Below, one piece after another: positions 1 to 64,000 of a stretch of 64,000 nt of DNA. This DNA comes from a bacterium (lineage in GTDB: Bacteria > Armatimonadota > Fimbriimonadia > Fimbriimonadales > Fimbriimonadaceae), in contig PNMZ01000002.1 in assembly GCA_013823945.1 (NCBI GenBank), positions 186,001 to 250,000 on the forward strand, in the 5' to 3' direction. Within the stretch, counting starts at the first letter, position 1. Each line of letters begins with the position of its first letter. Made by a program: the position numbers and the translations under genes. The notes under the pieces are model-generated. The model was given only the letters and a program-made list of their open reading frames with translations. It had not been told where the DNA came from and did not search any database.

Positions 1-391
1 CGAAATGAGTCTGTTGGATGATGAGCCACGTTCGGCCCGTGTGACAGCCGTGACGGATTGTCAGGCAATTCAGATTCGAAAAGAGGATTTCCGCCGGGTT
101 GTTCAAGAGAATCCGCAGATTTGCTTTGAGCTGTTGAAGGTCACGATGCAGAGGCTTCGAGAGGCTACGGAAGAGTTGACGACGAGTCGGATTGAAAGCA
201 TTGAAGCGAAGATAGTCAGGCTTTTAGAAAGGTTACCGGCGGATGAAACGGGAGTGCTTTCTTTGAACCAAACTCAGCTGGCAAAACAAGTTGGGTGCTC
301 CAGAGAAGCTCTCAATCGGAACTTGCATACTGTCGTAGAATCCGGCAAGTTGGTTCGTATTGGTCGTGGGAAATACCGACTTGCATCTTGA
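1..391 (+). CDS. Crp/Fnr-family transcriptional regulator, C-terminal part (5' truncated by window edge)
   Basis: The reading frame runs in from the window edge; about 129 residues are visible. They begin in the phosphate-binding-cassette region of a cNMP-binding domain (GEMSLLDDEPRSA), continue through the long dimerisation helix, and end in a winged helix-turn-helix (LAKQVGCSREALNRNL, near the C-terminus). This is the standard Crp/Fnr layout: effector-responsive DNA binding at promoters. The ligand cannot be judged because most of the sensor domain lies outside. A perfect 12-bp hairpin follows the stop. Confidence 0.9.
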   Translation, partial: EMSLLDDEPRSARVTAVTDCQAIQIRKEDFRRVVQENPQICFELLKVTMQRLREATEELTTSRIESIEAKIVRLLERLPADETGVLSLNQTQLAKQVGCSREALNRNLHTVVESGKLVRIGRGKYRLAS

Positions 392-397
392 TTCTAG

Positions 398-428
398 AGC
401 GCGAGAGAGATTGGAACTCTCTCGCGCT
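398..428. terminator. Bidirectional hairpin terminator
   Basis: A perfect 12-bp inverted repeat (AGCGCGAGAGAG, 7-base loop, complement) lies between the convergent stops of the Crp/Fnr gene (391) and the DinB gene (439). The flanking T-run is weak, so termination strength is inferred from position and stem alone. Confidence 0.7.
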
Positions 429-438
429 TAAGATTGGA

Positions 439-888
439 CTACATATCTTTGTCGCCGTAAAGTGTTTGGATGTAATTCACTTGTCCGACGTGATACACGA
501 CGTTCCAATAGTGGAAGCCAGCGATTTCTGCTCCGCTGTGTTCTTCACCCCAGGGCATTGCGTGCATAGTGCCCATTTGCTCGGGGGTCATAGTTTTGAG
601 GAACTCGTTGTAGGTGGCGGTGACTTCTCGGCATTTTTGCTCGCAAGTATCGAGATCCCAATTATCAGCAGCGTTGTTGAATTCTTCGTAGTTTGCGTAA
701 GGTGACTGATGGTTCGGGTCTATATGCATGAGGAAGAAATGGGGGCTAGTTGCCAGTTCTCGGGCTTGGTCGAGCGCGGATCGTCCTGTGTCGAGGGGCT
801 TCCAGGTTTGTTTGTCTTCGGGCATTTTGCGGACAGCTTTGAAGAACATGTCGACGGCACCGTTGTTCATGGCAATGAGTTGTTCCAT
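439..888 (-). CDS. DinB-family (DNA-damage-inducible/YfiT-like) protein
   Basis: This 149-residue protein is the usual DinB length and is predicted to be a four-helix bundle. His50 (ATSPHFF) and the C-terminal YHVGQ motif (His133) match two metal ligands of DinB/YfiT-type putative metal-dependent transferases. The third ligand position is less clear, since the usual HxxxH is not intact. Many family members use low-molecular-weight thiols, but no substrate can be inferred here. A second, divergent DinB gene sits at the far end of the window (63564). Start is the ATG at 888, with a weak -10-like TATCAA 8 bases upstream. Confidence 0.8.
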   Translation of the reverse strand: MEQLIAMNNGAVDMFFKAVRKMPEDKQTWKPLDTGRSALDQARELATSPHFFLMHIDPNHQSPYANYEEFNNAADNWDLDTCEQKCREVTATYNEFLKTMTPEQMGTMHAMPWGEEHSGAEIAGFHYWNVVYHVGQVNYIQTLYGDKDM

Positions 889-970
889 TTTAGTGATTGA
901 TACCTTAGTCGGTTGTTAAGAGTTGCGGAGTTTTTCGTGGTTTTTGGTGGTTGTGCAATTGGTTGTAGCT

Positions 971-1000
971 GAGATTCCGGGTCACGCTCGGAATGACGAG
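971..1000. repeat. Short palindromic repeat, family E, copy 1
   Basis: GAGATTCCGGGTCACGCTCG followed by GAATGACGAG forms an imperfect stem (ATTCCG/CGGAAT) in the 187-base gap between the DinB and oxidoreductase genes. A near-identical element is at 20533-20560. From memory, very similar stem elements are common in intergenic DNA of unrelated bacteria, notably alphaproteobacteria. Nothing else is recognisable in this gap. Confidence 0.6.
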
Positions 1001-1075
1001 AACTATCGCTCGTGTTGTCAAAGATGAGCGCCCAAAGTGACGAAGATGAACGCTCGGTACGACTGTTCGACAAAG

Positions 1076-2470
1076 CTATCGGGGCATTTTTACGGTTTGG
1101 ACTTGACCACCAGAATTGCGCGATTTTTCGGCTTGGAATCCGATGAGGTGGCTCTCCATGCTTTCGGTTAGATTTGATGTGAGGATGGTTTCATCGCGGC
1201 GGGCAACGGCGTGGCAGAAATCTTTGCAGAGCCGAATATCGCCGCCTCCATGACCATCGAGATTGCCGAAGGCTTGATTCACGTCCCAGCGAATCGCCTT
1301 TCGATTCTCGAAGTCGTAGACATCGAGAAATCTCTCGTCACCGACGATGTCGCCTTTTGTGCCCATGATTCGGGTTTTGCGTCCGCCGTAGCTTGTCATT
1401 GCTTCCATGCTGAACGCAGCGGTGACGTTGCCCGCGAATTGCATGTTGACAACTTGGTGATCGACAACAGTGTTGTCGTTTTTGAATACACATTTTCCGT
1501 ATTGGCCCTTGCGGAGGGCTTCAAGAATTCCTTGATCTGTTCGATTTGAAGTTTCGATGTGTCCCCAACCCCAGAGCTTTTTGTGCACATAGACTTGGGC
1601 GGCGTGGTAGATGCAAGTGTCTTCGATTGAACATCCATCCATACAGTGGGTTGGAGCTCCTTTGGGGGCGTATTCATCTCGGAAGTACTTGAGAGACCCG
1701 AAGCTTGAGACTCGTTCGCAGGGAGCGTCGATGACCCACCGAAGGATATCGAGGTCGTGGCACGATTTTGCGAGGAGTGAGGGATTGGATTGCTTTTCGT
1801 TGCGCCAAATTCCTCGGACATAGCTGTGGGCAAAGTGGAGGTAGTGAATTGGCTCCATGTGTTGAATGCTGACGACGTCACCGATCATGCCTGATCTGAC
1901 GACTTCCTTCATTTGCACAAAATAGGGGGCATAGCGGAGAACATGGCAGACGCCAACGATTGCGTTTTTCTTGCGAGCAACGGCCAAGATGTCCGAGCAT
2001 TCCCGCCACGTTTGTGCGATTGGTTTTTCGAGAATCAAATCGTAGCCAGCATTGAGGGCAGCCATTGCCGGGCCGTAGTGTAGGTGGTCTGGCGTGGAGA
2101 CAAGAACGGCGTCGGCGAACTTGGGGCGGTCGAAAAGGTGTTCCCAGGTATTGACGACATTCTTGGGGTCAAGATTGTGGATTCGGGTCGCATTGGCCCG
2201 TTTGTAATCGATTGGATCGGCGACGCCGACGACTTGGAATTCATTTTTGAGTTGAGATTGGAATGATCCGTAATATCCGCCTCGGTTGCCGTATCCTGCA
2301 ATGAGGACACGGATGGGCCGGTCAAGGGGTTTGTAGTCGATTCCTTTTGGGGTGGGCAAGCCAGGATCCTGGGATGTTGATTCGCGAGCGTCCCAAGTCA
2401 GGAGTTCCTTGGGAGTGAAAGCTCCCGCGGCGGTGAGACCCATGGCCTGGAGTAGTTCGCGTCTTGTCAT
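1076..2470 (-). CDS. Secreted Gfo/Idh/MocA-family oxidoreductase with Tat-like signal
   Basis: This 464-residue protein begins MTRRELLQAMGLTAAGAF, a Tat-type twin-arginine leader, so it is probably exported with its cofactor bound. The Rossmann motif IAGYGNRGG lies near residue 60 and the family EKP motif (LEKPIAQT) near residue 150, where Lys normally acts in catalysis. The C-terminal half is the alpha/beta substrate domain. Exported members of this family, often NAD(P)-dependent, act on sugars or glycosides, but the substrate is unknown. The ORF stays open 21 codons further upstream; I chose 2470 because a TATTCT hexamer lies 7 bases before it and because the Tat motif then sits at the N-terminus. 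Confidence 0.88.
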   Translation of the reverse strand: MTRRELLQAMGLTAAGAFTPKELLTWDARESTSQDPGLPTPKGIDYKPLDRPIRVLIAGYGNRGGYYGSFQSQLKNEFQVVGVADPIDYKRANATRIHNLDPKNVVNTWEHLFDRPKFADAVLVSTPDHLHYGPAMAALNAGYDLILEKPIAQTWRECSDILAVARKKNAIVGVCHVLRYAPYFVQMKEVVRSGMIGDVVSIQHMEPIHYLHFAHSYVRGIWRNEKQSNPSLLAKSCHDLDILRWVIDAPCERVSSFGSLKYFRDEYAPKGAPTHCMDGCSIEDTCIYHAAQVYVHKKLWGWGHIETSNRTDQGILEALRKGQYGKCVFKNDNTVVDHQVVNMQFAGNVTAAFSMEAMTSYGGRKTRIMGTKGDIVGDERFLDVYDFENRKAIRWDVNQAFGNLDGHGGGDIRLCKDFCHAVARRDETILTSNLTESMESHLIGFQAEKSRNSGGQVQTVKMPR

Positions 2471-2477
2471 GTTCGCT

Positions 2478-2483
2478 AGAATA
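2478..2483 (-). promoter_or_regulatory. -10 hexamer TATTCT, leaderless start of the Gfo/Idh gene
   Basis: TATTCT is followed by 7 bases and the ATG at 2470. The spacing leaves no room for a Shine-Dalgarno leader. It is divergent from the TACACT element at 2529. Confidence 0.65.
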
Positions 2484-2528
2484 GCGACTCCGGGAGGTGA
2501 GGTGCAAGTTTTTTTGATCCTTGATCGG

Positions 2529-2534
2529 TACACT
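2529..2534 (+). promoter_or_regulatory. -10 hexamer TACACT, leaderless start
   Basis: TACACT is followed by 7 bases and GTG at 2542. The same GGTACACT string precedes genes near 11773 and 17873. No clear -35 is seen. Confidence 0.6.
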
Positions 2535-2541
2535 GTGGGTT

Positions 2542-3240
2542 GTGAGTGGTCGGGTCATCACGATTTTAGGTGCGGGCAACATGAGAACTGGCCCGGCGGT
2601 GGTGTCGACATTGTCGCAGTGGTATCCAGATTTTCCGGTCACCGTCCACTTGTTTGATGCGAATCCTGAGCGATTAGAGTTGATTCGGTTGCTTGCCGAA
2701 CAGCTGATGGATGCTTGGAATTCTGAAGTTCCGGTATTTGGCTTTCAGGATTGGGATTCGGCTTGCGAGGGCACGACTGATCTGATTGTCACACTCCACG
2801 AAGACTGCGCAAGGCGGATGAGCGGAGGCGGACGTTCTGTGGCTTTGGAATATTTTGAGAAAGCGGAGCCGATGGACTTTTATCTGGGCGGTGACCGAAA
2901 CAAACCGACCCCGGTTGATCAACTCAGCGAACAAACGAAACGGTTGTTGATTGCACCCGATTCGGGAGAGGTGAGTCGAGAGGGAATTTTGAGAGAGGTC
3001 GTTTCAAATGTTTTAAGGGAATTAGACGGGGTCAGGGTACTGAACTTGATGAGAGGTGTGGAGCTAATGGGGGTTGAAGGGGTTGCATGGCCAGATCCGG
3101 TGGGCGAGGGTGCCTTGACTATGGTGCCGCACCAGATTCTGCGGTGGGTTCGAGGAGACGAAGAGATGGACGAATTGAGACGGGCTGGGTCTGATTCGCC
3201 TTTGCTCCGATGGCTAGTGGAATCGGAGAGAGTCGGGTAA
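2542..3240 (+). CDS. Rossmann-fold protein resembling the NAD-binding half of GH4 glycosidases
   Basis: This 232-residue protein has an N-terminal ILGAGNMRTGPAVVSTL segment and an acidic strand end (FDANPERLELIRLLA), followed by a WDSACEGTTDLIVTLH stretch. That order resembles the NAD-binding half of family 4 glycosidases (6-phosphoglycosidases), but full-length members are about 440 residues, so the catalytic half is missing. The resemblance is from pattern memory and is weak. Start GTG 2542 is chosen for the TACACT-N7 spacing; a TTG at 2521 is the alternative. It heads a rightward run with the two PH-domain proteins 7 bases downstream. Confidence 0.6.
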   Translation: MSGRVITILGAGNMRTGPAVVSTLSQWYPDFPVTVHLFDANPERLELIRLLAEQLMDAWNSEVPVFGFQDWDSACEGTTDLIVTLHEDCARRMSGGGRSVALEYFEKAEPMDFYLGGDRNKPTPVDQLSEQTKRLLIAPDSGEVSREGILREVVSNVLRELDGVRVLNLMRGVELMGVEGVAWPDPVGEGALTMVPHQILRWVRGDEEMDELRRAGSDSPLLRWLVESERVG

Positions 3241-3247
3241 GACAACG

Positions 3248-3817
3248 ATGGAAACGATGGTTGAAAAGATTGACATCACGAGATGGAACCAGCTTGAACC
3301 CAAAGTCAAGACTTTATGGCGAGTGTCTAATGCAATTTATGCGTTGTTGCTCTCTGGTTTGGCAATCATTCCGGATTTGATTGTCCGGAAAGCGGCAAAG
3401 GGAGCCTGGCCGTTGTTTCCATTCGCGCTCCCGCTGATTGCATTTGTGGTTTTGGGGCTCTTGATGCAATGGGTGGTGGGGCGGAGTTACTACTGTTATC
3501 GCTACAAATTGGGTGATGATGATTTGGCGGTGGCTAAAGGGGTTTTTTGGAAAAGTTGGCGGTTTGTGAATCGGAATCGAATCCAACATGTGGACTTGAC
3601 GAGTGGACCGATTGCCCGAGCTCTGGGATTGGTGGAAGTTTCGATCTATGTTGGAGGGATGCCAACTGCAGCGGCGACGATTCCCGGTTTGAGTCAATAC
3701 GATGCTGAGCTTTTACGTGCTAGCTTAGTGAAGGCGGCAGACATGCCGGGCAGCATGATGACCCAGCAGCCTGAGCCAACTGTGCCTCCGATTGAGGGTG
3801 AAGATATCCGTGGCTGA
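3248..3817 (+). CDS. PH-domain (bPH2/YdbS-like) membrane protein
   Basis: This 189-residue protein has two membrane segments (about residues 30-47 and 57-76). A YdbS-type bPH2 domain follows (KGVFWKSWRFVNRNRIQHV, then GLVEVSIYVGG). YdbS/YdbT proteins are paired membrane PH-domain proteins; in Bacillus they have been linked to resistance to an antimicrobial peptide, and a precise biochemical role is not known. The pairing is kept here: the gene overlaps the YdbT-like gene by 8 bases and follows the Rossmann gene by 7. A second in-frame ATG at 3260 could also be the start. Confidence 0.82.
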   Translation: METMVEKIDITRWNQLEPKVKTLWRVSNAIYALLLSGLAIIPDLIVRKAAKGAWPLFPFALPLIAFVVLGLLMQWVVGRSYYCYRYKLGDDDLAVAKGVFWKSWRFVNRNRIQHVDLTSGPIARALGLVEVSIYVGGMPTAAATIPGLSQYDAELLRASLVKAADMPGSMMTQQPEPTVPPIEGEDIRG

Positions 3818-5375
3818 GCCAATTTTTCAGCGATTGCACCCGCTGACGATGGTCGTTGAACTCCAACGGTTTGTACGGCAGTTTATTTTTTTGATTGGTT
3901 ATGGGGTTTTTGTGATGGTGACGGGTCAGGGTGGTGAAGAAATTGGATTTGAATTGATTGGTTTGGGCATTGGGGCTTTAGTGATTCTGCCCGCAGTATT
4001 CAAATATTACAGTTATGGCTATTCGATTACCGATGGGAAGTTGCTTGTAAAGTCGGGAATTATCCAGAAGAACTTGCGGACAATTCCTCTTGATCGGATT
4101 CAGAATATCAATGTTAAACGGGATTGGTTGCACCGGCTTTTGGGTTTAGTTGTTTTGGAGATTGAAACGGCAGCGGGAGCGCAAGCCGAGGCAACGATTT
4201 CGTCTTTGAGTGAAGAGCAGGGGCATGTACTGCAGGCTCAATTGCTGGGTCAACAGGCACGAAGTTATTCTCGAATAAAGCGGGAAGATGAGGCAGTCCG
4301 GGTTGTTTATCGACCGACTTCTTGGGAGCTGTTTTTGGTTGGGGCGAGCGAGAACCGGGCGGGAGCGATTGTCGCGGCGATCGCGGGTTTGGGATTTTTT
4401 CAGCCGATCTTGAACAGTTGGCTTGATGAGCAAGGGACTCAGGTTGTTCGGAATGCTTCACGGCTGGGCGAAGGAGAATGGCGCATATTTGCCCTTGGGT
4501 TTTTAGTGTTTTTGTTTATTGGCTGGGTGATTTCGATTGTTTCTACATTTGTTAAGTATTATGGATTTGAGCTGAGCGAAAAAGAAGGGAAGCTCAAGCG
4601 AGTCTATGGTTTGATCAATCATTTTGAAAACATGCTGCCGATTCGTCGGATTCAAACGGTGCATATTGATCAGAACTTGATCCAGAAAAAGTTAAAAATT
4701 TGTAAGATGTATGCGGCGACGGCGGGGGGGATGGCGGTGCAATCTGGGCAGGAAGGTCAGGGCAACGCCCAACTGCTTTCGGCACCTTTGTTAACGCCTG
4801 TTCTGCGTGATGAAAAGCGGTCAGAGCTATTGCGACTAACGTTGCCACAATACGACTTGGAGCATCCTGATTACCAGAGGGTCTCCAAGAAGACAGTTTT
4901 GCGACACTTGCGGAGTGGTTTTTGGGGAGCTTTGTTTGTCGCAGGTGGAATGACGTTTGGCATCCGCATGCTGGTTGATCATGCTCCGGAGGTGGCTCGA
5001 AGAGCACCGCTTTGGCAATTGCAATATGGGCCGACATTAGTATTTTGTGGATTTATGTTGTTATCGCTTTTTTCGGGATTTTTGTTTCATCGGTTTGCGC
5101 GCTGGAGTGAATCGAATCGAGTGATTGCGAATCGGCTCGGGTGGTTGAAAGTGAGATGGAATTATCTGCCGATGGCAAAGATTCAGTTGACCGAAGTGAC
5201 CCAGAACCCGGCGCAACGTTGGTTGGGGTTGGGGACTGTTACGTTCTACTCGGCGGCCCCTTCGTTTAAGAATACAGAAGTAGATGACGTTGACCTGGGT
5301 GATGCCATGGCCTTGGCATATGGAACTCATCGAGTAGCAGGGACGACGCCGGATGCGTTGTTTGATGGATTCTGA
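3810..5375 (+). CDS. Three-PH-domain (YdbT-like) membrane protein
   Basis: This 521-residue protein contains repeated units made of membrane helix pairs followed by a bPH2 domain: ITDGKLLVKSGIIQKNLRTI near residue 80, a second unit near 270 (KRVYGLINHFENMLPIRRIQ), and a third near 440 (NRLGWLKVRWNYLPMAKIQ). Three PH units match YdbT, the usual partner of the YdbS-like protein encoded just upstream. Start GTG 3810 is chosen because GAGGGTGA lies about 8 bases before it; TTG 3792 and GTG 3798 are in frame further upstream. The two products probably form one membrane complex. Confidence 0.82.
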   Translation: MAEPIFQRLHPLTMVVELQRFVRQFIFLIGYGVFVMVTGQGGEEIGFELIGLGIGALVILPAVFKYYSYGYSITDGKLLVKSGIIQKNLRTIPLDRIQNINVKRDWLHRLLGLVVLEIETAAGAQAEATISSLSEEQGHVLQAQLLGQQARSYSRIKREDEAVRVVYRPTSWELFLVGASENRAGAIVAAIAGLGFFQPILNSWLDEQGTQVVRNASRLGEGEWRIFALGFLVFLFIGWVISIVSTFVKYYGFELSEKEGKLKRVYGLINHFENMLPIRRIQTVHIDQNLIQKKLKICKMYAATAGGMAVQSGQEGQGNAQLLSAPLLTPVLRDEKRSELLRLTLPQYDLEHPDYQRVSKKTVLRHLRSGFWGALFVAGGMTFGIRMLVDHAPEVARRAPLWQLQYGPTLVFCGFMLLSLFSGFLFHRFARWSESNRVIANRLGWLKVRWNYLPMAKIQLTEVTQNPAQRWLGLGTVTFYSAAPSFKNTEVDDVDLGDAMALAYGTHRVAGTTPDALFDGF

Positions 5376-5378
5376 TTT

Positions 5379-6155
5379 ATGGCACGACGACCGACGCTTA
5401 GCCCGACGAAAATTACGACTTACTTGGCTTGCCCGGTGAAGTATTACTGGACGTACATTAATCCTAAAGGGAAGTGGTATTTGCGGTCGAAGAGTTACTA
5501 CTCGTTTGGCACCAGTTTGCATGCGGTTTTGCAGCGGTTTCATGATTCTCGAGATGCAGGAGTGACGACGACAGATGAGGCGATTGCGGCATTAGAGGAG
5601 AGTTGGATTGAGGCGGGGTATTCGAGTCAAGACGAGATGATGCAGGCTTTGGCGGAGGGGAAACAGATTGTTGAAGCGCACGTAGAGCGAGCAATGCGGG
5701 AGCCGATCAGTGCGCAGACAATTGTGGTGGAAAAGCTTTATCGGAGGGAATTGGGGCCGTTTGTGCTTTTAGGCCGGGTGGACAGGGTGGACGAGCATGA
5801 GGACGGGACGATTGAAATCATTGACTACAAATCTGGTCGAGACACGGTGACGGAAGAAGAGGTTCGGAACGATTTGGCGATGACTTGCTATCAGCTGATT
5901 TTGGCGGAGCATTTTCCAGATCGGGAGATTCTGGCTTCGATAATTGCGGTGAAAAGTGGGGACAAGGCGACGGCGCAAGTTAAGGGAGTCGAGTTGGATG
6001 ATTTCCGGGGAGAGATTGAACTTTTGGGGCGCGAGATTTTGGATCGAGACTGGGAGGGGGTTGAGCCTGTGTTGAAGGAGCGGTTATGTCCAAGGTGTGA
6101 CTTTAAGTCGTTGTGCGTTCAGCATCCGGGTTTTGAGTTGCCTGTTTTACAGTAG
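5379..6155 (+). CDS. RecB-type PD-(D/E)XK nuclease with Fe-S cluster motif
   Basis: This 258-residue protein begins with LSPTKITTYLACPVKYYW, the opening of AddB/Cas4-like nucleases, including the first cluster cysteine. The nuclease core shows GRVDRVDEHEDGTIEIIDYK (catalytic Asp, Asp and Lys of the PD-(D/E)XK fold). The C-terminus has three cysteines in LCPRCDFKSLCVQHPG, completing a four-cysteine 4Fe-4S site. It is probably an ssDNA/dsDNA exonuclease in repair. No helicase or CRISPR genes are adjacent, so a stand-alone role is likely. It is the last gene of the run starting at 2542 (3-base gap). Confidence 0.88.
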   Translation: MARRPTLSPTKITTYLACPVKYYWTYINPKGKWYLRSKSYYSFGTSLHAVLQRFHDSRDAGVTTTDEAIAALEESWIEAGYSSQDEMMQALAEGKQIVEAHVERAMREPISAQTIVVEKLYRRELGPFVLLGRVDRVDEHEDGTIEIIDYKSGRDTVTEEEVRNDLAMTCYQLILAEHFPDREILASIIAVKSGDKATAQVKGVELDDFRGEIELLGREILDRDWEGVEPVLKERLCPRCDFKSLCVQHPGFELPVLQ

Positions 6156-6182
6156 TTGCTGGGCGATCTTGGCTTCAAGTTG

Positions 6183-6188
6183 TAGAAT
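6183..6188 (+). promoter_or_regulatory. -10 hexamer TAGAAT, leaderless start
   Basis: TAGAAT is followed by 6 bases and GTG at 6195. Confidence 0.6.
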
Positions 6189-6194
6189 GGGGCA

Positions 6195-6926
6195 GTGATG
6201 ACGAGTTTGATGGTAGCGGCGTTGGTAATGAACGACACGGCTTTCTCGGCGAGGAGCGGAAATCCGAAGCCGATGGAAGGGGATACGCCGGTAGAGATGC
6301 TGAGTGCGGATATCCGGGTGAAGGTGCCCAGTTGCGAAGTCACCGTAACCTACTCGTTCCGGAATAGTTCGGGAAAGAAAGTGACGGCAACGATGGGGTT
6401 TCCGGAAGAGGGATACGACGCGTTTTTGGATACTCAAAACAAGACTTGGTTCAAGAGCTTTAAGAGCTGGGTGGATGGAAAACCGACGAACGTTTTGGTC
6501 CAGAAAGTCAATGATGATTCGGTTGAACCGGACATGGGCTATTCGGTTTGGTGGGTCAAGCGGATTGATTTTGGAGCGGGGCAGACTCGGACGGTGAAGA
6601 ATGTTTTTGTCAGCCGACCAGGTGGAGATGCAATGCCGAGGGAGTTCTTTGAGTATATCGTTCACACGGCGCGGACTTGGAAGGGGCCGATCGGGAAGTT
6701 GCGATTGGAAGTGGATGCGAGCGGGTTCAAGAAAGGTACTCGGTATGGATTGATGGCGAAGCCCGTGAAGAGTACGGGTGACGTTCACGCTTGGTTTTGG
6801 GAGAAATTTGAGCCTACGGAGGCAAATAATTTGATGGTTGCTTGGCCGCGCGGGGACTTTGATTATCCGGCGGAGACGGATTGGAAGTTGGTATTGGGGC
6901 CGGCGGTGTTCACAGCAGGGGGATAA
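6195..6926 (+). CDS. Secreted protein of DUF4424-like type
   Basis: This 243-residue protein has a short hydrophobic leader (MMTSLMVAALVMNDTAFSA). A beta-rich domain follows, with VEMLSADIRVKVPSCEVTV and a YSFRNSSGKKVTATMGFPE segment. This resembles the opening of DUF4424 domains, which describe adaptors for cell-surface proteins of unknown role. No catalytic residues are recognisable. Start GTG 6195 is preferred over the ATG directly after it, because of the TAGAAT-N6 spacing. The gene appears monocistronic. Confidence 0.65.
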   Translation: MMTSLMVAALVMNDTAFSARSGNPKPMEGDTPVEMLSADIRVKVPSCEVTVTYSFRNSSGKKVTATMGFPEEGYDAFLDTQNKTWFKSFKSWVDGKPTNVLVQKVNDDSVEPDMGYSVWWVKRIDFGAGQTRTVKNVFVSRPGGDAMPREFFEYIVHTARTWKGPIGKLRLEVDASGFKKGTRYGLMAKPVKSTGDVHAWFWEKFEPTEANNLMVAWPRGDFDYPAETDWKLVLGPAVFTAGG

Positions 6927-7008
6927 TCGGCCCCTCAGCAATCTGAATTAGCTCGATTTTGGCGATCCCTTAATCCAGACTGGGCTACACCACATGAACC
7001 GAATCGCC

Positions 7009-7014
7009 TAAAAT
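7009..7014 (+). promoter_or_regulatory. -10 hexamer TAAAAT upstream of galE
   Basis: TAAAAT is followed by 9 bases and the ATG at 7024, giving a leader of at most two or three bases. Confidence 0.5.
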
Positions 7015-7023
7015 GAGATCACG

Positions 7024-8007
7024 ATGATTTTGGTTTGCGGTGGGGCGGGATACATTGGGTCGCACATGGCGAAGCGATTGCGGCAGGAGGGGGTTGACCA
7101 TGTGATTTTTGATAATTTGGAGCGGGGCAATGAGGCGGCGATTGGGGGAAGTCAGTTCTTTCGAGGAGATTTGCGAAATCGAGATGACGTGGCGGCAGTT
7201 TTTGAGCAGTTTGATATTCATTTGGTGATGCATTTCGCGGCTTACATTGAGGTGGGCGAGAGTGTGAAGGAGCCGGCGAAATTTTGGGAGAATAACGTGA
7301 CGGCGGTTTGGAACTTGCTTGAAGAGTGCCGGGAGCGGGGAGTTGAGCAGGTTGTGTTTAGTTCAACGGCGGCGGTTTATGGTGAACCTTCGGTTGTCCC
7401 GATCCCGGAGGATCACCCGAAGAATCCAACGAATCCTTATGGAGACACGAAGCTGGCGGTCGAGCGGATGTTGTCGGGATATGGTCGAGCTTATGGGTTG
7501 CGGAGTGTGTGTTTGCGGTATTTCAATGCTTGTGGGAGTGATCCGGAAGGAGAACTGGGGGAAGATCACCGGCCGGAAACGCATTTAATTCCGCGGATTT
7601 TGCTGGCGGCAGCGGGGCGGGCACCGGAGATTACGGTTTTTGGGACGGATTACGACACGCCGGATGGGACGTGTATACGGGACTATGTTCATGTGTGGGA
7701 TTTGGCCGATGCGCATTTGCGGGCGGTGCGGTATTTGGAGGCGGGAGGAGCATCGGATCAGTTCAATTTGGGGAGTGGGAATGGGTTCAGCGTGCGCGAG
7801 GTTTTGGATGCTGTTCGGTCGGTTACGGGATTGGATTTTCCGGTTAGCTATGGGGATCGCCGGGAAGGTGATCCGGCGCGGTTGGTGGCGGACTCGACTC
7901 GGGCGCGGTCGGTTTTGGGGTGGTCACCGGAGTTTGATGATGTAGCGGTTTGTGTGCGTCATGCTTGGGACTGGATGGTCGCGCATCCAGGTGGGTATGG
8001 CTCATGA
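7024..8007 (+). CDS. galE: UDP-glucose 4-epimerase
   Basis: This 327-residue short-chain dehydrogenase-type epimerase has the expected family length. GGAGYIGSHMAKRL at the N-terminus binds NAD. SSTAAVYG supplies the catalytic Ser region, and NPYGDTK contains the catalytic YxxxK. RYFNACGSDPEGELGE and the DYVHVWDLADAH motif are typical of GalE. It interconverts UDP-glucose and UDP-galactose in the cytoplasm, supplying surface polysaccharide synthesis; a Wzm/Wzt exporter pair lies elsewhere in the window. It ends in an ATGA overlap with the next gene. Confidence 0.95.
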   Translation: MILVCGGAGYIGSHMAKRLRQEGVDHVIFDNLERGNEAAIGGSQFFRGDLRNRDDVAAVFEQFDIHLVMHFAAYIEVGESVKEPAKFWENNVTAVWNLLEECRERGVEQVVFSSTAAVYGEPSVVPIPEDHPKNPTNPYGDTKLAVERMLSGYGRAYGLRSVCLRYFNACGSDPEGELGEDHRPETHLIPRILLAAAGRAPEITVFGTDYDTPDGTCIRDYVHVWDLADAHLRAVRYLEAGGASDQFNLGSGNGFSVREVLDAVRSVTGLDFPVSYGDRREGDPARLVADSTRARSVLGWSPEFDDVAVCVRHAWDWMVAHPGGYGS

Positions 8008-8489
8008 CGCCGGAAATGTTCAACAGGCATTTAATTATCTTTATGCTTGCAATGTTAATCGTTCCAGTAATTATTTGGATTGGAAATCGACCACCAGTTG
8101 TGAAACAAGGATATTACATACATAGTTCTACTTTAAAAATAGGATCAGAGAAATTCGATGTCAGTATCTATGAGGGAAAACATGGATTGTATATTTTTCA
8201 GGATCGTGACGGTCAGATCTTCGAGGGTCACCATCGATTTTGGTATCTGAGCGATGATGGTGACATGAGGTACGGCAATTCACGTCATAGTTACGACCGA
8301 AATGGTGGAAGATATACTGTAGGGTTAGTGCAATATATTGACGTTCACAAGCGGGAAATGGAAGATAAATCAAATCCTGAGATAATAAGCTCAACAATGC
8401 ATTTTCAAGTTGCCAATGATGTCTACGGAGAACTTCCACTTGATGGGAGATCATATATTTTGGCTCGGCACTACTTGCGACCAAGATAG
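8004..8489 (+). CDS. Membrane-anchored protein of unknown function
   Basis: This 161-residue protein has one N-terminal membrane anchor (LIIFMLAMLIVPVIIWIG). A beta-rich exported domain with many Tyr, His and Asp residues follows; I recognise no family. It overlaps galE by 4 bases but is clearly more AT-rich and uses different codons from it, as do the genes up to 10575. It may therefore have arrived separately and been captured behind galE. Confidence 0.65.
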   Translation: MTPEMFNRHLIIFMLAMLIVPVIIWIGNRPPVVKQGYYIHSSTLKIGSEKFDVSIYEGKHGLYIFQDRDGQIFEGHHRFWYLSDDGDMRYGNSRHSYDRNGGRYTVGLVQYIDVHKREMEDKSNPEIISSTMHFQVANDVYGELPLDGRSYILARHYLRPR

Positions 8490-8719
8490 TAGTTCTAAAT
8501 TTTTAATCTCACGTGGAAGTAGAATTTAATATGCGAAATTCCGATGCCCCTTCAGAACTGTATTGGACAACAAGGCGTATGTCGCGAGTTTTGGTTTGGG
8601 CCCCAAAGAAAAAAATATCCGAGAGCGAGTGAGTCGTGGGCGCATAGCCGTTTGCCAAGGTTCACACATGTTAAGTTCATTTGGAACGCAATTGGAAGTT
8701 CGCCGGTCGTGTTTCGGAA
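8490..8719. other. 230-base intergenic region in the AT-richer patch
   Basis: The only recognisable item is a possible 33-codon ORF behind a TAGAAT hexamer (8520-8525). No terminator-like hairpin with a T-run was found between the convergent genes. Confidence 0.5.
8531..8632 (+). CDS. Possible 33-residue small protein
   Basis: ATG 8531 follows TAGAAT with a 5-base spacer, matching the leaderless layout of other genes here. The predicted peptide begins MRNSDAPSELYWTTRR, ends KKKISESE and has no signal or membrane segment. Such a short ORF could easily occur by chance, so this is only a candidate. Confidence 0.22.
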   Translation: MRNSDAPSELYWTTRRMSRVLVWAPKKKISESE

Positions 8720-9640
8720 TTAAGACTTGAGGTGATCTTCCATCTCAAGTCTAGCAGCTTCGTGGGCGAAGGATATTGCTTGAGCATCGACCAAATTTTT
8801 CTGAGCTTCCTTAAAAGAAGATATCAGAGAATCAAGATCGAAGCGTTCTGCCGAAGTTGAAGGACGAAACTTTCTTTCAAACCTTCCAAGCTTATTCACC
8901 AACTTATGTCGCTTTTGAGAACGAGTCAATTGTTCAAGGATCAGACTATGCTTTTCAGTTAATTGTTTGAGTTGAGCTTCTAATGATGCTAACTGGTTTT
9001 TTAGTTTTAGCCTGTCTGAATAGAGGGGTGCGGTTTGGCTGCTGAGGTGACGGTTCCATTCCTGGTCTGATGAATTCAACTCAGATTTTATATCGTTCAA
9101 TGTCTTTTCGATAACCTTTCTGGAATTCTCAAGTTTGTCTTGACGGTCACGAATACTTTCGATAGTTGTCATTAACTCATGGGAAATGAACTCGAGTGAC
9201 TGCACCATTGCCTCGGTAAGCACAGGAATTGTATTCAGAACCACTCTACTCATTTGTGGTGGCTCATTTTGGTTGAGCACTTCTAAATAAGATTTTGCTT
9301 GACTTACGGAGGAGCAGATTCTGACAACTCCCCATGGCGGTGACTTAGGAAGGATGTGCTCCACGGCAAAGACAAGTAGAAATGCTATACCAAAAATGAA
9401 TGGAATTGGAATGTTGGAGAACAGAAGAATCGAATTAAAGATGAGATAAGAAATAAAACAATAGGAAACCAAGTCGGTGGATACTGCGAAACGGTGGCTT
9501 GTTTCATTAAACCTCAAATAGTTTTGGGCTCCGGATACCCAGCGAGGGTAGCCACTTTGCTTGAGCCAAATTTGATAGAGAACTTCATCGGAGAATACTT
9601 CGGGATACTGTTCTCTCAGTGAGATGAGGTCATGTTCCAT
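8720..9640 (-). CDS. Two-TM coiled-coil protein, unknown function (paralogue B of tandem pair)
   Basis: This 306-residue protein has a cytoplasmic N-terminus with QIWLKQSGYPRW and two hydrophobic segments near residues 58-95. A predicted coiled coil of over 100 residues (about 160-260) and a short tail ending FAHEAARLEMEDHL complete it. It has the same layout as its upstream neighbour, including the WLxxxGYPR box and the AxxFAHE/AxxAHEsA-R-E ending, so the two are diverged tandem duplicates. It starts 11 bases after the neighbour's stop. Function is unknown; a scaffold or membrane-shaping role is speculation. Confidence 0.7.
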   Translation of the reverse strand: MEHDLISLREQYPEVFSDEVLYQIWLKQSGYPRWVSGAQNYLRFNETSHRFAVSTDLVSYCFISYLIFNSILLFSNIPIPFIFGIAFLLVFAVEHILPKSPPWGVVRICSSVSQAKSYLEVLNQNEPPQMSRVVLNTIPVLTEAMVQSLEFISHELMTTIESIRDRQDKLENSRKVIEKTLNDIKSELNSSDQEWNRHLSSQTAPLYSDRLKLKNQLASLEAQLKQLTEKHSLILEQLTRSQKRHKLVNKLGRFERKFRPSTSAERFDLDSLISSFKEAQKNLVDAQAISFAHEAARLEMEDHLKS

Positions 9641-9651
9641 ATGTCTTAAGC

Positions 9652-10575
9652 CTAGTTCAACAAAATTTCGATTTCGCGTTTTGCAGATTCATGAGCGGAG
9701 GCGATTTTGTTGGCTTCAGTTATTTGTGATTGGGTATCGGCAAGGTAAAGGGAGAGGTGTTCGAAAACGACTGGTAGGTCTTTCTCGGAGCCATCACGTT
9801 CATTGATGAGTTCGAGTCGTTCGATAATCGATGCTCGCTGCTTCAAATTATCTACTTCTGCTTGTAGTATATCGCTTTGCGATTTGAGAATACTGCAGGA
9901 ATTGGTCAGTTGCTCAAGTTGTTCGATAGAACGATTTTTGAGACTTTCCAGTCGATTCAGCTTGGGTTGAAGAATGTTTATCCAAGTTTGATCATCAGAT
10001 TCTAGCTGATCTCTTACGTCATTGATCAGTAATTGAATTGCATCAACCTCCCTAGTTTGAGATTGTATTTTGACTTGAAGTGCGCTCAATGACTCAGTGA
10101 GTTCATTAAGAACCGGGGTAACTTTTCGTTCGGCGGCTCGAGCTAAAACTTCGAGATCGTATAGATTCACATCGTTAATAGATGGGGGGTCAACAGTTTC
10201 ATTGACGTAGCGATGCCCATAGCCTTGAGAGATGATTGACAATACTCCCACGGCTTGAATGGGAACTTCCTTTGGAAGTAGAAAAGGAGTAATCCAAATC
10301 GAACCGATGAACATAACGCCGATTCCAATAATGAAGGCAGGAAACTCTGCGAAGGGAAAGCTCAGCAGGGCCAGAATTGAAATCATTGACACAATGATGT
10401 AGAGGCTAATATCTGCAGCAATACTTCTTTTGTGGAGCGGAGTGTTGTAGAAGTCTTGCCAATGACCTGGGTGTTTTTTGCGCGGGTATCCGTTGACCTC
10501 CAACCAGACCTCATAGAGGTAGTTTCTATCATCTATCGGGGGTGAATTGATGTAGCCAGGTTGAGTACGATCCAT
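9652..10575 (-). CDS. Two-TM coiled-coil protein, unknown function (paralogue A of tandem pair)
   Basis: This 307-residue protein shows VWLEVNGYPRK near residue 25 and two membrane segments near residues 54-100 (SMISILALLSFPFAEFPAFI region). A long coiled coil follows (about 160-265), then a tail with ASAHESAKREIEILL. Paralogue B repeats this order. Start ATG 10575 is supported by TAACAT 6 bases upstream; that hexamer overlaps the gcvT stop codon. Base composition is lower in GC than gcvT, suggesting a different history. No family is recognised. Confidence 0.72.
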   Translation of the reverse strand: MDRTQPGYINSPPIDDRNYLYEVWLEVNGYPRKKHPGHWQDFYNTPLHKRSIAADISLYIIVSMISILALLSFPFAEFPAFIIGIGVMFIGSIWITPFLLPKEVPIQAVGVLSIISQGYGHRYVNETVDPPSINDVNLYDLEVLARAAERKVTPVLNELTESLSALQVKIQSQTREVDAIQLLINDVRDQLESDDQTWINILQPKLNRLESLKNRSIEQLEQLTNSCSILKSQSDILQAEVDNLKQRASIIERLELINERDGSEKDLPVVFEHLSLYLADTQSQITEANKIASAHESAKREIEILLN

Positions 10576-10581
10576 GTTTGG

Positions 10582-10587
10582 ATGTTA
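10582..10587 (-). promoter_or_regulatory. -10 hexamer TAACAT, leaderless start, overlapping the gcvT stop
   Basis: TAACAT is followed by 6 bases and ATG 10575. Its TAA is also the gcvT stop codon. Confidence 0.5.
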
Positions 10588-11664
10588 TGATCTTTTGAAG
10601 AATCGTTTGGAGACGATGGTGGCGGGTTCGTTTTTGCCTCGGATATCGACGGTGCAGGGGGTTCCGAGTTTGATGTCGGAATTGATGAAGGCGAAGGCGA
10701 TTCCGGCTTCGAGGAGGGGGGAGTAGACGCCGGAGGTGACTTCGCCGACTTCGGTGCCATCCACGGTAACTTTCATGCCGGGGGTGGGGAATCGTTTGCC
10801 ATCCATGCGGATGCCTTGGAGTTTTTGGGCGGTGCCGTTTTCGCGGGCGGCGTTGATGAGTTCTGAGCCGAGGAATGGCTTGGTTTTGCTGATGACCCAT
10901 CCGAGTCCGGCGGCGATGGGAGAGAGGTCGTCGAGGAGTTCGTGTCCGTAGAGCGGGAGTCCGGCTTCGACGCGGAGGGTGTCGCGGGAGCCGAGTCCAC
11001 AGGGTTCGACTCCGGCTCGGTGGAGGGCGTTCCAGAGTGCGGAGGCGTCGGACGCGCTGCAGATGAGTTCAAATCCGTCTTCCCCGGTGTATCCGGATCG
11101 GGCGGCGAAGGTGGTGACTCCAGCGATTTCGACGGTAGCGGTGCCAAAAAATGCAAGGGCTTTGAGGTCTTCGGATTGTTGGGTGAGGGTGTAGACGATT
11201 TCAGCGGCCCTCGGGCCCTGGACGGCGATCATTGCGGTTTCGCTGGTTTGATCGGTGAGCGATATTCCGTCGGGGAGCAGGGATTTGATGTGAGCGAGGT
11301 CTTTTTGGTGGTTAGCGGCATTCACAACCATGCGGTAGGTGTCGGAGGTGATGCGGTAGACGATGATGTCGTCTACAACTCCGCCGTTTGCGTTGGGAAG
11401 CATGGAGTATTGGCCTTGATCGTCGGCGAGAGCGGCGACATCGTTGACGGTGATATGTTCGAGGAATTCGAGGACATTTTCGCCTCGGAAAGTGAGGCGA
11501 GCCATGTGGGAGACGTCAAACATTCCGGCTCCGTTGCGGACGGCTTGAGCTTCGGCGATGATAGATTTGTATTGGACAGGGAGTTCGAATCCGGCGAATT
11601 CGACCATTCGTCCGTTGAGGCTCATGTGGTCGGCGTGGAGGGGGGTTGTTGACGGCTGTGTCAC
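10585..11664 (-). CDS. gcvT: Aminomethyltransferase (glycine cleavage system T protein)
   Basis: This 359-residue protein matches the usual T-protein length. GMFDVSHMARLTFRG near residue 49, the folate-domain QGPRAAEIV stretch and ARSGYTGEDGFEL with GLGSRDTLRVEAGLPLYGHEL are all characteristic. It transfers the aminomethyl carbon from H-protein lipoate to tetrahydrofolate, releasing ammonia. No gcvH or gcvP is adjacent, so the system is split. The start is GTG 11664, placed 7 bases after a perfect TATAAT. Confidence 0.95.
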   Translation of the reverse strand: MTQPSTTPLHADHMSLNGRMVEFAGFELPVQYKSIIAEAQAVRNGAGMFDVSHMARLTFRGENVLEFLEHITVNDVAALADDQGQYSMLPNANGGVVDDIIVYRITSDTYRMVVNAANHQKDLAHIKSLLPDGISLTDQTSETAMIAVQGPRAAEIVYTLTQQSEDLKALAFFGTATVEIAGVTTFAARSGYTGEDGFELICSASDASALWNALHRAGVEPCGLGSRDTLRVEAGLPLYGHELLDDLSPIAAGLGWVISKTKPFLGSELINAARENGTAQKLQGIRMDGKRFPTPGMKVTVDGTEVGEVTSGVYSPLLEAGIAFAFINSDIKLGTPCTVDIRGKNEPATIVSKRFFKRS

Positions 11665-11671
11665 GGTTCAG

Positions 11672-11677
11672 ATTATA
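11672..11677 (-). promoter_or_regulatory. Consensus TATAAT, leaderless gcvT start
   Basis: TATAAT is followed by 7 bases and GTG 11664, one of the clearest leaderless arrangements in the window. Confidence 0.7.
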
Positions 11678-11772
11678 GTCGGGATTGGGAGTTTTGCGGG
11701 TTTATCGGTCCCGGTTGGGATGGGGGGTGAACCAATCCGGAAATTGAATGCGTCGTGAGTTCAGGTGACTGG

Positions 11773-11778
11773 TACACT
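11773..11778 (+). promoter_or_regulatory. -10 hexamer TACACT upstream of the zinc-ribbon TPR gene
   Basis: GGTACACT repeats the string seen before the gene at 2542. Here the likely start is about 70 bases downstream, so this transcript would have a leader. Confidence 0.4.
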
Positions 11779-11847
11779 GAGAGGGTTACCGAATGTGATT
11801 CTGATGCCGGATTGGATGGCATGAGGATTGCTTTGGGGAAAGACAGT

Positions 11848-13089
11848 ATGGGTTCTTTGGAGTTGCTGGTTTGCGAAGAGTGCTTGGCGAAAAACACGCT
11901 GGATGGGCGTTTTTGCCGTCAGTGCGGAACGGAGTTGCCGGAAGATTTGCGTGAAGAGATGAAAGCGGAAGCAGAGAAGTTATTGATTGACGGTCGTCAG
12001 TTGTTGAACGACGGGCGGACGGATGAAGCGCGGTTGGTGGCGGATGCGGTTTTGGAGATTGATCCTGGCTGTGCCAATGCGCTGGCTTTGAAGGGGGATG
12101 TTTTTGAGAAAGAAGGGTTGTTTGCTGAGGCACTTGAAGCCTATCAGCGGGTGGCGGAAATTCGACCAGATCAAGCGATGGATCGTATTCGGATTGCACA
12201 TATTGAGAAGCTCGTTGCGGCCGAGGAGATTGCGGTCGAGGTGCCGGTTGGAAATCGCAAAGGAGTTTTGCTGGTTGCGGCGGCGGGAGTTTTGTTGCTT
12301 TCAGTTTCGGCTGTTTTGTTCATGGTGAGTTCGCAACCCAAGACGGACACAAGCGGTTGGGTGGTTTCCAATGAGCAGGCGACTGGGTTTACCGAGATTG
12401 ATCCGACGCTAGTGCCAACGGTTCCGGGGGCAGTTAACAGTTCAGAGCCATCTGCTGAACCGACAACAGATGGTGCAACAGCAGTAACTAACGAAGCACC
12501 AGCGCGACGAGGTGGATTCGTTCAGACTCGTCCCGATTCGGGATTTGTCCGTGCGGGAAGTCCTTCGGAGTTAGGCAATGCGCCGTTCACTCCTCCAGTT
12601 AGCTACAACCTGGAGCCATGGAAAAATCCACAGCCGAATACGAATAATGCGACAGCTCGTCCGGCGGACGAAGTAGAAGGTGCGACCCAAACGGTGCCGG
12701 AGCAACCAGCGGAGAAAGAGGACGATCCGGGTGTGATTGAGATCCGAACGAAGCCGCAGGAGCAAGGAAATAATCCGGGTGCATCGAGCGGAGGAGCCCA
12801 GACGGCAGAGGAGTTGATCCAGAAGGCTCGAAATCTTTACATTCAAGAGAATTATTCGGGCGCAGCGGCGGCTTATGAGCAAGCAATCGACAAGGGCGCA
12901 ACTTCGGGGGCGACTTATCAGCGGTTGGCGCAGTGTTACGAGAAATTGGGCCGGCGGGGGGATGCGATCAAAAACTATCGCAAAGCGGTGGCGGCGTTCG
13001 ATCGTCAGATAAGTCGTGGAAGTGATTCGAGTTCGATTCGAGCGGCTAAAGAAAGTTGTGAGCGGGCGATCTCGGCACTGGGAGGCTAA
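11848..13089 (+). CDS. Zinc-ribbon, TPR and single-TM protein
   Basis: This protein of about 413 residues has an N-terminal zinc ribbon (CEEC and CRQC pairs). A TPR pair follows (about residues 38-105), then one membrane segment (GVLLVAAAGVLLLSVSAVLF). A long Pro/Thr/Ala-rich linker leads to three more C-terminal TPR units (ARNLYIQENYSGAAAAYEQA region). It is probably a membrane-spanning assembly scaffold. The frame is open back to GTG 11755; I prefer ATG 11848, which has GGGGA 8 bases upstream and places the zinc ribbon at the terminus. ATG 11821 is an alternative. It is first in a three-gene run ending at the 15408 terminator. Confidence 0.75.
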   Translation: MGSLELLVCEECLAKNTLDGRFCRQCGTELPEDLREEMKAEAEKLLIDGRQLLNDGRTDEARLVADAVLEIDPGCANALALKGDVFEKEGLFAEALEAYQRVAEIRPDQAMDRIRIAHIEKLVAAEEIAVEVPVGNRKGVLLVAAAGVLLLSVSAVLFMVSSQPKTDTSGWVVSNEQATGFTEIDPTLVPTVPGAVNSSEPSAEPTTDGATAVTNEAPARRGGFVQTRPDSGFVRAGSPSELGNAPFTPPVSYNLEPWKNPQPNTNNATARPADEVEGATQTVPEQPAEKEDDPGVIEIRTKPQEQGNNPGASSGGAQTAEELIQKARNLYIQENYSGAAAAYEQAIDKGATSGATYQRLAQCYEKLGRRGDAIKNYRKAVAAFDRQISRGSDSSSIRAAKESCERAISALGG

Positions 13090-13107
13090 TTGAGTTCAGA
13101 TCGGGCG

Positions 13108-14700
13108 ATGTTCCGGACATGTTTGGGATGGCTCCTGCTCGGTGCAGGGGCTTTTGCATGTGCGGATGTTCCGAAAATGTTTGTGGTTCAGTTGGTTGAG
13201 GACAGTGAGAAGTTTCCCGATTTTCAGAGCTTGATTCTGGACAGTTATTTAGCGGGGGCGTTGGACGAGATAGGGCAGGTTGATTCAGTTGTTTGGTCAT
13301 TGGGGGATGCTCGATTTAGGGAGGTAGCGGGTCGCGATAGTTTTCCCTTTGAGTGGAATTCTCCGAGTGAGCGGTTTATTGTTCCCGTTGCGCGGGAGGT
13401 TGGGGCAGAGTACACGCTTGTTATTTGGTGTCAGAAGACGGATGCAGTTGTTCGTCCAGTGGCAACTTTATACCGAGGGAGAGGATTCCGAAAGATTTGG
13501 AGTTATGGGGACTATGATCGGAGGATGGCGCCGTTTTATACGGGAGAATTAAAACCTCTTAACGAGGATGAATTCCGAAAGTTTAAGGATTTGGAGCGGA
13601 ATGGTCGTCCGGAATTTGCGCCAATTATGGTAGGGCGGGAAGTGGACTGGGATTCAACTTCTCGTACGATTGCAAGGACATTTGCGGCTTTGATTCAGCA
13701 GGGGCCACTGAAAGATTTGCCCGCAAAGCCAAAGCAGAATTTGCCGGATGCTGACCCGGGCGATCAGGTGCCTCTTCCAGTAGGGGTTCGGATGGGAGAT
13801 GCGGGGATGGGGCTCGAGGCGATTGATGCGCTGGTTGAAAAAGGGGAAGTTGAATCGGCAATTGTGCAGCTAAGGGACATGATTGACCGAGAGCCGTTCC
13901 GAGATGATTTTCGGTTGCGGCTCGGTGAATTGCTGGAGTCCGAAGGACTATACGTCGAGGCGGCGCGGGAGGCGGTTCGAAGTGCTCTGGTTGTGAAGAA
14001 ACCTGCACCATTCTACCGGATGGCGGCAAAGAATTGGTTGCGGAGTGGTCACCTTGATCAGGCCCGTGATGCGCTGAACAATTTGTTGGCGAGGGGGGGA
14101 GAGGATCGGGAATCGCGGGGAATGATGGGCGAGCTTTATTTGCGGGAGGGGAATGCAGGTGAGGCGATTGAGTGGTATTCGTTGGCGATTCGGAGTGGGC
14201 CAACGCCCGATGTTGTTTATGGTCGGGCGGTTGCTTACGCTTTGTCGGGCCAAATTGACCTTTGCCGAGGGGATTTGGCCAGCTTGGTAGATTTGCCGTC
14301 GGATCGTCTGACTGATAGTTATGTGATGGCAGTTACGGTATGTACGGATTTGCTCGAGGGGGTGGGGGTGCGGATTCGTGATCGAGTTGCGCTCCACAAA
14401 ATTCACCGGACTGATCCGGAGTTAGTTGCTCTGACGGCTCGGGACACTCAGCTAGCGGAGAGCATTACAGCATTCATTGAATTGACTCCAGTTCCCAGTC
14501 AATTTGCAGGTTCTCACGTACAGAGGGCTTTGGCACATAAATTGATGGTACAGGGAGTAACCGAGGTATTTGAGTACGCAACGACGCGGAAAGAGGATCT
14601 GGCATCGGAAGGGACTTTGAGCTTGGGGGAAGCATTAAGAATGCTTCCGGCCTTGCGGAGTCTGTTCGAGCGTGAGCGGTCAAAGACCGCGCTCAATTAG
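13108..14700 (+). CDS. Secreted TPR-repeat protein
   Basis: This protein of about 530 residues has a signal peptide (MFRTCLGWLLLGAGAFACA). Residues 20-200 form a domain that includes AREVGAEYTLVIWCQK, similar in feel to periplasmic proteins that assemble variable outer-membrane components. TPR units follow (residues ~235-380, e.g. GELYLREGNAGEAIEWYSLA). It follows the zinc-ribbon TPR gene almost directly, so the two may work together across the membrane. A TTG at 13090, adjacent to the previous stop, would add six residues and is the alternative start. Confidence 0.72.
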   Translation: MFRTCLGWLLLGAGAFACADVPKMFVVQLVEDSEKFPDFQSLILDSYLAGALDEIGQVDSVVWSLGDARFREVAGRDSFPFEWNSPSERFIVPVAREVGAEYTLVIWCQKTDAVVRPVATLYRGRGFRKIWSYGDYDRRMAPFYTGELKPLNEDEFRKFKDLERNGRPEFAPIMVGREVDWDSTSRTIARTFAALIQQGPLKDLPAKPKQNLPDADPGDQVPLPVGVRMGDAGMGLEAIDALVEKGEVESAIVQLRDMIDREPFRDDFRLRLGELLESEGLYVEAAREAVRSALVVKKPAPFYRMAAKNWLRSGHLDQARDALNNLLARGGEDRESRGMMGELYLREGNAGEAIEWYSLAIRSGPTPDVVYGRAVAYALSGQIDLCRGDLASLVDLPSDRLTDSYVMAVTVCTDLLEGVGVRIRDRVALHKIHRTDPELVALTARDTQLAESITAFIELTPVPSQFAGSHVQRALAHKLMVQGVTEVFEYATTRKEDLASEGTLSLGEALRMLPALRSLFERERSKTALN

Positions 14701-14722
14701 TTCGGTTCTTTGGAGACGAATG

Positions 14723-15397
14723 ATGCTTGAATTTTTGCAAATGGTTGGTCTGCTCGCGGTGGTTTTTGCCGTGAGCACGGTGGTGAGTTACTTGGTCACG
14801 GCAAAAAATCGCCGGAAAGTAACGTTTGTTCCTTTGATGGAGAATGCCCGAGTTCGGATGGTTGGTCCGGGGGGAACGTACAGGTGTTACTTCGTGAAGC
14901 GGACGAAGAAAGGATTGGTTTTTAGTGCACCATTGCAGCGGGATCGGTATGTTCCGGTTCGGGTTGGGGAATCCATGATGGTGCAAGCCCCGGTTGCGGA
15001 TAGTTTGGTCACTTTTCGAAGTTCGGTGATTTCTAGAGATGTGGAGACGCATGAGTTTGCTTTGGCCCACCCTCAGCGAATGCGACAGGTGGATCGTCGG
15101 GCGGAGGCTCGCGATCGGTCGGTTGAAGGCTCAATTGTTCGGGTCAATGGTGAGCCAGCAAGCTTGATGGACTTGAGCGCAGGTGGAGCCCGGATAGTGA
15201 GCAATTCAGACTTGGTACCGGGTGACCGAGTAACGCTTGATTTGCCCGAGGAATTAGGCTCGATATGGGGATGGGCATTGGAGTCAGTTCCATCACAGTT
15301 TGGCGGGTCGGTAACGCGTGAATTTCGGGTTCGCTTCGAAGAGCCGTTGAGTGGACTTTCGACATTGCGCCGTCGCCATCTCTATCTTGGACGATAA
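14723..15397 (+). CDS. YcgR-type PilZ-domain c-di-GMP receptor with N-terminal membrane helix
   Basis: This 224-residue protein has an N-terminal membrane helix (FLQMVGLLAVVFAVSTVVSY). A YcgR N-terminal beta-barrel follows (about residues 45-125), then a PilZ domain: the c-di-GMP loop RRAEARDRS near residue 130 is followed by DLSAGGARI, matching the RxxxR and D/NxSxxG signatures. YcgR slows flagella when c-di-GMP binds; flagellin and fliL elsewhere in the window make that role possible, but the membrane anchor is atypical. GGAG lies 7 bases before ATG 14723; ATG 14720 is adjacent and also possible. A diguanylate cyclase gene follows. Confidence 0.85.
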   Translation: MLEFLQMVGLLAVVFAVSTVVSYLVTAKNRRKVTFVPLMENARVRMVGPGGTYRCYFVKRTKKGLVFSAPLQRDRYVPVRVGESMMVQAPVADSLVTFRSSVISRDVETHEFALAHPQRMRQVDRRAEARDRSVEGSIVRVNGEPASLMDLSAGGARIVSNSDLVPGDRVTLDLPEELGSIWGWALESVPSQFGGSVTREFRVRFEEPLSGLSTLRRRHLYLGR

Positions 15398-15407
15398 GAA
15401 ATTAGTT

Positions 15408-15430
15408 GGCCCCGCCTGGGATGCGGGGCC
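15408..15430 (+). terminator. Intrinsic-type hairpin after the PilZ gene
   Basis: GGCCCCGC, a 7-base loop, then GCGGGGCC forms an 8-bp GC stem 11 bases after the stop, with TGGTTTGG rather than a clean T-run. It separates the TPR/PilZ run from the diguanylate cyclase gene. Confidence 0.65.
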
Positions 15431-15567
15431 TGGTTTGGACTGGAATATGGAACGGGTCTGGGACTCCCGCTCCTTTGTTATTGAGGAGGATTCGCGTCCA
15501 CTTATATAAACGCCCAAAGTCGGGAAATACTTCCCTCTTTCGCTAAATGTCCTAACAGGGTTGAAAT

Positions 15568-16545
15568 GTGCGCATTCTGCTCGAGAAATTGGTGGTCGAG
15601 CCTAGTGATTCTTGCAGGATTGCCGACAATCCGATTAAGCCAATGTGGACCGATTTGATTGACATTATTGAAAAGAATGCACGGCGTCTCTGGCGGACGG
15701 CGATGCGGGGCCATGTTTTTAATCTAGAATTGGCGAAGACAATTGGTTTTGCGAGTTTGATGTTGGTGGGGATTTCGCTTGCGGAAGTCTGGTTTGCGGG
15801 CATGGTTTTTGAGAATGTGGGATTTGTCTATTTGTACTTTTTGCCGATTTGGTTCTCGGCCCGTAAAGGAGGGCGGTTAGCGGGTGGATTGATCTCGGTG
15901 ATGACGGCGACGAAGTGGGCGATGTTCGCAGACGCACGGTATCCATTTTTGGCTTGGATTTTGAACGTTGTCATATTGGCGGGGGTGATGATGATTTTTG
16001 AAACTTTGGAGCGGAGGATGGCTCGGGTGAGTAAGGAAGCGGCAACTGATCCGTTAACGGGTCTGCTGAATCGCGCGGCATTTGTGAACCGGGGGAAAGA
16101 GATATTGCACGAGACCGAAAACACTCGTTCACAATGTGCGGTTGTTTTGTTGGATTGTAACAAGTTTAAGTCTATTAACGACCAGTATGGTCATGCGGCG
16201 GGGGATGAGGCCTTGAAAGTGTTGGCGAGGGCGTTGAAAGATAGTTCGCAGGGAGATGATTTGATTGCACGGTTGGGCGGAGACGAGTTCGTGGTCTTGC
16301 TGGCGGAGACGGATTCAATAGGCGCGAATATGTTTATGAATCGACTGAATGGAACTTTGCGACGAGCTTCAGCGGAATTGGCTTTTGAACTGTCGGCTTC
16401 AGCGGGGATTGCTTACTATGGTTACGATGGGCGGTCTCTTGACATTTTGATGCAGGTTGCGGACGAGAAGATGTATCGTAACAAGCAGCGGTCGAACTTG
16501 GCGTTGGCAACAATAGCGGAATCTGGGGTTTCAAACATCATTTGA
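15568..16545 (+). CDS. Membrane diguanylate cyclase (GGDEF)
   Basis: This 325-residue protein has several hydrophobic segments between residues 50 and 150, forming a small membrane sensor. The GGDEF domain follows (about 165-315): ATDPLTGLLNRAAF opens it, and RLGGDEFVVLLAE carries the catalytic loop. It makes c-di-GMP from two GTP. No RxxD inhibitory site is obvious upstream of the active site. The PilZ receptor gene just upstream is a plausible output. GTG 15568 is used with AACAGGG upstream; ATG 15643 would shorten the N-terminus by 25 residues. A TATATAA-like -10 lies near 15503. Confidence 0.88.
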   Translation: MRILLEKLVVEPSDSCRIADNPIKPMWTDLIDIIEKNARRLWRTAMRGHVFNLELAKTIGFASLMLVGISLAEVWFAGMVFENVGFVYLYFLPIWFSARKGGRLAGGLISVMTATKWAMFADARYPFLAWILNVVILAGVMMIFETLERRMARVSKEAATDPLTGLLNRAAFVNRGKEILHETENTRSQCAVVLLDCNKFKSINDQYGHAAGDEALKVLARALKDSSQGDDLIARLGGDEFVVLLAETDSIGANMFMNRLNGTLRRASAELAFELSASAGIAYYGYDGRSLDILMQVADEKMYRNKQRSNLALATIAESGVSNII

Positions 16546-16574
16546 TTGCTGGTTGAATTCGGGTTTGATGAAGG

Positions 16575-16580
16575 TAAAGT
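16575..16580 (+). promoter_or_regulatory. -10 hexamer TAAAGT, leaderless ridA start
   Basis: TAAAGT is followed by 7 bases and ATG 16588. Confidence 0.6.
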
Positions 16581-16587
16581 TTTTGGC

Positions 16588-16965
16588 ATGAAGCGCATTC
16601 ATGCAACGGACAAAGCTCCAGGTGCAATTGGGCCATATTCGCAAGCAGTTGAGGCGAACGGATTTGTGTTTTGCTCGGGTTCGATTCCGCTCACTCCAGA
16701 GGGAATTTTGATTGAAGGGGATGTTCGGGCACAGACTGAACAGGTCATGCGCAATATTGAAGGGTTGCTGGGGTCAATGGATTTAGGATTTGAGAATGTT
16801 GTCAAGACTACGATCTTTCTGAGCTCTATGGATCATTTTGGGGTTGTGAATGAGGTTTATGGGGCACGGTTCCTGACCGATCCTCCAGCGCGGAGCACGG
16901 TGGCGGTAGCAGGTTTGCCAAAGAACGTTGACGTCGAAATTGAAGTGATCTGTGTCCGAAGTTAA
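16588..16965 (+). CDS. ridA: RidA-family enamine/imine deaminase
   Basis: This 125-residue protein is the family length. AIGPYSQAVEANGFVFCSG at the N-terminus, the GSMDLGFENVVKTTIFL region and PARSTVAVAGLPKNVDVEIE at the C-terminus, with the catalytic Arg, are typical of RidA/YjgF/YER057c. It hydrolyses reactive 2-aminoacrylate and related enamines produced by PLP enzymes. Start ATG 16588 follows TAAAGT-N7. It overlaps the next gene by 14 bases. Confidence 0.95.
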   Translation: MKRIHATDKAPGAIGPYSQAVEANGFVFCSGSIPLTPEGILIEGDVRAQTEQVMRNIEGLLGSMDLGFENVVKTTIFLSSMDHFGVVNEVYGARFLTDPPARSTVAVAGLPKNVDVEIEVICVRS

Positions 16966-17866
16966 GCGCGTTGTGTCCGTCTCGCTTGGGACGAGTAAGC
17001 GGGATAAGAGTCACGAGACCGAGGTCTTGGGGCAGAAGTTCTTGATTGAGCGGAGGGGGACGGACGGTGACCGGGCGAAGTTCAAAGCTCTGATGGAGGA
17101 GTTGGATGGCCAGGTGGCGGCATTGGGTGTTGGTGGAGCAGATATTTGGATCGCGACGAGTAAGAAGCGGTATGCCTTCAAAGAAATTCAAAATCTTGTG
17201 AGTGGGGTGAAGCAGACCCCAGTGGTGGATGGAAGTGGCCTGAAACACACACTCGAACGGGAGACGATTCACCGATTGCAACGAGATGGGACGGTGGATT
17301 TTGCGGTTGAGAAGGTCTTGCTGGTGTCGGCGGTGGATCGGTTCGGGATGGCTCAAGCCTTGGCCGAAGTGTGTCCAGATGTGGTTTTTGGGGATTTGCT
17401 GTTTGGTTTGGGGTTGCCGATGCCGGTTTCAAGTTATCAGACGGTTGAGGCTCTTGCGGGGCTTCTGTGTCCGATCATTACTCGGTTGCCGATTCAGTGG
17501 TTTTATCCGACGGGGGAGAAGCAGGAGCAGCGGAAACCGAAGTTCCCTAGGCTTTGGATGGGGCGGACGTTTGTTTGTGGAGATTGGCACTATATTCGCC
17601 GGTATGCGCCAGATGATTTGAGCGGGAAGACGATTTTGACGCAGACGGTTCGGAGTGCGGATATTGAATGGTTACGAGGGACCGGGGCGCGGCGGTTAAT
17701 CACGACGACGCCGGAGATGGGCGGCGAGACTTTTGCGACGAACGTTATGGAAGGGGTGATTGTGGCTTTGGTCGGAAAACGCCCAGAGGCGATGACAGAA
17801 CAGGACTATCTGGACGTCTTGAAAGAGTTGAACTGGTCGCCGGGAGTGATGGAGTTGAATCCATGA
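16952..17866 (+). CDS. Protein of the family annotated 'quinate 5-dehydrogenase' (function unproven)
   Basis: This 304-residue protein starts with RVVSVSLGTSKRDKSHETEV and has a central VVDGSGLKHTLERETI motif. GDWHYIRRYAPDDLSGKTI comes late in the chain, with TTTPEMGGETFATNVMEG near the end. I recall this pattern in proteins labelled quinate 5-dehydrogenase in clostridia and Chloroflexi. The sequence lacks an obvious GxGxxG Rossmann motif, so that label should not be taken as established. GTG 16952 lies inside the end of ridA. The acyl-ACP-reductase-like gene follows 28 bases later. Confidence 0.6.
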   Translation: MSEVKRVVSVSLGTSKRDKSHETEVLGQKFLIERRGTDGDRAKFKALMEELDGQVAALGVGGADIWIATSKKRYAFKEIQNLVSGVKQTPVVDGSGLKHTLERETIHRLQRDGTVDFAVEKVLLVSAVDRFGMAQALAEVCPDVVFGDLLFGLGLPMPVSSYQTVEALAGLLCPIITRLPIQWFYPTGEKQEQRKPKFPRLWMGRTFVCGDWHYIRRYAPDDLSGKTILTQTVRSADIEWLRGTGARRLITTTPEMGGETFATNVMEGVIVALVGKRPEAMTEQDYLDVLKELNWSPGVMELNP

Positions 17867-17872
17867 GTTCGG

Positions 17873-17878
17873 TACACT
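17873..17878 (+). promoter_or_regulatory. -10 hexamer TACACT
   Basis: CGGTACACTA lies 16 bases before the TTG at 17895, so the transcript would have only a very short leader. The string matches those at 2529 and 11773. Confidence 0.45.
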
Positions 17879-17894
17879 AGCAAACTTCCTGGGA

Positions 17895-18971
17895 TTGGCA
17901 CCATTGACAAAATTCGCGTTTTTGATTCATCCGCTTGAGGCGAAGGATATGGCCCGTAAGTACGGGTTTTTGAAATACTTGCCGGATCGGGTGATTGAGC
18001 GGTTGGTGCTTTTTGTTTCGCCTAAGATTGCGGGGCGGATCACGGGGATAGTGAGTCCGTCTGGGGAAACGACGGAGGGGTTGCTAATTGGAGTTGGGTT
18101 GACCCCGCGTCAGTTTTTGGAGCTACCGAAGGAAATTGTCTATAAGAAGTTGGTGCGGGCGGTGGAGATGGCGAAGGAGAATGGGGCCCAGATTGTGGGA
18201 CTGGGGGCGTTTACGAGTGTGTTTGATGATGGTGGGATTACGTTAGCGAAGCGCACGGGGATGGCGATTACGACGGGGAACAGTTATACGGTCGCGACGG
18301 CGATCGAGGGGACGCTCGATGCTTGTGACCGGGTGGGGATTGACCGGAAGGCAGCGACATTGGCAGTCGTGGGGGCGACGGGTTCGATTGGGCGAGCTTG
18401 TGCGGAAGTGATGGCCCCGGAATTTGGTCGTGTGATTGTGATTGGTCGGGATTTGGTGCGGACGGAGGCAGTGGCGGCAGAGATTCCGGGAGCGGTGGCT
18501 TCAGTTGAGATTTCTGATTTGAGGCAGGCAGATGTGGTGGTGACGGTAACGAGTTCGGAATCGGATTTGGTATTGCCGGAGCATTTGAAGCAAGGGGCGA
18601 TTGTTTGTGATGTGAGCCGGCCGCGAGACGTGAGTGTGAGAGTGGCAAAGGAGCGACCGGATGTTTTGGTGATTGAGGGGGGAGTCATTGCCGTGCCAGG
18701 GAAGATGGAAACGGAGTTTGATTTTGGCTTTCCGCAGGGGACGGCTTATGCGTGTATGAGCGAAACGTTTATGCTGGCGATGCTGAATAGGCCAGAGAGT
18801 TTTACTTTGGGAAAGACGGTGAGTGCGGAACAGGTGCGTGAGGTTCAGGAGATGGCGCACAAGTTGGGCTTTAAGCTGGCGGGGTATCGGAGCTTTGAGC
18901 GGGCGGTGGAAGAGTCTCAAATTGAGCGAGTGCGGGCGGCGCGGCAGGCGGCTGTTCCGGTTGGGGGTTAG
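17895..18971 (+). CDS. Acyl-ACP-reductase-like / shikimate-dehydrogenase-like oxidoreductase
   Basis: This 358-residue protein opens KFAFLIHPLEAKDMARKYGF. It contains GLGAFTSVFDDGG and ITTGNSYTVATAIEG, then a clear Rossmann motif TLAVVGATGSIGRACAEVM. The order matches cyanobacterial long-chain acyl-ACP reductase (GLGGFSS, TTGNTHTA and CGATGDIG there), which makes fatty aldehydes. The same fold is also annotated as shikimate dehydrogenase in other phyla. The substrate is therefore uncertain. No aldehyde-deformylating oxygenase is nearby. TTG 17895 is the chosen start, with TTG 17907 as alternative. The MlaF-like gene follows after 5 bases. Confidence 0.72.
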   Translation: MAPLTKFAFLIHPLEAKDMARKYGFLKYLPDRVIERLVLFVSPKIAGRITGIVSPSGETTEGLLIGVGLTPRQFLELPKEIVYKKLVRAVEMAKENGAQIVGLGAFTSVFDDGGITLAKRTGMAITTGNSYTVATAIEGTLDACDRVGIDRKAATLAVVGATGSIGRACAEVMAPEFGRVIVIGRDLVRTEAVAAEIPGAVASVEISDLRQADVVVTVTSSESDLVLPEHLKQGAIVCDVSRPRDVSVRVAKERPDVLVIEGGVIAVPGKMETEFDFGFPQGTAYACMSETFMLAMLNRPESFTLGKTVSAEQVREVQEMAHKLGFKLAGYRSFERAVEESQIERVRAARQAAVPVGG

Positions 18972-18976
18972 GGGTT

Positions 18977-19717
18977 TTGGTTTCGGTTTCTGGGTTGTCG
19001 CATAGGTTTGATACGAAGTGGGTTTTGCGGGATATAGAGTTTGAGGTTGCGGCGGGCGAAATTGCGGTGATTATGGGGAGTAGCGGCGGGGGGAAGACGA
19101 CGCTATTGAAGTGTATTTCTGGATTATTGAGGCCGACTGAGGGGGAGATTTTGGTGGACGGGGTGAGCGTGGTGCGTGATCCGGATCATGCCTTGGCGAA
19201 GTTGGGTTTGGTTTTTCAGTATGCGGCGTTGTTCGATAGTTTGACGGTGGAGGATAACGTTCTATTTGGTTTGCGGCGGGCGAGGAAGGTTGCTCAAAGT
19301 GAAGAGAAGGAGATTTTGGGGCGGCTATTGGAGCAAGTGGGATTGGAGGATGTGGAAAGCAAATTGCCGAGTGAATTGAGCGGCGGGATGCGCAAGCGAG
19401 TGGGTTTGGCGCGGGCATTGTGCATGGAGCCGCAGGTTTTGCTTTATGACGAACCGACCAGCGGACTCGACCCAGTGACGGCTTATTCGATTGACCGGTT
19501 GATTGTGGAGACGCGGGATCGGTTGGGTTTGACGAGTTTGGTGGTGAGCCATGATGTGAGTTCGATTTTCCGGGTGGCGGATCGGATTATCTTTTTGCAC
19601 CAGGGGGAGATTCTGTTCAATGGGAGTCCAGTGGATTTTCGGGCGGTGCAGGATGGGCCGATTGGGGAATTGATCGGAAAGGCCCGTTCGGAGAGCTTGG
19701 AATTGGCCGATTTGTGA
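18977..19717 (+). CDS. MlaF-type ABC transporter ATPase (phospholipid trafficking family)
   Basis: This 246-residue ATPase has Walker A GSSGGGKTT near residue 34, the signature LSGGMRKR, and Walker B LLYDEPTSGLDP with a downstream SHDVSS switch His. The SGGMRKR variant and the LVFQYAALFDSLTVEDNV loop are typical of MlaF/Ttg2A/Mkl, which drive lipid movement between membranes with an MlaE permease and an MCE protein. Neither partner is encoded here. TTG is the start, 5 bases after the preceding stop, so it is probably cotranscribed with the oxidoreductase gene. Confidence 0.85.
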   Translation: MVSVSGLSHRFDTKWVLRDIEFEVAAGEIAVIMGSSGGGKTTLLKCISGLLRPTEGEILVDGVSVVRDPDHALAKLGLVFQYAALFDSLTVEDNVLFGLRRARKVAQSEEKEILGRLLEQVGLEDVESKLPSELSGGMRKRVGLARALCMEPQVLLYDEPTSGLDPVTAYSIDRLIVETRDRLGLTSLVVSHDVSSIFRVADRIIFLHQGEILFNGSPVDFRAVQDGPIGELIGKARSESLELADL

Positions 19718-19827
19718 GGATTTTGTGAGGAATACCTTTTTGTTTTGGGCGGTCTGAACTTTAGTGCTTTGAGAGCGTTTTGTAAGGTATCGAACGGCAC
19801 GGACATGTGCTCGATGGTGAAACAGTT

Positions 19828-20346
19828 ATGAAACGAACATTGATGATGGTGATGACAGTAACGGTCGCTTTGGGCATGATGAGTGCCAGCTTCGCGCAGA
19901 CGGCAGGCCCGCGAGGCGGCGGTCAGCAGGGGCAGGGGCAGGGCCAACGTGGGGGTGGTCAAGGGATGCGCATGGGGCCAGAAGTGATGCAGAAAATTGA
20001 AGCTGCTCACAAGAAGGTTTTGAAGGAACTGAAATTGAATGCTGATCAGACCAAGAAGGTTGATGCGGCGGTTAAGAAGCGCGATGACGCGCGGAAGAAG
20101 ATGCGCGACCAAATGATGAAGGATCGGGAAGCGGGCAAGCAGATGGATCGGACGGCTATGCAAGCGGCAGGCAAGAAGATTCAGGACACTTTCAATGCCG
20201 ATATGAAGAAGGCGATGGGTGATGCGAATTTTAAGAAGTATGAATCTCGGATGAAAGAAGAGATGAAGAAGATCATGGAAGAAGCCCAGAAGAAAGGTCA
20301 GGGCGGCGGCGGTGCTCGCGGTGGCGGGAAGACCGGCGGCAACTAA
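19828..20346 (+). CDS. Small secreted helical protein, Spy/CpxP-like in composition
   Basis: This 172-residue protein has a signal peptide (MVMTVTVALGMMSASFA) and a Gly/Gln/Arg-rich linker. Residues ~60-155 are helical, very rich in Lys and Met and predicted to form an elongated helical hairpin. The C-terminus is Gly-rich. The layout resembles periplasmic Spy/CpxP-type chaperones, but the LTxxQ motifs are not clear, so the match is compositional only. ATG 19828 has GGTGA upstream. A strong terminator follows. Confidence 0.7.
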   Translation: MKRTLMMVMTVTVALGMMSASFAQTAGPRGGGQQGQGQGQRGGGQGMRMGPEVMQKIEAAHKKVLKELKLNADQTKKVDAAVKKRDDARKKMRDQMMKDREAGKQMDRTAMQAAGKKIQDTFNADMKKAMGDANFKKYESRMKEEMKKIMEEAQKKGQGGGGARGGGKTGGN

Positions 20347-20374
20347 GATTTTTCTCAGAGAGTGAAGGTGAATG

Positions 20375-20406
20375 CGCGCTCCCGCAAGGGGGCGCGTTTC
20401 TTTTTT
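20375..20406 (+). terminator. Strong intrinsic terminator
   Basis: CGCGCTCCC, GCAA loop, GGGGGCGCG is followed by TTTCTTTTTTT. It ends the small secreted-protein transcript. Confidence 0.9.
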
Positions 20407-20450
20407 TACTTCCGTAATTGGCGGGGTTCGGTCGTGAAAGTGGTCACTTG

Positions 20451-20509
20451 CCCTCTCTAAAGTCCCCTGTTCAAGCCAGGGGCAGGCTCTCCCCAACAGG
20501 GGAGGGAGA
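20451..20509. repeat. GC-rich palindromic repeat, family R, copy A
   Basis: The element contains the stem CCCCTG...CAGGGG, then CAGGCTCTCCCC and GGGGAGGGAGA. It shares AGGGGCAGGCTC with the copy at 35175 and the CTCCCC/GGGGAG stem with the copy inside pheT at 21426. Confidence 0.55.
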
Positions 20510-20532
20510 TAACGGTAGTGATCTATTTGCAT

Positions 20533-20560
20533 GAGTTTCCGGGTCACGCCCGGAATTACG
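20533..20560. repeat. Short palindromic repeat, family E, copy 2
   Basis: TTCCGGG, TCACG loop, CCCGGAA forms a perfect 7-bp stem. It is nearly identical to copy 1 at 971-1000. It lies in the 291-base gap before the pheT stop, which otherwise holds only the terminator and R copy A. Confidence 0.6.
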
Positions 20561-20637
20561 AATGGGGAGCTGTGCTATCGATTCCCAGTTCAAGCTAAAG
20601 GCGGGGTCGCCCCCATAATGTGTGGAACACAAGAGTG

Positions 20638-22722
20638 TTACCGGAGGGTTGCGCCGAGGGAGGTGAGGGCGGTGACGACTTGGTCTCGGAGGGCGTTTGA
20701 TTCTTCGTCTTTGAGATTCGCGTTCATGCGCCGGAATTGGAGGGCTATGGCGAGGGAGTGGAATCCATCGGGGACGCCTTTGCCTTCGTAGACATCGAAG
20801 AGCCAATGGCGTTCGAGATCAGGGCCACCAGCGGTGAGGATAGTAGCTTCAATTTCGGCGAACGGTACATCTTTCTTTATCAGGATGGCAATGTCCCGGC
20901 GGGAGGCAGGGTTGCGGGAAATGCTGTGATAGGTCGGGATTCCGGTGACTTCGTGTTTGAGGGGATCGAGCGTGAGTTCCGCCAAGACGGTTGTTGCGGG
21001 AAGGCTCGACGATTCGGCGACGAGCGGATGGATTTGCCCAATCAGACCGACATCTTGGTTGCCGAGGATGACCTTGGCGCACCGTGTGGGGTGGAAGCGG
21101 GGGTCGGAAGTGTGGCGTTTGAAGGCGATGGGGAGATTGACGCTGTGGGCGATTTGTTCGAGAGTGCCTTTGAGGGTGAAAAAATCAGCGGTTGACTGAT
21201 CTGTGGGTCGCCATGATTGTTCTTCGAATGTACCGTTGCTCAGGAAGGCGATTTGGGTGAATTCGCCTTCGCTGGAGTGGATGCGTCCAATTTCGAAGAT
21301 GTGGATGTTGTCGAGATTGTTTTTGCGCTGAGCATCGGTGAGGGAGGGGAGAATGCTGTTGCGGAGGTAGGCCATTTCCGGGCTATGGGGTTGGCGGACT
21401 CGGATTCTGGATGGTTGCTGGTCATCAACCCCTCCCCCACCCCTCCCCAAACTTGGGGAGAGAAAATCGGAGTCGAGGGGATGGAGGTCGCGGAGGGAGT
21501 GGGAGACGACTTGGTCGAATCCGGAGCGCAGGGCGGCTTCGCGGATCTGATCGGTGAGGAGTTCAAATCCTTGGGGTCCACCGATGGGTGTGGATCCGAT
21601 GGGGAGGGCTTCAGGGATTTTTTCGTATCCGTGGACACGGCCGATTTCTTCGATGAGGTCTTCTTCGCGGAGAATGTCGATTCGCCAGGTGGGGGTTTGG
21701 ACTTCGATGGAATCGGGGCTGATGCCGAGAATAGTGAAGCCGAGATTTTCGAGGTAGGACTGAGCTTGTTCGACGGTGATGTCCATGCCGAGGAGGGTGC
21801 TGGCTCGGCGAATGAAGACGGTGAGTTCGTGGGTTTGGGGGGCGGTGGGGTAGACGTCAATGACTCCGCCTACGGGCTTTTCGCCGGTGATTTCGGTGTA
21901 GAGTTCGGTGAATCTGTTCAGGGAGGCAACGACGCCTTCGGGGTCGACGGATCGCTCGAATCGGTAGCTCGCTTCGGTGAAAAGTCCGAGTTCCTTCCTG
22001 GTTCGGCGGACGGAGGTGTTGACGAAGTGGGCAGATTCGAGGAGGCATCGGGTGGTGGATTCACTGACTTCAGTCGGCTCGCCGCCCATGATTCCGGCGA
22101 GGGCGATGGCGTGGTCGGCATCGGCGATGACCATGTGGTGGGGTTGGAGTTCGTGGGTTGTGCCGTCGAGGGTCGTGAGCTTTTCTCCGGCTTCTGCTTG
22201 GCGGACGATGATTCGCTCACCAGCGAGGGTATTGAGATCGAAGGCGTGGAGAGGTTGCCCGACTTCGAACATGACATAGTTGGTGAGGTCAACGAGGAGA
22301 GAGATCGGTCGTTGACCGATTTGGCGAAGTCGTCTTTGGAGCCATTCGGGGCTGGGGCCGTTGTGGAGATTCTCGAAAACCCGAGCGGCATAACGAGTGC
22401 AGGAAGCGGTTTGGATTTCGACAGAAGTTTTCGCCCAGATATCGCGATTGTGAGCGTCGGAAGCGGGGAATCGGTTAGTCGCTCGGGTGTAAAGCTCGGT
22501 GGGTCTGCTGGAGGGGTCTTTGGCGAGGAGCTCGCGAGAGAGGCCCAGCACGGAGGCACCATCGCCTCGGTTGGCCATGATATTGATATCTAGGACGGGT
22601 TCGCCTTCGACTTCGGTGATTTCTTCCAGTTCAAAGCCAGTCATGGTGAGGTGGTTGGCAATGGCTTGGGCGTCGAGGTTGGTTTCGACGTAATCCTTGA
22701 GCATGGAGAGGGTGAGTTTCAT
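20638..22722 (-). CDS. pheT: Phenylalanine-tRNA ligase beta subunit, short form without EMAP-like domain
   Basis: This 694-residue protein starts MKLTLSMLKDYVETNLDAQA, reaches the ITEVEGEPVLDINIMANRGD core after about 35 residues, and keeps the B3/B4 editing, B5 and C-terminal anticodon-binding regions. Typical PheT is 785-800 residues. The missing ~100 residues are the EMAP/OB-fold tRNA-binding domain usually found at residues ~40-150. It works with PheS as an alpha2-beta2 enzyme charging tRNA-Phe. Around residue 425 lies a Gly-rich insert encoded by a repeat element. It is 15 bases downstream of pheS in one transcript. Confidence 0.95.
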   Translation of the reverse strand: MKLTLSMLKDYVETNLDAQAIANHLTMTGFELEEITEVEGEPVLDINIMANRGDGASVLGLSRELLAKDPSSRPTELYTRATNRFPASDAHNRDIWAKTSVEIQTASCTRYAARVFENLHNGPSPEWLQRRLRQIGQRPISLLVDLTNYVMFEVGQPLHAFDLNTLAGERIIVRQAEAGEKLTTLDGTTHELQPHHMVIADADHAIALAGIMGGEPTEVSESTTRCLLESAHFVNTSVRRTRKELGLFTEASYRFERSVDPEGVVASLNRFTELYTEITGEKPVGGVIDVYPTAPQTHELTVFIRRASTLLGMDITVEQAQSYLENLGFTILGISPDSIEVQTPTWRIDILREEDLIEEIGRVHGYEKIPEALPIGSTPIGGPQGFELLTDQIREAALRSGFDQVVSHSLRDLHPLDSDFLSPSLGRGGGGVDDQQPSRIRVRQPHSPEMAYLRNSILPSLTDAQRKNNLDNIHIFEIGRIHSSEGEFTQIAFLSNGTFEEQSWRPTDQSTADFFTLKGTLEQIAHSVNLPIAFKRHTSDPRFHPTRCAKVILGNQDVGLIGQIHPLVAESSSLPATTVLAELTLDPLKHEVTGIPTYHSISRNPASRRDIAILIKKDVPFAEIEATILTAGGPDLERHWLFDVYEGKGVPDGFHSLAIALQFRRMNANLKDEESNALRDQVVTALTSLGATLR
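21426..21463. repeat. GC-rich palindromic repeat, family R, copy B, inside pheT
   Basis: CTCCCCAA, AC, TTGGGGAG is a perfect 8-bp stem with a tract of CCCTCCCCCACCCCTCC beside it. On the coding strand it reads in frame as LSPSLGRGGGGVDD. It adds about 20 residues between SLRDLHPLDS and RIRVRQPHSPEM and keeps pheT open. Confidence 0.65.
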
Positions 22723-22737
22723 GGCGAATTTGAAGGG

Positions 22738-23733
22738 TTAGGCGAATTGGGAAAGGAATCGGAAGTCGTTGTCGAAGAAGTGGCGCAGGTCATCGATGCC
22801 GTAAGCCATCATAGGGATCCGTTCGACACCGAGGCCGAATGCGAATCCGCTAAATTCTCGGGTGTCGATGCCGTACCGTTCGAGGATATTGGGGTGGATG
22901 AGTCCAGCCCCGCCGAGCTCGACCCACTTGCCGTTGAAAAGCTTGGGAGTGGAGATCGCGTAATCGACGCCGGGTTCGACGAAGGGGAAGAAGTCGGGTC
23001 TGAAGCGGACATTGACTTCGGGGCCGAACATGGCGCGGGCAAATTCTCCGAGGGTGCCTTTGAGGTGGGCCATGGAGATGCCCCGATCAATCATGAAGCA
23101 GTCCACTTGGTGGAATGTGTGGTTGTGGGTGCGATCAACGGCTTCGTTGCGGAAGGTGCGGCCGACAGTGAAGACTCTGAGGGGGGGCTTTTGAGTTTCG
23201 AAGACTCGGCCCTGGAGGGCGGTGCATTGGGTACGGAGAACTAGATCATCTTCGACATAGAAGGTGTCTTGCTCATCCATTGCGGGATGGTCGGGGGGAT
23301 AGTTGAGGGCATCGAAGTTATATCTGAAGTGCTCAAGCTCGGGGGATTCTTGGTAGACAAAGCCCATTGAGCCGAGGGTTCTCTTGATTTTGTTGGTGGT
23401 GAGTTGGAGGACGTGTTCGCGACCGTATCGCGGGGCGCGTCCGGGGAGAGTGATGTCGATGCGCTCGGTTTCAAATTGGCGGTTCAATTCGCCGCCTTTG
23501 AGGTCTTGAATCCGTTGGTTGAGGAGGGCTTCTACTTGGCTCTTGGCCTGATTAACGGCGGCGCCAAAGAGGGGCTTTTGGTCGTTGGGCAGGGCACCGA
23601 TGCCTTTCATGAGTCCGCTGAGTTTTCCGGATTTCCCGAGAAATTCAAGTTCCACAACGCGGAGGTCGTCGGTGGATCTTGCCGCATTGATGGCGGTGAT
23701 CGCTTCGGTTTGGACGGCGGTGACTTGTTCCAT
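22738..23733 (-). CDS. pheS: Phenylalanine-tRNA ligase alpha subunit
   Basis: This 331-residue protein is the usual bacterial PheS length. It has an N-terminal coiled coil. The class II motif 2 region is FRNEAVDRTHNHTFHQVD, and motif 3 is FGLGVERIPMMAYGIDD. PGRAPRYGREHVLQ and FDALNYPPDHPAMDEQDTFY are also family-typical. It carries the active site for Phe activation. It lies between the ornithine aminotransferase gene (8 bases upstream) and pheT (15 bases downstream), all on the minus strand. Confidence 0.97.
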   Translation of the reverse strand: MEQVTAVQTEAITAINAARSTDDLRVVELEFLGKSGKLSGLMKGIGALPNDQKPLFGAAVNQAKSQVEALLNQRIQDLKGGELNRQFETERIDITLPGRAPRYGREHVLQLTTNKIKRTLGSMGFVYQESPELEHFRYNFDALNYPPDHPAMDEQDTFYVEDDLVLRTQCTALQGRVFETQKPPLRVFTVGRTFRNEAVDRTHNHTFHQVDCFMIDRGISMAHLKGTLGEFARAMFGPEVNVRFRPDFFPFVEPGVDYAISTPKLFNGKWVELGGAGLIHPNILERYGIDTREFSGFAFGLGVERIPMMAYGIDDLRHFFDNDFRFLSQFA

Positions 23734-23741
23734 GCGGCTTG

Positions 23742-25028
23742 TTATGAGACGGCTTTGATCGCATCAATGACGCGGTCGATGGCTTCCATGAGGAGGTCTT
23801 CTTCGATGGTGAGCGGGGGTGTGAGTCGGAAGGTGCGTTTGCGGGTTTCCTTTGTGAGGATTCCCCGTTCGACGAGGGCGTGAGACATGGCGTAACTGTC
23901 AACACTTTCGTGAACTTCGATTCCGATAAGGAGACCCATTCCGCGGATTTCTTTGATCGCAGGGAGATTGGCGGCTTTGAGCTTGGCAATGACTTTTTCG
24001 CCGAGTTCGGTAACGCGGGTGCTGTAGTCGCCGGTTTCGAATTCGGCTAGTGCGGCGAGAGCTACGGCGGCACCGAGGGGGTTTCCGCCGAAAGTTGAGC
24101 CGTGATCACCAGGTTGGAACATCTTCATGACGTGATCTTTTCCGACGGCAGCACTGACGGGGAGGATGCCTCCGCCCAAGGCTTTTCCAACGGCTAAGAG
24201 GTCGGGAACCGCATTTTCTTCGTGCATGAATGTGAACTTGGTGCCGGTTCGGTAAAAACCGACTTGGATTTCATCCCAGATGAGGAGGACATTTTCGGCA
24301 TCGCAAAGCTCGCGGACTTGGGTCATCCAGCCTTTGGGAGGGCAAATAATTCCGCCTTCGGCTTGGATGGGTTCGGCGAGGATCGCGACGGTGTTGGGGG
24401 TGATAGCAGCTTTGAGGGCTTCAACATCACCAAAGGGGATGATCTTGAATCCAGGAGTGAAGGGGCCAAAGTGGGCTTTGTATCCGGGTTCCGAGCTGAA
24501 ACCAACAATGGTTGTTGTGCGACCGTGGAAGTTTTCTTCGAAGACGATGATTTCGGCTTGGTCGGCGGGAACGCCTTTAACGGTGTAACCCCATTTACGA
24601 GCAAGTTTGATACAGGTTTCGATAGCCTCGGCCCCGGTATTCATTGGGCAGACGCGGTCAAGGCCGCAGAATTCGGCCAGGCCGTGGAGGAACAGGCCGA
24701 CTTCGGCGTTGTTGAATGCTCGGGAGACTACGGCGACATTTTCTAATTGTTCTTTGAGTGCGTTGACGATGGCGTGGTTGAGGTGTCCGTGGGCAGTTGC
24801 CGAATAGGATCCGATGCAGTCAATATATTCCTTTCCTGATTGATCCCATACTCGGGCGTTTTGTCCACGAATGATGTTGACGGGGAGGGGTTTATAGTTG
24901 AGGGTTCCGTAAGCAGCTGAGAGGTCTGCGGCTTGTTGATCGGTGAGGGATTCGACCATTGATCGGAATTCACCGTTTGAGATTTTTTGCCACATCGTTT
25001 CGTTCTGCGTACAGGCCATGGGGTTCAT
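23742..25028 (-). CDS. rocD: Ornithine aminotransferase-like class III PLP transaminase
   Basis: This 428-residue protein matches class III aminotransferases. It has NTGAEAIETCIKLARKWGY, the HGRTTTIVGFSS segment, LIWDEIQVGFYRTG with the PLP-binding Asp, and AVGKALGGGILPVSA with the Schiff-base Lys. GSTFGGNPLGAAVALAAL completes the pattern. It most resembles ornithine-oxo-acid transaminase, which converts ornithine to glutamate semialdehyde; an acetylornithine or related specificity cannot be excluded. It leads the rocD-pheS-pheT run. The start is ATG 25028; ATGs 3 and 11 codons further in are possible. Confidence 0.85.
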   Translation of the reverse strand: MNPMACTQNETMWQKISNGEFRSMVESLTDQQAADLSAAYGTLNYKPLPVNIIRGQNARVWDQSGKEYIDCIGSYSATAHGHLNHAIVNALKEQLENVAVVSRAFNNAEVGLFLHGLAEFCGLDRVCPMNTGAEAIETCIKLARKWGYTVKGVPADQAEIIVFEENFHGRTTTIVGFSSEPGYKAHFGPFTPGFKIIPFGDVEALKAAITPNTVAILAEPIQAEGGIICPPKGWMTQVRELCDAENVLLIWDEIQVGFYRTGTKFTFMHEENAVPDLLAVGKALGGGILPVSAAVGKDHVMKMFQPGDHGSTFGGNPLGAAVALAALAEFETGDYSTRVTELGEKVIAKLKAANLPAIKEIRGMGLLIGIEVHESVDSYAMSHALVERGILTKETRKRTFRLTPPLTIEEDLLMEAIDRVIDAIKAVS

Positions 25029-25165
25029 TGTGAGGGATTGGGATAGCTCTTGTGAACCCCCATGGGCAGGGAGGCGGGTTTGGAGGGGGACTTTGGCGGA
25101 GTTTGCGGGAATTCCGTGGGAAATTTGCGGGGGAATGTGGAAGAAGAAGTGATAGCAGGGAAGCT

Positions 25166-25786
25166 ATGGCAGAGAAGGCAAAGAAGAAGGGCGGGAAGTT
25201 ACCAATTATTCTCGTGGCGGTTTTGGCCGTTGCGGGGGGCGGATTCTTCGCGATGGGGGGCAAGAAGGAGGCTCCGAAGGAAAAGGAAGAAGAGCCTGAA
25301 GTGAAGCTTGGGGCCGTTCAGAAATTGGGCGGTGAGTTTTTGGTTAATTTGAAAGATGGGAAGACTTATCTTTTGGCGGAGATTTCGGTTCAGCTTGATG
25401 AGAAGGGTCATGTCAATGATCCGGCTCCGAAGGCAGAAGGTGAGAAAAAGGATGACCACGGCAAAGGGGGCGGAGAGATGACCTTTTCGATTGCTCGGGA
25501 CGCGGTGAATATGACTTTGGCGAAGATGTCAGTTGAAGACATTACGAAGCCGGATGGAATGAAGCATTTGAAACGCGAACTTGCGCTGGCGATTAATCAT
25601 GCGCTCCACGCTTCTCACGGAGAGAAATCCGAGGAAGAGAAGAAGAAGGAGAAGCACGAGAAAGAGAAGAGCGGGGGCCATGACGATGAGATTGATCACG
25701 AGTGGCTGGATGAGTTGGGTCGTGATTCAGAAGAAGGGCCGGTCTTGAAAGTTTTCTTTGATCGGTTCATGTACCAGAAACGATAA
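25166..25786 (+). CDS. fliL: Flagellar basal-body protein FliL
   Basis: This 206-residue protein has a short Lys-rich cytoplasmic tail and a membrane helix (LPIILVAVLAVAGGGFFAM). The periplasmic domain opens with FLVNLKDGKTYLLAEISVQL and ends VLKVFFDRFMYQKR, both typical FliL signatures. Two charged Lys/Glu/His-rich inserts interrupt the domain, making it longer than usual. FliL surrounds the stator and modulates motor torque. No other motor genes are adjacent, so flagellar genes are scattered. ATG 25166 has AGGG five bases upstream; the frame is open to 25052, but that extension is not FliL-like. The 3' end overlaps the convergent gene by 20 bases. Confidence 0.88.
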   Translation: MAEKAKKKGGKLPIILVAVLAVAGGGFFAMGGKKEAPKEKEEEPEVKLGAVQKLGGEFLVNLKDGKTYLLAEISVQLDEKGHVNDPAPKAEGEKKDDHGKGGGEMTFSIARDAVNMTLAKMSVEDITKPDGMKHLKRELALAINHALHASHGEKSEEEKKKEKHEKEKSGGHDDEIDHEWLDELGRDSEEGPVLKVFFDRFMYQKR

Positions 25787-27068
25787 TCTCGCTTCGGTAG
25801 CCATAGTCATCAGGGTCGGGAGGCGTGTGCCTGCCGACCCATTCTCTTATTGACGCAAGGCCGGCGATGGCGAGGATGACCTGGAAGGGGATTGTAGGGA
25901 GCGCGAAGCGTCCGTTGCCAAAGAATATGGCGACGATGACCGCCGTGAGGAGAATTTGAGGAAGTGCGATGCGGACGAGGAACCGACCTGACGGTGTGAT
26001 CAGGCCGAGGAATGTTCCGATTAGGGCGGCCCAGAGGAGGATTGTAGTGTATGTGTTCGTGTACTGTCGAGCCGTTAGGAAGAGTTCGCGGTTTTGATCC
26101 ATTCCGGGGGTGATTTGTTTGGTCGGGTCAGTTTGGAAAGCCCAGTATGGGATGTCAGTGGGGTGGTTGAACGTGAAGTTGAGTTTGGCCGGGATCAATG
26201 AAAGAGAGCGAGCGGGATTAGCGCGGATTTCTTGGAGTGCCATGGAACGGGTATTGCGGTCGTTGTTTATTTCGGCGGAGGGGGCTTGGGGGATTCCAGG
26301 CGGGGTTTGGTAGTTCCCGGTGGCCTGGGGGTTGTGGCCGATCCACAGGTTGTCCCCGCCATTTGTTGAGATAAACACGAGGTGCCCGTGGGTGCGGTAA
26401 GTGCGGACAGTCCAGGGGGTGATGGTAGTTAGAGCGATAATCCCGCAGATGAGAATGGCGGGAAGAAGTTTGGGCTTTCGGTAGTCGGTGGTGGGTCGGG
26501 GGGAGGCGGCAAGCGCGAGCGGGAGAAGGATGGCTTGGGGGCGAACGAGGGTGGCTAGTCCGACAAAGAACCCGGCCCAACCCCAGCGGGTGAAGGATTG
26601 TGCCCACAGGACGCTTTGGAGGGCGGCGAGGGTTAGGAATGTGTAGAGAGGTTCGGAGGCGATTATTCCGCTGTAGGCAATCATTCCGGGGCTGAGGGCG
26701 ACAAGGAGACCGGCGAGAAGACTGAGAGTGCTGGAGCCGATGAGTCGGCGCACGATGCTGGCGGTGAGAAGGGCGCAAAGCAGGGTGAGGGTGGCGTTGA
26801 AGACTTTGGCGGCGACGAGGGAGGGGCCAGTGAGCTTGAAGAGCGCGGCGAGGGCGAGGGGGAATCCCGGGGGCCAGTAAGCAGTGTGCCCTTGCTCGGT
26901 TCGGTAGCCGAGGGCTTGGCTGAGTTCGGTGGCGCGTTGGAGGTACCAGGCGAAATCGGTTTGGGGTTGGGTGTTGATTTCGGTGAGCCACCAAAGCCGG
27001 GCGAGGGCACCGACGGCGATGATGACGAGGGCGGGCCAGTTTCTTTGGAGGAACGGGTGGCTCGCCAT
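25767..27068 (-). CDS. Glycosyltransferase family 39 (ArnT/PMT-like) integral membrane protein
   Basis: This 433-residue polytopic membrane protein has about ten predicted helices. The N-terminal loop carries TDFAWYLQRATELS with a membrane-proximal Asp. It also contains HTAYWPPGFPLALAALFKL, VRPQAILLPLALA and TPWTVRTYRTHGHLVF, all typical of GT39-like glycosyltransferases that use polyprenyl-phosphate sugars. The acceptor is unknown. It starts 19 bases after the peptidase E stop on the same strand. A CAAAAT hexamer 7 bases before the ATG is a weak leaderless candidate. Confidence 0.82.
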   Translation of the reverse strand: MASHPFLQRNWPALVIIAVGALARLWWLTEINTQPQTDFAWYLQRATELSQALGYRTEQGHTAYWPPGFPLALAALFKLTGPSLVAAKVFNATLTLLCALLTASIVRRLIGSSTLSLLAGLLVALSPGMIAYSGIIASEPLYTFLTLAALQSVLWAQSFTRWGWAGFFVGLATLVRPQAILLPLALAASPRPTTDYRKPKLLPAILICGIIALTTITPWTVRTYRTHGHLVFISTNGGDNLWIGHNPQATGNYQTPPGIPQAPSAEINNDRNTRSMALQEIRANPARSLSLIPAKLNFTFNHPTDIPYWAFQTDPTKQITPGMDQNRELFLTARQYTNTYTTILLWAALIGTFLGLITPSGRFLVRIALPQILLTAVIVAIFFGNGRFALPTIPFQVILAIAGLASIREWVGRHTPPDPDDYGYRSEIIVSGT

Positions 27069-27087
27069 GGGTTCTATTTTGACGAGT

Positions 27088-27777
27088 TTAGATTGTCAAT
27101 AGTTGGGGGTTTGTTAAGGTTTCGTTGCCTTGCTCATCCAGCCAGTAAGCGGAGGCGGTGGGGGAGGTGGTGATGACTTGAGTGAGTTCAGTTCCGGTGA
27201 AGAGGCAGGCGGCTCCGCCGTCGCAGGCGAGGGTTCTGCTTAGGTTGCCGGATCTGATGAGTTTTTGGAGGGTGGGTTTGCGCTCGGGTTCTTCGTTGTA
27301 GTGAGGGCAGAAGTCGTAAGGAAGCCAGCCGAGGCATTCCATGGCGCTTAGTTCGCCGTGGAACGAATCGGTGCTACATCTCTGGAACCAGGCGTTGGCA
27401 CCGGCGGATGTTCCGGTGATGGGGATTCCTTGTTGCCATGCTTGGTGGAGGATTTTGTCGAGGCCCCATTCTCGCCAGAGGACGAGCATGTTGTAGGTTG
27501 ATCCGCCGCTGATGTAAATGATGTCTCGGCTGAGAATGTAGTCGGCGAGGTCTCGGGTTGGAGGGCGGAAGAGCTCGCAGGTTGTGGGTTGGCAGGGGAG
27601 TTGTTCGGCGGCTTTTTGGAAGCGGGCGATGCGGAAGAGGGAGTCTCCGGAGGCCGTGGGGATGAGGCAGAGCTTGGGATTTTGTTGGGGGGTTAGGGTG
27701 AGGATGTAGCGGTCGAGGGCGGATCGGTGGGGTTGTTCGGAATCGAATCCGCCTCCGCCGATGGCGAGGATGGTCAT
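27088..27777 (-). CDS. Peptidase E-like (S51) serine hydrolase
   Basis: This 229-residue protein is the length of dipeptidase E. MTILAIGGGGF opens it, IYISGGSTYNMLVLWRE gives the oxyanion/Gly-rich loop, and ITGTSAGANAWF contains the nucleophile Ser of the GTSAGA elbow. ACDGGAACLFTG follows. S51 enzymes hydrolyse Asp-Xaa dipeptides or act as cyanophycinases; the size favours the dipeptidase type. Start ATG 27777 follows TAAAAC by 7 bases. Confidence 0.87.
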   Translation of the reverse strand: MTILAIGGGGFDSEQPHRSALDRYILTLTPQQNPKLCLIPTASGDSLFRIARFQKAAEQLPCQPTTCELFRPPTRDLADYILSRDIIYISGGSTYNMLVLWREWGLDKILHQAWQQGIPITGTSAGANAWFQRCSTDSFHGELSAMECLGWLPYDFCPHYNEEPERKPTLQKLIRSGNLSRTLACDGGAACLFTGTELTQVITTSPTASAYWLDEQGNETLTNPQLLTI

Positions 27778-27784
27778 GGGTTGG

Positions 27785-27790
27785 GTTTTA
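27785..27790 (-). promoter_or_regulatory. -10 hexamer TAAAAC, leaderless start of peptidase E gene
   Basis: TAAAAC is followed by 7 bases and ATG 27777. Confidence 0.5.
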
Positions 27791-27857
27791 CCTTGGGCTT
27801 GGTGGGATGATTCGCTTGTTGTAGTATGTGGAAGTTGTGAAACAGTGATTCCTCACT

Positions 27858-27894
27858 ATTGAAAAATAAACTCATCCCAGTACGATTATACTGG
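27858..27894 (-). terminator. Weak hairpin plus T-rich tail after the cNMP-binding gene
   Basis: On the minus strand CCAGTA, six bases, TACTGG is followed by GATGAGTTTATTTTTC. The stem is only 6 bp, so termination is tentative. A second small stem, AGTGA/TCACT, lies at 27844-27857. Confidence 0.4.
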
Positions 27895-27926
27895 CTACGC
27901 AAGTGCCACCCTGAAGGTGCAGGCGT

Positions 27927-28370
27927 TTAAAGGACGCCGAGGACGGCTTCGAGTTGGACGTTGGAACTACGAAGGCGTTGGCAGAGGGTTCGGCCGATGT
28001 TACGGAGGATCTGCAGTCCGATTTGGGGTTGCTCGTTCATAAGTTGATTGAGCTTGTTGGCGGAAATTCGGATAAGTTGAGATTCGCCATCGGAGATGAC
28101 GGTGGCGGACCGTTCGATTTCTCCAAATAGAGCGATTTCTCCTACGAGGGCACCTTTTTGAAGGCGGGCGATTGGGTCGCCATGGATGGTGGTGACGCGG
28201 ACTTTGCCGTCGAGGATGATGAAGATGTCGTTGGCTTCTTCGGTTTCGTTGACGATGGTTTGCATATCGGTAGCGGTGATGACTTCGCTAATGCCTGCGA
28301 TGGCTGCGATTTGGTCATCGCTGAGGCCATCGGCCATGTAGCTATTTTTGATTCCGACGATGCGATCCAT
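27927..28370 (-). CDS. Stand-alone cyclic-nucleotide-binding-domain protein
   Basis: This 147-residue protein is a single cNMP-binding beta-roll. DIFIILDGKVRVTTIHGD is in the core, and the phosphate-binding cassette reads VGEIALFGEIERSATV, with a conserved Glu and Arg. A short C-helix follows. No DNA-binding or kinase domain is present. It probably senses a cyclic nucleotide and regulates a partner by contact, or is simply a structural variant. A TAAAAT hexamer lies 10 bases before ATG 28370. It is downstream of the pyrophosphatase terminator and on the same strand. Confidence 0.85.
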   Translation of the reverse strand: MDRIVGIKNSYMADGLSDDQIAAIAGISEVITATDMQTIVNETEEANDIFIILDGKVRVTTIHGDPIARLQKGALVGEIALFGEIERSATVISDGESQLIRISANKLNQLMNEQPQIGLQILRNIGRTLCQRLRSSNVQLEAVLGVL

Positions 28371-28423
28371 TTAAGTTTGGATTTTACTTGATTTGAAATT
28401 TTGGCCTTGGCTGGCGCAAAAAA

Positions 28424-28451
28424 ATCCCCCCTACCTTGCGGTAGAGGGGAT
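28424..28451 (-). terminator. Intrinsic terminator after the pyrophosphatase gene
   Basis: On the minus strand GGGGA-type stem (TCCCCTCTACC, GCAA loop, GGTAGGGGGGA) is followed by a run of seven T. It lies just downstream of the stop at 28466. Confidence 0.88.
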
Positions 28452-28465
28452 TGACTTGTCCGAAT

Positions 28466-31400
28466 TTAGGCGTTTGCCGGGGTCGGATCGTTGTCGGGGG
28501 TGTTGTCCGGAGTGTTATCTCCTGAGTCACCATGATCGGCCTTCGCGGCGGTCATTCCGGAACCCATTCCACCGCGCTTGGACCACCAGATGGCGATGAT
28601 CAGCATGATTGCGGCGAAGACCGTGATCCCGATGGTGACTCCGGGTGCTTGCTTGGCGATAACCGCCGGGGCAAGGAGGAGTGCAACCAGGTTCATGACC
28701 TTGATGAGCGGGTTGAGAGCGGGGCCAGCGGTGTCCTTGAATGGGTCACCAACAGTGTCGCAGACGACAGCCGCTTTGTGGGCATCGGTTCCTTTTCCGC
28801 CATGAAGTCCATCTTCGATGAGCTTCTTGGCGTTGTCCCACATCCCGCCGGAGTTAGCGAGCATGACGGCGAGGAGCTGTCCGGAGAGGATTGTTCCCGC
28901 TAGGAATCCGCCGAGGGCTTGGGCACCGACGAGGTTGTATTCGACTCCATTGATCATTGTGAGCGGCTTGCCAATGCTGAAGCCGAATGCAACGACGACG
29001 GGGAAGAAGATCGCGAGAATGCCGGGGCCGAGAAGCTCGGTTTGGGCTGCTTTGGTCACGATAGCCACGCACTTAGCGTAGTTGGGTTTGCTTGTTCCTG
29101 CCATGATGCCGGGATCGTTGCGGAATTGGCTACGTACTTCTTCGATGAGTTCGAAGGCCGCACGTCCGACCGCATTGATCGAGAAGGCAGAGAAGAGGTA
29201 CGGAGCGGCACCACCAATGAGGAGGCCAAGGAAGATTTCGGGGACTTCCAGGCGCATCCCGATTTGGGTGAGCTTTCCTTCTTCGACATAGGCGTGGAAA
29301 AGTGCAACGGCAGCGACGACTGCAGTGGCGATGGCAAAGCCTTTTGTGAGGGCCTTGGTCGTGTTACCGGCTGCGTCGAGGAGTTGAACTCTTCGGGCAC
29401 CTTCGGGCGATTCTTCGGCGGCACCGGACATTTCGAACACGCCTTGGGCGTTGTCGCTGATTGGGCCAAAGGTATCCATCGCAAGGATGAAGCCAGTGGT
29501 GGTCAGGAGTCCGAGACCGACGAGAGCAATTCCGTAGAAGCTCAAGAGGTATCCGCCGTATTCTCCTGGAGGGAAGATGAGGAGCGGAGCGATGAGACAG
29601 GCCACGATGGCGAAGAGGCTGAAGACCGAGCTTTCTTTACCATAGGCAAATCCGGTGATGATCATCGGAGCGGGGCCAGCGGTGGAGACAGCACCAAGTT
29701 CTTGAACCGGTCGCTTGTGGAGTCCGACGTAGTAGTCGGTGAGGGCTTCGAAGACGAAGGCCATGACGAGACCGAAGACGATACAGAGGAGGAACTGCCA
29801 CCACTGCGCTTCTTTGTGCTTGATATAAGCCAATTCGGCGTTGATTGATGGGGGCGGAGTTGCTGCTTCAGCCGGGTTGGACTGGGAGTTCTTGACGAAC
29901 TCTTGAAGCTTTGCTACTGTGCCTTTGTATGCCAGGGCACCGCCTTGGACGGTGCTGAGGTCTAGTTCGGTTGGCTTGGCGTCAACGCCAGCAACAAGGT
30001 CTCCGTTCACATCTGCGAAGAGAGTGACGGGGAAGGATTTTCCGACTTCGTACTTACCTGTCTTGTCAGCATCTTGCGCTTGCTTGAGCTGAGTATCCAA
30101 TGCTTCGCGGAGGATTGGTCCGACGGTGAAGTTTTGGGTTTGTGGCTCACCAGCGGGATCGGGTGTACCGTCCGGTTTGGTTGCAGGTCGCGTGACTTCG
30201 AGTTGGTAGATTCCGATTTCTTTGCCGTCGTATGCTTCCTTGAAGGAGAGGAACTTGGGTTCAGCGGCGGGATCAGCGGCTTGGTCGGGGACGGCGAAAC
30301 CGAGAATTTTGGCTCCATCATCTTTGAAGTTGATGGCTCGGTAGCCTTCAAAGTTTTGTGGATTGGCGAATGGCTTTTCACCTGCGCCGAGGACGGCGGT
30401 AACGGTCGCGGAACCAGTCGCTTCGTCGAGATTCAACGCTTTGACTTTGTCAGTTGCGAGAACGTCTTCCGCTTTCACTTCGTACGGTTCGACGCCCTTT
30501 TCTTTTGCGAGATCGCGTTGAGCATCGAGAATTGTCATCGCTTGATCGCGCATGACACGCGGTCCAGCACCAAAACCGGAACCAGGGAGGGCGACGATGT
30601 TCGCCGGAACGAGTTCGTTGGTTTTTACGGTTTTGGAGGCGTCCATTCCACCGAGCATCCAGAAGGCGACACCAGCGGTGAGCAATGCGGCGATTGCGGC
30701 TGAGCTGTAGAAGCCTTTGCGGATTGCAGTGAGGGGGTCTGAATTGATGTCGTCTGAACCCTTGACGCTCATGATTCCAACGATGGAGGCAAGGATGCCA
30801 ACGCCTCGGGCCATGATCGCGAAGAGGATGAGTCTCATCCAGACTTCGGTGGGGAAGAGGGCAGCGGTAGCGGCACCAAGGACGATTGCAGCGACGAGGG
30901 TGACTTCGTAGCTTTCAAAGACGTCGGCGGCCATACCTGCACAGTCGCCAACGTTGTCGCCGACGTTGTCAGCGATAACGGCGGGGTTTCGTGGATCGTC
31001 TTCGGGAATTCCGGCTTCGACTTTACCAACAAGGTCAGCTCCGACGTCAGCGGCTTTGGTGAAGATTCCACCACCGACCCGCATAAAGAGAGCTGCGAGT
31101 GAACCACCGAATCCAAATCCGATCAAGAGTTTGGTTGCATTTTCGGGGAAGAAAAGGAAAATGATTGTGGCACCGAGGAGTCCCATTCCAACGGTGACGA
31201 GTCCAGCGACGGATCCTGACTTGAAAGCAATTTCGAGTGAGTTTTTGTAGCTGGTGAGGGCAGCGTTGGCGACACGCATGTTTGCGCTGACCGCAGCGAC
31301 CATTCCGACGTATCCAGCGATGTAACTGGCAAGCACACCGAAGATGAAACAGACTGAAGTGCCGATGGCAACTAGAGAACCGAATTTTCCGCTGTACATG

Positions 31401-31744
31401 AAGTACAAGCCAACGGCGATGATGACGACGAAGATGCCCATTGTGCGGAACTGTTGCTTGAGATAAGCCAAAGCTCCGTCGCGGATGGCACCGCCGACTT
31501 CTTGCATTTTTTCGTTGCCCGGGGATTGGCTCTTGACCCAGTTCCAGATGCCAGCGGCAAATAGAAGGGCAAGGATGCCAAAGCCGAGCGAAATGCCGAG
31601 CAAGATTTTGTCTTGTTGACTAAATTCGAGTTTGATGTTGGCTTCACCGCCAGCGGCCATGGCGAATGCCGGGGCCAGGACTGCGATGAGCGCTAGGAGC
31701 CAGCCGATGAGCTTTTTCCCAGTTGAGTTATTCCAGTGCTGCAT
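28466..31744 (-). CDS. hppA: Membrane proton-translocating pyrophosphatase, K+-independent type, with large insertion
   Basis: This 1092-residue protein is far longer than the usual 650-800. The core is canonical: GGGIFTKAADVGADLVGKVE and DNVGDNVGDCAGMAADVFES bind Mg-pyrophosphate, with matching C-terminal motifs (GLHGGKGTDAHKAAVVCDTV). The GNTTKA motif has Lys where K+-dependent enzymes have Ala, predicting K+-independent H+ pumping. It couples pyrophosphate hydrolysis to proton export. About 275 residues (codons 29816-30643) are inserted between two helices and are soluble and Ala/Lys/Asp-rich. An extra N-terminal hydrophobic segment is present. ATG 31744 is chosen; the frame is open to 31810, and GGAGGG lies upstream of 31744. 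Confidence 0.93.
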   Translation of the reverse strand: MQHWNNSTGKKLIGWLLALIAVLAPAFAMAAGGEANIKLEFSQQDKILLGISLGFGILALLFAAGIWNWVKSQSPGNEKMQEVGGAIRDGALAYLKQQFRTMGIFVVIIAVGLYFMYSGKFGSLVAIGTSVCFIFGVLASYIAGYVGMVAAVSANMRVANAALTSYKNSLEIAFKSGSVAGLVTVGMGLLGATIIFLFFPENATKLLIGFGFGGSLAALFMRVGGGIFTKAADVGADLVGKVEAGIPEDDPRNPAVIADNVGDNVGDCAGMAADVFESYEVTLVAAIVLGAATAALFPTEVWMRLILFAIMARGVGILASIVGIMSVKGSDDINSDPLTAIRKGFYSSAAIAALLTAGVAFWMLGGMDASKTVKTNELVPANIVALPGSGFGAGPRVMRDQAMTILDAQRDLAKEKGVEPYEVKAEDVLATDKVKALNLDEATGSATVTAVLGAGEKPFANPQNFEGYRAINFKDDGAKILGFAVPDQAADPAAEPKFLSFKEAYDGKEIGIYQLEVTRPATKPDGTPDPAGEPQTQNFTVGPILREALDTQLKQAQDADKTGKYEVGKSFPVTLFADVNGDLVAGVDAKPTELDLSTVQGGALAYKGTVAKLQEFVKNSQSNPAEAATPPPSINAELAYIKHKEAQWWQFLLCIVFGLVMAFVFEALTDYYVGLHKRPVQELGAVSTAGPAPMIITGFAYGKESSVFSLFAIVACLIAPLLIFPPGEYGGYLLSFYGIALVGLGLLTTTGFILAMDTFGPISDNAQGVFEMSGAAEESPEGARRVQLLDAAGNTTKALTKGFAIATAVVAAVALFHAYVEEGKLTQIGMRLEVPEIFLGLLIGGAAPYLFSAFSINAVGRAAFELIEEVRSQFRNDPGIMAGTSKPNYAKCVAIVTKAAQTELLGPGILAIFFPVVVAFGFSIGKPLTMINGVEYNLVGAQALGGFLAGTILSGQLLAVMLANSGGMWDNAKKLIEDGLHGGKGTDAHKAAVVCDTVGDPFKDTAGPALNPLIKVMNLVALLLAPAVIAKQAPGVTIGITVFAAIMLIIAIWWSKRGGMGSGMTAAKADHGDSGDNTPDNTPDNDPTPANA

Positions 31745-31872
31745 GTTAAAGACGTTCCCTCCGAACGCACAACGAGGCCGACTCCAGTTGGGCCGGGCCT
31801 CCGTTGACATGACGTTTTACCCGTTTGCGGTTTGGCATTGCCAGGGGCTTAGTTTGTGGTTTGGGGATTACG

Positions 31873-31878
31873 TAGACT
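31873..31878 (+). promoter_or_regulatory. -10 hexamer TAGACT, leaderless ubiA start
   Basis: TAGACT is followed by 6 bases and ATG 31885. Confidence 0.6.
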
Positions 31879-31884
31879 AGTGAG

Positions 31885-32775
31885 ATGGCGACGCAGGCCC
31901 GGGGATGGACTGGATTTAAGGTCTATCTAGAAATGATCAAGATTGAACATTCGATCTTTGCGTTGCCATTTGCGATGGTGGGGATGATTTGGGCAAGTGT
32001 TGATGGCGGTTTGGGATTGTGGCCAGGATGGCGAATTTTTGGGTTGATTGTGGTGGCCATGGTGAGTTGTCGGAGTGCCGCGATGGCGTGGAATCGGATT
32101 GCGGATCGGGATATTGATGCGTTGAATCCCCGAACAAAAGTGAGGGCGATTCCGGCGGGTTTGCTCAGTTTGCGAACGGCGAATTTGTATTTTTATGGAA
32201 GCGTTTTGATCTTCTTTGTGGCTGCGGGATTGTTGAATGGACTGGCTCTCGCTCTGGCGCCAGTTGCTTTACTTGTGACCCTTGGGTATTCGATGACGAA
32301 GCGGTTTACGCCGCTTTGTCACTTTGTTTTGGGCCTTGGATTAGGGATTGCACCGGCGGCGGCTTGGGTTGCGGTGAGGGGGAATTTGGACTGGAAAGTG
32401 GTGGTATTGACGGGGGCGGTTTTGTTCTGGACAGCAGGTTTTGACATTATCTATTCGTTGCAAGATGAGGAGTTTGACTCTGACCAGGGTTTGAGGAGTT
32501 TGCCACAAACATTGGGGAAATTAAATGCGTTGAGAATGAGTCGCATTTCGCATGTTTTGGCGGTTGGGTTTTTGGGTTACGCGGTTTGGCTTTTGGGGGG
32601 TGGGGTTTGGGGTTGGTTGGGGGTTTTATTTGCGGCAGGGTTACTGATGTACGAGCAGAGTTTGGTCAAGCCAACTGATTTGAGCCGAGTGAACCTGGCA
32701 TTTTTTACGTTGAATGGCTTTGTTTCGATGGGGGTGTTTTTGTTTTTGTTGGTGGATTGGTTGGTGCGGGGATGA
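31885..32775 (+). CDS. UbiA-family polyprenyltransferase (MqnP-like)
   Basis: This 296-residue integral membrane protein has about eight helices. Both Mg-binding Asp motifs are present: NRIADRDIDALNPRT near residue 72 and DIIYSLQDEEFDSDQGLRS near residue 190. It transfers a polyprenyl chain to an aromatic ring in quinone synthesis. The short length and IPAGLLS region fit the MqnP enzymes of the futalosine menaquinone pathway, but no other mqn genes are visible here. Start ATG 31885 follows TAGACT-N6. A hypothetical gene follows 46 bases later. Confidence 0.88.
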   Translation: MATQARGWTGFKVYLEMIKIEHSIFALPFAMVGMIWASVDGGLGLWPGWRIFGLIVVAMVSCRSAAMAWNRIADRDIDALNPRTKVRAIPAGLLSLRTANLYFYGSVLIFFVAAGLLNGLALALAPVALLVTLGYSMTKRFTPLCHFVLGLGLGIAPAAAWVAVRGNLDWKVVVLTGAVLFWTAGFDIIYSLQDEEFDSDQGLRSLPQTLGKLNALRMSRISHVLAVGFLGYAVWLLGGGVWGWLGVLFAAGLLMYEQSLVKPTDLSRVNLAFFTLNGFVSMGVFLFLLVDWLVRG

Positions 32776-32821
32776 AGGCTTTGGATTATTCTCATGTTAT
32801 CGACATTTCCTGGGGTGTTGA

Positions 32822-33415
32822 ATGAACGGTGTTTTGGGGCGGACGAATCGGGTTTGGCCGGAAGAATGGTGGAAGTTGGTGGGATTCGGGGATCGGGAGA
32901 AAGTTGTCTCGGAGTTGAAAGTTCAACCGCGCCCGGTATTGGCGATGGGTTCGCCAGGAATTTGGGCGCATGAATTGAAAGGACTGGGATGTGAATGGTT
33001 GGTTTGTGATTCGGGTGGAGTTGAACGGGCTCGCGATGAGGGTGAGGCGATGCAGATCATGATGGGGGAGATTGTGCAGAGGGTTTCGAATTCGCCGGAT
33101 GGAGGGATTTCGATTTGGTTTTTGAGTGTGGCGCGAGCGTGGGAGGAGTTCCAGATCAATGGAGCTTTAGCGGCTTTGGAGTCGGCTCGAGAAGAGCGGC
33201 TTGTCGATCACTTGGGTTTACATGTGGCGGGTCGCGCGATGGGGGTTGCGAGTTTGTGGCGCTTTCACGACGCGTTTGATGTTGTTATGTGCCGTCCAGG
33301 GGAGGAGTTTGAATCGGTTTTGGCGACAGCGCGAGAGCGACGGGTGGGGGTTGTTCAGGATGGGGGCGAACCACTAGGATTTGGGCCAGTTTTACGGGAG
33401 GTGATTTGTGGGTGA
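32822..33415 (+). CDS. Hypothetical protein, faint aldo/keto-reductase resemblance
   Basis: This 197-residue protein is soluble and has no signal. The segment ALESAREERLVDHLGLHVAG resembles the aldo/keto-reductase pattern in which a worker helix is followed by an 'IGVS' strand. No catalytic Tyr/Lys/His/Asp tetrad could be placed, so it may be a degenerate, non-catalytic barrel. It lies between UbiA and a small membrane protein, which it overlaps by 8 bases, so cotranscription is likely. Confidence 0.5.
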   Translation: MNGVLGRTNRVWPEEWWKLVGFGDREKVVSELKVQPRPVLAMGSPGIWAHELKGLGCEWLVCDSGGVERARDEGEAMQIMMGEIVQRVSNSPDGGISIWFLSVARAWEEFQINGALAALESAREERLVDHLGLHVAGRAMGVASLWRFHDAFDVVMCRPGEEFESVLATARERRVGVVQDGGEPLGFGPVLREVICG

Positions 33416-33665
33416 GGTGAAAGTGGCGTTGCAGTGGGCGGCAGTGGTTTGTTTGTTATTTGCGGTGAGTTGGGTGATTCGATCGGGAAAGGATCGGGTT
33501 CGAGGGATTCTCATGGGGATAGCTTTTACGTTGATGGCGGGGGTGATGTGGGGATATGGCTCTAGTTGGCCGGACGGAGCGGTTTTTGGGATGTTGGGAT
33601 TGGTGTTTGTATGTTTGATTGGAGATTTTCTGGTGCGGGCGGCTCGGAAGGAAGTTGAATCGTGA
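33408..33665 (+). CDS. Small three-helix membrane protein, unknown
   Basis: This 85-residue protein has three predicted membrane helices: residues ~7-24, 33-50 (GILMGIAFTLMAGVMWGYG) and 58-76. The tail is basic. GTG 33408 overlaps the preceding stop, indicating translational coupling. No family is recognised. The amine oxidase gene starts 67 bases later. Confidence 0.6.
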   Translation: MGEVKVALQWAAVVCLLFAVSWVIRSGKDRVRGILMGIAFTLMAGVMWGYGSSWPDGAVFGMLGLVFVCLIGDFLVRAARKEVES

Positions 33666-33732
33666 TATCCGCAGTAATAGAGAAAGTCGGACAGATTTGG
33701 ATTTGCAGAATCACATGGGTGGTGATAGTGAA

Positions 33733-35055
33733 ATGAAGATTGGCGTTGTTGGAGCGGGGATTGCGGGTTTGCGGGCGGCGATGCTCCTCGAACAGAAGGG
33801 GCATGAAGTAACGATTTTTGAGGCGCGTGATCGAGTGGGGGGACGGATGTTGACCGTCGATCGGGGTGAGGGTTGGTATGAGGCGGGGGGAGAGTGGATA
33901 GATGCGGATCATCATCGGGTGTTACGACTTTGCCGGGAGTTTGGGGTTGCGCCGGAGAAGTCGAGCCAGTGGCCCGGTCTGGTTGTTTATCAAGGGGAAT
34001 TCGCAACCGAAAATCAGGTTTGGCCCGAAGCCGAAGCGGATGCAGCCCTAGTTCATGAGGGAGCGGTTCAACTGATTGAGCAATGGCGAAAAGATGGGGA
34101 TCCGAGTAGATTGTTGAACCGTGATTTATTGGATTTAGATTCGATGGATATGCCATTGGGGAAATGGCTGGATCGGGTTTGCTCTGGTGTCCAGGGGCGT
34201 TGGTGGGCAGAAGCGGTGACCAGGAGTGACGAAGGGGAGGACACTGCGCAAGTCGGGTTGTTGGGTTGGCTCAGGGGGTACGCGCACTATCTGGAGCGTT
34301 CAGAAGGGGAGATGAGCTTGTATCGGATTGGGGGCGGCGGGGGGCGACTGTGTGAGCGTATGGCGGAGCGGTTGCGGGATATTCGTTTAGGGAGGGCGGT
34401 TCGGCTTATTGATCCGGATGAAGGGGAGATTGAGTTCGTTGATGGGGAGCGGCTCGTGTTTGATCGAGTTGTTGGAGCGGTTCCCGGTCCGATCCTTGAT
34501 CGGCTTATTGATCCAGTAGGTAAGGCTCAAGAAGAGGGCCGGGAGGCTGAGGTTGGTGAGATTCGAGAGTGGAGCATAGGTGGATCGGGAACCAGGATGG
34601 CGCGAGCGGTCAAAGTTGTTCTAGAGTTTGATCGTCCGTGGTGGCGGGAGAAAAATTGGACGGGACGAATGCTGTGTGATTTGCCTTGTCAGCAGACTTG
34701 GGAGATTGGCCGGGGGAATTTGCATGCTTTGGGGTGCTATGTGTGTGGGGAGGAGGGCGTGTGGCTCTCTGGGAGGCAAGATGGGGTTGATGTCGCACTT
34801 CGTGCTCTTTCAGAGATTCATCCAGAGGCCATGAGATATTTTGTTGCTGGAGCGGTTCACGATTGGATCCGGGATGAATTTTCATGCGGAGCTTTTCCAT
34901 TTTTTGGTGAGGGACATGCTCCAGCAGAAATAGATAGAGTTGTTGGAACTGAGCCAATTGGGAGGCTGCATGTTGCGGGGGATTGGGCTTGCTCTTGGAT
35001 GGGATTTATTGAGGGGGCCTTGGAGAGTGCGGAGCGGGTTGCAGGGGAGATTTAA
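33733..35055 (+). CDS. Flavin monoamine-oxidase-family FAD oxidoreductase
   Basis: This 440-residue protein has the dinucleotide motif GVVGAGIAGLRAAMLLE at the N-terminus and the extended FAD motif EARDRVGGRMLTV. The GGGGGRLCERMAERL region and the C-terminal RLHVAGDWACSWMGFIEGAL match the last FAD-contact motif of monoamine-oxidase/phytoene-desaturase-like proteins. It probably oxidises an amine or a related substrate, cytoplasmically since no signal is present. ATG 33733 is chosen so the Rossmann strand begins immediately; the open frame extends to 33619. Confidence 0.85.
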   Translation: MKIGVVGAGIAGLRAAMLLEQKGHEVTIFEARDRVGGRMLTVDRGEGWYEAGGEWIDADHHRVLRLCREFGVAPEKSSQWPGLVVYQGEFATENQVWPEAEADAALVHEGAVQLIEQWRKDGDPSRLLNRDLLDLDSMDMPLGKWLDRVCSGVQGRWWAEAVTRSDEGEDTAQVGLLGWLRGYAHYLERSEGEMSLYRIGGGGGRLCERMAERLRDIRLGRAVRLIDPDEGEIEFVDGERLVFDRVVGAVPGPILDRLIDPVGKAQEEGREAEVGEIREWSIGGSGTRMARAVKVVLEFDRPWWREKNWTGRMLCDLPCQQTWEIGRGNLHALGCYVCGEEGVWLSGRQDGVDVALRALSEIHPEAMRYFVAGAVHDWIRDEFSCGAFPFFGEGHAPAEIDRVVGTEPIGRLHVAGDWACSWMGFIEGALESAERVAGEI

Positions 35056-35409
35056 GGACTGATTTCGAGAGTAAATCGGGGAGTTGTGGATGAGCGATGG
35101 ATTATTATTGTCTCGATTTTATGAAGGATTTCGCGAGGAATCTTAGCACGCCATTGGCTTAGTCTCCATATGACCTCACCCCCTTACCCTCCGTGCCTTC
35201 GCAGGGACAGGCTCCCTCCACTTACACGGAGAGGGGGAATACGTTGGTTACGAGATTGATCTAACTCCACAACCATAAAGGGATGGCCCTGTTGGGATTA
35301 CTGGGTTTTTGGGAATGGGGTGGAGGGTGGTTGTGTGGTGAACCAATAAGTTCTACGGGCCAGGGCAATTGCGAGGGCGTTGTTGACCTGGCTGACCACG
35401 GAGGGCCTC
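35056..35409. other. 354-base intergenic region carrying repeat copy C
   Basis: Apart from the R-family palindrome at 35175-35237 and the GGAGGG ribosome-binding site at 35400, I see no gene, tRNA or clear terminator here. Confidence 0.5.
35175..35237. repeat. GC-rich palindromic repeat, family R, copy C
   Basis: CCCTCCGTG and CACGGAGAGGG form the outer stem. The centre contains AGGGACAGGCTCCC, shared with copy A (AGGGGCAGGCTC). Confidence 0.55.
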
Positions 35410-36210
35410 ATGGATATGGGCAAGGAAGAACAGCAGATAAAAGAGATTAAGGAGCTTCGGAGTCAGCTTACGGGTTGGCGCTGGAGTTTGTTCGGCGTTG
35501 GCGTATTGATCGTCATCGCTTCAGTTGGGACGATCAACACGGCATTTCGGGGCTTGGTTGACAAGGGTCCCCAGCAAGACTTGTTTGTGAAGACGTTGAC
35601 GACAGAGCTTGAGCGCGATGTTAAGCCGATTGTTGAGGATATGACTCGACAGACGATTCGCGAGGTTCAACCGGAGATCAACAAGGCGGTTGAAGATGTG
35701 AACCAGCAGATGCCGATTTTGGCGCAAGCTGCTTTGAGCGAACTTGACCAATTGCAAGCGAATTTGCCGGCGAAGAGCGAGAAGGTTTTGCAAGAGACAT
35801 TTGTCGCCATGTTGCAGAAGAAGGAAACTGACTTGCAGGAGATGTTCCCGGAAGCGACACCGGAGCAGATTGAGCGGTTGTTGACCAACTTGGCAGAAAG
35901 TGCAGGGGCAGAAGCGCAGGGCGCGGCATTGGAACTTTTTGGCAAGCATCACGAAACGCTGATGGCGATTCATGAGAATTTGGAAGTCATCGCCGAGAAA
36001 GAGCGACCTCATTTGGCTGGAGTTGATCCGAGCTGGGAGATGGGTTTGCTCGTGATGGACATTTTGCGAGAAGACCTCGAGCGAGCACGTCCGGACAAGG
36101 GAGCAGCGATGGCGAGCAAGTCAGAAGAGTTCACCTCAACGAAGAAAATTGCGAAGGTTGCGCCGGTTAAGCCAGCTAAGGCAACCAAGAAAGAAGGAGC
36201 AAAGAAATGA
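35410..36210 (+). CDS. Single-TM protein with long helical extracytoplasmic domain (first of tandem pair)
   Basis: This 266-residue protein has a charged N-terminus (KEEQQIKEIKELRSQL) and one membrane helix (WSLFGVGVLIVIASVGTI). About 150 residues of amphipathic helix, rich in Glu/Gln/Leu, follow, then a Lys/Ala/Pro-rich tail (KVAPVKPAKATKKEGAKK). It has no recognised family and resembles the next gene product in size and layout. GGAGGG at 35400 supports ATG 35410, though ATG 35416 is equally well spaced. The two genes overlap by 4 bases (ATGA). Confidence 0.75.
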   Translation: MDMGKEEQQIKEIKELRSQLTGWRWSLFGVGVLIVIASVGTINTAFRGLVDKGPQQDLFVKTLTTELERDVKPIVEDMTRQTIREVQPEINKAVEDVNQQMPILAQAALSELDQLQANLPAKSEKVLQETFVAMLQKKETDLQEMFPEATPEQIERLLTNLAESAGAEAQGAALELFGKHHETLMAIHENLEVIAEKERPHLAGVDPSWEMGLLVMDILREDLERARPDKGAAMASKSEEFTSTKKIAKVAPVKPAKATKKEGAKK

Positions 36211-37001
36211 GTGCAGAAGAGTCAAAAGTGACCGAAGAAGTTACAGAAGAAGTGGCGTCGAAGTACGTTACTGAAGAGTTGGCCGCGACAAAGAAGGCAC
36301 TGCAAGGCGTTCAGATTTTCGGATCCGCGTTCGTCTTCGGATTAATGTGTTTCTTGTTCTCGATTGCCAACGGATTTGCGAGCAACTTGGAGCCGAAAGA
36401 GGCAGCAAAGATCACCAAGGGATTGGTTTCTCAGCGATTGGATGAGGTCCAGCCGCAGGTCAGCGAATATTTGCGAGCCGAGATTCCTACATTGATCAAA
36501 AGCGTGCCGGATATGGCGAAGAGCCAGTTGCCGATTTTGCGCGAAGACCTTGAGAACACCTTGACGGTGGAAATTGAGGGACTGGCGAAAGAAACGAGCG
36601 GTCAATTGGATACTGCATTGGATGCCTTTTTGGTTGAAAAGCAGGACGAGTTCAAGACGATTATCTTGGCGGGCCAAGACAAGGAGTCGACGGACGAGGT
36701 AGCGGCAGCGATGCGCGTGATGTTCTTGGATTACTTGACGGAAGACCATGGTCAAGATGAGTCCATTCAGACCAAGCTTGACAAGGCTTTGGTTGCGTTG
36801 AAGGATATTGAGCAGCGCACTCACCGCATGGCCTATGCAAAAGATCTTGATGCAGTTGAGAAGAAGACTCGCCGCGCGGTGGCTTGTTTGTTCACGACAG
36901 TTCAAGACAACAAAGATGCTTTGCCGATTCCGAGCCAAGAAGAAGCCCAATCAACGGTTGCAGGGCTGTTGAATTCGGCTAACGACATTACTCCGCGATA
37001 A
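36207..37001 (+). CDS. Single-TM protein with long helical extracytoplasmic domain (second of tandem pair)
   Basis: This 264-residue protein has an acidic cytoplasmic N-terminus and one membrane helix (FGSAFVFGLMCFLFSIANGF). The helical domain resembles that of the preceding protein: both have a 'V-QP-V' segment about 35 residues after the helix, then a Pro/Leu-rich 'LP-ILRED' stretch. They are probably diverged duplicates forming a heteromeric complex. The ATGA overlap suggests fixed stoichiometry. Two hairpins follow, the second a clear terminator. Confidence 0.75.
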   Translation: MSAEESKVTEEVTEEVASKYVTEELAATKKALQGVQIFGSAFVFGLMCFLFSIANGFASNLEPKEAAKITKGLVSQRLDEVQPQVSEYLRAEIPTLIKSVPDMAKSQLPILREDLENTLTVEIEGLAKETSGQLDTALDAFLVEKQDEFKTIILAGQDKESTDEVAAAMRVMFLDYLTEDHGQDESIQTKLDKALVALKDIEQRTHRMAYAKDLDAVEKKTRRAVACLFTTVQDNKDALPIPSQEEAQSTVAGLLNSANDITPR

Positions 37002-37047
37002 CTGCTGAGCTAGACCCTATCTCTGGGCTGGAGATGGGACTTTGATA

Positions 37048-37090
37048 GGGGCGTTTGCGCTAGGGATGGCGCAGCGCCCCGTTTTTCTTT
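37048..37090 (+). terminator. Intrinsic terminator after the one-TM pair
   Basis: GGGGCG...GCGC...GCGC...CGCCCC forms a nested stem followed by GTTTTTCTTTT. A second smaller stem (CTATCTC/GAGATGG-like) lies just before it. Confidence 0.85.
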
Positions 37091-37109
37091 TAGGATGAGA
37101 GAACCTTTT

Positions 37110-37151
37110 TGTCTACGTAGTCGTCTACTATAATATGATACAAGTAGACAA
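37110..37151. promoter_or_regulatory. Palindromic operator-like site around a consensus TATAAT
   Basis: TTGTCTAC and GTAGACAA are perfect 8-base inverted repeats flanking the region. An inner GTCTAC copy lies directly before TATAAT (37129-37134). The layout is typical of an autorepressor operator on a -10 element. No -35 is obvious. Confidence 0.5.
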
Positions 37152-37365
37152 GATTCTGGTTGCAGGAGCATTTGGCTCGTTGTTGGAGTGGGGTCGGTCG
37201 GAAGCTGACCGGGTGATCCGGGAGTATGAGATGGGTTTGGATTTTGATTTTTCGGCTTTGGGTGAGGGTCGGCGGAAGGTGTTGCGGATGGAATTGGTTA
37301 AGCGCGGTTATTCGGTGGTGGAGGGGCGGTTGGTTCGATTGAAGAGTGGTCGGATGGTGGCTTAG
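37135..37365 (+). CDS. Small basic protein of unknown function behind an operator-like palindrome
   Basis: This 76-residue protein contains EADRVIREYEMGLDFDFSAL and a basic C-terminus (KRGYSVVEGRLVRLKSGRMVA). I recognise no family; a DNA-binding role is only a guess prompted by the palindrome upstream. The ATG abuts TATAAT directly, which would put the start upstream of the expected transcription start, so either the true start is further in (a Met lies near residue 33) or another promoter drives it. Codon use matches neighbours. Confidence 0.55.
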   Translation: MIQVDKILVAGAFGSLLEWGRSEADRVIREYEMGLDFDFSALGEGRRKVLRMELVKRGYSVVEGRLVRLKSGRMVA

Positions 37366-37370
37366 GAGAT

Positions 37371-38330
37371 TTACCTGATAGGATTTGTCCCCAATTCTTT
37401 CACCACCAATAGGCAAATAAGTGCGATTTCTGAAGCGAAACTGACCGTCGAGGGCACCAATGCACTTTGATTCAGCTTGACTGGTGTTGTTAGATGGCGG
37501 AAAGAGATATCGTCTTGAGAGGCATTCGGAAAAGTGCGATCTATAATTCGTTTAGCATAGCCTTTCGAGGGGAGTATTGGGGTGTGCTTACTTTTAGGCT
37601 TCAAGAAAGATGCAATCTTGACGAAATCAGAGCTCTTCAAACTCGTTTCTCTTCTGATTATAGGTAAATATTCAAGATCGGGAATGTCAGGCTCAAGGTA
37701 CTGATCTGAGATAAATGTAAGGTCTAACCCGGCTCCTTGTTTACTCCGATTATCGTAGGGAACATAGTACGGATTAAATGGTTCTTCTGTCTTAAATTCC
37801 ATTGCAATTACTCCAGTGGCGGCAACATCTTTGAGCGATTCAACCTGGAATGCGGTGAGGTACCAACCTTTGTCGATGTATTTTTTGAGCCAAGTTCTTG
37901 TACTTGGATTCGTTTTGTAATTATGGGTTTTGAGATACTGAAGAAGTGCTAAATCATCAGTTGCCTTAAGAGTTGTTGCTTTGTACCCTCCAGCGACAAC
38001 GACCTGAAAAACCTCGAGCGATGCCTGGGTACTTCCGTCATCTGTACCACGGGACATACCAGGATTAAGAGAGTTAACGTATTGGAAGATTTCGGGATCA
38101 ACTTCGTAAATAACGGGGACTGATGGGGTTGGCGCGATGAAGGCAAAGTCGGGTTCGGCGGTATGAAACCGGGCATTACGGATAAAAATTTCGGTCTGCG
38201 TTTTTGAGTCGTAGATGACGATATTTTCTTGCTTTCCGAATTGGATGGGGTTTCCCCCGGAGCCGATACCACAGCACGCCGGGGCTAGAGTCGACAGAAG
38301 AATTGCGGGGAGAAAGAAGAAACTGCGCAC
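37371..38330 (-). CDS. Secreted DUF2330-domain protein
   Basis: This 319-residue protein has an N-terminal signal (FFFLPAILLSTLAPACCG). The typical DUF2330 opening follows, with QENIVIYDSKTQTEIFIRNA and then FAFIAPTPSVPVIYEVDPEI. A C-terminal hydrophobic stretch (SEIALICLLVVKELG) could be a second membrane anchor. The family is secreted and of unknown role. The gene is AT-richer than its neighbours. The GTG start at 38330 is used. The stop lies 5 bases from the convergent small-protein gene. Confidence 0.75.
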   Translation of the reverse strand: MRSFFFLPAILLSTLAPACCGIGSGGNPIQFGKQENIVIYDSKTQTEIFIRNARFHTAEPDFAFIAPTPSVPVIYEVDPEIFQYVNSLNPGMSRGTDDGSTQASLEVFQVVVAGGYKATTLKATDDLALLQYLKTHNYKTNPSTRTWLKKYIDKGWYLTAFQVESLKDVAATGVIAMEFKTEEPFNPYYVPYDNRSKQGAGLDLTFISDQYLEPDIPDLEYLPIIRRETSLKSSDFVKIASFLKPKSKHTPILPSKGYAKRIIDRTFPNASQDDISFRHLTTPVKLNQSALVPSTVSFASEIALICLLVVKELGTNPIR

Positions 38331-38368
38331 AATGATCTGACGTCGCGCAGGGGTTCGGGTTTCGACCG

Positions 38369-38977
38369 CTAACTCAGAATTTCAACGGAATTCATGGTTC
38401 CGTCGGGGTTGAGATCGTAGACGAGGGGGACTCCGGTGGCGAGTTCTTTGGCAAGGATTTGCTCAGGGGTGAGGTTTTCCAGAGCCATCACGATGCTCCG
38501 ATTGGAGTTGCCGTGGGCGACAACGAGGACGTCCTTGCCTTGCTTAATGTCACCGAGAATGGCGCGCTCGAAGAATGGGAGAGTGCGTTCGCGGGTGTCT
38601 TTGAGGGATTCGCCACCGGGAGGAGCGACGTCATATGATCGGCGCCAGATATGGACTTGCTCTTCGCCATATTTTTCGCGCATATCGTCTTTATTGAGTC
38701 CGGCGAGGTCGCCGTAATCGCGTTCGTTGAGGGCTTGGTCGCGGATGACGGGGGTGGAAGTTTTTCCGGAGGCATCGAGGATGTTCGCGAGAGTGTCTTG
38801 AGCGCGGCGCAGTCCCGAGGTGTAAGCTACGTCAATTGAGACATTTTTGATGAGTTCGCCGGCGCGGCGAGCTTCGGCGATGCCTTGTTCGGTGAGGGGG
38901 ACGTCAACCCATCCAGTGAATCGGTTTTCGAGGTTCCAAAGGGATTGACCGTGGCGGACGAGGATGAGTTTGGGCAT
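38369..38977 (-). CDS. gpmA: 2,3-bisphosphoglycerate-dependent phosphoglycerate mutase
   Basis: This 202-residue protein begins [14 protein letters not shown] with the phosphohistidine. [15 protein letters not shown] supplies the acid residue and [15 protein letters not shown] the second His. The [13 protein letters not shown] region is GpmA-specific. It interconverts 3- and 2-phosphoglycerate in glycolysis. Length is shorter than the ~230-250 of E. coli but fits the short GpmA class. Start ATG 38977 follows TAACCT-N7; the promoter is divergent from the NTF2-like gene. Confidence 0.93.
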
Positions 38978-38984
38978 GGGCTGG

Positions 38985-38990
38985 AGGTTA
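38985..38990 (-). promoter_or_regulatory. -10 hexamer TAACCT, leaderless gpmA start
   Basis: TAACCT is followed by 7 bases and ATG 38977. It is paired with the divergent TATTCT at 39006. Confidence 0.55.
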
Positions 38991-39005
38991 CCTTTTGGGG
39001 TGGGA

Positions 39006-39011
39006 TATTCT
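39006..39011 (+). promoter_or_regulatory. -10 hexamer TATTCT, leaderless start
   Basis: TATTCT is followed by 6 bases and ATG 39018. Two back-to-back leaderless starts sit 40 bases apart. Confidence 0.6.
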
Positions 39012-39017
39012 GGGCGT

Positions 39018-39410
39018 ATGGTTGGAGAGTTGATGCGAGCATACGTGGATGCATTTAATCGGCATGATTTGGAAGGGATGCTGGCGACTTTGCATTCTGA
39101 GGTTGTTCACGAACTGAATGAAGGGGGAGTTGAGGTGGGGATTGAGGCGTTTCGCGTTTTTAGACAAGGAATGGATGTTTGTTACCGAGAGCAACTGCGG
39201 GATGTGGTTTTTTTTGAGAATGGGGATCGCGGGGCGATTGAGTGCTTTTGCGAAGGTGAGTATTTGAAGACGGACGGTGGATTGCCGGAGGCTCGGGGCC
39301 AGCGGTATTCGATTCGCGTTGCGGTGTTCTATGAGGTTCGGGAGGGGAAGTTGGGTCGTGTGACCAGTTTTTACAATTTGCGCGAATGGATTGCGGCGGT
39401 CGGGGGGTAG
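39018..39410 (+). CDS. NTF2-like/SnoaL-type small protein
   Basis: This 130-residue protein has the NTF2-like opening ([20 protein letters not shown]). [21 protein letters not shown] middle and a sheet with [19 protein letters not shown] complete the fold. Polyketide-cyclase, isomerase and non-catalytic members share this fold, so no reaction is assigned. The frame extends upstream, but ATG 39018 fits TATTCT-N6. Confidence 0.8.
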
Positions 39411-39638
39411 GCGAGTCCTTACGGAAGCTGGAACGGCCTGTCATAATCACTTTTGAAATGACGGTAACCATTACATCCGCATATTGGTTCAGCGTCGTCC
39501 AGCAACAAACTGGGCGTCGCTAGGGTTGTCGTTGCCTGGCCCTAGTCGAACGCACAGGGAGCTAACTTGTTAGAATTCCCAATATTGTCAAGGTTTATCA
39601 GTGAAGTCGGCAACAAATCTTTTCGCTCAAACCATCGC
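39411..39638. other. Intergenic region before tRNA-Gln with a strong small stem
   Basis: CTAGGG...CCCTAG (39519-39544) is a perfect 6-bp inverted repeat with a 14-base loop. CCAG/CTGG lies just before it. The region also holds TTGTTAGAATTCCC. I cannot match it to a known RNA. The tRNA promoter should be inside it, but no clear -35/-10 pair was found. Confidence 0.35.
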
Positions 39639-39715
39639 TCCCCTGTCGTCTAAAGGTAGGACGCCTCACTTTGACTGAGAAAATGGTCTGGGTTCGAATC
39701 CCCCCGGGGGAGCCA
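39639..39715 (+). tRNA. tRNA-Gln, anticodon TTG
   Basis: The acceptor stem TCCCCTG pairs with CGGGGGA (T·G at one position), and U1-A72, discriminator G73 and encoded CCA are all typical of tRNA-Gln. The D arm is GTC/GAC; the anticodon loop is CTTTGAC. The T-loop TTCGAAT is flanked by GGG/CCC, but two outer T-stem pairs (T·C, C·C) and one anticodon-stem pair (C·A) are mismatched and the variable loop is slightly long. It ends 4 bases from the convergent upp stop. Confidence 0.85.
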
Positions 39716-39719
39716 AAAT

Positions 39720-40340
39720 TTAAAGTGTGCCAAATAGCCGGTCGCCATAGTCGCCGAGACCGGGGAGGATATATTTTTTATCGTTGAGTTCTCGGTCGAG
39801 GGCGGCGACGTAGATAGGGACGTCGGGGTGGTCTTCGTTCATTTTTGCGACGCCTTCTGGGGCGGCGACAACACTGACGAGAATCACGGAGTGGGGTGAT
39901 TCGGCTTTAACAAGCTTGATGGCTTGGGATGCGGAGCCGCCGGTGGCGAGCATAGGATCAACGACGATTGCCACTTTTTCGGTGAGGTTTGGGAGTTTGC
40001 AGTAGTACGAGCTGGCTTTGGCGGTTTTCTCGTCTCGTTCAAGGCCGACATAGCCAACGGCAACATCGGGAAAGAGTTCGAGGAATGGTTCGAGCATAGA
40101 GAGCCCTGCGCGGAGGATGGGGATTACGGCGAGGGGGGTGCGAAGGGTGATGGAATCCGTGGTTTCAAGTGGCGTTTGAACTTGAGACGACTTGACGGGG
40201 AGAGTTACGGTGCTTTCCAAGGCGAGAATTGTGGAGAGAATTTTGGCGGAGCGTCGGAATGTTTGGGGGTCGGTAGACGTGTTTCGGAGGTTGGCGAGGA
40301 GGTGGTGGGCCAGGGGGTGGGTCGAAACGTGGACGGACAT
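39720..40340 (-). CDS. upp: Uracil phosphoribosyltransferase
   Basis: This 206-residue protein has the family length. VIPILRAGLSMLEPFLELFP is the central helix region; VDPMLATGGSASQAI is the PRPP-binding loop; and YILPGLGDYGDRLFGT is the uracil-binding C-terminus. It salvages uracil to UMP with PRPP, made by the prs product encoded close by on the other strand. A TAGCAT hexamer lies 8 bases before ATG 40340. It is divergent from glmU. Confidence 0.97.
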   Translation of the reverse strand: MSVHVSTHPLAHHLLANLRNTSTDPQTFRRSAKILSTILALESTVTLPVKSSQVQTPLETTDSITLRTPLAVIPILRAGLSMLEPFLELFPDVAVGYVGLERDEKTAKASSYYCKLPNLTEKVAIVVDPMLATGGSASQAIKLVKAESPHSVILVSVVAAPEGVAKMNEDHPDVPIYVAALDRELNDKKYILPGLGDYGDRLFGTL

Positions 40341-40348
40341 AGTGCTGA

Positions 40349-40354
40349 ATGCTA
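40349..40354 (-). promoter_or_regulatory. -10 hexamer TAGCAT upstream of upp
   Basis: TAGCAT is followed by 8 bases and ATG 40340. Confidence 0.5.
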
Positions 40355-40391
40355 CACGAAAAGCGACGGCGGGGTATTGTTTGGACTGCCC

Positions 40392-41780
40392 ATGAGTGAG
40401 ACCCTTGCGATTGTTTTAGCCGCCGGCCAAGGCACGCGGATGAAGAGCGATTTGCCGAAGGTTTTGCATCCGGTGGTTGGGGTTCCGTTAGTGAGTTGGG
40501 TGCTCAGGAGTCTGGGAGAGGCCGGTGTTACTGATGTTTGTGTAGTGGTAGGTCACGGGTCGGAAAAGGTTCGTGAGATACTAGGAGATGGCGTTCGCTT
40601 TGCTGTTCAGTCGGAGCAGAAAGGGACGGCTCATGCAGTTATGTGCGCAGGGGATGCACTCGCGGATTCGGAAGGTTCGGTCTTAATTTTGGCGGGAGAT
40701 GTTCCGATGTTGTGTGCGGAAACAATGCGGAAGTTAGTGGCGATGCGGGAGGAATCGGTGGCTGATTTAGCTTTAGCCACTTTTCGACTCACGGATCCGA
40801 CGGGATATGGCCGGATATTGCGAGACGATTTAGGGAATGTCGTTGGGATTGTAGAGCAGAAGGATGCGACGGATGAGCAGCGAGCGATCACGGAAGTGAA
40901 TCCGGCGGTTTACTGCTTTGAAGCAAAGAAGTTGAGAGAATTGCTGCCTCGTGTGGGGAATGATAATGCGCAGGGCGAATATTACTTGCCCGATTTGGTG
41001 AAGCTAATTGTTGAGGATGGAGGAAAGATTGTGGGGATGGAGAGCCCGAATCCGGACGAGTTTTTGGGGATCAATGATCGGTGGCAACTAGCGGAAGCAA
41101 ATGAGATCATGCGGCGAAAGATTTTGCGCCAGCATGGGGAGGCGGGAGTGACATTGCTAGACATCAATTCAATTACGATTGGGCCAGATGTTGAGATTGG
41201 CCAAGACTCGGTTATTCATCCCAATACGGTGATTGAGGGGAAGACCTCGATTGGATATGGAAGTGCGATTGGGCCGAATAGTTGGATCAAGGATTCCGTG
41301 GTTGGGCCGAGGTGCCGAGTTTTTATGAGTCATTTGGATCAAGCGAAGATGGCGGAGGGGAGCCGCTGCGGACCGTTTGCAAATTTGCGACCGGGTGCGG
41401 ATTTGCAGGAAGAAGTGAAGGTTGGCAATTTTGTTGAGATCAAGAATGCTGTGATTGGATCAGGAACGAGCATTAGTCACTTGACTTATATTGGTGATGC
41501 TCGGGTGGGGAGTCGGAGCAATATTGGGGCGGGGACGATCACTTGCAATTACGATGGATTTGACAAGTTTATGACTGAAATTGGGGATGACTGTTTTGTT
41601 GGGTCGAATTCGACTCTGGTTGCACCGGTTAAGATAGAGGATGGCTCGTTTATTGCGGCGGGCAGTGTTGTGACTCGCGATGTGCCTTCTGGTGCGATGG
41701 CAATTGGTCGCGGGAAGCAGGAAAACAAAGAGCAGTGGTATACGGCGTGGCGGGCGCGGAAAACATCGGAAAAACAATGA
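40392..41780 (+). CDS. glmU: Bifunctional UDP-GlcNAc pyrophosphorylase / GlcN-1-P acetyltransferase
   Basis: This 462-residue protein has AIVLAAGQGTRMKSDLPKVL at the N-terminus (uridylyltransferase) and hexapeptide-repeat left-handed beta-helix from about residue 250 to 450. The catalytic region GAGTITCNYDG and the Arg/Lys-rich KQENKEQWYTAWRARK C-terminus are typical. It makes UDP-GlcNAc for peptidoglycan and surface glycans. Start ATG 40392 gives the canonical N-terminus. It overlaps prs by 4 bases (ATGA), the classic glmU-prs pair. Confidence 0.96.
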   Translation: MSETLAIVLAAGQGTRMKSDLPKVLHPVVGVPLVSWVLRSLGEAGVTDVCVVVGHGSEKVREILGDGVRFAVQSEQKGTAHAVMCAGDALADSEGSVLILAGDVPMLCAETMRKLVAMREESVADLALATFRLTDPTGYGRILRDDLGNVVGIVEQKDATDEQRAITEVNPAVYCFEAKKLRELLPRVGNDNAQGEYYLPDLVKLIVEDGGKIVGMESPNPDEFLGINDRWQLAEANEIMRRKILRQHGEAGVTLLDINSITIGPDVEIGQDSVIHPNTVIEGKTSIGYGSAIGPNSWIKDSVVGPRCRVFMSHLDQAKMAEGSRCGPFANLRPGADLQEEVKVGNFVEIKNAVIGSGTSISHLTYIGDARVGSRSNIGAGTITCNYDGFDKFMTEIGDDCFVGSNSTLVAPVKIEDGSFIAAGSVVTRDVPSGAMAIGRGKQENKEQWYTAWRARKTSEKQ

Positions 41781-42742
41781 AGAATGATCTTGCTGGATTG
41801 AAACTTTTTGCGGGCAATGCTCACAAAGACCTCGGGATGAAGGTTGCGGACTACTTGGGCGTTCAGCTTGGTGGTTTGACCTCGACAAAGTTTAGCGATG
41901 GTGAGATTCGCTTGATGGTGGAGGAGAGTGCTCGGGGGAACGATGTTTTTATAATTCAGCCGACATGTGCGCCGGTGAATGACTCCTTGATGGAGTTGCT
42001 GATCATGCTGGATGCGTTCCGAAGGGCAAGTGCGCGGCGGTTGACGGTGGTGATGCCGTATTACGGTTACGCTCGGCAGGATAAGAAAGTGAAACCACGC
42101 GAGCCGATTACCGCTCGATTGGTTGCGGATTTGATTGTGACGGCGGGAGCTCATCGGGTTGTGGCAGTGGACTTACACGCGGAGCAGATCCAGGGTTTCT
42201 TTGATGTACCGGTAGACCATTTGTATGGGGGGCCGATTTTGGGTCGGTATTTCCAAGATGAGGGTATGGCCGAGCAGGACGACATCATTGTCGTGAGTCC
42301 AGATGTTGCCGGGGTTCCCCGGGCACGGAGCTTGGCGGAGATGTTGAAAGCCCCGATCGCGATCATTGCCAAGCGTCGGCCGGAGCCGAACAAGGTTGAT
42401 ATTGTCGAGATCATCGGTGATGTTGAGGGGAAGCGGTGCATCATGATTGATGACATGATTGACACAGGTGGATCAATCATTATGGGGGCAGAGCAACTGT
42501 TGAAACGCGGGGCCACGGAGGTCATGTGCTGCTGTTCCCACGCGGTATTCAGCGGGAATGCTTCGCAACGGTTGCAAGATAGTATTGTGAGCAAAGTCGT
42601 TACGATGGATACGTTGCCACTTGGTTCGGAAAAGCAGTTTCCGAAGTTGACGGTTTTGCCAAGTGCGCCACTTTTGGGCGAGGCGATTCGCCGGATTCAC
42701 TTAAATGAGTCGATCAGTACATTGTTCAACGATTGGCGATAG
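41777..42742 (+). CDS. prs: Ribose-phosphate pyrophosphokinase
   Basis: This 321-residue class I PRPP synthetase has LFAGNAHKDLGMKVADYLGV and FSDGEIRLMVEESARGNDVF at the N-terminus. VDLHAEQIQGFFDVPVDHL is the ribose-5-phosphate/ATP region and IMIDDMIDTGGSI the PRPP loop. It transfers pyrophosphate from ATP to ribose 5-phosphate. It overlaps glmU upstream and is directly adjacent to the first gene of the six-gene membrane block, with the ATG immediately after the prs stop. Confidence 0.97.
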   Translation: MKNDLAGLKLFAGNAHKDLGMKVADYLGVQLGGLTSTKFSDGEIRLMVEESARGNDVFIIQPTCAPVNDSLMELLIMLDAFRRASARRLTVVMPYYGYARQDKKVKPREPITARLVADLIVTAGAHRVVAVDLHAEQIQGFFDVPVDHLYGGPILGRYFQDEGMAEQDDIIVVSPDVAGVPRARSLAEMLKAPIAIIAKRRPEPNKVDIVEIIGDVEGKRCIMIDDMIDTGGSIIMGAEQLLKRGATEVMCCCSHAVFSGNASQRLQDSIVSKVVTMDTLPLGSEKQFPKLTVLPSAPLLGEAIRRIHLNESISTLFNDWR

Positions 42743-43195
42743 ATGAGCGATTTGAAGAGACCAGTTGTCGAGCTGGAGTGGACGGTTGAGCTGGGTAAGC
42801 AACTGGCTCAAAAGCGGATTCCAGTCGCGATTGCTGGTCTTGTGGCGGCGGGATTTGGGACAGTTTTTATCGGTGCTTTTGGTGCCATGTTGGGGATTGC
42901 GGTTGTGTTTCTTTCGACAGCTGAGCTTTGGATGCCGATGCGCTTTAGGTTGACGAGCGAGGAGGCTTCGGCGCGGGTTGGGCTAAGTGTGACGGCGATT
43001 CGCTGGGAGAATGTTAAGCGGGTTTTGGAGACGGATCAGGGTGTTACGCTCTCTCCGTTAGAAAAAAGTTCTCGTTTGGATGCATTTCGGGGGGTTTATC
43101 TGCGATTTAGTAGCAACCGGAGCGAAGTTTTAGCCAAAATAGCCGAACTTACCGAACGAAATGGAAGCGACCTGGACAGAGAAGCTGACGCCTGA
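42743..43195 (+). CDS. Membrane protein with PH-like tail, block gene 1
   Basis: This 150-residue protein has two close membrane helices (residues ~27-60; VAAGFGTVFIGAFGAMLGI). A C-terminal cytoplasmic domain follows, with FRLTSEEASARVGLSVTAI and WENVKRVLETDQGVTLSP. That strand-helix order resembles a small bacterial PH domain, but this is only a pattern judgement. ATG follows the prs stop without a gap, so translation is probably coupled. It overlaps block gene 2 by 35 bases in another frame. Confidence 0.65.
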   Translation: MSDLKRPVVELEWTVELGKQLAQKRIPVAIAGLVAAGFGTVFIGAFGAMLGIAVVFLSTAELWMPMRFRLTSEEASARVGLSVTAIRWENVKRVLETDQGVTLSPLEKSSRLDAFRGVYLRFSSNRSEVLAKIAELTERNGSDLDREADA

Positions 43196-43535
43196 GGAGG
43201 AAGAGTATTTGATTGCTCAACTGGCTTATGAGGTGAAGCGGCGAAAGATGGAGACACCGGCGGTGTTTTTTATCGAAGCTCACAAGCCTTTGGCGGGGTT
43301 GTCCGAATCTCTTTCGGTGGTATTGACCCCTTTTCTTGCTCCATTTATTGGTTTGGGAAACGTCCAGGGGTATGGTCGCTTGTTGAACAACCGTGATGCG
43401 GTTGATCGTTTGCTATTGGCTTTGGAGGATCCGAGTGATCCGGTGAAGCCAGTGAAACCGCTTTCGATGATGGAAGAGGGAACTGAAGGAACTGCAATGA
43501 CGAGTAAGAATGCTGAGGTGAATTCCGATGTTTAA
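43161..43535 (+). CDS. Soluble protein of unknown function, block gene 2
   Basis: This 124-residue protein has an acidic N-terminal helix (LTPEEEEYLIAQLAYEVKRR). A short hydrophobic patch follows (VVLTPFLAPFIGLGNVQ), then an Asn/Arg-rich helix with LLNNRDAVDRLLLALEDP. There is no signal or clear membrane span, though the hydrophobic patch could sit on the membrane. It overlaps both neighbours (35 and 8 bases). I recognise a recurring pattern (FFIEAHKPLAGLSES) from uncharacterised clusters of other phyla, from memory only. Confidence 0.6.
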   Translation: MEATWTEKLTPEEEEYLIAQLAYEVKRRKMETPAVFFIEAHKPLAGLSESLSVVLTPFLAPFIGLGNVQGYGRLLNNRDAVDRLLLALEDPSDPVKPVKPLSMMEEGTEGTAMTSKNAEVNSDV

Positions 43536-44493
43536 TTGGTTACAAGGGGAACAGTATCTTGATACTGCTCCGGTGGGGATTTTCGTGACCCTTTTGGTGG
43601 TGGTGTTCATCTTGGTGAATATTAGTCGGGCAAAGAAGGGGAGCGAGGGGTTGTTCATTCGCCGAATTTCGGGTTTGAATGCGATTGATGATGCGATTGG
43701 ACGGGCAACAGAAATGGGCCGTCCGGTTTTGATGGTTCCGGGGATTGGGGCGCTTGATGCGATTTCAGTTCAGGCGGTCAACATTTTTGCTCAAGTCACG
43801 AAGTCTGCGGCTCAGTTTTCAACTCCAGTTCGGCTGTGCTGTGGGAATGCGGCGGTTTATGCTTTTGCCCAGGAAGTCATTCGAGACGTTTATTCTCAGC
43901 AAGGGATGGGCGACCGATTTACTCCGGAAACCGTTCAGTACATTTCTGAACAGCAGTTTGCGTTTGCGGCTGGGGTAAGCGGGATCATTCACCGGGAAAA
44001 GGTTGCAGCGACGTTTTTGTTAGGAGCGTTTTATGCGGAGTCGCTGATTTTTGCAGAGACTTCGAACGCAATTGGGGCGATTCAGGTCGCTGGTTCTACT
44101 CAGGTGACGCAGACACCCTTCTTCATTGCGGCTTGTGACTACGTTTTGATCGGGGATGAGTTTTATGCCGCGTCGGCTTATTTGACGCGGGAGCCGGTTT
44201 TGGTCGGATCGTTGGTTGGACAAGACTGGGCAAAAATTCTCGTTGCTAGCACGGTACTTTTTGGGACAGTTTTCCAGTCAGTTGAATTGACGGGAATGAC
44301 GACAGAGCATCGAGCCGGAAACGCAATGGTTTCCGTCGCCGAATCGAGCAACGGAGAGCGGACAGAGGAACGGAAGAAGAAAACCGATACGATGACGAAT
44401 CGCTTGTTCAACCCCTTCATTCCGGAAGAATTGACAAAGATTGAGCGCGAGAAGAAAGAGACAGCACCGGCAACTGAGGGAGAGGGCGAATAA
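43528..44493 (+). CDS. DUF6754-like membrane-associated protein, block gene 3
   Basis: This 321-residue protein has one N-terminal membrane helix (GIFVTLLVVVFILVNI). A conserved domain follows: RRISGLNAIDDAIGRATEMG near residue 50, FTPETVQYISEQQFAFAAGV near 130, and PFFIAACDYVLIGDEFYAAS near 190. A second helix near 230 and a charged tail follow. I associate this pattern with DUF6754, a domain of unknown function; that assignment is from memory. It is probably the core of the block. Overlaps are 8 bases upstream and 1 base downstream. Confidence 0.68.
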   Translation: MFNWLQGEQYLDTAPVGIFVTLLVVVFILVNISRAKKGSEGLFIRRISGLNAIDDAIGRATEMGRPVLMVPGIGALDAISVQAVNIFAQVTKSAAQFSTPVRLCCGNAAVYAFAQEVIRDVYSQQGMGDRFTPETVQYISEQQFAFAAGVSGIIHREKVAATFLLGAFYAESLIFAETSNAIGAIQVAGSTQVTQTPFFIAACDYVLIGDEFYAASAYLTREPVLVGSLVGQDWAKILVASTVLFGTVFQSVELTGMTTEHRAGNAMVSVAESSNGERTEERKKKTDTMTNRLFNPFIPEELTKIEREKKETAPATEGEGE

Positions 44494-45425
44494 TGAACTT
44501 GATGCAATACATGCTGGCTCAGCAGGCCATTGAAGAGACATTTTGGCGAAAGGCACCTGGCCAAGGATTGATTCTTTGGGTGGTCATTGGATTGGCCCTG
44601 GGGACAGGACTTTGTTTCTTGCTTTCAACGGTTCCGACGAATCTGCGAAAGAAAGTCATTTTTACGTTTACGTTCCTTGCGGGATTGCCATATGTTTTGG
44701 CCTTTTTGTGGCCAAGACCGATTAGTGCGGACTTCACGAATGATGTTCCCCGAAACACGGGCGAGCAGATTGGTTTCTTCATCAATCAGGCAGTTGAGCC
44801 GGTTGGAACGTTGACGAATATCCTTGGCGGATTTTTGCTCGGGGTTGGGATTTTCTCCTTGGTACGCGTTCACTCGATCCGGATCAAGCGAAAACAAGAA
44901 AACTGGGGTTACTCCCTTGTTCTGTTGTCAAGCTTTGCGATCATGACGGTGGTCGGATTTTGGGACTGGAGATTGAGAGCATTTGTTGATCAAACGGGGG
45001 CGTTGAACGTGCGGGATAACTGGCAGCCAGTTAACTACGCACAGGATTTGCTTTTTGAAGGGATTTATCAGCAGATGGATTCGGCAATGTTCTCGATGAT
45101 TGCTTTCTTTATCCTTTCAGCTGCATACCGAGCCTTCCGAATACGGAGTGTGGAGGCGACGGTCATGATGGCTTCGGCGTTGATTTTGATGCTGAACCTG
45201 ATGGGTGCACTCACCTATGCATGGGGTGAGGGGATCAACAATTTGGTGGTTCAAACGGGGAATCCGTTCTTGATGAACTTTAAGCTGAACGTTTTTGCAG
45301 ATTGGCTTCGGTCAACGATGCAGATTCCAGCGATTCGAGCGATTGACTTTGGTGTTGGCTTAGGTGCGTTGGCAATGGGTCTTCGGCTTTGGCTCGGTTT
45401 GGAAAAAGGTGGTGTAACGGCATGA
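44493..45425 (+). CDS. Polytopic membrane protein, block gene 4
   Basis: This 310-residue protein has about seven predicted helices, including LILWVVIGLALGTGLCFLL, FTFTFLAGLPYVLAFLW and SMIAFFILSAAYRAF. Loops carry many charged residues on one side, suggesting defined topology. No family is recognised. It starts on the last base of the block gene 3 stop and overlaps the next gene by 4 bases. Confidence 0.68.
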   Translation: MNLMQYMLAQQAIEETFWRKAPGQGLILWVVIGLALGTGLCFLLSTVPTNLRKKVIFTFTFLAGLPYVLAFLWPRPISADFTNDVPRNTGEQIGFFINQAVEPVGTLTNILGGFLLGVGIFSLVRVHSIRIKRKQENWGYSLVLLSSFAIMTVVGFWDWRLRAFVDQTGALNVRDNWQPVNYAQDLLFEGIYQQMDSAMFSMIAFFILSAAYRAFRIRSVEATVMMASALILMLNLMGALTYAWGEGINNLVVQTGNPFLMNFKLNVFADWLRSTMQIPAIRAIDFGVGLGALAMGLRLWLGLEKGGVTA

Positions 45426-46372
45426 CGATTTGGGAAAAGATGCAGAAAGTTGACCGACGCATTTTGTATGCGATTTTGGTCGTGTGCGTTTGTGTTGGGT
45501 TGTTCTTCCCGACCACGATTCCGACTGATCCTGACCCGAGCAGCAAGTCGTTTTATGCAGAAGTGATGAAGCTGGAGAAGGGTTCGACAGTCATTATTCA
45601 GACTGATTGGACGAACAGTACTCGGGGTGAAAGTATGGGGCACTTTGAGAACTTGATGCGGCTGATGATGCACGGTGATCATAAGTTCGTGTTTTATTCG
45701 GCGGCTGACCCGGCGGCTCCCCAGGTAGCGCGGACAGTTCTTGCCCGAATTGTTGCCGAACGCAAAGGGCAAGGGCTCCGGGAATACAAGGTGGGTGAGG
45801 ATTACATTGATCTTGGATTTTTCCCGAACGCCGAAGCGACAAATACGACAATGGGGTCGAACTTGCGCTCAGTTTGGGCCAACAGAAAGTCCAAGACGCC
45901 AACGGGAGGCGAAGTTGATGTTTGGCAAACACCCGTTCTGAAGGATGTCAAGAACATCGGAGATGTTGACATGATGATCGTTGTGACGGCATCGGCTTCG
46001 ATTGATGTTGCGATTCAACGGTTAGCTCAGAAAGTTCCGATTACGGCGATGGTCACGGGGGTTACCGGTCCGGGAGTTTTGCCGTTCTATCAGTCGGGAC
46101 AGGTCAAGGGACTAGCGATCGGGTTGAAAGGTGTTTATGACGTTGAGTATATGATGGTCAACGGCATTAACGATGTTGAAGTTGAAGGCAAGAAAGTTGT
46201 CGAATGGGACAAGGTTGGCAAGGTTGACCGGGTGAACGAAGGAACGACGTTTTCAAGAGGGCGGGCCTATTACGGGACGCTCCATGTAGCGTTAGTTTTG
46301 CTGATCTTGGCGGTTGTGATGGGCAACGTTGCGATGTTTGCGAGCCGACGACGAAAAGGAGATGCAGTCTGA
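45422..46372 (+). CDS. Membrane-anchored protein with extracytoplasmic domain, block gene 5
   Basis: This 316-residue protein has a helix near residue 15 (RILYAILVVCVCVGLFF) and a second near residue 290 (ALVLLILAVVMGNVAMF). About 230 residues between them form an alpha/beta domain with TVIIQTDWTNSTRGESMGHF, VDMMIVVTASASIDVAIQRL and GPGVLPFYQSGQVKGLAIGL. The alternating strands suggest a Rossmann-like or periplasmic-binding-like fold. ATG 45422 overlaps gene 4 by 4 bases and gene 6 starts on its last base. Confidence 0.68.
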   Translation: MTIWEKMQKVDRRILYAILVVCVCVGLFFPTTIPTDPDPSSKSFYAEVMKLEKGSTVIIQTDWTNSTRGESMGHFENLMRLMMHGDHKFVFYSAADPAAPQVARTVLARIVAERKGQGLREYKVGEDYIDLGFFPNAEATNTTMGSNLRSVWANRKSKTPTGGEVDVWQTPVLKDVKNIGDVDMMIVVTASASIDVAIQRLAQKVPITAMVTGVTGPGVLPFYQSGQVKGLAIGLKGVYDVEYMMVNGINDVEVEGKKVVEWDKVGKVDRVNEGTTFSRGRAYYGTLHVALVLLILAVVMGNVAMFASRRRKGDAV

Positions 46373-47166
46373 TGGACTATGATGCAATCAAAATAACGGC
46401 TGGAGTGGTTGCCACGATTGGCCTTTACAGCATCCTCTACAAAGAAAACAAGTTCTACCGCTTCTTTGAGCATGTGTTCTTAGGATTGGCAGCGGGCTAC
46501 ACGATTGTCGCCCAGTGGAAAGACACGTTGTATCCCCAGTGGTGGCTCAAGATGTTTGGTCAGGTTGCAGATGTTGATGCGGCAACGGGCGCGGTGACGA
46601 GCCCGGCGGTTCCGGGGAACTGGATATATGCTGCGATGCTCCCGATTGGGCTTTTGGCATACTTGGTCTTTAATCGGAAGCACAACTGGATGAGCAAGAT
46701 TCCGATTGGAGTTATTTTGGGCCTGTGGTCGGGTCAGCAGATTCAGATTTGGTGGAACACATGGGGCCCACAGATTTACAGTTCAATGCAGCCGATTATT
46801 CCGACAACTTTCAGCACTTTATCGGTGCCGTCTACGGTTGAGGTGGTGAATGGTCGGGTCATGCCGATTCAGGATCCGGTTGCTCTGGCAAACGTTCAGC
46901 AACAGTTGGCGAACAACCTTTATTTGACCCAGGCTTTGACGAACTTCATCTTTGTTTTGACATTCGCCTCCGCGTTTAGTTACTTCATTTTCAGCTTTGA
47001 ATTGAAGGGCAAGTTCTTGACCGGGATCAACAAGTTTGGTCGTTGGATGTTGATGATTGGTTTTGGTGCGATCTTTGGCAGTACGGTCATGGCTCGATTT
47101 GCGCTGGTTATTGACCGGATGAGCTATATCGTCAACGAGTGGGTGCAGGCTCTGACGCAGAGGTAA
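46372..47166 (+). CDS. Polytopic membrane protein, block gene 6
   Basis: This 264-residue protein has about six helices (e.g. WIYAAMLPIGLLAYLVF and MLMIGFGAIFGSTVMARFAL). An extracytoplasmic loop contains many Gln residues (residues ~140-190). N- and C-termini are short. No family is recognised. It ends the six-gene block, and the recO frame begins 36 bases after its stop, so the block may continue into recO. Confidence 0.68.
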   Translation: MDYDAIKITAGVVATIGLYSILYKENKFYRFFEHVFLGLAAGYTIVAQWKDTLYPQWWLKMFGQVADVDAATGAVTSPAVPGNWIYAAMLPIGLLAYLVFNRKHNWMSKIPIGVILGLWSGQQIQIWWNTWGPQIYSSMQPIIPTTFSTLSVPSTVEVVNGRVMPIQDPVALANVQQQLANNLYLTQALTNFIFVLTFASAFSYFIFSFELKGKFLTGINKFGRWMLMIGFGAIFGSTVMARFALVIDRMSYIVNEWVQALTQR

Positions 47167-47202
47167 CCGCTTACGGCTGAAGTCACTGCTTCCGCTCTAG
47201 TC

Positions 47203-47910
47203 TTGAATCGATCAGACGCTGGTGAAAACGACCGGCGTCTGATTCTTTTGACGGAGTCGCAGGGCTTGGTGGATGTTGTTGCAAAAGGGGCGAGGAAAGC
47301 TGGAAGTCGCCTGGCCGGAGGGAGTGAACCGATGGTTTTGGCGGAGTTCACTTGGGCCGAGGGGCGCGCGCGGAGCTTTGTTCAGCATGTAAAACCGGTT
47401 ACAAGCTTTCCGGGATTGCGTCAGAATTACGATCGGATGATGGGGGGGATCGCTTGGTGCGATTCAGTAAGGTCATTTTTGCCATTTGGTGCTCCAGCGG
47501 ATGAAATATTTGCTTTGTCGGTTCGGATTTTGCGGACTTTGGAAGAGGAACGCGAAGTTGTGCCCGTATTAGCGTGGGGATTTGCCCGGCTATTGATGGA
47601 AGATGGACTGGCCCCGGATTGGTTGGCATGTGCGGTGACGGGAGAGCCTTTGGCCAAGACTCCGGTTGCGTTTGATTTTGCGGTGGGTGGTCCGGTGGAA
47701 AATCCTGAATTGGCGAGTGGTCAGGTGGAATGGGTTGATTTTGAAGTCTTGGTGGGATTGATGCGGATTGGTGAGTTGGAGGAGCCGCCACTCAAGTTTC
47801 GGCACGGAGTAGTTAGCCTGAACTTGCTACGAATGATGATGGAGTACCACACGGATCGGAAATGCGTTGCGCTTCGTAGTTTGATTTCAGACCTGAGATC
47901 ATCAGGATAG
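47203..47910 (+). CDS. recO: DNA repair protein RecO (start uncertain)
   Basis: This protein of 235 residues (from TTG 47203) has GENDRRLILLTESQGLVDVV of the OB-fold, KGARKAGSRLAGGSEPM, and a C-terminal helical domain with GLRQNYDRMMGGIAWCDSVR. RecO helps load RecA onto SSB-coated ssDNA with RecR. The typical N-terminus continues about 12 residues further upstream; the frame is open there and encodes AEVTASALVL, with no ATG, GTG or TTG. AGAGGT precedes an ACG at 47173 by 8 bases, so a non-standard start or an assembly error is possible. Confidence 0.85.
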   Translation: MNRSDAGENDRRLILLTESQGLVDVVAKGARKAGSRLAGGSEPMVLAEFTWAEGRARSFVQHVKPVTSFPGLRQNYDRMMGGIAWCDSVRSFLPFGAPADEIFALSVRILRTLEEEREVVPVLAWGFARLLMEDGLAPDWLACAVTGEPLAKTPVAFDFAVGGPVENPELASGQVEWVDFEVLVGLMRIGELEEPPLKFRHGVVSLNLLRMMMEYHTDRKCVALRSLISDLRSSG

Positions 47911-47935
47911 GCAACTGTCAACGGGAGTGGCTGAG

Positions 47936-47941
47936 TAGAAT
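47936..47941 (+). promoter_or_regulatory. -10 hexamer TAGAAT, leaderless start
   Basis: TAGAAT is followed by 6 bases and ATG 47948. Confidence 0.6.
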
Positions 47942-47947
47942 GAGGCA

Positions 47948-49573
47948 ATGAAGATGAAGTTTTCATCGATGGCGATGTTGCTCATGGGAGCGATAGCTTT
48001 AGGAGTTTTTGCGGGCTGCGGTCAGAGTTCAGATGGCGGCGGTTTCAGCAAACGTGGAGCGGCGGCGGAAGACAACGTTCTTCGCTATCCGATTCCGAAC
48101 AACCCGACAAGTCTTGATCCGGCGATAGTTCAGGATGGCGATACGCTTGATTTGCTCTTGCAGACCTATGAAGGTTTGGTGGGATGGAACGAAAACAACG
48201 AAGTTGTGGGTTTGCTTGCCGAAAGTTGGGAAGTGTCTCCGGATGCCAAGACATTTACGTTCAAAATGCGAGATGGGGTTAAGTTCCAGAACGGTCGGGT
48301 TGTAACTGCGGAAGATGTGAAGTGGAGCATTGAGCGGGCTTGTAATCCGGTTATGGCATCTACGACATGCACGGCTTATCTGGGTGACGTCGTGGGGGTA
48401 GTGGAAATGAATGCGGGTGATACCGATTCTATTTCCGGAATTGAAGTCTTGGACGAGAAGACTATCAAGTTCAGCTTGAAACAGCCGACTCCGTACTTCC
48501 TTGGGAAGTTGACTTATATTGTTTCGGCAGCAGTACCAAAGGAATCGGTTCCGGCGGATCGACAAATCAATAAGGCGGAAGAGGTTGTTGGAACTGGCCC
48601 TTACAAGATGGTGCAGTATGAGGACAAGCAGTTGGCGGTTTTGGAACCGTTTGACGAGTATTGGGGGGGCAAGCCTACGCTCTCCAAAATCGAGCGCCCA
48701 GTCATTTTGCAAGCGGATACCCGATTGACAAAGTTCAAGAACGGTGAGCTTGATATGTTGCTGTTGCAGCGACAGGATTTGAAAGGAGTGGAGTCTGATC
48801 CAGAACTCAAGAGTCAGATCAACTTCCAGCCACGCGCAGCTATTTGGTATGTCGGGATGAACTCGTTGCAGTACAAGCCGTTTGCTGACGTTCGGGTTCG
48901 CCGAGCTTTTGCGATGGCAATAGACCGGGATGTGATTGTGAATGAGCTACTTGGCGGAGTGAACCAAGTGGCGAAGACGATTGTTCCGCCGGGGATTCCG
49001 GGGCACCGTGAGGAAGGCGCAGGATTTGATTTTGATCCGGAGGAAGCGAAGAAGCTGCTTGCCGATGCAGGTTATCCGGGCGGTAAAGGAATGCCCCAAC
49101 TTGAGATCAATTTCCGAGAAGGATATCCGGACATCAAGACAGTTGCCGAAGCAGTTGCGGGCCAGATTAAGCAGAATCTTGGCATTGATGTTCGGGCTCA
49201 GCCGATGGAGTGGGGCAAGTACTTAGAGGAGTACAACAACAAGCGATTGACGTTCTATCACATGCGATGGTCGGCCGACTTTTACGACATGCAGAACTTC
49301 TTGAGTCACATGCTGGCGACGAATGGTCCGGAGAACAAGTTTGGCTACAGCAACGCCGAGTTTGATAAGTTGTGCCAGCAAGCAGATACGACGGTGGAGA
49401 TGGACAAGCGGATTCCACTTTATCAAAAAGCGGAAGATATCGCCCTTCAGGATGCAGCTTGGATTCCGATCTACTTCCAACGAGACGTTGAATTGGTTTC
49501 GCCGGCGATCAAAAATCTGCGACCGAGCTTGGGTGGTTACTTGCCGCACACAGAAGCGACGGTTACTCGATAA
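47948..49573 (+). CDS. Peptide/nickel ABC-type substrate-binding lipoprotein
   Basis: This 541-residue lipoprotein (signal with LGVFAGC lipobox) has the family 5 solute-binding pattern. NPTSLDPAIVQDGDTLDLLL, LLAESWEVSPDAKTFTFKM and a FADVRVRRAFAMAIDRDVIV stretch are typical of OppA/DppA-like proteins. It captures peptides or similar solutes for import. No permease or ATPase genes are adjacent; an OppF-type ATPase is encoded at 57196. An AraC regulator starts 5 bases downstream, probably in the same transcript. Confidence 0.93.
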   Translation: MKMKFSSMAMLLMGAIALGVFAGCGQSSDGGGFSKRGAAAEDNVLRYPIPNNPTSLDPAIVQDGDTLDLLLQTYEGLVGWNENNEVVGLLAESWEVSPDAKTFTFKMRDGVKFQNGRVVTAEDVKWSIERACNPVMASTTCTAYLGDVVGVVEMNAGDTDSISGIEVLDEKTIKFSLKQPTPYFLGKLTYIVSAAVPKESVPADRQINKAEEVVGTGPYKMVQYEDKQLAVLEPFDEYWGGKPTLSKIERPVILQADTRLTKFKNGELDMLLLQRQDLKGVESDPELKSQINFQPRAAIWYVGMNSLQYKPFADVRVRRAFAMAIDRDVIVNELLGGVNQVAKTIVPPGIPGHREEGAGFDFDPEEAKKLLADAGYPGGKGMPQLEINFREGYPDIKTVAEAVAGQIKQNLGIDVRAQPMEWGKYLEEYNNKRLTFYHMRWSADFYDMQNFLSHMLATNGPENKFGYSNAEFDKLCQQADTTVEMDKRIPLYQKAEDIALQDAAWIPIYFQRDVELVSPAIKNLRPSLGGYLPHTEATVTR

Positions 49574-49578
49574 ATCTG

Positions 49579-50805
49579 GTGGCAACTCTCGTTGCTGGTC
49601 GCTTTGTTCCCTCTCCGGGTGCTTTGAGTTGGCATCCTGAGGGGGAATCAGTTCGTTTGGGGTGGCAAAGTCACGGCGGTGCCGGAAGACTTCATCCGGC
49701 TCGTGCCTTTCCGATGCGGTTAGTGGTTGAAGTTCCGGATGGAGCGGCACGAGTTTCGGCAGTGGTAATGCGAGGAGTGTTTGCGGCTTGCGCGGCGATA
49801 CGTCATGAGCCGATGGGGGCAATTGGAGCCGTTTTAGTTGTCCGGGGAGGAGAGGGCGTTGCTCCATTTCAATTGAATTTGGTGAATGGTCGCCACTATG
49901 GTGATGCGGGCGATGGGGTTTCGGTTGAGCGGATCAATGGGGATGGGACAAGCTTGCGGCGGGTCGGCGTTGTGGAGGGGTCTGATGGGGAAGTTTTTCG
50001 GGTTGATGAACTGAGGATTGAGTTTGGGCGAGTACGGAGTGTCTCAGGTTTGGAATTTCGGGATATGGGAACTCCTGCCAGTTTTGTGCTTTTTGAAGTT
50101 TTGTTTGAGGCTGAGATGGGGGCGGTTTGTCCTTTCCGTGGACATGGGGAGAAAATTTCGTTAGCGGAAGTGGGAAGTATTGTTCGGCTGAGGGATTGGG
50201 GGCGATTTGACGCGGCGGTGGCGCAGTTGCGTCGGGGGATCTTGGAATCTGGTGATTTGGACGAAGGAAAGGGCTCAGCCCTGACCTTTTTGGCGGTAGT
50301 AGCGGCGGCGATTTTAGATTTTGGTGGCAATCGAGAGATGCACCGATTTCAGCTTGACGCAGCTCGGGAATTGGATGCCCTGAATGATCCGCGTCAGGTT
50401 GCGGATCGCGCGGCGGCATTGGCGGATCAACTCCTGGAGGGGTATTTACCAAATCGTAAATCTGATTCAGGGAAGGTGATTGACCGAGCAATTCGATTCA
50501 TTGAATCTCGGTTCACGCAAGAATTGGATGATGATGATGTAGCGTCAGAAATTGGTTTGAGCACAAGCCATTTCCGGGCACTTTTTCGGGAGCGGGTTGG
50601 GGTGCCGTTCCACAAGTACATTTTGAATATGCGTTTGGAGAAAGCACGGCAAGAGATATTAACGACTGAGCTGGCGATTCGGGAGATATCAGAAGGAATG
50701 GGATTTGTGAGTTCGGCGCATTTTAGCCGGGCGTTTAGTCAAAGATTCGGGGTGTCACCCAAAGTTATGCGAGAAAATTCGAACTCTGATGCAAATACGG
50801 GGTGA
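49579..50805 (+). CDS. AraC-family transcriptional regulator with novel sensor region
   Basis: This 408-residue protein has a C-terminal AraC DNA-binding domain (residues ~300-400): DDDDVASEIGLSTSHFRALF and ISEGMGFVSSAHFSRAFSQR are its two helix-turn-helix elements. The N-terminal ~200 residues are beta-rich and unlike the usual AraC cupin; the middle is helical. I cannot name the sensor fold. Being five bases after the solute-binding lipoprotein gene suggests it responds to the substrate that protein captures. The start is GTG 49579. Confidence 0.82.
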   Translation: MATLVAGRFVPSPGALSWHPEGESVRLGWQSHGGAGRLHPARAFPMRLVVEVPDGAARVSAVVMRGVFAACAAIRHEPMGAIGAVLVVRGGEGVAPFQLNLVNGRHYGDAGDGVSVERINGDGTSLRRVGVVEGSDGEVFRVDELRIEFGRVRSVSGLEFRDMGTPASFVLFEVLFEAEMGAVCPFRGHGEKISLAEVGSIVRLRDWGRFDAAVAQLRRGILESGDLDEGKGSALTFLAVVAAAILDFGGNREMHRFQLDAARELDALNDPRQVADRAAALADQLLEGYLPNRKSDSGKVIDRAIRFIESRFTQELDDDDVASEIGLSTSHFRALFRERVGVPFHKYILNMRLEKARQEILTTELAIREISEGMGFVSSAHFSRAFSQRFGVSPKVMRENSNSDANTG

Positions 50806-50836
50806 AGAATTCTTGGGGCGGACCGAGGATTAGATT

Positions 50837-50986
50837 ATGATCTGGATCGGCATCGCGGCGTGTTATGTGATTGCGGCAGGAGCGTTTTATACTTTAGCGG
50901 CGAAAACGGCGGCACCGGCAGTTGAATTGACGATTATTGAGGGTGGGGCCGGTGAGTATACGGCTGACCAGTCACGGGCGGCTTAG
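50837..50986 (+). CDS. Small single-TM protein (49 residues)
   Basis: This 49-codon frame is MIWIGIAACYVIAAGAFYTL followed by a short Ala/Thr-rich, acidic tail, giving one membrane helix. GAGGA lies 7 bases before the ATG. It overlaps the convergent lemA stop by 4 bases. It is too short for a confident call. Confidence 0.45.
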   Translation: MIWIGIAACYVIAAGAFYTLAAKTAAPAVELTIIEGGAGEYTADQSRAA

Positions 50987-51537
50987 AATTTGACTTGAAC
51001 GGTTTCTCGTTCGACAGGGTTTGTGATTTCGAACAGTTCTCGGGATTTGAATGATCCGATTCCGGCGATTATGCTGCTGGGGAATGTTTCGAGGAGTGTG
51101 TTGTACTCGGTGACAACGTCGTTGTAGTACTGGCGAGAGAAGCTAATTTTTGATTCGGTTTCGCGCAGTTCCGACTGTAACTCGGTCATGTTGGTGTTGG
51201 CTTTGAGGTCGGGATAGTTTTCGACGAGACCAAAGAATCCGGTGAGGGCTCCGGCAAGGGCACCTTCGGCTTTTCCTTTGTCGGCGACTCCAGTTGCGCC
51301 CATCGCTTGATTTCGGGCGGCGATAACTCGTTCCAGGGTGTCCTTTTCGTGGGACATGATTCCTTTGACGGTTTCGACGAGATTAGGGATGAGGTCGTAT
51401 CGGCGTTTGAGCTGGACATCAATTTGCGCCCATGCGTTCATTGTAAGCTGGCGCATTTTGACAAGCTTGTTGTACATGGCAATGAAGCCGATGGCGAACA
51501 AGAGGAAGATGACGAAGAAGGCAATGGCCCAACCCAT
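50983..51537 (-). CDS. lemA: LemA-family protein
   Basis: This 184-residue protein has an N-terminal helix (AIAFFVIFLLFAIGFIAMY). The family signature RRYDLIPNLVETVKGIMSHE follows near residue 50, with VENYPDLKANTNMTELQSEL and ISFSRQYYNDVVTEYNTLLE later. The core is a helical bundle on the membrane surface; its cellular role in bacteria is unclear. ATG 51537 has a TAACTG 6 bases upstream, a weak -10. The gene lies 46 bases from the lipoprotein gene on the same strand. Confidence 0.93.
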   Translation of the reverse strand: MGWAIAFFVIFLLFAIGFIAMYNKLVKMRQLTMNAWAQIDVQLKRRYDLIPNLVETVKGIMSHEKDTLERVIAARNQAMGATGVADKGKAEGALAGALTGFFGLVENYPDLKANTNMTELQSELRETESKISFSRQYYNDVVTEYNTLLETFPSSIIAGIGSFKSRELFEITNPVERETVQVKF

Positions 51538-51583
51538 AGTTATCAGTTAGGACGTGAGAATAAGGGTCAGGGTTGCAAGAGGT

Positions 51584-52015
51584 TTATTGCTTGGCTTTCT
51601 TGTTGAGTGTAATGCTGGGTTTGCCAAAGTTGGTTGGGTCTTTGAGTTCGACTTTGCCTTCAGAAAACGTAATGGTAATGGGTTGATTTTGAGCTTGGGT
51701 CTCTTTGGGAAGTTTTTCGAGTGGTTGATCCATGAGGTGGGTGATCGTGAGGGTGGCTTCCTTTTCCCCAAGGGCGGCGTTGCCAATCGCAGGAAATCCC
51801 CCCCGGATGAGTTCAAATGTCCGGTCGGGTTTTATGGTCAGGATGACACGCTGTATTGTGCCGGCGATGACGGGATTTTCCTCGGCGAGTTCAGGCGACA
51901 CCAGGGTTTCATCCATTCCTTCCCAAGTACCAACCCATTTTTTGGTGTGGTTCGCGCAACCAGTTGACCCGATGAGAAGGAGGGCCAGCGGTATGATTCG
52001 GAGCATGGCGGGCAT
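51584..52015 (-). CDS. Small lipoprotein of unknown function
   Basis: This 143-residue protein has a lipoprotein signal (RIIPLALLLIGSTGC; Cys near residue 20), then a beta-rich domain (TIQRVILTIKPDRTFELIRG and KEATLTITHLMDQPLEKL). It looks like a small DUF4488/lipocalin-like barrel, but I cannot name it. Start ATG 52015 (MPAMLRI) lies 9 bases after TACACT; ATG 52006 is the alternative. The coding region overlaps the start of purL head-to-head by 11 bases. Confidence 0.7.
   Translation of the reverse strand: MPAMLRIIPLALLLIGSTGCANHTKKWVGTWEGMDETLVSPELAEENPVIAGTIQRVILTIKPDRTFELIRGGFPAIGNAALGEKEATLTITHLMDQPLEKLPKETQAQNQPITITFSEGKVELKDPTNFGKPSITLNKKAKQ
51992..51997 (+). promoter_or_regulatory. 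-10 hexamer TATGAT, leaderless purL start, inside lipoprotein gene
   Basis: TATGAT is followed by 7 bases and ATG 52005. The hexamer lies within the signal-peptide codons of the divergent lipoprotein gene. Confidence 0.65.
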
Positions 52016-54263
52016 GGCTCCAGAAGTGTATCGTTCGATGGGTTTGCGGGATTCAGAGTTTGAACGCATAGTGGAGTTGATAGGCCGTGAGCCGAGCTTG
52101 ACGGAAGTGGGGATGTTCGCAGTGATGTGGAGCGAGCATTGTGGTTATAAATACTCCCGTCCGATCTTGAATTACTTTAGCAAATATAAAGAAGCGATGG
52201 AAGGGGATGGCCTGGAGAACGCAGGGATTGTGGACATTGGGGATGGGTGGGGGATTGCGATGAAGGTGGAGAGCCATAACCATCCGAGTGCAGTTGAACC
52301 GTATCAGGGAGCAGCAACGGGAGTAGGGGGGATTATCCGCGATATTTTCACGATGGGGGCAAGGCCAATTGCGTGTTTGAATAGTTTGCGGTTTGGGCCG
52401 ATTCGAGATGGAAAGGCACCGGATGAAGTGGTGAAGCGGAATCGGTTTTTGGTGGATGGTGTTGTACGGGGGATTGCGGGTTACGGGAACTGCGTTGGGG
52501 TCCCAACGGTGGCAGGGGAGGTGAGTTTTCACCCGAGATTTAATGGTCGTCCTTTGGTCAATGCGATGTGCGTGGGCATTCTCAGGGTTGATGAGGTGGC
52601 GACGGCAGGAGCTGGGGGAGTCGGGAACCCCGTGATCTATTTGGGATCGGCTACCGGAAAAGATGGCATTCACGGGGCAACTTTCGCTAGTGAGGAACTG
52701 GCGGATGATGATGATTCAAAGCGGCCGAATGTTCAGATTGGGGATCCGTTCGCGGAGAAGCAGTTGATTGAGGCGACTCTTGAGGCATTGAAGACGGGGG
52801 CGGTGCATTCGATTCAGGATATGGGTGCAGCGGGCTTGACTTGCTCGACGATTGAAATGAGTGCAAAGGGGGATGTGGGAATGGATGTGAATCTTGATCT
52901 CGTGCCGATGAGGGAATCGGACATGACTGGCTACGAGCTGATGTTGAGCGAGAGTCAGGAGCGGATGTTGGCGGTGGCTCACAAGGGGCGTGAGCAAGAA
53001 GTTATTGATGTCTTTGAGAAGTGGGGGGTTCACGCAAGAGTGATTGGACATGTGACGGATACGGGTCGGGTTGTGGTGACCCGGCATGGTGAAGTTGTTG
53101 CGGATGTCACGGCAAAGCACTTAGCTGATATGTGTCCGACCTATCAGATTGCGGGAGTTGAGCCAGAACACTGCCGGTTGGCGAGAGAATTTGATATTGA
53201 ATCGGTGCCTGTGCCAGCGGATTTGGGTCAGGCTTTGCTCGATTTAGCCGATGTTCCGACTTTAGCTAGCAAGGAATGGGTTTTTCGGCAATATGACCAC
53301 CAGGTTCAAACGCAGACGGCTCTCTTGCCGGGGGATGGGGATGCGGCGGTATTGGCTCCGCGGGGAACCAATAAGGGTTTGGCGGTCAAGATTGATGGGA
53401 ATGGACTTTGGGTTCGGTTGAGCCCCTATGTCGGCGGTCAGCTGGCGGTTGTTGAAGCGGCCCGAAACGTGGCTTGTACGGGAGGAAATCCGGTGGCGGC
53501 AACGGATGGATTGAATTATGGATCACCAGAGGATCCGGGGATTTATTGGACTTTTGACCGAAGCGTGAAGGGGGTTGCGGATGCGTGTGAGGCGATGCGC
53601 ACACCAGTTATTAGCGGCAATGTGAGCTTCTACAACCATGGTGATCTTGGCGAAGTCTTGCCGACGCCAATGATCGGGATGCTGGGAATTCTGGAAGATG
53701 CGGATCACCGGATCGGCGGGCTTGTGACTGATTCGACGGATGAGTTGTTTCTTTTAAGTTACGATTTGCCGGAAGTGCCTCAGGAAGGGATTGGTGCAAG
53801 TGCTTATTTGGCAGAAATCCATGGGGTGGAGAACGGGGTGCCTGTTCCGCCGGTTTTGCAATCGGAGCGTTTGCTTTGCGATACTCTGGTCAAATTAGCG
53901 GCATATGGTCTGATAGAGGCGGCGCACGATGTGAGCGAGGGTGGATTGGCGTTTGCGGTGGCAGAGATGCTTTTGAAATCGAACCGAGGGGTGGTCGTGG
54001 ATTTACCGGAGGTCGAAGGGATTCGGCGGGATGATTCGAGGATGTTCGCAGAATTACCAGGTTTTGTAATCCTAGCGGTAAATTCTGAGAAAATAGGGCA
54101 AGTCCGGGAGCAAGTTCCGGACGGACTCAGTCTGAGACCGTTAGGACGCCTCAATGAGGAAAGTTCGGTTAGATTCCGATATGAAGAGAGGGAAGTTGCT
54201 TCGGTGAATTTACGGGATTTTGTGTCACGGCACAAAAATTGCGTCGTCCTGGCCTTGAAGTAG
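52005..54263 (+). CDS. purL: Phosphoribosylformylglycinamidine synthase, large (small-type) subunit
   Basis: This 752-residue protein is the size of the small-type PurL, which works with PurS and PurQ. The N-terminus carries EPSLTEVGMFAVMWSEHCGY, followed by KVESHNHPSAVEPYQGAATG. Two AIR-synthase-like halves follow (ATGKDGIHGATFASEELAD and ISGNVSFYNHGDLGEV regions). It converts FGAR, glutamine and ATP to FGAM in purine synthesis. Neither purQ nor purS is adjacent. ATG 52005 is chosen over ATG 52014 because of TATGAT-N7. The frame is open upstream to 51732, but that is antisense to a lipoprotein. Confidence 0.95.
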   Translation: MAGMAPEVYRSMGLRDSEFERIVELIGREPSLTEVGMFAVMWSEHCGYKYSRPILNYFSKYKEAMEGDGLENAGIVDIGDGWGIAMKVESHNHPSAVEPYQGAATGVGGIIRDIFTMGARPIACLNSLRFGPIRDGKAPDEVVKRNRFLVDGVVRGIAGYGNCVGVPTVAGEVSFHPRFNGRPLVNAMCVGILRVDEVATAGAGGVGNPVIYLGSATGKDGIHGATFASEELADDDDSKRPNVQIGDPFAEKQLIEATLEALKTGAVHSIQDMGAAGLTCSTIEMSAKGDVGMDVNLDLVPMRESDMTGYELMLSESQERMLAVAHKGREQEVIDVFEKWGVHARVIGHVTDTGRVVVTRHGEVVADVTAKHLADMCPTYQIAGVEPEHCRLAREFDIESVPVPADLGQALLDLADVPTLASKEWVFRQYDHQVQTQTALLPGDGDAAVLAPRGTNKGLAVKIDGNGLWVRLSPYVGGQLAVVEAARNVACTGGNPVAATDGLNYGSPEDPGIYWTFDRSVKGVADACEAMRTPVISGNVSFYNHGDLGEVLPTPMIGMLGILEDADHRIGGLVTDSTDELFLLSYDLPEVPQEGIGASAYLAEIHGVENGVPVPPVLQSERLLCDTLVKLAAYGLIEAAHDVSEGGLAFAVAEMLLKSNRGVVVDLPEVEGIRRDDSRMFAELPGFVILAVNSEKIGQVREQVPDGLSLRPLGRLNEESSVRFRYEEREVASVNLRDFVSRHKNCVVLALK
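52025..52030 (-). promoter_or_regulatory. -10 hexamer TACACT of the lipoprotein gene, inside purL
   Basis: TACACT is followed by 9 bases and ATG 52015. It lies inside the first codons of purL, so each gene's -10 element is in the other's coding region. Confidence 0.5.
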
Positions 54264-54300
54264 CATCGGCTGCTTCTTAGGTACGAGCAAATCCGTCGCC

Positions 54301-54306
54301 TATAAT
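54301..54306 (+). promoter_or_regulatory. Consensus TATAAT upstream of the TPR gene
   Basis: TATAAT precedes the chosen ATG at 54338 by 31 bases, allowing a leader of roughly 25 bases with ACAGGGA as weak ribosome-binding site. This is a leadered start, unlike many others here. Confidence 0.6.
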
Positions 54307-54337
54307 GAAACCACTTGAGCAAACAGGGAAATTCGAC

Positions 54338-56344
54338 ATGAAACGCACACACTTTCTGACTCTGACCGTAATGACATCACTGGGAGCGATGTCGTTTGGC
54401 ACGACGTTGCCTACTTTTGATGAATCAGCGGCAACGTTGCCAGGAACTCAGGCGGAAGCTCAAAGCCAGGGCCCGGGCAAACTCCCGGCGGAGAACATTG
54501 ATGGTTCCAAGGTGAATGGTGCAACTCAGAAAGAAGCATCAGACATTATCAAAGAATTTAATGATGGTCAAGCGGATGATTTGATGGGATCCGCAATGAT
54601 TGCTTTGGCAAAGTTTGAAGCTTTGCATGTGAAGGATGATAAGAATCTTTCAGTCATGACATGGATTGGTTATTTGTCCACGGTTACTGGTAGCCATACT
54701 CGGGCAATTGAAGTATTGGAAGCAATTCGCAATGCGAGCGGTGACGAAGCCGTAAACATCATGAACTTGCGGAACCTTTCGGCGAGCTACTACTTGAGCC
54801 AGCAATATGCGAACGCGGCCGGAGTTTTGGTCGAGCTAGACCAAAAGGTGCCGGAGCAGGCAGATATTTTGGCTCTCTTAGGAAGTAGCTATGTTCTAGG
54901 CAAAGAGTATTCAAAAGCGATTGCCCCACTTGAGCAGGCAGCGGGTTTGCTCTCAAACGATCCGGATTCTTTGCGGAACGTGAATGTTGACCTTGGAATC
55001 AGCTACGCCAGAACGGGTGATCAGGAAAAGGCAATGATGGTCTTTGACCGCATGAAATCGGACGAGAGCCTGACTTCGGTTCAACTGGGCTGGATGGGCT
55101 TTATCTACTTGCAAAACAAGCGATACGATGATGCGATCTCGGTTTTGGAACGGAGCTATGCGATTGATGGCACAAACCAAGGCGTGGTGAATAATTTAGC
55201 TAATGCTTATCTGAGCCGAGGTGCTTCGGGAGATGAAGCGAAAGCAGTGGCAATGTTCGAAGAGCTGTCGGGAATGGGATCGGGTAATCCAGTTGCTGAC
55301 TACAATATTGGATCGCTTTATCTGAGCCGAGGCGACTATGCAAAAGCCAAGCCTTACTTAGTTCGGGCGGCGCGAAGCAACGATCCGTTTGCATTGAACA
55401 ATCTTGGGCGAGTGCACGAGGGTTTGAACGAAAAGGCGGAAGCCGCAACGAATTATTCGAAAGCGAGTGATTTACGGACGGATAACGCTACTTTTGCCAA
55501 AAATGCCGGATTCGCGCTGATCCGGGTGGGCAATGATGCAGCGGCGATTAAGTACTTGGAGCGAGCAATGAGTATTGAGAAGTCCCCGGATATCTTGATT
55601 CCGCTCGCGGGTGCATATGATCGAGCTGGCATGAGTGAGAAGGCGATGGCAATTTGGATGATGCCGGAAGTGCGGTCATCCCGAGAGAACGACGCTGACT
55701 ACTGGTTCAGCATGGGTGCATCCCATGCGGCGGCTGGTCAAACGGCTGAGGCCGAGGCAGCCTATCGGCGAAGCCTCCAAATTCGACCGGACAATGCGGA
55801 TGTCGTGAACAATCTGGGTGTCTTGCTCTTTAAGAAAGAAGATTATGCAGGAGCATTGGACTGCTTTCAGAAGCAAGCGGCGATGCAACCGGAGAGCGTC
55901 GATGCGAAGTTGAACGTTGCGGCTTGCCATGTGCGATTGGGCCAGATCAATGAAGCGGTTGACATTTGGCGCGGCGTTGTCCGAACAAATCCGGAGCGAG
56001 TGGACGTTCGGCTTGATTTGGCGGACGGACTTTGGAACACCGGAGACACTCCGGGCGCACGCTTCCACTATGCGACGGTTAACCGAACCAACCCGAACAA
56101 TGCTCGAGCGTTGAACGGTCTTGGGATGTGGGCGTTGCTCCAAACCCAGAACGATGAAGCGGAAAGTTATTTCCGAAAGTCGATATCTGCCGACAGAAAA
56201 TTTGTGCCGGCCTTCCAAAACTTGGCAGTTGTTCTGGAACGACAGAACAAAATTGCCGAAGCGGTGAAGGTTCTTGAGGCAGCTTTGGCGATGGAACCGA
56301 ATAATGACGCAGTCAAGCAACAGCTGGCTCGGCTAAAATCGTAG
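54338..56344 (+). CDS. Exported TPR-repeat protein
   Basis: This 668-residue protein has a signal peptide (THFLTLTVMTSLGAMSFG) and roughly 14 TPR units from residue ~75 to the end. Examples are AIAPLEQAAGLLSNDPDSLR, GVVNNLANAYLSRGASGDEA and AVKVLEAALAMEPNNDAVKQ. TPR arrays of this kind serve as periplasmic scaffolds. No enzyme domain is present. ATG 54338 is preferred over the ATG at 54305, which is part of the TATAAT. nadK follows after 3 bases, but has its own -10 inside the end of this gene. Confidence 0.85.
   Translation: MKRTHFLTLTVMTSLGAMSFGTTLPTFDESAATLPGTQAEAQSQGPGKLPAENIDGSKVNGATQKEASDIIKEFNDGQADDLMGSAMIALAKFEALHVKDDKNLSVMTWIGYLSTVTGSHTRAIEVLEAIRNASGDEAVNIMNLRNLSASYYLSQQYANAAGVLVELDQKVPEQADILALLGSSYVLGKEYSKAIAPLEQAAGLLSNDPDSLRNVNVDLGISYARTGDQEKAMMVFDRMKSDESLTSVQLGWMGFIYLQNKRYDDAISVLERSYAIDGTNQGVVNNLANAYLSRGASGDEAKAVAMFEELSGMGSGNPVADYNIGSLYLSRGDYAKAKPYLVRAARSNDPFALNNLGRVHEGLNEKAEAATNYSKASDLRTDNATFAKNAGFALIRVGNDAAAIKYLERAMSIEKSPDILIPLAGAYDRAGMSEKAMAIWMMPEVRSSRENDADYWFSMGASHAAAGQTAEAEAAYRRSLQIRPDNADVVNNLGVLLFKKEDYAGALDCFQKQAAMQPESVDAKLNVAACHVRLGQINEAVDIWRGVVRTNPERVDVRLDLADGLWNTGDTPGARFHYATVNRTNPNNARALNGLGMWALLQTQNDEAESYFRKSISADRKFVPAFQNLAVVLERQNKIAEAVKVLEAALAMEPNNDAVKQQLARLKS
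56334..56339 (+). promoter_or_regulatory. -10 hexamer TAAAAT, internal promoter for nadK
   Basis: TAAAAT in the last codons of the TPR gene is followed by 8 bases and GTG 56348. Confidence 0.5.
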
Positions 56345-56347
56345 TTA

Positions 56348-57199
56348 GTGCGGATTCACACGATCGTCAATCTATTTCGCCCGGATGCGGTTCAGGCAGC
56401 TAAAGAAGCTCTGGACGGCCTCCGGGCGAGTTCCGTTACGTTTGGTGCAGATCGGGACTCGGCGGCGGCATTGGGGGTGGAAGCCGTTGCGCCCGAGGAG
56501 CTTGGTAAAGCGGATTTGATGGTGTCCTTTGGGGGAGACGGCACGTTGATTCGGGCGGCGCATCTTTGCAGTGAAAGTGGTACGCCAATATTAGGTGTCT
56601 ATTTTGGGAGATTTGGATTTGTAACTCAATGTATGCCGAGTGAGGTCGGGGCAGCCCTTAGCTCGTTTATTGATGGTCAGGCGGAGATTGATGAGCGAAT
56701 CATGGTTCAAACCGAGTTGATTCGAAATGATCGGAGCGTGGCTACGTTGCATAGCCTCAACGAGGCAGTAGTTCAGCGGTCGGCGACGACGCGGATTTTG
56801 ACCTTTGACGTTAAAGTGGACGGGACTCGAATGAGTCGGTACCCAGCGGATGGCGTGATGGTTTCCACTCCAACTGGTTCGACGGCTTATAGTTTGAGTG
56901 CTGGGGGGCCTATTGTGGATCCTGGAGTGAATGCACTCTTGATCACAGCAATCATGCCTCACACACTAAGCGCAAGGCCGTTGGTGGTTCGGAGCGAGGC
57001 GGTGATTGATATTCAAATTGAAACGAGGGGGGATGCAGTTTTGAGTTGTGATGGACAAAGCCGACTGCATTTGTTGAGTGGGGATTCGGTGCGGATTACG
57101 AAATCACCTCGAGTGACTCGTTTGGTGAGTGTGGATTCTCAGGATTTCTTGAGTAAGCTAGCAAATCGGTTTCAATGGAGCAAGAGCTCACGCATATGA
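56348..57199 (+). CDS. nadK: NAD kinase
   Basis: This 283-residue protein has the diagnostic FGGDGTLIRAA near residue 60, then LGVYFGRFGFVTQ, SLNEAVVQRSATTR and DGVMVSTPTGSTAYSLSAGG. It phosphorylates NAD to NADP. GTG 56348 gives the correct N-terminus (RIHTIVNLFRP). It overlaps the OppF-type gene by 4 bases (ATGA). Compared with the usual LGVNLG motif, the Asn is replaced (VYFGRFGF), a modest variation. Confidence 0.95.
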   Translation: MRIHTIVNLFRPDAVQAAKEALDGLRASSVTFGADRDSAAALGVEAVAPEELGKADLMVSFGGDGTLIRAAHLCSESGTPILGVYFGRFGFVTQCMPSEVGAALSSFIDGQAEIDERIMVQTELIRNDRSVATLHSLNEAVVQRSATTRILTFDVKVDGTRMSRYPADGVMVSTPTGSTAYSLSAGGPIVDPGVNALLITAIMPHTLSARPLVVRSEAVIDIQIETRGDAVLSCDGQSRLHLLSGDSVRITKSPRVTRLVSVDSQDFLSKLANRFQWSKSSRI

Positions 57200-58113
57200 T
57201 GAATTCAGCTTTGGAGGTGAAGGGAGTTTCGGTTGAATTTGCGACTTCGGGCGGGACGATTCGTGCGGTTGATGGGGTGGACGTGGACGTTCAGCCGGGG
57301 GAAGCACTTGCTTTAGTTGGGGAATCTGGTTGCGGGAAAACGACGCTAGCGCGGGCGATATTGGGGCTTCAGTCAACGGCTGGAGGGGAGATTTCAGTTG
57401 CGGGTGAGCGCGTTGATGGTCGAATGGGCGAGCAAGCGAAACGGATTGGGATGGTTTGGCAGGATCCTTTCGCGAGCATTCAGCCGAAATGGAAAATCCG
57501 GCGGATTTTGGAAGAACCATCTGCGATATGTGGGCAAGAGGTTGAGCTCGGTGCACTTCTTGACATGGTGGGATTATCGGAAACTTTGGCTGATCGTTAC
57601 CCGCATGAGCTGAGTGGAGGACAGAGGCAAAGAGCGGCGATCGCTCGTGCGATCGGCTTGAAGCCGCCACTTGTAATTTGCGATGAGCCTACGGCGGCCC
57701 TTGACTTGAGTATTCAGGCTCAAATTCTGAATTTGCTGAAGGATTTGAAAGCTGAAACTGGGTGTGCTTTTCTATACATTACGCACGATTTGTTGACGGT
57801 ACGCTATTTGGCGGATCGCGTTGCTGTGATGTATATGGGTCAAATTGTTGAGATGGGTGAAACCGCGAAGGTGTTTGAGAGTCCCAAGCATCCTTATACA
57901 CAAGCGTTGTTAGCATCGTCGCCGGATTTATCTCAGCTCGGGGTGATTCCAGATGCGCCGTTGGGCGAAATTCCTGATCCAACCCAGATCATTGTGGGTT
58001 GCAAATTTGCGAGTCGTTGTCCGTTTGTTCAGGATGTTTGTCGGCAAGCGAGGCCGCAGTTTGATGTTCCGACGGGACACCAGGCTTTGTGCCATTTTCC
58101 GCTTGTCCAGTAG
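57196..58113 (+). CDS. Oligopeptide-type ABC transporter ATPase (OppF/DppF-like), orphan
   Basis: This 305-residue ATPase has Walker A GESGCGKTTLARAILGL near residue 40, signature LSGGQRQRAAIARAIGL, and Walker B ICDEPTAALDLSIQAQ. The C-terminal oligopeptide/HPY region has GCKFASRCPFVQDVC cysteines typical of OppD/OppF. It would energise peptide import but lacks neighbouring permeases. Start ATG 57196 overlaps the nadK stop; ATGs at 57175 and 57199 are alternatives. PhoU follows. Confidence 0.9.
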   Translation: MMNSALEVKGVSVEFATSGGTIRAVDGVDVDVQPGEALALVGESGCGKTTLARAILGLQSTAGGEISVAGERVDGRMGEQAKRIGMVWQDPFASIQPKWKIRRILEEPSAICGQEVELGALLDMVGLSETLADRYPHELSGGQRQRAAIARAIGLKPPLVICDEPTAALDLSIQAQILNLLKDLKAETGCAFLYITHDLLTVRYLADRVAVMYMGQIVEMGETAKVFESPKHPYTQALLASSPDLSQLGVIPDAPLGEIPDPTQIIVGCKFASRCPFVQDVCRQARPQFDVPTGHQALCHFPLVQ

Positions 58114-58149
58114 TCATTGCTATACCTAAGTGCGGCACAGGATTTCCGG

Positions 58150-58155
58150 TAGATT
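58150..58155 (+). promoter_or_regulatory. -10 hexamer TAGATT upstream of phoU
   Basis: TAGATT is followed by 14 bases and ATG 58170, allowing a leader of only about 7 bases. Confidence 0.45.
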
Positions 58156-58169
58156 ACTTCTTAACAATT

Positions 58170-58859
58170 ATGTCGGAAGGATTAACCCCGCGTCGAGCAT
58201 TAGCGGAAGAACGAGAAGCAATTGAACTTGATCTCCTTGAAATGGTGAACAAGGCGGTTGCGATGTTTAATTTATCGGTTCGGGGTTTGCATACGGTTGA
58301 TCGTGAGCTTGCGCGTGAAGCTTTGGCTGCGGATGACGAGATTGATCGGCTCGAATTGGAGATAGAAGAGCGTTGCTTGGACGTTTTGGCGTTGCAACAG
58401 CCAATGGGAAGTGACTTGAGGGAGATCGGCACGGTGCTTAAAATCATCACGGATATTGAGCGAGTGGGTGATTTGAGTGTTGACGTCGCGAAGATCACGC
58501 TCAAGATTGATAAGTTGATGGGGCGGGCGGATTTCGTTGATTTGCCCAAGCTTTCGAGTGTCGTGACTCGCATGCTCAGTGAGTCGGCGCAGATGTTTAG
58601 TCGGAAATCTGCGGATGGTTTGGAGTTGATTGCCCAGCTTGAAGACGAAGTTGATGATATGTATCGTGAGTTTCGGTCACAGACTCATGAGTTTATGCAA
58701 GCGCATCCGGAAGACATGGTGGTTGCGAGTTGGATGCTTTTAGCTTTGCACCACATAGAGCGGGTTGCGGATCACGCCTTGAATATTGCCGAGCGAGTTT
58801 TCTTTATGGTGACGGGTGAGATGCGGCAGATTGTCCCAGATGACCTAGATCGGGGATAA
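58170..58859 (+). CDS. phoU: Phosphate-signalling regulator PhoU
   Basis: This 229-residue helical protein has two three-helix PhoU repeats. Each carries the metal-binding E/DxxxD motif: SDLREIGTVLKIITDIERVG near residue 95 and LLALHHIERVADHALNIAER near 200. PhoU inhibits the PhoR kinase through the Pst transporter. No pst or pho genes are adjacent, so regulation is in trans or the role is Pst-independent. ATG 58170 gives the typical N-terminus. Confidence 0.95.
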   Translation: MSEGLTPRRALAEEREAIELDLLEMVNKAVAMFNLSVRGLHTVDRELAREALAADDEIDRLELEIEERCLDVLALQQPMGSDLREIGTVLKIITDIERVGDLSVDVAKITLKIDKLMGRADFVDLPKLSSVVTRMLSESAQMFSRKSADGLELIAQLEDEVDDMYREFRSQTHEFMQAHPEDMVVASWMLLALHHIERVADHALNIAERVFFMVTGEMRQIVPDDLDRG

Positions 58860-58879
58860 TTCTGCGTCGCCTTATCGAG

Positions 58880-59335
58880 TTGCCTCGTCTGAATTGTTTA
58901 ATCATGTTGCCTTGGCTTCTGACATATTCTGGGACAGTAACTGGTCCAGTGCAGACGGAACCGTTGAAGTCAAAATCGGTTCAAGTTCAGTCGGCGCAGA
59001 CTTTGGCGATTGAGACTTTGGAATTGCGCAGAACGGCAGGAGTTCACGCGAAGGAGGGGGATCGAGTGACGGTTCGGTATCGTTTTTTTGATGAAAATAG
59101 AGTGTTGGTGGATTCAGACCGGATGGGAATTGAGTTTACGTTTACGTTGGGCGATGGTTCCGTGCCGGATGTTTTTGAGATGGGGGTTTCGGGGTTGCAG
59201 GTGAAGGGTTTCCGGCGAGCGCGTGTGAATCCTTTGGCATTGGGGGATGGATTTGAATCGCGATGGCCGGATGTTAAGAGATCAGTCACTTTTGAAGTGA
59301 CTCTCGTTGGGTTGAGCAGGCCAAGTTCGCCATAG
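58880..59335 (+). CDS. Secreted FKBP-like domain, probably lacking isomerase activity
   Basis: This 151-residue protein (TTG 58880) has a hydrophobic leader (LNCLIMLPWLLTYSGTVTG). A C-terminal FKBP-like domain follows: GDRVTVRYRFFDENRVLVDS, then FTFTLGDGSVPDVFEMGVSG and SVTFEVTLVGL. The region where FKBPs have their active-site Trp (VIPGWE) reads VFEMGVSG, and other pocket aromatics are unclear. It may be a chaperone or degenerate relative. ATG 58904 is the alternative start, giving a weaker signal peptide. Confidence 0.72.
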   Translation: MPRLNCLIMLPWLLTYSGTVTGPVQTEPLKSKSVQVQSAQTLAIETLELRRTAGVHAKEGDRVTVRYRFFDENRVLVDSDRMGIEFTFTLGDGSVPDVFEMGVSGLQVKGFRRARVNPLALGDGFESRWPDVKRSVTFEVTLVGLSRPSSP

Positions 59336-59344
59336 TTTTGCGGG

Positions 59345-59350
59345 TAGAGT
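59345..59350 (+). promoter_or_regulatory. -10 hexamer TAGAGT, leaderless start of the Wzm-type gene
   Basis: TAGAGT is followed by 7 bases and ATG 59358. Confidence 0.6.
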
Positions 59351-59357
59351 TTTTGTT

Positions 59358-60230
59358 ATGTTGGCGGACTTGAAGGAGCTTTGGCGTTTTCGCGAGCTTC
59401 TTTGGGCGATGGTTGAGCGGGAGCTTCGGATTCGTTACAAGAATTCGGCATTGGGATTTTTGTGGAGTTTGTTGAATCCGTTGGTGACCGTTGCGGTCAT
59501 GTGGAGCGTTTTCACGTTTTTGCTTGGGAATAACACTGAGAATTACAGTGCCTATATTTTGGCGGCCTATTTGCCGTTCTTGTTTTTCAATATGGCTCTA
59601 TTGGATTCGGCACAGTCGGTTTTGGGGTCTTTGAATGTGGTGAAAAAGGTGTATTTCCCCCGGGAGATTCTGCCCTTGGCCAGTGTGATTGGGAACTTCA
59701 TTCATTTCGTGCTGGCACTGGGAGTGTTCTTTATGTTTTTATTTGGGGTGTGGGCGTTCACCGGTTTTCAGGTTGCGCCGTTCACTTGGCGGCTAGTGGC
59801 GTTGCCGTTCTTGTTGATTCCATTCTTTGCGTTGGTTGTGGGATGCTCGCTTCTGATCAGTGCGCTTAATGTGTTTTACGAAGACGTGAAGTACATTTTG
59901 AGTGTGTTTTTGTATTTACTTTTCTTTGTCAGTCCGGTGATGTACTTTAGCGAGACGGTTCGAAGTGCTCTGGCGGGGCGGGCAAATGGTGCATTAATTG
60001 AAACGCTCTACCATTTGAATCCAGTTGCTACGTTCATTACGGCATTTCGGAAGGTTTTGGTACCGCCAGGTCGAATTGAGATTATTCAAGATGGGGTGGC
60101 GGTAAAGGTTCCGCCGGCCCCGTTTGATTACACGATGGTTGGGGTTGCTTGTGTTGTCAGTTTCGTATTGATGGTGTTTGGTTATTGGGTTTTCAACCGT
60201 ATGAAATGGAGGTTTGTGGAGCGACCATGA
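59358..60230 (+). CDS. ABC-2 type polysaccharide-export permease (Wzm/TagG-like)
   Basis: This 290-residue protein has about six helices. It begins LKELWRFRELLWAMVERELR and continues IRYKNSALGFLWSLLNPLVT, the standard opening of ABC-2 polysaccharide exporters. FPREILPLASVIGNFIHFVL and NPVATFITAFRKVL are also typical. It forms the membrane channel exporting undecaprenyl-linked O-antigen or teichoic-acid-like polymers. It overlaps the ATPase gene by 4 bases (ATGA). The neighbourhood has no glycosyltransferases, so the polymer is unknown. Confidence 0.93.
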   Translation: MLADLKELWRFRELLWAMVERELRIRYKNSALGFLWSLLNPLVTVAVMWSVFTFLLGNNTENYSAYILAAYLPFLFFNMALLDSAQSVLGSLNVVKKVYFPREILPLASVIGNFIHFVLALGVFFMFLFGVWAFTGFQVAPFTWRLVALPFLLIPFFALVVGCSLLISALNVFYEDVKYILSVFLYLLFFVSPVMYFSETVRSALAGRANGALIETLYHLNPVATFITAFRKVLVPPGRIEIIQDGVAVKVPPAPFDYTMVGVACVVSFVLMVFGYWVFNRMKWRFVERP

Positions 60231-60967
60231 AAACGGGGATTGCGCTTGATATTCGGGAAGTTCGCAAGACGTTTATTTTGAGTCACTCGGGGGCGGCTTC
60301 ACTTAAAACGGCCTTGCTCTGGTGGAAGAAGGCGAACCGGGAGAAGCTCGAGGTATTAAATGGCTTGACAATTCGAGTAAAGCATGGCGAGTGCGTGGCA
60401 TTGGTTGGGCGTAACGGCGCAGGTAAGTCAACGCTCTTGAGTCTCATTTCAAAAATTTATAAACCGACAAGTGGGGAGATTGTAGTGGATGGCCGGATTG
60501 CGCCGCTTTTGGAATTAGGGGCTGGATTCCACCCTGATTTGACGGGTCTCGAAAACATTTTGTACAACGGGATGATCCTTGGATTGTCGCGGAAGGAAGT
60601 CTTGGAGCGGACGCCGCAGATCGTTGCCTTTGCGGAGCTGGAAACGCACATCGATACGCCGGTTCGGACCTATTCGAGCGGAATGCAAGCGAGGCTCGGA
60701 TTTGCGATTGCGGCGCATGTGGATGCTGACATTTTGATTGTGGATGAGGTTTTGGCAGTGGGCGATTATTCGTTTGAGAAAAAGTGTTATGACTATATTG
60801 ATGAGTTCCGGCGGAAGGGGGGCACGATTTTGTTTGTGAGTCACAATCCGGACTCGGTTCGGCGGGTGGCGGATCGGGTGATTTGGCTCGCAAAAGGACA
60901 AGTAAAAATGGACGGCTCAGTTGAGACCGTCCTTGAAGCTTATTTGGCGGCGGGCGAGGAACGCTGA
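60227..60967 (+). CDS. ABC-type polysaccharide-export ATPase (Wzt/TagH-like)
   Basis: This 246-residue protein has Walker A GRNGAGKSTLLSLISKIY near residue 68, the Wzt-type signature TYSSGMQARLGFAIA and Walker B ILIVDEVLAVGD. FHPDLTGLENILYNGMILGL is a hallmark of this subclass. No C-terminal carbohydrate-binding domain is present, so it is the short type. It pairs with the Wzm-like permease just upstream. The stop is 6 bases from the convergent flagellin stop, with no clear terminator. Confidence 0.94.
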   Translation: MKTGIALDIREVRKTFILSHSGAASLKTALLWWKKANREKLEVLNGLTIRVKHGECVALVGRNGAGKSTLLSLISKIYKPTSGEIVVDGRIAPLLELGAGFHPDLTGLENILYNGMILGLSRKEVLERTPQIVAFAELETHIDTPVRTYSSGMQARLGFAIAAHVDADILIVDEVLAVGDYSFEKKCYDYIDEFRRKGGTILFVSHNPDSVRRVADRVIWLAKGQVKMDGSVETVLEAYLAAGEER

Positions 60968-60973
60968 ACGAAC

Positions 60974-62428
60974 CTAGCCGCCGCGGAGAAGTTGGAGGAT
61001 ATTTTGGGGGGCTTGGGACGCCTGGGCTAAGACCGACATTCCACTTTGACGCAGGATGTTGATCTTGGTAAATTCGGTCATTTCTTTAGCCATGTCGGCA
61101 TCTCGAATTGCGCTCTCAGATGCAGTGAGGTTTTCTTCGGCAATTCCGAGAGACCGGACGTTGCTATCAAGGAAGTTTTGTTGGAACGAACCTAGTGAAC
61201 CTCGAATAACACCGAGTTGTTGGACAGCTGAGTCGACAATTTCGATGGCCCGTGTAGCGCCGGTCTCCGTTGTTAGGTCAACGGTGTCAATAGACTCTCC
61301 GGGATAGACTCCCAGTCCGAGATCTTTGGCAAAGACGCTCGGGAGAGAGAAGCTGGCAAATTGATTTGCGTTCGCTCCGATTTGGAATCGAACAGCACCA
61401 ACGCTGAGAGCTCCAACTGGAGCGTTGGCGAGAGCAGTTCCATTTCCAACGGAGGTCATGACGAGTCGGTTTCCAGAAGGGCTTGTCAGAGTAAGGCCGT
61501 TGATTCCGGGGCCCTGGCCGCCGGTGAATGTTTCGACGGTGGTTGATGGGCTCGGCTCGGTGGGAATCTCGACCGTGAAGACTCCGTCGACTCCGGTCGT
61601 GCCGTTGCTGCCTACACCACCATTGAGGATGTTGTTGGTTTCGACGTACTGGATGGGGAATCGGCTACCGAATTCGTTGGAAGTGAGGGTGAAGGTTCCA
61701 CCATTGACAAAGCTTGCGGTCACGCCAGTCAGATTAGTCTTGCTGTTGATTTTGGCAAGGATCGAAGCGGCGGTTTCTCCAGGCTCGCTGGTGAAGCTCA
61801 CTCCGTTGATGGCAAAGACTCCAGGGTTGATGGGGGCGGCTCCGTTAGCCACGGTGGTCGAAAGAGTGGCTACGGATTGGGTTGCAGCGGTGACCCGAGA
61901 AATGGTGAGATTTCCGGATCTTACGGTTTCACCATTTACAGTTCCACCGATGTAGAGGCTTTCCACGTTTGACACGTTTGTGATATTGGTGACAGTTCCG
62001 CTTGCCCCGTTCAGGAGCTTTTTGTTGCCCCAAGTGGATTGTTCGGCAATTCGGTTGAGCGAGGAGACAATGTTGCGGAGTTGGTTTTGGTTAGCTTGGA
62101 GTTGGTTGGCGTCAACGACGGCAGTGTTTGCACTGCTTACGGCGAGAGATCGGATGGATTGAAGGAGTCGACTGACTTCTTCGAGCGCGCCTTCGGCCGT
62201 TTTTGACATGTTGACGGCATCTTGGGAGTTGCGGATGGCTTGTTGGATTCCGCTAATTTGCGAACGTAGTCCTTCGGATACAACCATGCCGGCGGGATCA
62301 TCACCCGCGCTGTTGATGCGCAATCCGGTACTCAGCCGGGTGATGGACATCTGCATGTTGTTCTCGTTGATCGCAATCTGTCGCATTGCGGTCATCGCTG
62401 GGATGTTGGTGTTAATCCTTAAACTCAC
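60974..62428 (-). CDS. Flagellin
   Basis: This 484-residue flagellin has D0/D1 ends. The N-terminus shows LRINTNIPAMTAMRQIAINE and ITRLSTGLRINSAGDDPAG; the C-terminus has ASESAIRDADMAKEMTEFTK and ends QASQAPQNILQLLRGG. The central ~250 residues (about 140-390) form surface-exposed D2/D3-like domains rich in Thr, Val and Gly. It polymerises into the filament after export. GTG 62428 is used; AGGAG lies 10 bases upstream. A palindrome TCGAAA/TTTCGA is nearby. No other flagellar gene is adjacent. Confidence 0.95.
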   Translation of the reverse strand: MSLRINTNIPAMTAMRQIAINENNMQMSITRLSTGLRINSAGDDPAGMVVSEGLRSQISGIQQAIRNSQDAVNMSKTAEGALEEVSRLLQSIRSLAVSSANTAVVDANQLQANQNQLRNIVSSLNRIAEQSTWGNKKLLNGASGTVTNITNVSNVESLYIGGTVNGETVRSGNLTISRVTAATQSVATLSTTVANGAAPINPGVFAINGVSFTSEPGETAASILAKINSKTNLTGVTASFVNGGTFTLTSNEFGSRFPIQYVETNNILNGGVGSNGTTGVDGVFTVEIPTEPSPSTTVETFTGGQGPGINGLTLTSPSGNRLVMTSVGNGTALANAPVGALSVGAVRFQIGANANQFASFSLPSVFAKDLGLGVYPGESIDTVDLTTETGATRAIEIVDSAVQQLGVIRGSLGSFQQNFLDSNVRSLGIAEENLTASESAIRDADMAKEMTEFTKINILRQSGMSVLAQASQAPQNILQLLRGG

Positions 62429-62447
62429 TCTTGAACCACTCCTGGTT

Positions 62448-62463
62448 TTTTTCGAAATTTCTT
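62448..62463. promoter_or_regulatory. Perfect small palindrome in the flagellin leader
   Basis: TCGAAA, TTTC, TTTCGA is a perfect 6-bp inverted repeat between the likely promoter and the AGGAG site. On the minus strand a TAAA followed 15 bases later by a poor CGAAAGAA could be a degenerate sigma-28 promoter, but the match is weak. Confidence 0.35.
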
Positions 62464-62540
62464 TCGAGTCTTGTGTGAGATTTTAGGAAGGATGTGGAAC
62501 AAACTTTAGTTTGAATTGAAAATTGGGTGGTTGCGGGGTG

Positions 62541-62546
62541 TATGGT
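62541..62546 (+). promoter_or_regulatory. -10 hexamer TATGGT, leaderless start
   Basis: TATGGT is followed by 6 bases and ATG 62553. Confidence 0.5.
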
Positions 62547-62552
62547 TGGGGA

Positions 62553-63533
62553 ATGGCGGGTCGATTTCGGTGGGGGATTGTGGGTCCGGGGAACATCGCG
62601 CGAAAATTTGGCACGGGAGTACTACTTTCGGAGACGAGCGAAGTTGCCGTGGTCGGGTCACGCGATTTAGGGCGTTCAGAGACATTTTGTGCAGAATTTG
62701 GTGGGCGAGCAGTGGGGAGCTATGATGAGGTATTGGGGGCTGAGGATGTTGACGGGGTCTATATTGCAACGCCACATCACCTCCACGCAGAATTGACAAT
62801 AGCAGCGGCAAAAGCAGGGAAGAATGTTCTTTGCGAAAAGCCATGCGCGCTAAGAGCTGAGGATGCAGCGAGAGCGATAGAGGCTTGTCAAGCGGCGGGG
62901 GTGCTGTTTTGTGAGGCGTATCTGTACCGAACCCATCCTTTGACGGCACAAGTCATGGGGGTGGTGCATTCGGGGAAGTTGGGTGTGATTCGGCACATTG
63001 CAGCGGAGTTTGCATTTGGGGCAGCTGATGACTGGCAGAATGTCCGGACGGTTTTGGAGTATGGGGGAGGGGGCTTGATGGATGTTGGGGTTTATCCTGT
63101 GAGTTATGCGATGATGGTGTTTGGCGGCGAACCAAAGCGAGTGAGCTATTTGTTTGAGAAATCGGAATCGGGATACGACGGCTGGGCTTCAGGTTCAATG
63201 ATTTTTGACGGAGGAAGGACGGTGAGTTTTGGATGCGGTATTCATGTGCAGATGGAGAATCGTGTCCGTATTTATGGAACACATGGGATGCTGGATGTTT
63301 CAAGGCCGTGGGATTGTACGGAGGGGTTCCGGGTGAAGAGTCACGGTTCTGATGATTGGGAAGAGATTGAGGGGATCAAGGCGGATCGATTTGGGAACGA
63401 AGTGGATGTTTTTGTTCGGTCTTTGGATCAAGGATTTGTGGCGTCAATGACTCCGGATGATAGTTTAGCGGTGATACGTACGCTTGATCGGCTGAGAATA
63501 TATGGCGGACTTGATTTTCCCGGAGACCCTTGA
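62553..63533 (+). CDS. Gfo/Idh/MocA-family oxidoreductase (cytoplasmic)
   Basis: This 326-residue protein has the Rossmann motif WGIVGPGNIARKF at the N-terminus, VYIATPHHLHAELTIAAAKA near residue 75, and the catalytic-type EKP motif (VLCEKPCALRAEDAA). The C-terminal domain includes GGGGLMDVGVYPVSYAMMVF. This arrangement fits dimeric dihydrodiol-dehydrogenase-like and 1,5-anhydro-fructose-reductase-like members, with NAD(P)H cofactor. Unlike the family member at 1076 it has no signal. ATG 62553 is chosen for TATGGT-N6 over ATG 62523. DinB follows 30 bases later. Confidence 0.88.
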   Translation: MAGRFRWGIVGPGNIARKFGTGVLLSETSEVAVVGSRDLGRSETFCAEFGGRAVGSYDEVLGAEDVDGVYIATPHHLHAELTIAAAKAGKNVLCEKPCALRAEDAARAIEACQAAGVLFCEAYLYRTHPLTAQVMGVVHSGKLGVIRHIAAEFAFGAADDWQNVRTVLEYGGGGLMDVGVYPVSYAMMVFGGEPKRVSYLFEKSESGYDGWASGSMIFDGGRTVSFGCGIHVQMENRVRIYGTHGMLDVSRPWDCTEGFRVKSHGSDDWEEIEGIKADRFGNEVDVFVRSLDQGFVASMTPDDSLAVIRTLDRLRIYGGLDFPGDP

Positions 63534-63563
63534 TTTGGAACTTCGAGAGGGAGAGGTAGTCTG

Positions 63564-64000
63564 ATGAAGAAGATGACGGATCGGGAGTTTTTGGAACAGC
63601 TGGTGGGGTACGAGGTGTGGGCGAATGAACAGTGGCTGGGCACCTTGGGTCGCTTTAAGGATCGCGCCCGAGCGGAAGGGGTAATGCGTCACATCGTGGG
63701 GTGTTATAACGGATGGCTTGGGCTAGTAGCGGAATGGGAAGGTAAGCCTCACGATGAGCTTGATCTTGAAGCAGATATGAAGGACCTGCTTCGGCGATGG
63801 CGGGTTGTAGTTCAGACCAGGGACTTGGATGAAGTCGTTGAATTCACAGGCGGAAAAGGGAACAAACGGCGGTTGTCGGTGCGAGAATTGGTTCACCACG
63901 TTTTGAACCATGGTTCTTATCACCGGGGTCATCTGCGAGGTCTTGCCGAATCAGAGGGGCTCGCAGACTTTCCGGAGACGGATTCGCTTTACTACTTTAT
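63564..64000 (+). CDS. DinB-family protein, 3' truncated by window edge
   Basis: About 145 residues are visible. They begin MKKMTDREFLEQLVGYEVWA and contain RHIVGCYNGW and then LVHHVLNHGSYHRGHLRGLA. The HxxxH-type His cluster in the last segment matches DinB metal ligands, and the first visible His near residue 50 is the third. GGGAGAGG precedes ATG 63564. It lies 30 bases after the oxidoreductase gene and is probably cotranscribed. It is only distantly similar to the DinB protein at 439. Confidence 0.8.
   Translation, partial: MKKMTDREFLEQLVGYEVWANEQWLGTLGRFKDRARAEGVMRHIVGCYNGWLGLVAEWEGKPHDELDLEADMKDLLRRWRVVVQTRDLDEVVEFTGGKGNKRRLSVRELVHHVLNHGSYHRGHLRGLAESEGLADFPETDSLYYF

Follow-up and report, generated by a model that had tools for sequence, protein, structure and literature searches.

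An apparently undescribed eight-gene system of Armatimonadota and other phyla, possibly an ATPase-driven inner-membrane complex

A conserved block of six overlapping genes (A-F) in an Armatimonadota genome was found to have two partners, G and H, encoded elsewhere in the same genome. With the putative ATPase G and the soluble protein H added, the six-gene membrane block becomes an eight-part ATPase system, which seems to be undescribed. The eight genes very probably form one functional unit. Our preferred reading, to which we give a probability of roughly 0.4, is that A-H constitute one ATPase-driven inner-membrane complex; as its task we tentatively favour moving or assembling a component of the envelope.

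The six-gene block and its products

The block spans positions 42743-47166 of the window, that is, of the whole 64,000-nucleotide stretch of DNA that was analysed, in a genome of 3.16 Mb with a completeness of 99.8%. Its six open reading frames follow one another head to tail on the + strand and are listed here together with G and H of the same genome.

A, 42743-43195, + strand: ORF, 150 aa; N-terminal hydrophobic stretch and weakly PH-like soluble part
B, 43161-43535, + strand: ORF, 124 aa; small, probably soluble; conserved motif Pa..flE.hkPl
C, 43528-44493, + strand: ORF, 321 aa; DUF6754; Rossmann-like domain between a membrane helix and a second long helix
D, 44493-45425, + strand: ORF, 310 aa; about six membrane segments; without known family
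E, 45422-46372, + strand: ORF, 316 aa; Rossmann-like domain between two membrane anchors; without known family
F, 46372-47166, + strand: ORF, 264 aa; polytopic membrane protein; without known family
G, C5:211134-212975, - strand: on a contig other than that of A-F
H, C7:22570-23694, + strand: on a contig other than that of A-F

The first-pass annotation of this DNA had described six overlapping genes with a DUF6754-like protein in third place. All six reading frames were found as described, with successive overlaps of 35 (A/B), 8 (B/C), 1 (C/D), 4 (D/E) and 1 (E/F) bases; the start of E is an ATG nested within a longer TTG frame. C indeed belongs to PF20539 (DUF6754), scoring 301 bits against a curated cut-off of 27. 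An alignment of 75 sequences of C contains 29 invariant residues, and C of this genome shares 99% identity with its counterpart in Armatimonadetes bacterium Uphvl-Ar1. The description of E as a large domain between two anchors agrees with both hydropathy and the AF2 model. The other topologies had to be adjusted. A had been taken for a PH-like protein with two membrane segments; hydropathy gives a single hydrophobic stretch, and the PH-like call stands as a weak one (bPH_6, best E 5e-4, in 3 of 22 orthologues). For D, hydropathy favours six segments instead of seven, while of the six segments claimed for F four are clear and six are perhaps present.

No credible match to A, B, D, E or F was found in Pfam or NCBIfam. 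When every alignment member of D, E and F was searched against Pfam, only scattered weak matches were obtained, and no Pfam family was seen among the 74 members of E. Nothing in these family searches assigned the genes to a known transporter or secretion system, a result that would have counted against the earlier annotation. In PDB sequence profiles, nothing credible was found for D, E, F, G or H, and for C the FnIII domain at the N-terminus alone. This domain is present in the C profile that includes candidate-phylum members; the C of this genome is without it.

The AF2 models reached a pLDDT of 95.3 and a pTM of 0.92 for E, and 85.7 and 0.76, respectively, for C. Both models have the same layout: an N-terminal membrane helix leads into a Rossmann-like alpha/beta domain, which is followed by another long helix. 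Judging by how charges are distributed, the domain of C would be cytoplasmic and that of E extracytoplasmic; the final helix of C may or may not span the membrane. Foldseek returned no match below E 1e-3 for either model. VIA-align listed CODH epsilon, transhydrogenase dIII and TrkA domains for both, with Z values of 7.0-8.3 for E and about 10 for C, which are within the range of common arrangements, and these shared matches may merely reflect a common fold. An origin of the C/E pair by duplication is only a suggestion, since homology was not significant in the comparison of the C and E profiles (probability 1%).

Partners, gene order and joint loss

In many loci two genes, G then H, stand between B and C. 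G has about 600 aa and matches PF13941 (MutL/GlmL superfamily) over its full length with about 420-430 bits (429 bits for G of this genome; cut-off 27) and E values of about 1e-124 to 1e-128. It retains the phosphate motifs DCGSTTTKA, DIGGATTDV and GSGG. Its sequence places G among the ATPases of the MutL/GlmL superfamily, with the actin/sugar-kinase fold. H, of about 375 aa, is by the same kind of evidence an exceptionally conserved soluble protein with a barrel-sandwich domain; its mean column identity is 61% among 16 diverse members, and outside the barrel-sandwich region no Pfam match was found. Natural G-H fusions occur as divergent paralogues of 973 aa (L176) and 895 aa (L177). Two more (L178 and L179) are cut off by contig ends, and in L180 divergent paralogues of G and H lie side by side, unfused.

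In this genome G adjoins a fli/flg cluster. A flagellar link of the system was raised by this position and was abandoned when the phylogenetic profile gave no support for it (p = 0.20).

Relatives of C were collected by a scan of genome contigs, from which the best 80 of 457 were taken, and the range of named hosts is therefore a lower bound. Among these 80, the order C-D-E-F was found in at least 11 phyla, most of them little studied, which bears out the mention in the first-pass annotation of related gene sets in other phyla. The hosts comprise Armatimonadota, WOR-3 (Caldifarciminota), Stahlbacteria, Zixibacteria, Poribacteria, Fermentibacteria/Aegiribacteria, Eisenbacteria, Latescibacteria, Edwardsbacteria, Coatesbacteria and CSSED10-310. 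In a quick tree, C sequences sort mostly by phylum, with the Armatimonadota families f10, f20, f25, f26 and f29 clustering with candidate phyla.

The homologues lie together and are not scattered. In 40 Armatimonadota loci, A-B-C-D-E-F stand nearly always in that order, D always follows C, and C-D-E-F is near-universal across the loci of other phyla too. Counted over 121 loci, the neighbour pairs C-D (127), D-E (124) and E-F (121) are mostly overlapping or at most 30 bases apart; the other pairs are A-B (70), B-C (59), H-C (19), G-H (18) and B-G (17). The complete order A-B-G-H-C-D-E-F is seen in Armatimonadota (L052, L055 and L056, and with gaps L053 and L054), in Fermentibacteria/Aegiribacteria (L100, L111, L126, L127, L143 and L147) and in unassigned bacteria (L123 and L138), while L051 has the order A-B-C-D-E-F-G-H. 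Whole cassettes are repeated in tandem in six loci (L105, L115, L123, L125, L138 and L141). The block is split in a few genomes; in one of them (G109) A-D and E-F are about 300 kb apart on the same contig, both parts being kept. The arrangement of the block is not due to chance. The six-gene set is real, as first annotated, and conserved; it is incomplete in that G and H are encoded elsewhere in this genome.

The genes are also kept and lost together. Among 121 Armatimonadota genomes, C (PF20539) is present in 103 and the profiles of E and F each in 104; 99 genomes contain the full set of C, E, F, G and H, and 11 contain none of the five. Fisher tests, which ignore relatedness, gave p=2.8e-10 for C vs G, p=7e-17 for C vs E and p=1e-13 for G vs H. 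The system is lost in family f5. In family f8, three genomes of 94-99% completeness (G007, G057 and G114) are without all five genes and four relatives keep them. The loss is joint even for unlinked genes; in the single-contig genome G022, about 1.45 Mb separates G and H from C. In seven Armatimonadota genomes G is present but C is missing. A gap in the assembly over one contiguous block is a fair, if unproven, explanation for these, because four of them fall short of 90% completeness and the other three are fragmented into 440 to 1060 contigs. In genomes outside Armatimonadota with C loci, H was present in 32 of 34 and PF13941 in 33 of 34.

C, the marker gene of the system, is mostly single copy in Armatimonadota genomes and also occurs in at least ten further phyla. 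Being so widespread and mostly single copy, it probably serves a core function there. In 14 well-known control genomes PF20539 was found in none, and PF13941 above the cut-off in none, which may explain why the system seems to have escaped study. Taken as one unit, the eight proteins offer a defined target for expression, purification and structure determination.

Proposed working and rival readings

In the complex as we propose it, the system is probably driven by ATP, with energy likely entering through the G-H module and with a transmembrane core made of C, D, E and F. A and B are proposed as accessory subunits. G would bind and hydrolyse ATP in the cytoplasm, acting with H as one module, and the module would dock on C at its cytoplasmic Rossmann domain. 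The resulting change of conformation would then travel via a membrane bundle that C, D and F form together, reaching the Rossmann domain of E outside the cell and, where C of other phyla has an FnIII domain, that domain as well. We infer the sidedness, ATP hydrolysis, docking, direction and substrate in this scheme, and the transport path through D and F is assumed. The task would be to move or assemble a component of the envelope across the inner membrane in bacteria with two membranes, an assignment that we make tentatively. In favour of an envelope role are the outside domain of E, a presumably extracytoplasmic FnIII domain that C carries in many phyla and the TonB-like genes downstream of F. 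The latter, ExbB/ExbD/TonB-like and TonB-receptor-like genes, were seen in Fermentibacteria and WOR-3/Stahlbacteria. This neighbourhood may be incidental, because ExbD is absent from the present genome and its phylogenetic profile does not correlate with the system (p=0.11); a dependence of the system on ExbD was accordingly not supported.

The same parts could instead make up a membrane-anchored scaffold or positioning platform with no pump, in which G would act like the actin-fold proteins PilM, FtsA or GspL, arranging its membrane partners through binding that depends on nucleotide, and C-F would form a passive trans-envelope frame. Motifs of the actin superfamily and a weak match to MreB-like_C are present in G, and the models of C and E, with domains on both sides of the membrane, fit a frame. 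However, polytopic D and F exceed the needs of a frame, and pilin, secretin and division genes do not recur among the conserved neighbours of the block; we consider this reading rather unlikely. Restoring the activity of an enzyme is another role that G, with H, might have, either for a membrane enzyme formed by C-F or for a B12-dependent mutase, in the manner of a GlmL-like reactivating chaperone. The proteins closest to G are accessory proteins of the GlmL/OR-4 type, but G lies far below the cut-offs of both (226 against 475 bits for GlmL and 223 against 600 bits for OR-4) and reading the neighbourhoods of G, H and the G-H fusions by eye revealed no mutase gene, so that such a role seems improbable to us. 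Similarly improbable, and slightly more so, is an ion-motive or redox membrane enzyme resembling Rnf/Nqr or transhydrogenase, in which H would be a barrel-sandwich subunit like those of RnfC/NqrA and the Rossmann domains of C and E would bind dinucleotides. H does show weak matches to RnfC_N in 11 of 16 members (best member E 7e-6) and to NQRA_N in 5 of 16, besides biotin-lipoyl-like ones, and transhydrogenase dIII and CODH epsilon are among the fold matches of C and E. Against this, the H of this genome stays below the RnfC_N cut-off (18.4 vs 25.6 bits), the fold matches are of generic strength only, and no further Rnf/Nqr components were recognised by eye among the recurrent neighbours.

The first-pass annotation had seen in the position behind glmU-prs a hint at the function of the block, namely the supply of envelope precursors or nucleotide sugars together with GlmU and Prs. 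The junction itself is as described: glmU and prs lie upstream of A, the last base of prs is 42742, and A opens with its ATG at 42743. The recO gene follows 36 bases downstream of F, and a consensus scan from glmU to recO gave no promoter-like site and no separating terminator. However, prs is adjacent in only 15 and recO in 22 of 121 loci, and all prs-linked hosts, as far as named, are Fimbriimonadaceae-like Armatimonadota. In other lineages the upstream genes are unrelated, for example aroK-aroB-like in Poribacteria and glycine-cleavage-like in Fermentibacteria (sequences read by eye), which contradicts a supply unit as the general function. We regard this reading as very improbable.

Comparison with known systems

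C is a full member of DUF6754, a family without assigned function. In the literature searched, no description of a DUF6754 operon or its partners, no paper naming DUF6754, PF20539 or PF13941 and nothing on the system was found. H recalls RnfC and NqrA by its weak RnfC_N, NQRA_N and biotin-lipoyl-like matches; no other Rnf/Nqr subunits were seen among the recurrent neighbour clusters, read by eye. In PilM, FtsA and GspL platforms, an actin-superfamily cytoplasmic protein works with membrane partners that have outside domains. The likeness of G to these proteins is by analogy only, and no homology to the platforms was found.

The nearest relatives of G are the GlmL/OR-4-type accessory proteins. 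For GlmL (methylaspartate mutase accessory protein, NF040745), G of L052 reached 226 bits and G of L126 217 bits, below the equivalog cut-off of 475; for the GlmL subfamily (TIGR01319) the scores were 175 and 159 bits with a cut-off of 204. Compared with its PF13941 relatives, GlmL of glutamate mutase and ornithine OR-4, G is about 110 residues longer at the C-terminus, and it is linked to a membrane operon, no mutase gene having been noticed by eye next to G in this genome or next to the G-H fusions. By these comparisons the system appears distant from every known system considered, which does not in itself prove a new mechanism, and a remote kinship with something known could still emerge from the fold of D or F. 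At less than even odds, it may represent an undescribed class of ATP-driven trans-envelope machine, retained in Armatimonadota and many candidate phyla and combining a GlmL-superfamily ATPase, a barrel-sandwich coupler and a membrane core whose two faces bear similar Rossmann domains. A superfamily known from the accessory proteins of B12 mutases would now be tied to a membrane machine.

Variation in the components of the cassette

In two Armatimonadota families (loci L046 and L061) C, the DUF6754 gene of the eight-gene cassette, is tandemly duplicated, giving the order C-C-D-E-F. Only C is duplicated, an arrangement suggesting that its product may form a heteromer in these two families. In five Armatimonadota genomes (L160, L161, L162, L163 and L164; cluster 7), a recurrent protein of ~210-260 aa with a hydrophobic stretch is encoded between the ATPase gene G and the barrel-sandwich gene H, directly before H; in these Armatimonadota it may be a ninth part of the system.

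Divergent G-H paralogues were located away from C-D-E-F. The MutL-superfamily ATPase and the H-like barrel-sandwich protein form a single chain of 900-970 aa, except in L180, where they are adjacent:

L176:7803-10724, minus strand, fused
L177:5197-7884, minus strand, fused
L178:6511-9228, plus strand, fused
L179:3-2216, minus strand, fused
L180:2960-5537, minus strand, pair side by side

Genomic neighbours

A response-regulator gene adjoins H, or G in L166; in the window's genome (L155) it overlaps the end of H by 4 bases:

L155:9695-10363, next to H
L171:5414-6139, next to H
L166:8627-10111, next to G

In the window's genome, G lies just past a flagellar cluster with fliI, fliG, fliF, flgC and flgB-like genes (L154:11-9976, contig C5); over 121 genomes, FliG presence did not co-track with the system.

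ExbB/ExbD/TonB-like genes and TonB-receptor-like proteins follow the cassette, downstream of F, in WOR-3/Stahlbacteria (L112, L128, L129, L134) and in Fermentibacteria/Aegiribacteria (L111, L126, L127, L147). The cassette and the ExbB/ExbD/TonB-like genes are separated in the WOR-3 group by a recurrent set of three small genes, which we take to be DUF4388/Roadblock-like from their appearance.

Replication context of the window

GC skew was positive in every 4 kb block of the window (positions 1-64000; range 0.15-0.40), so a single replication arm probably contains the window.
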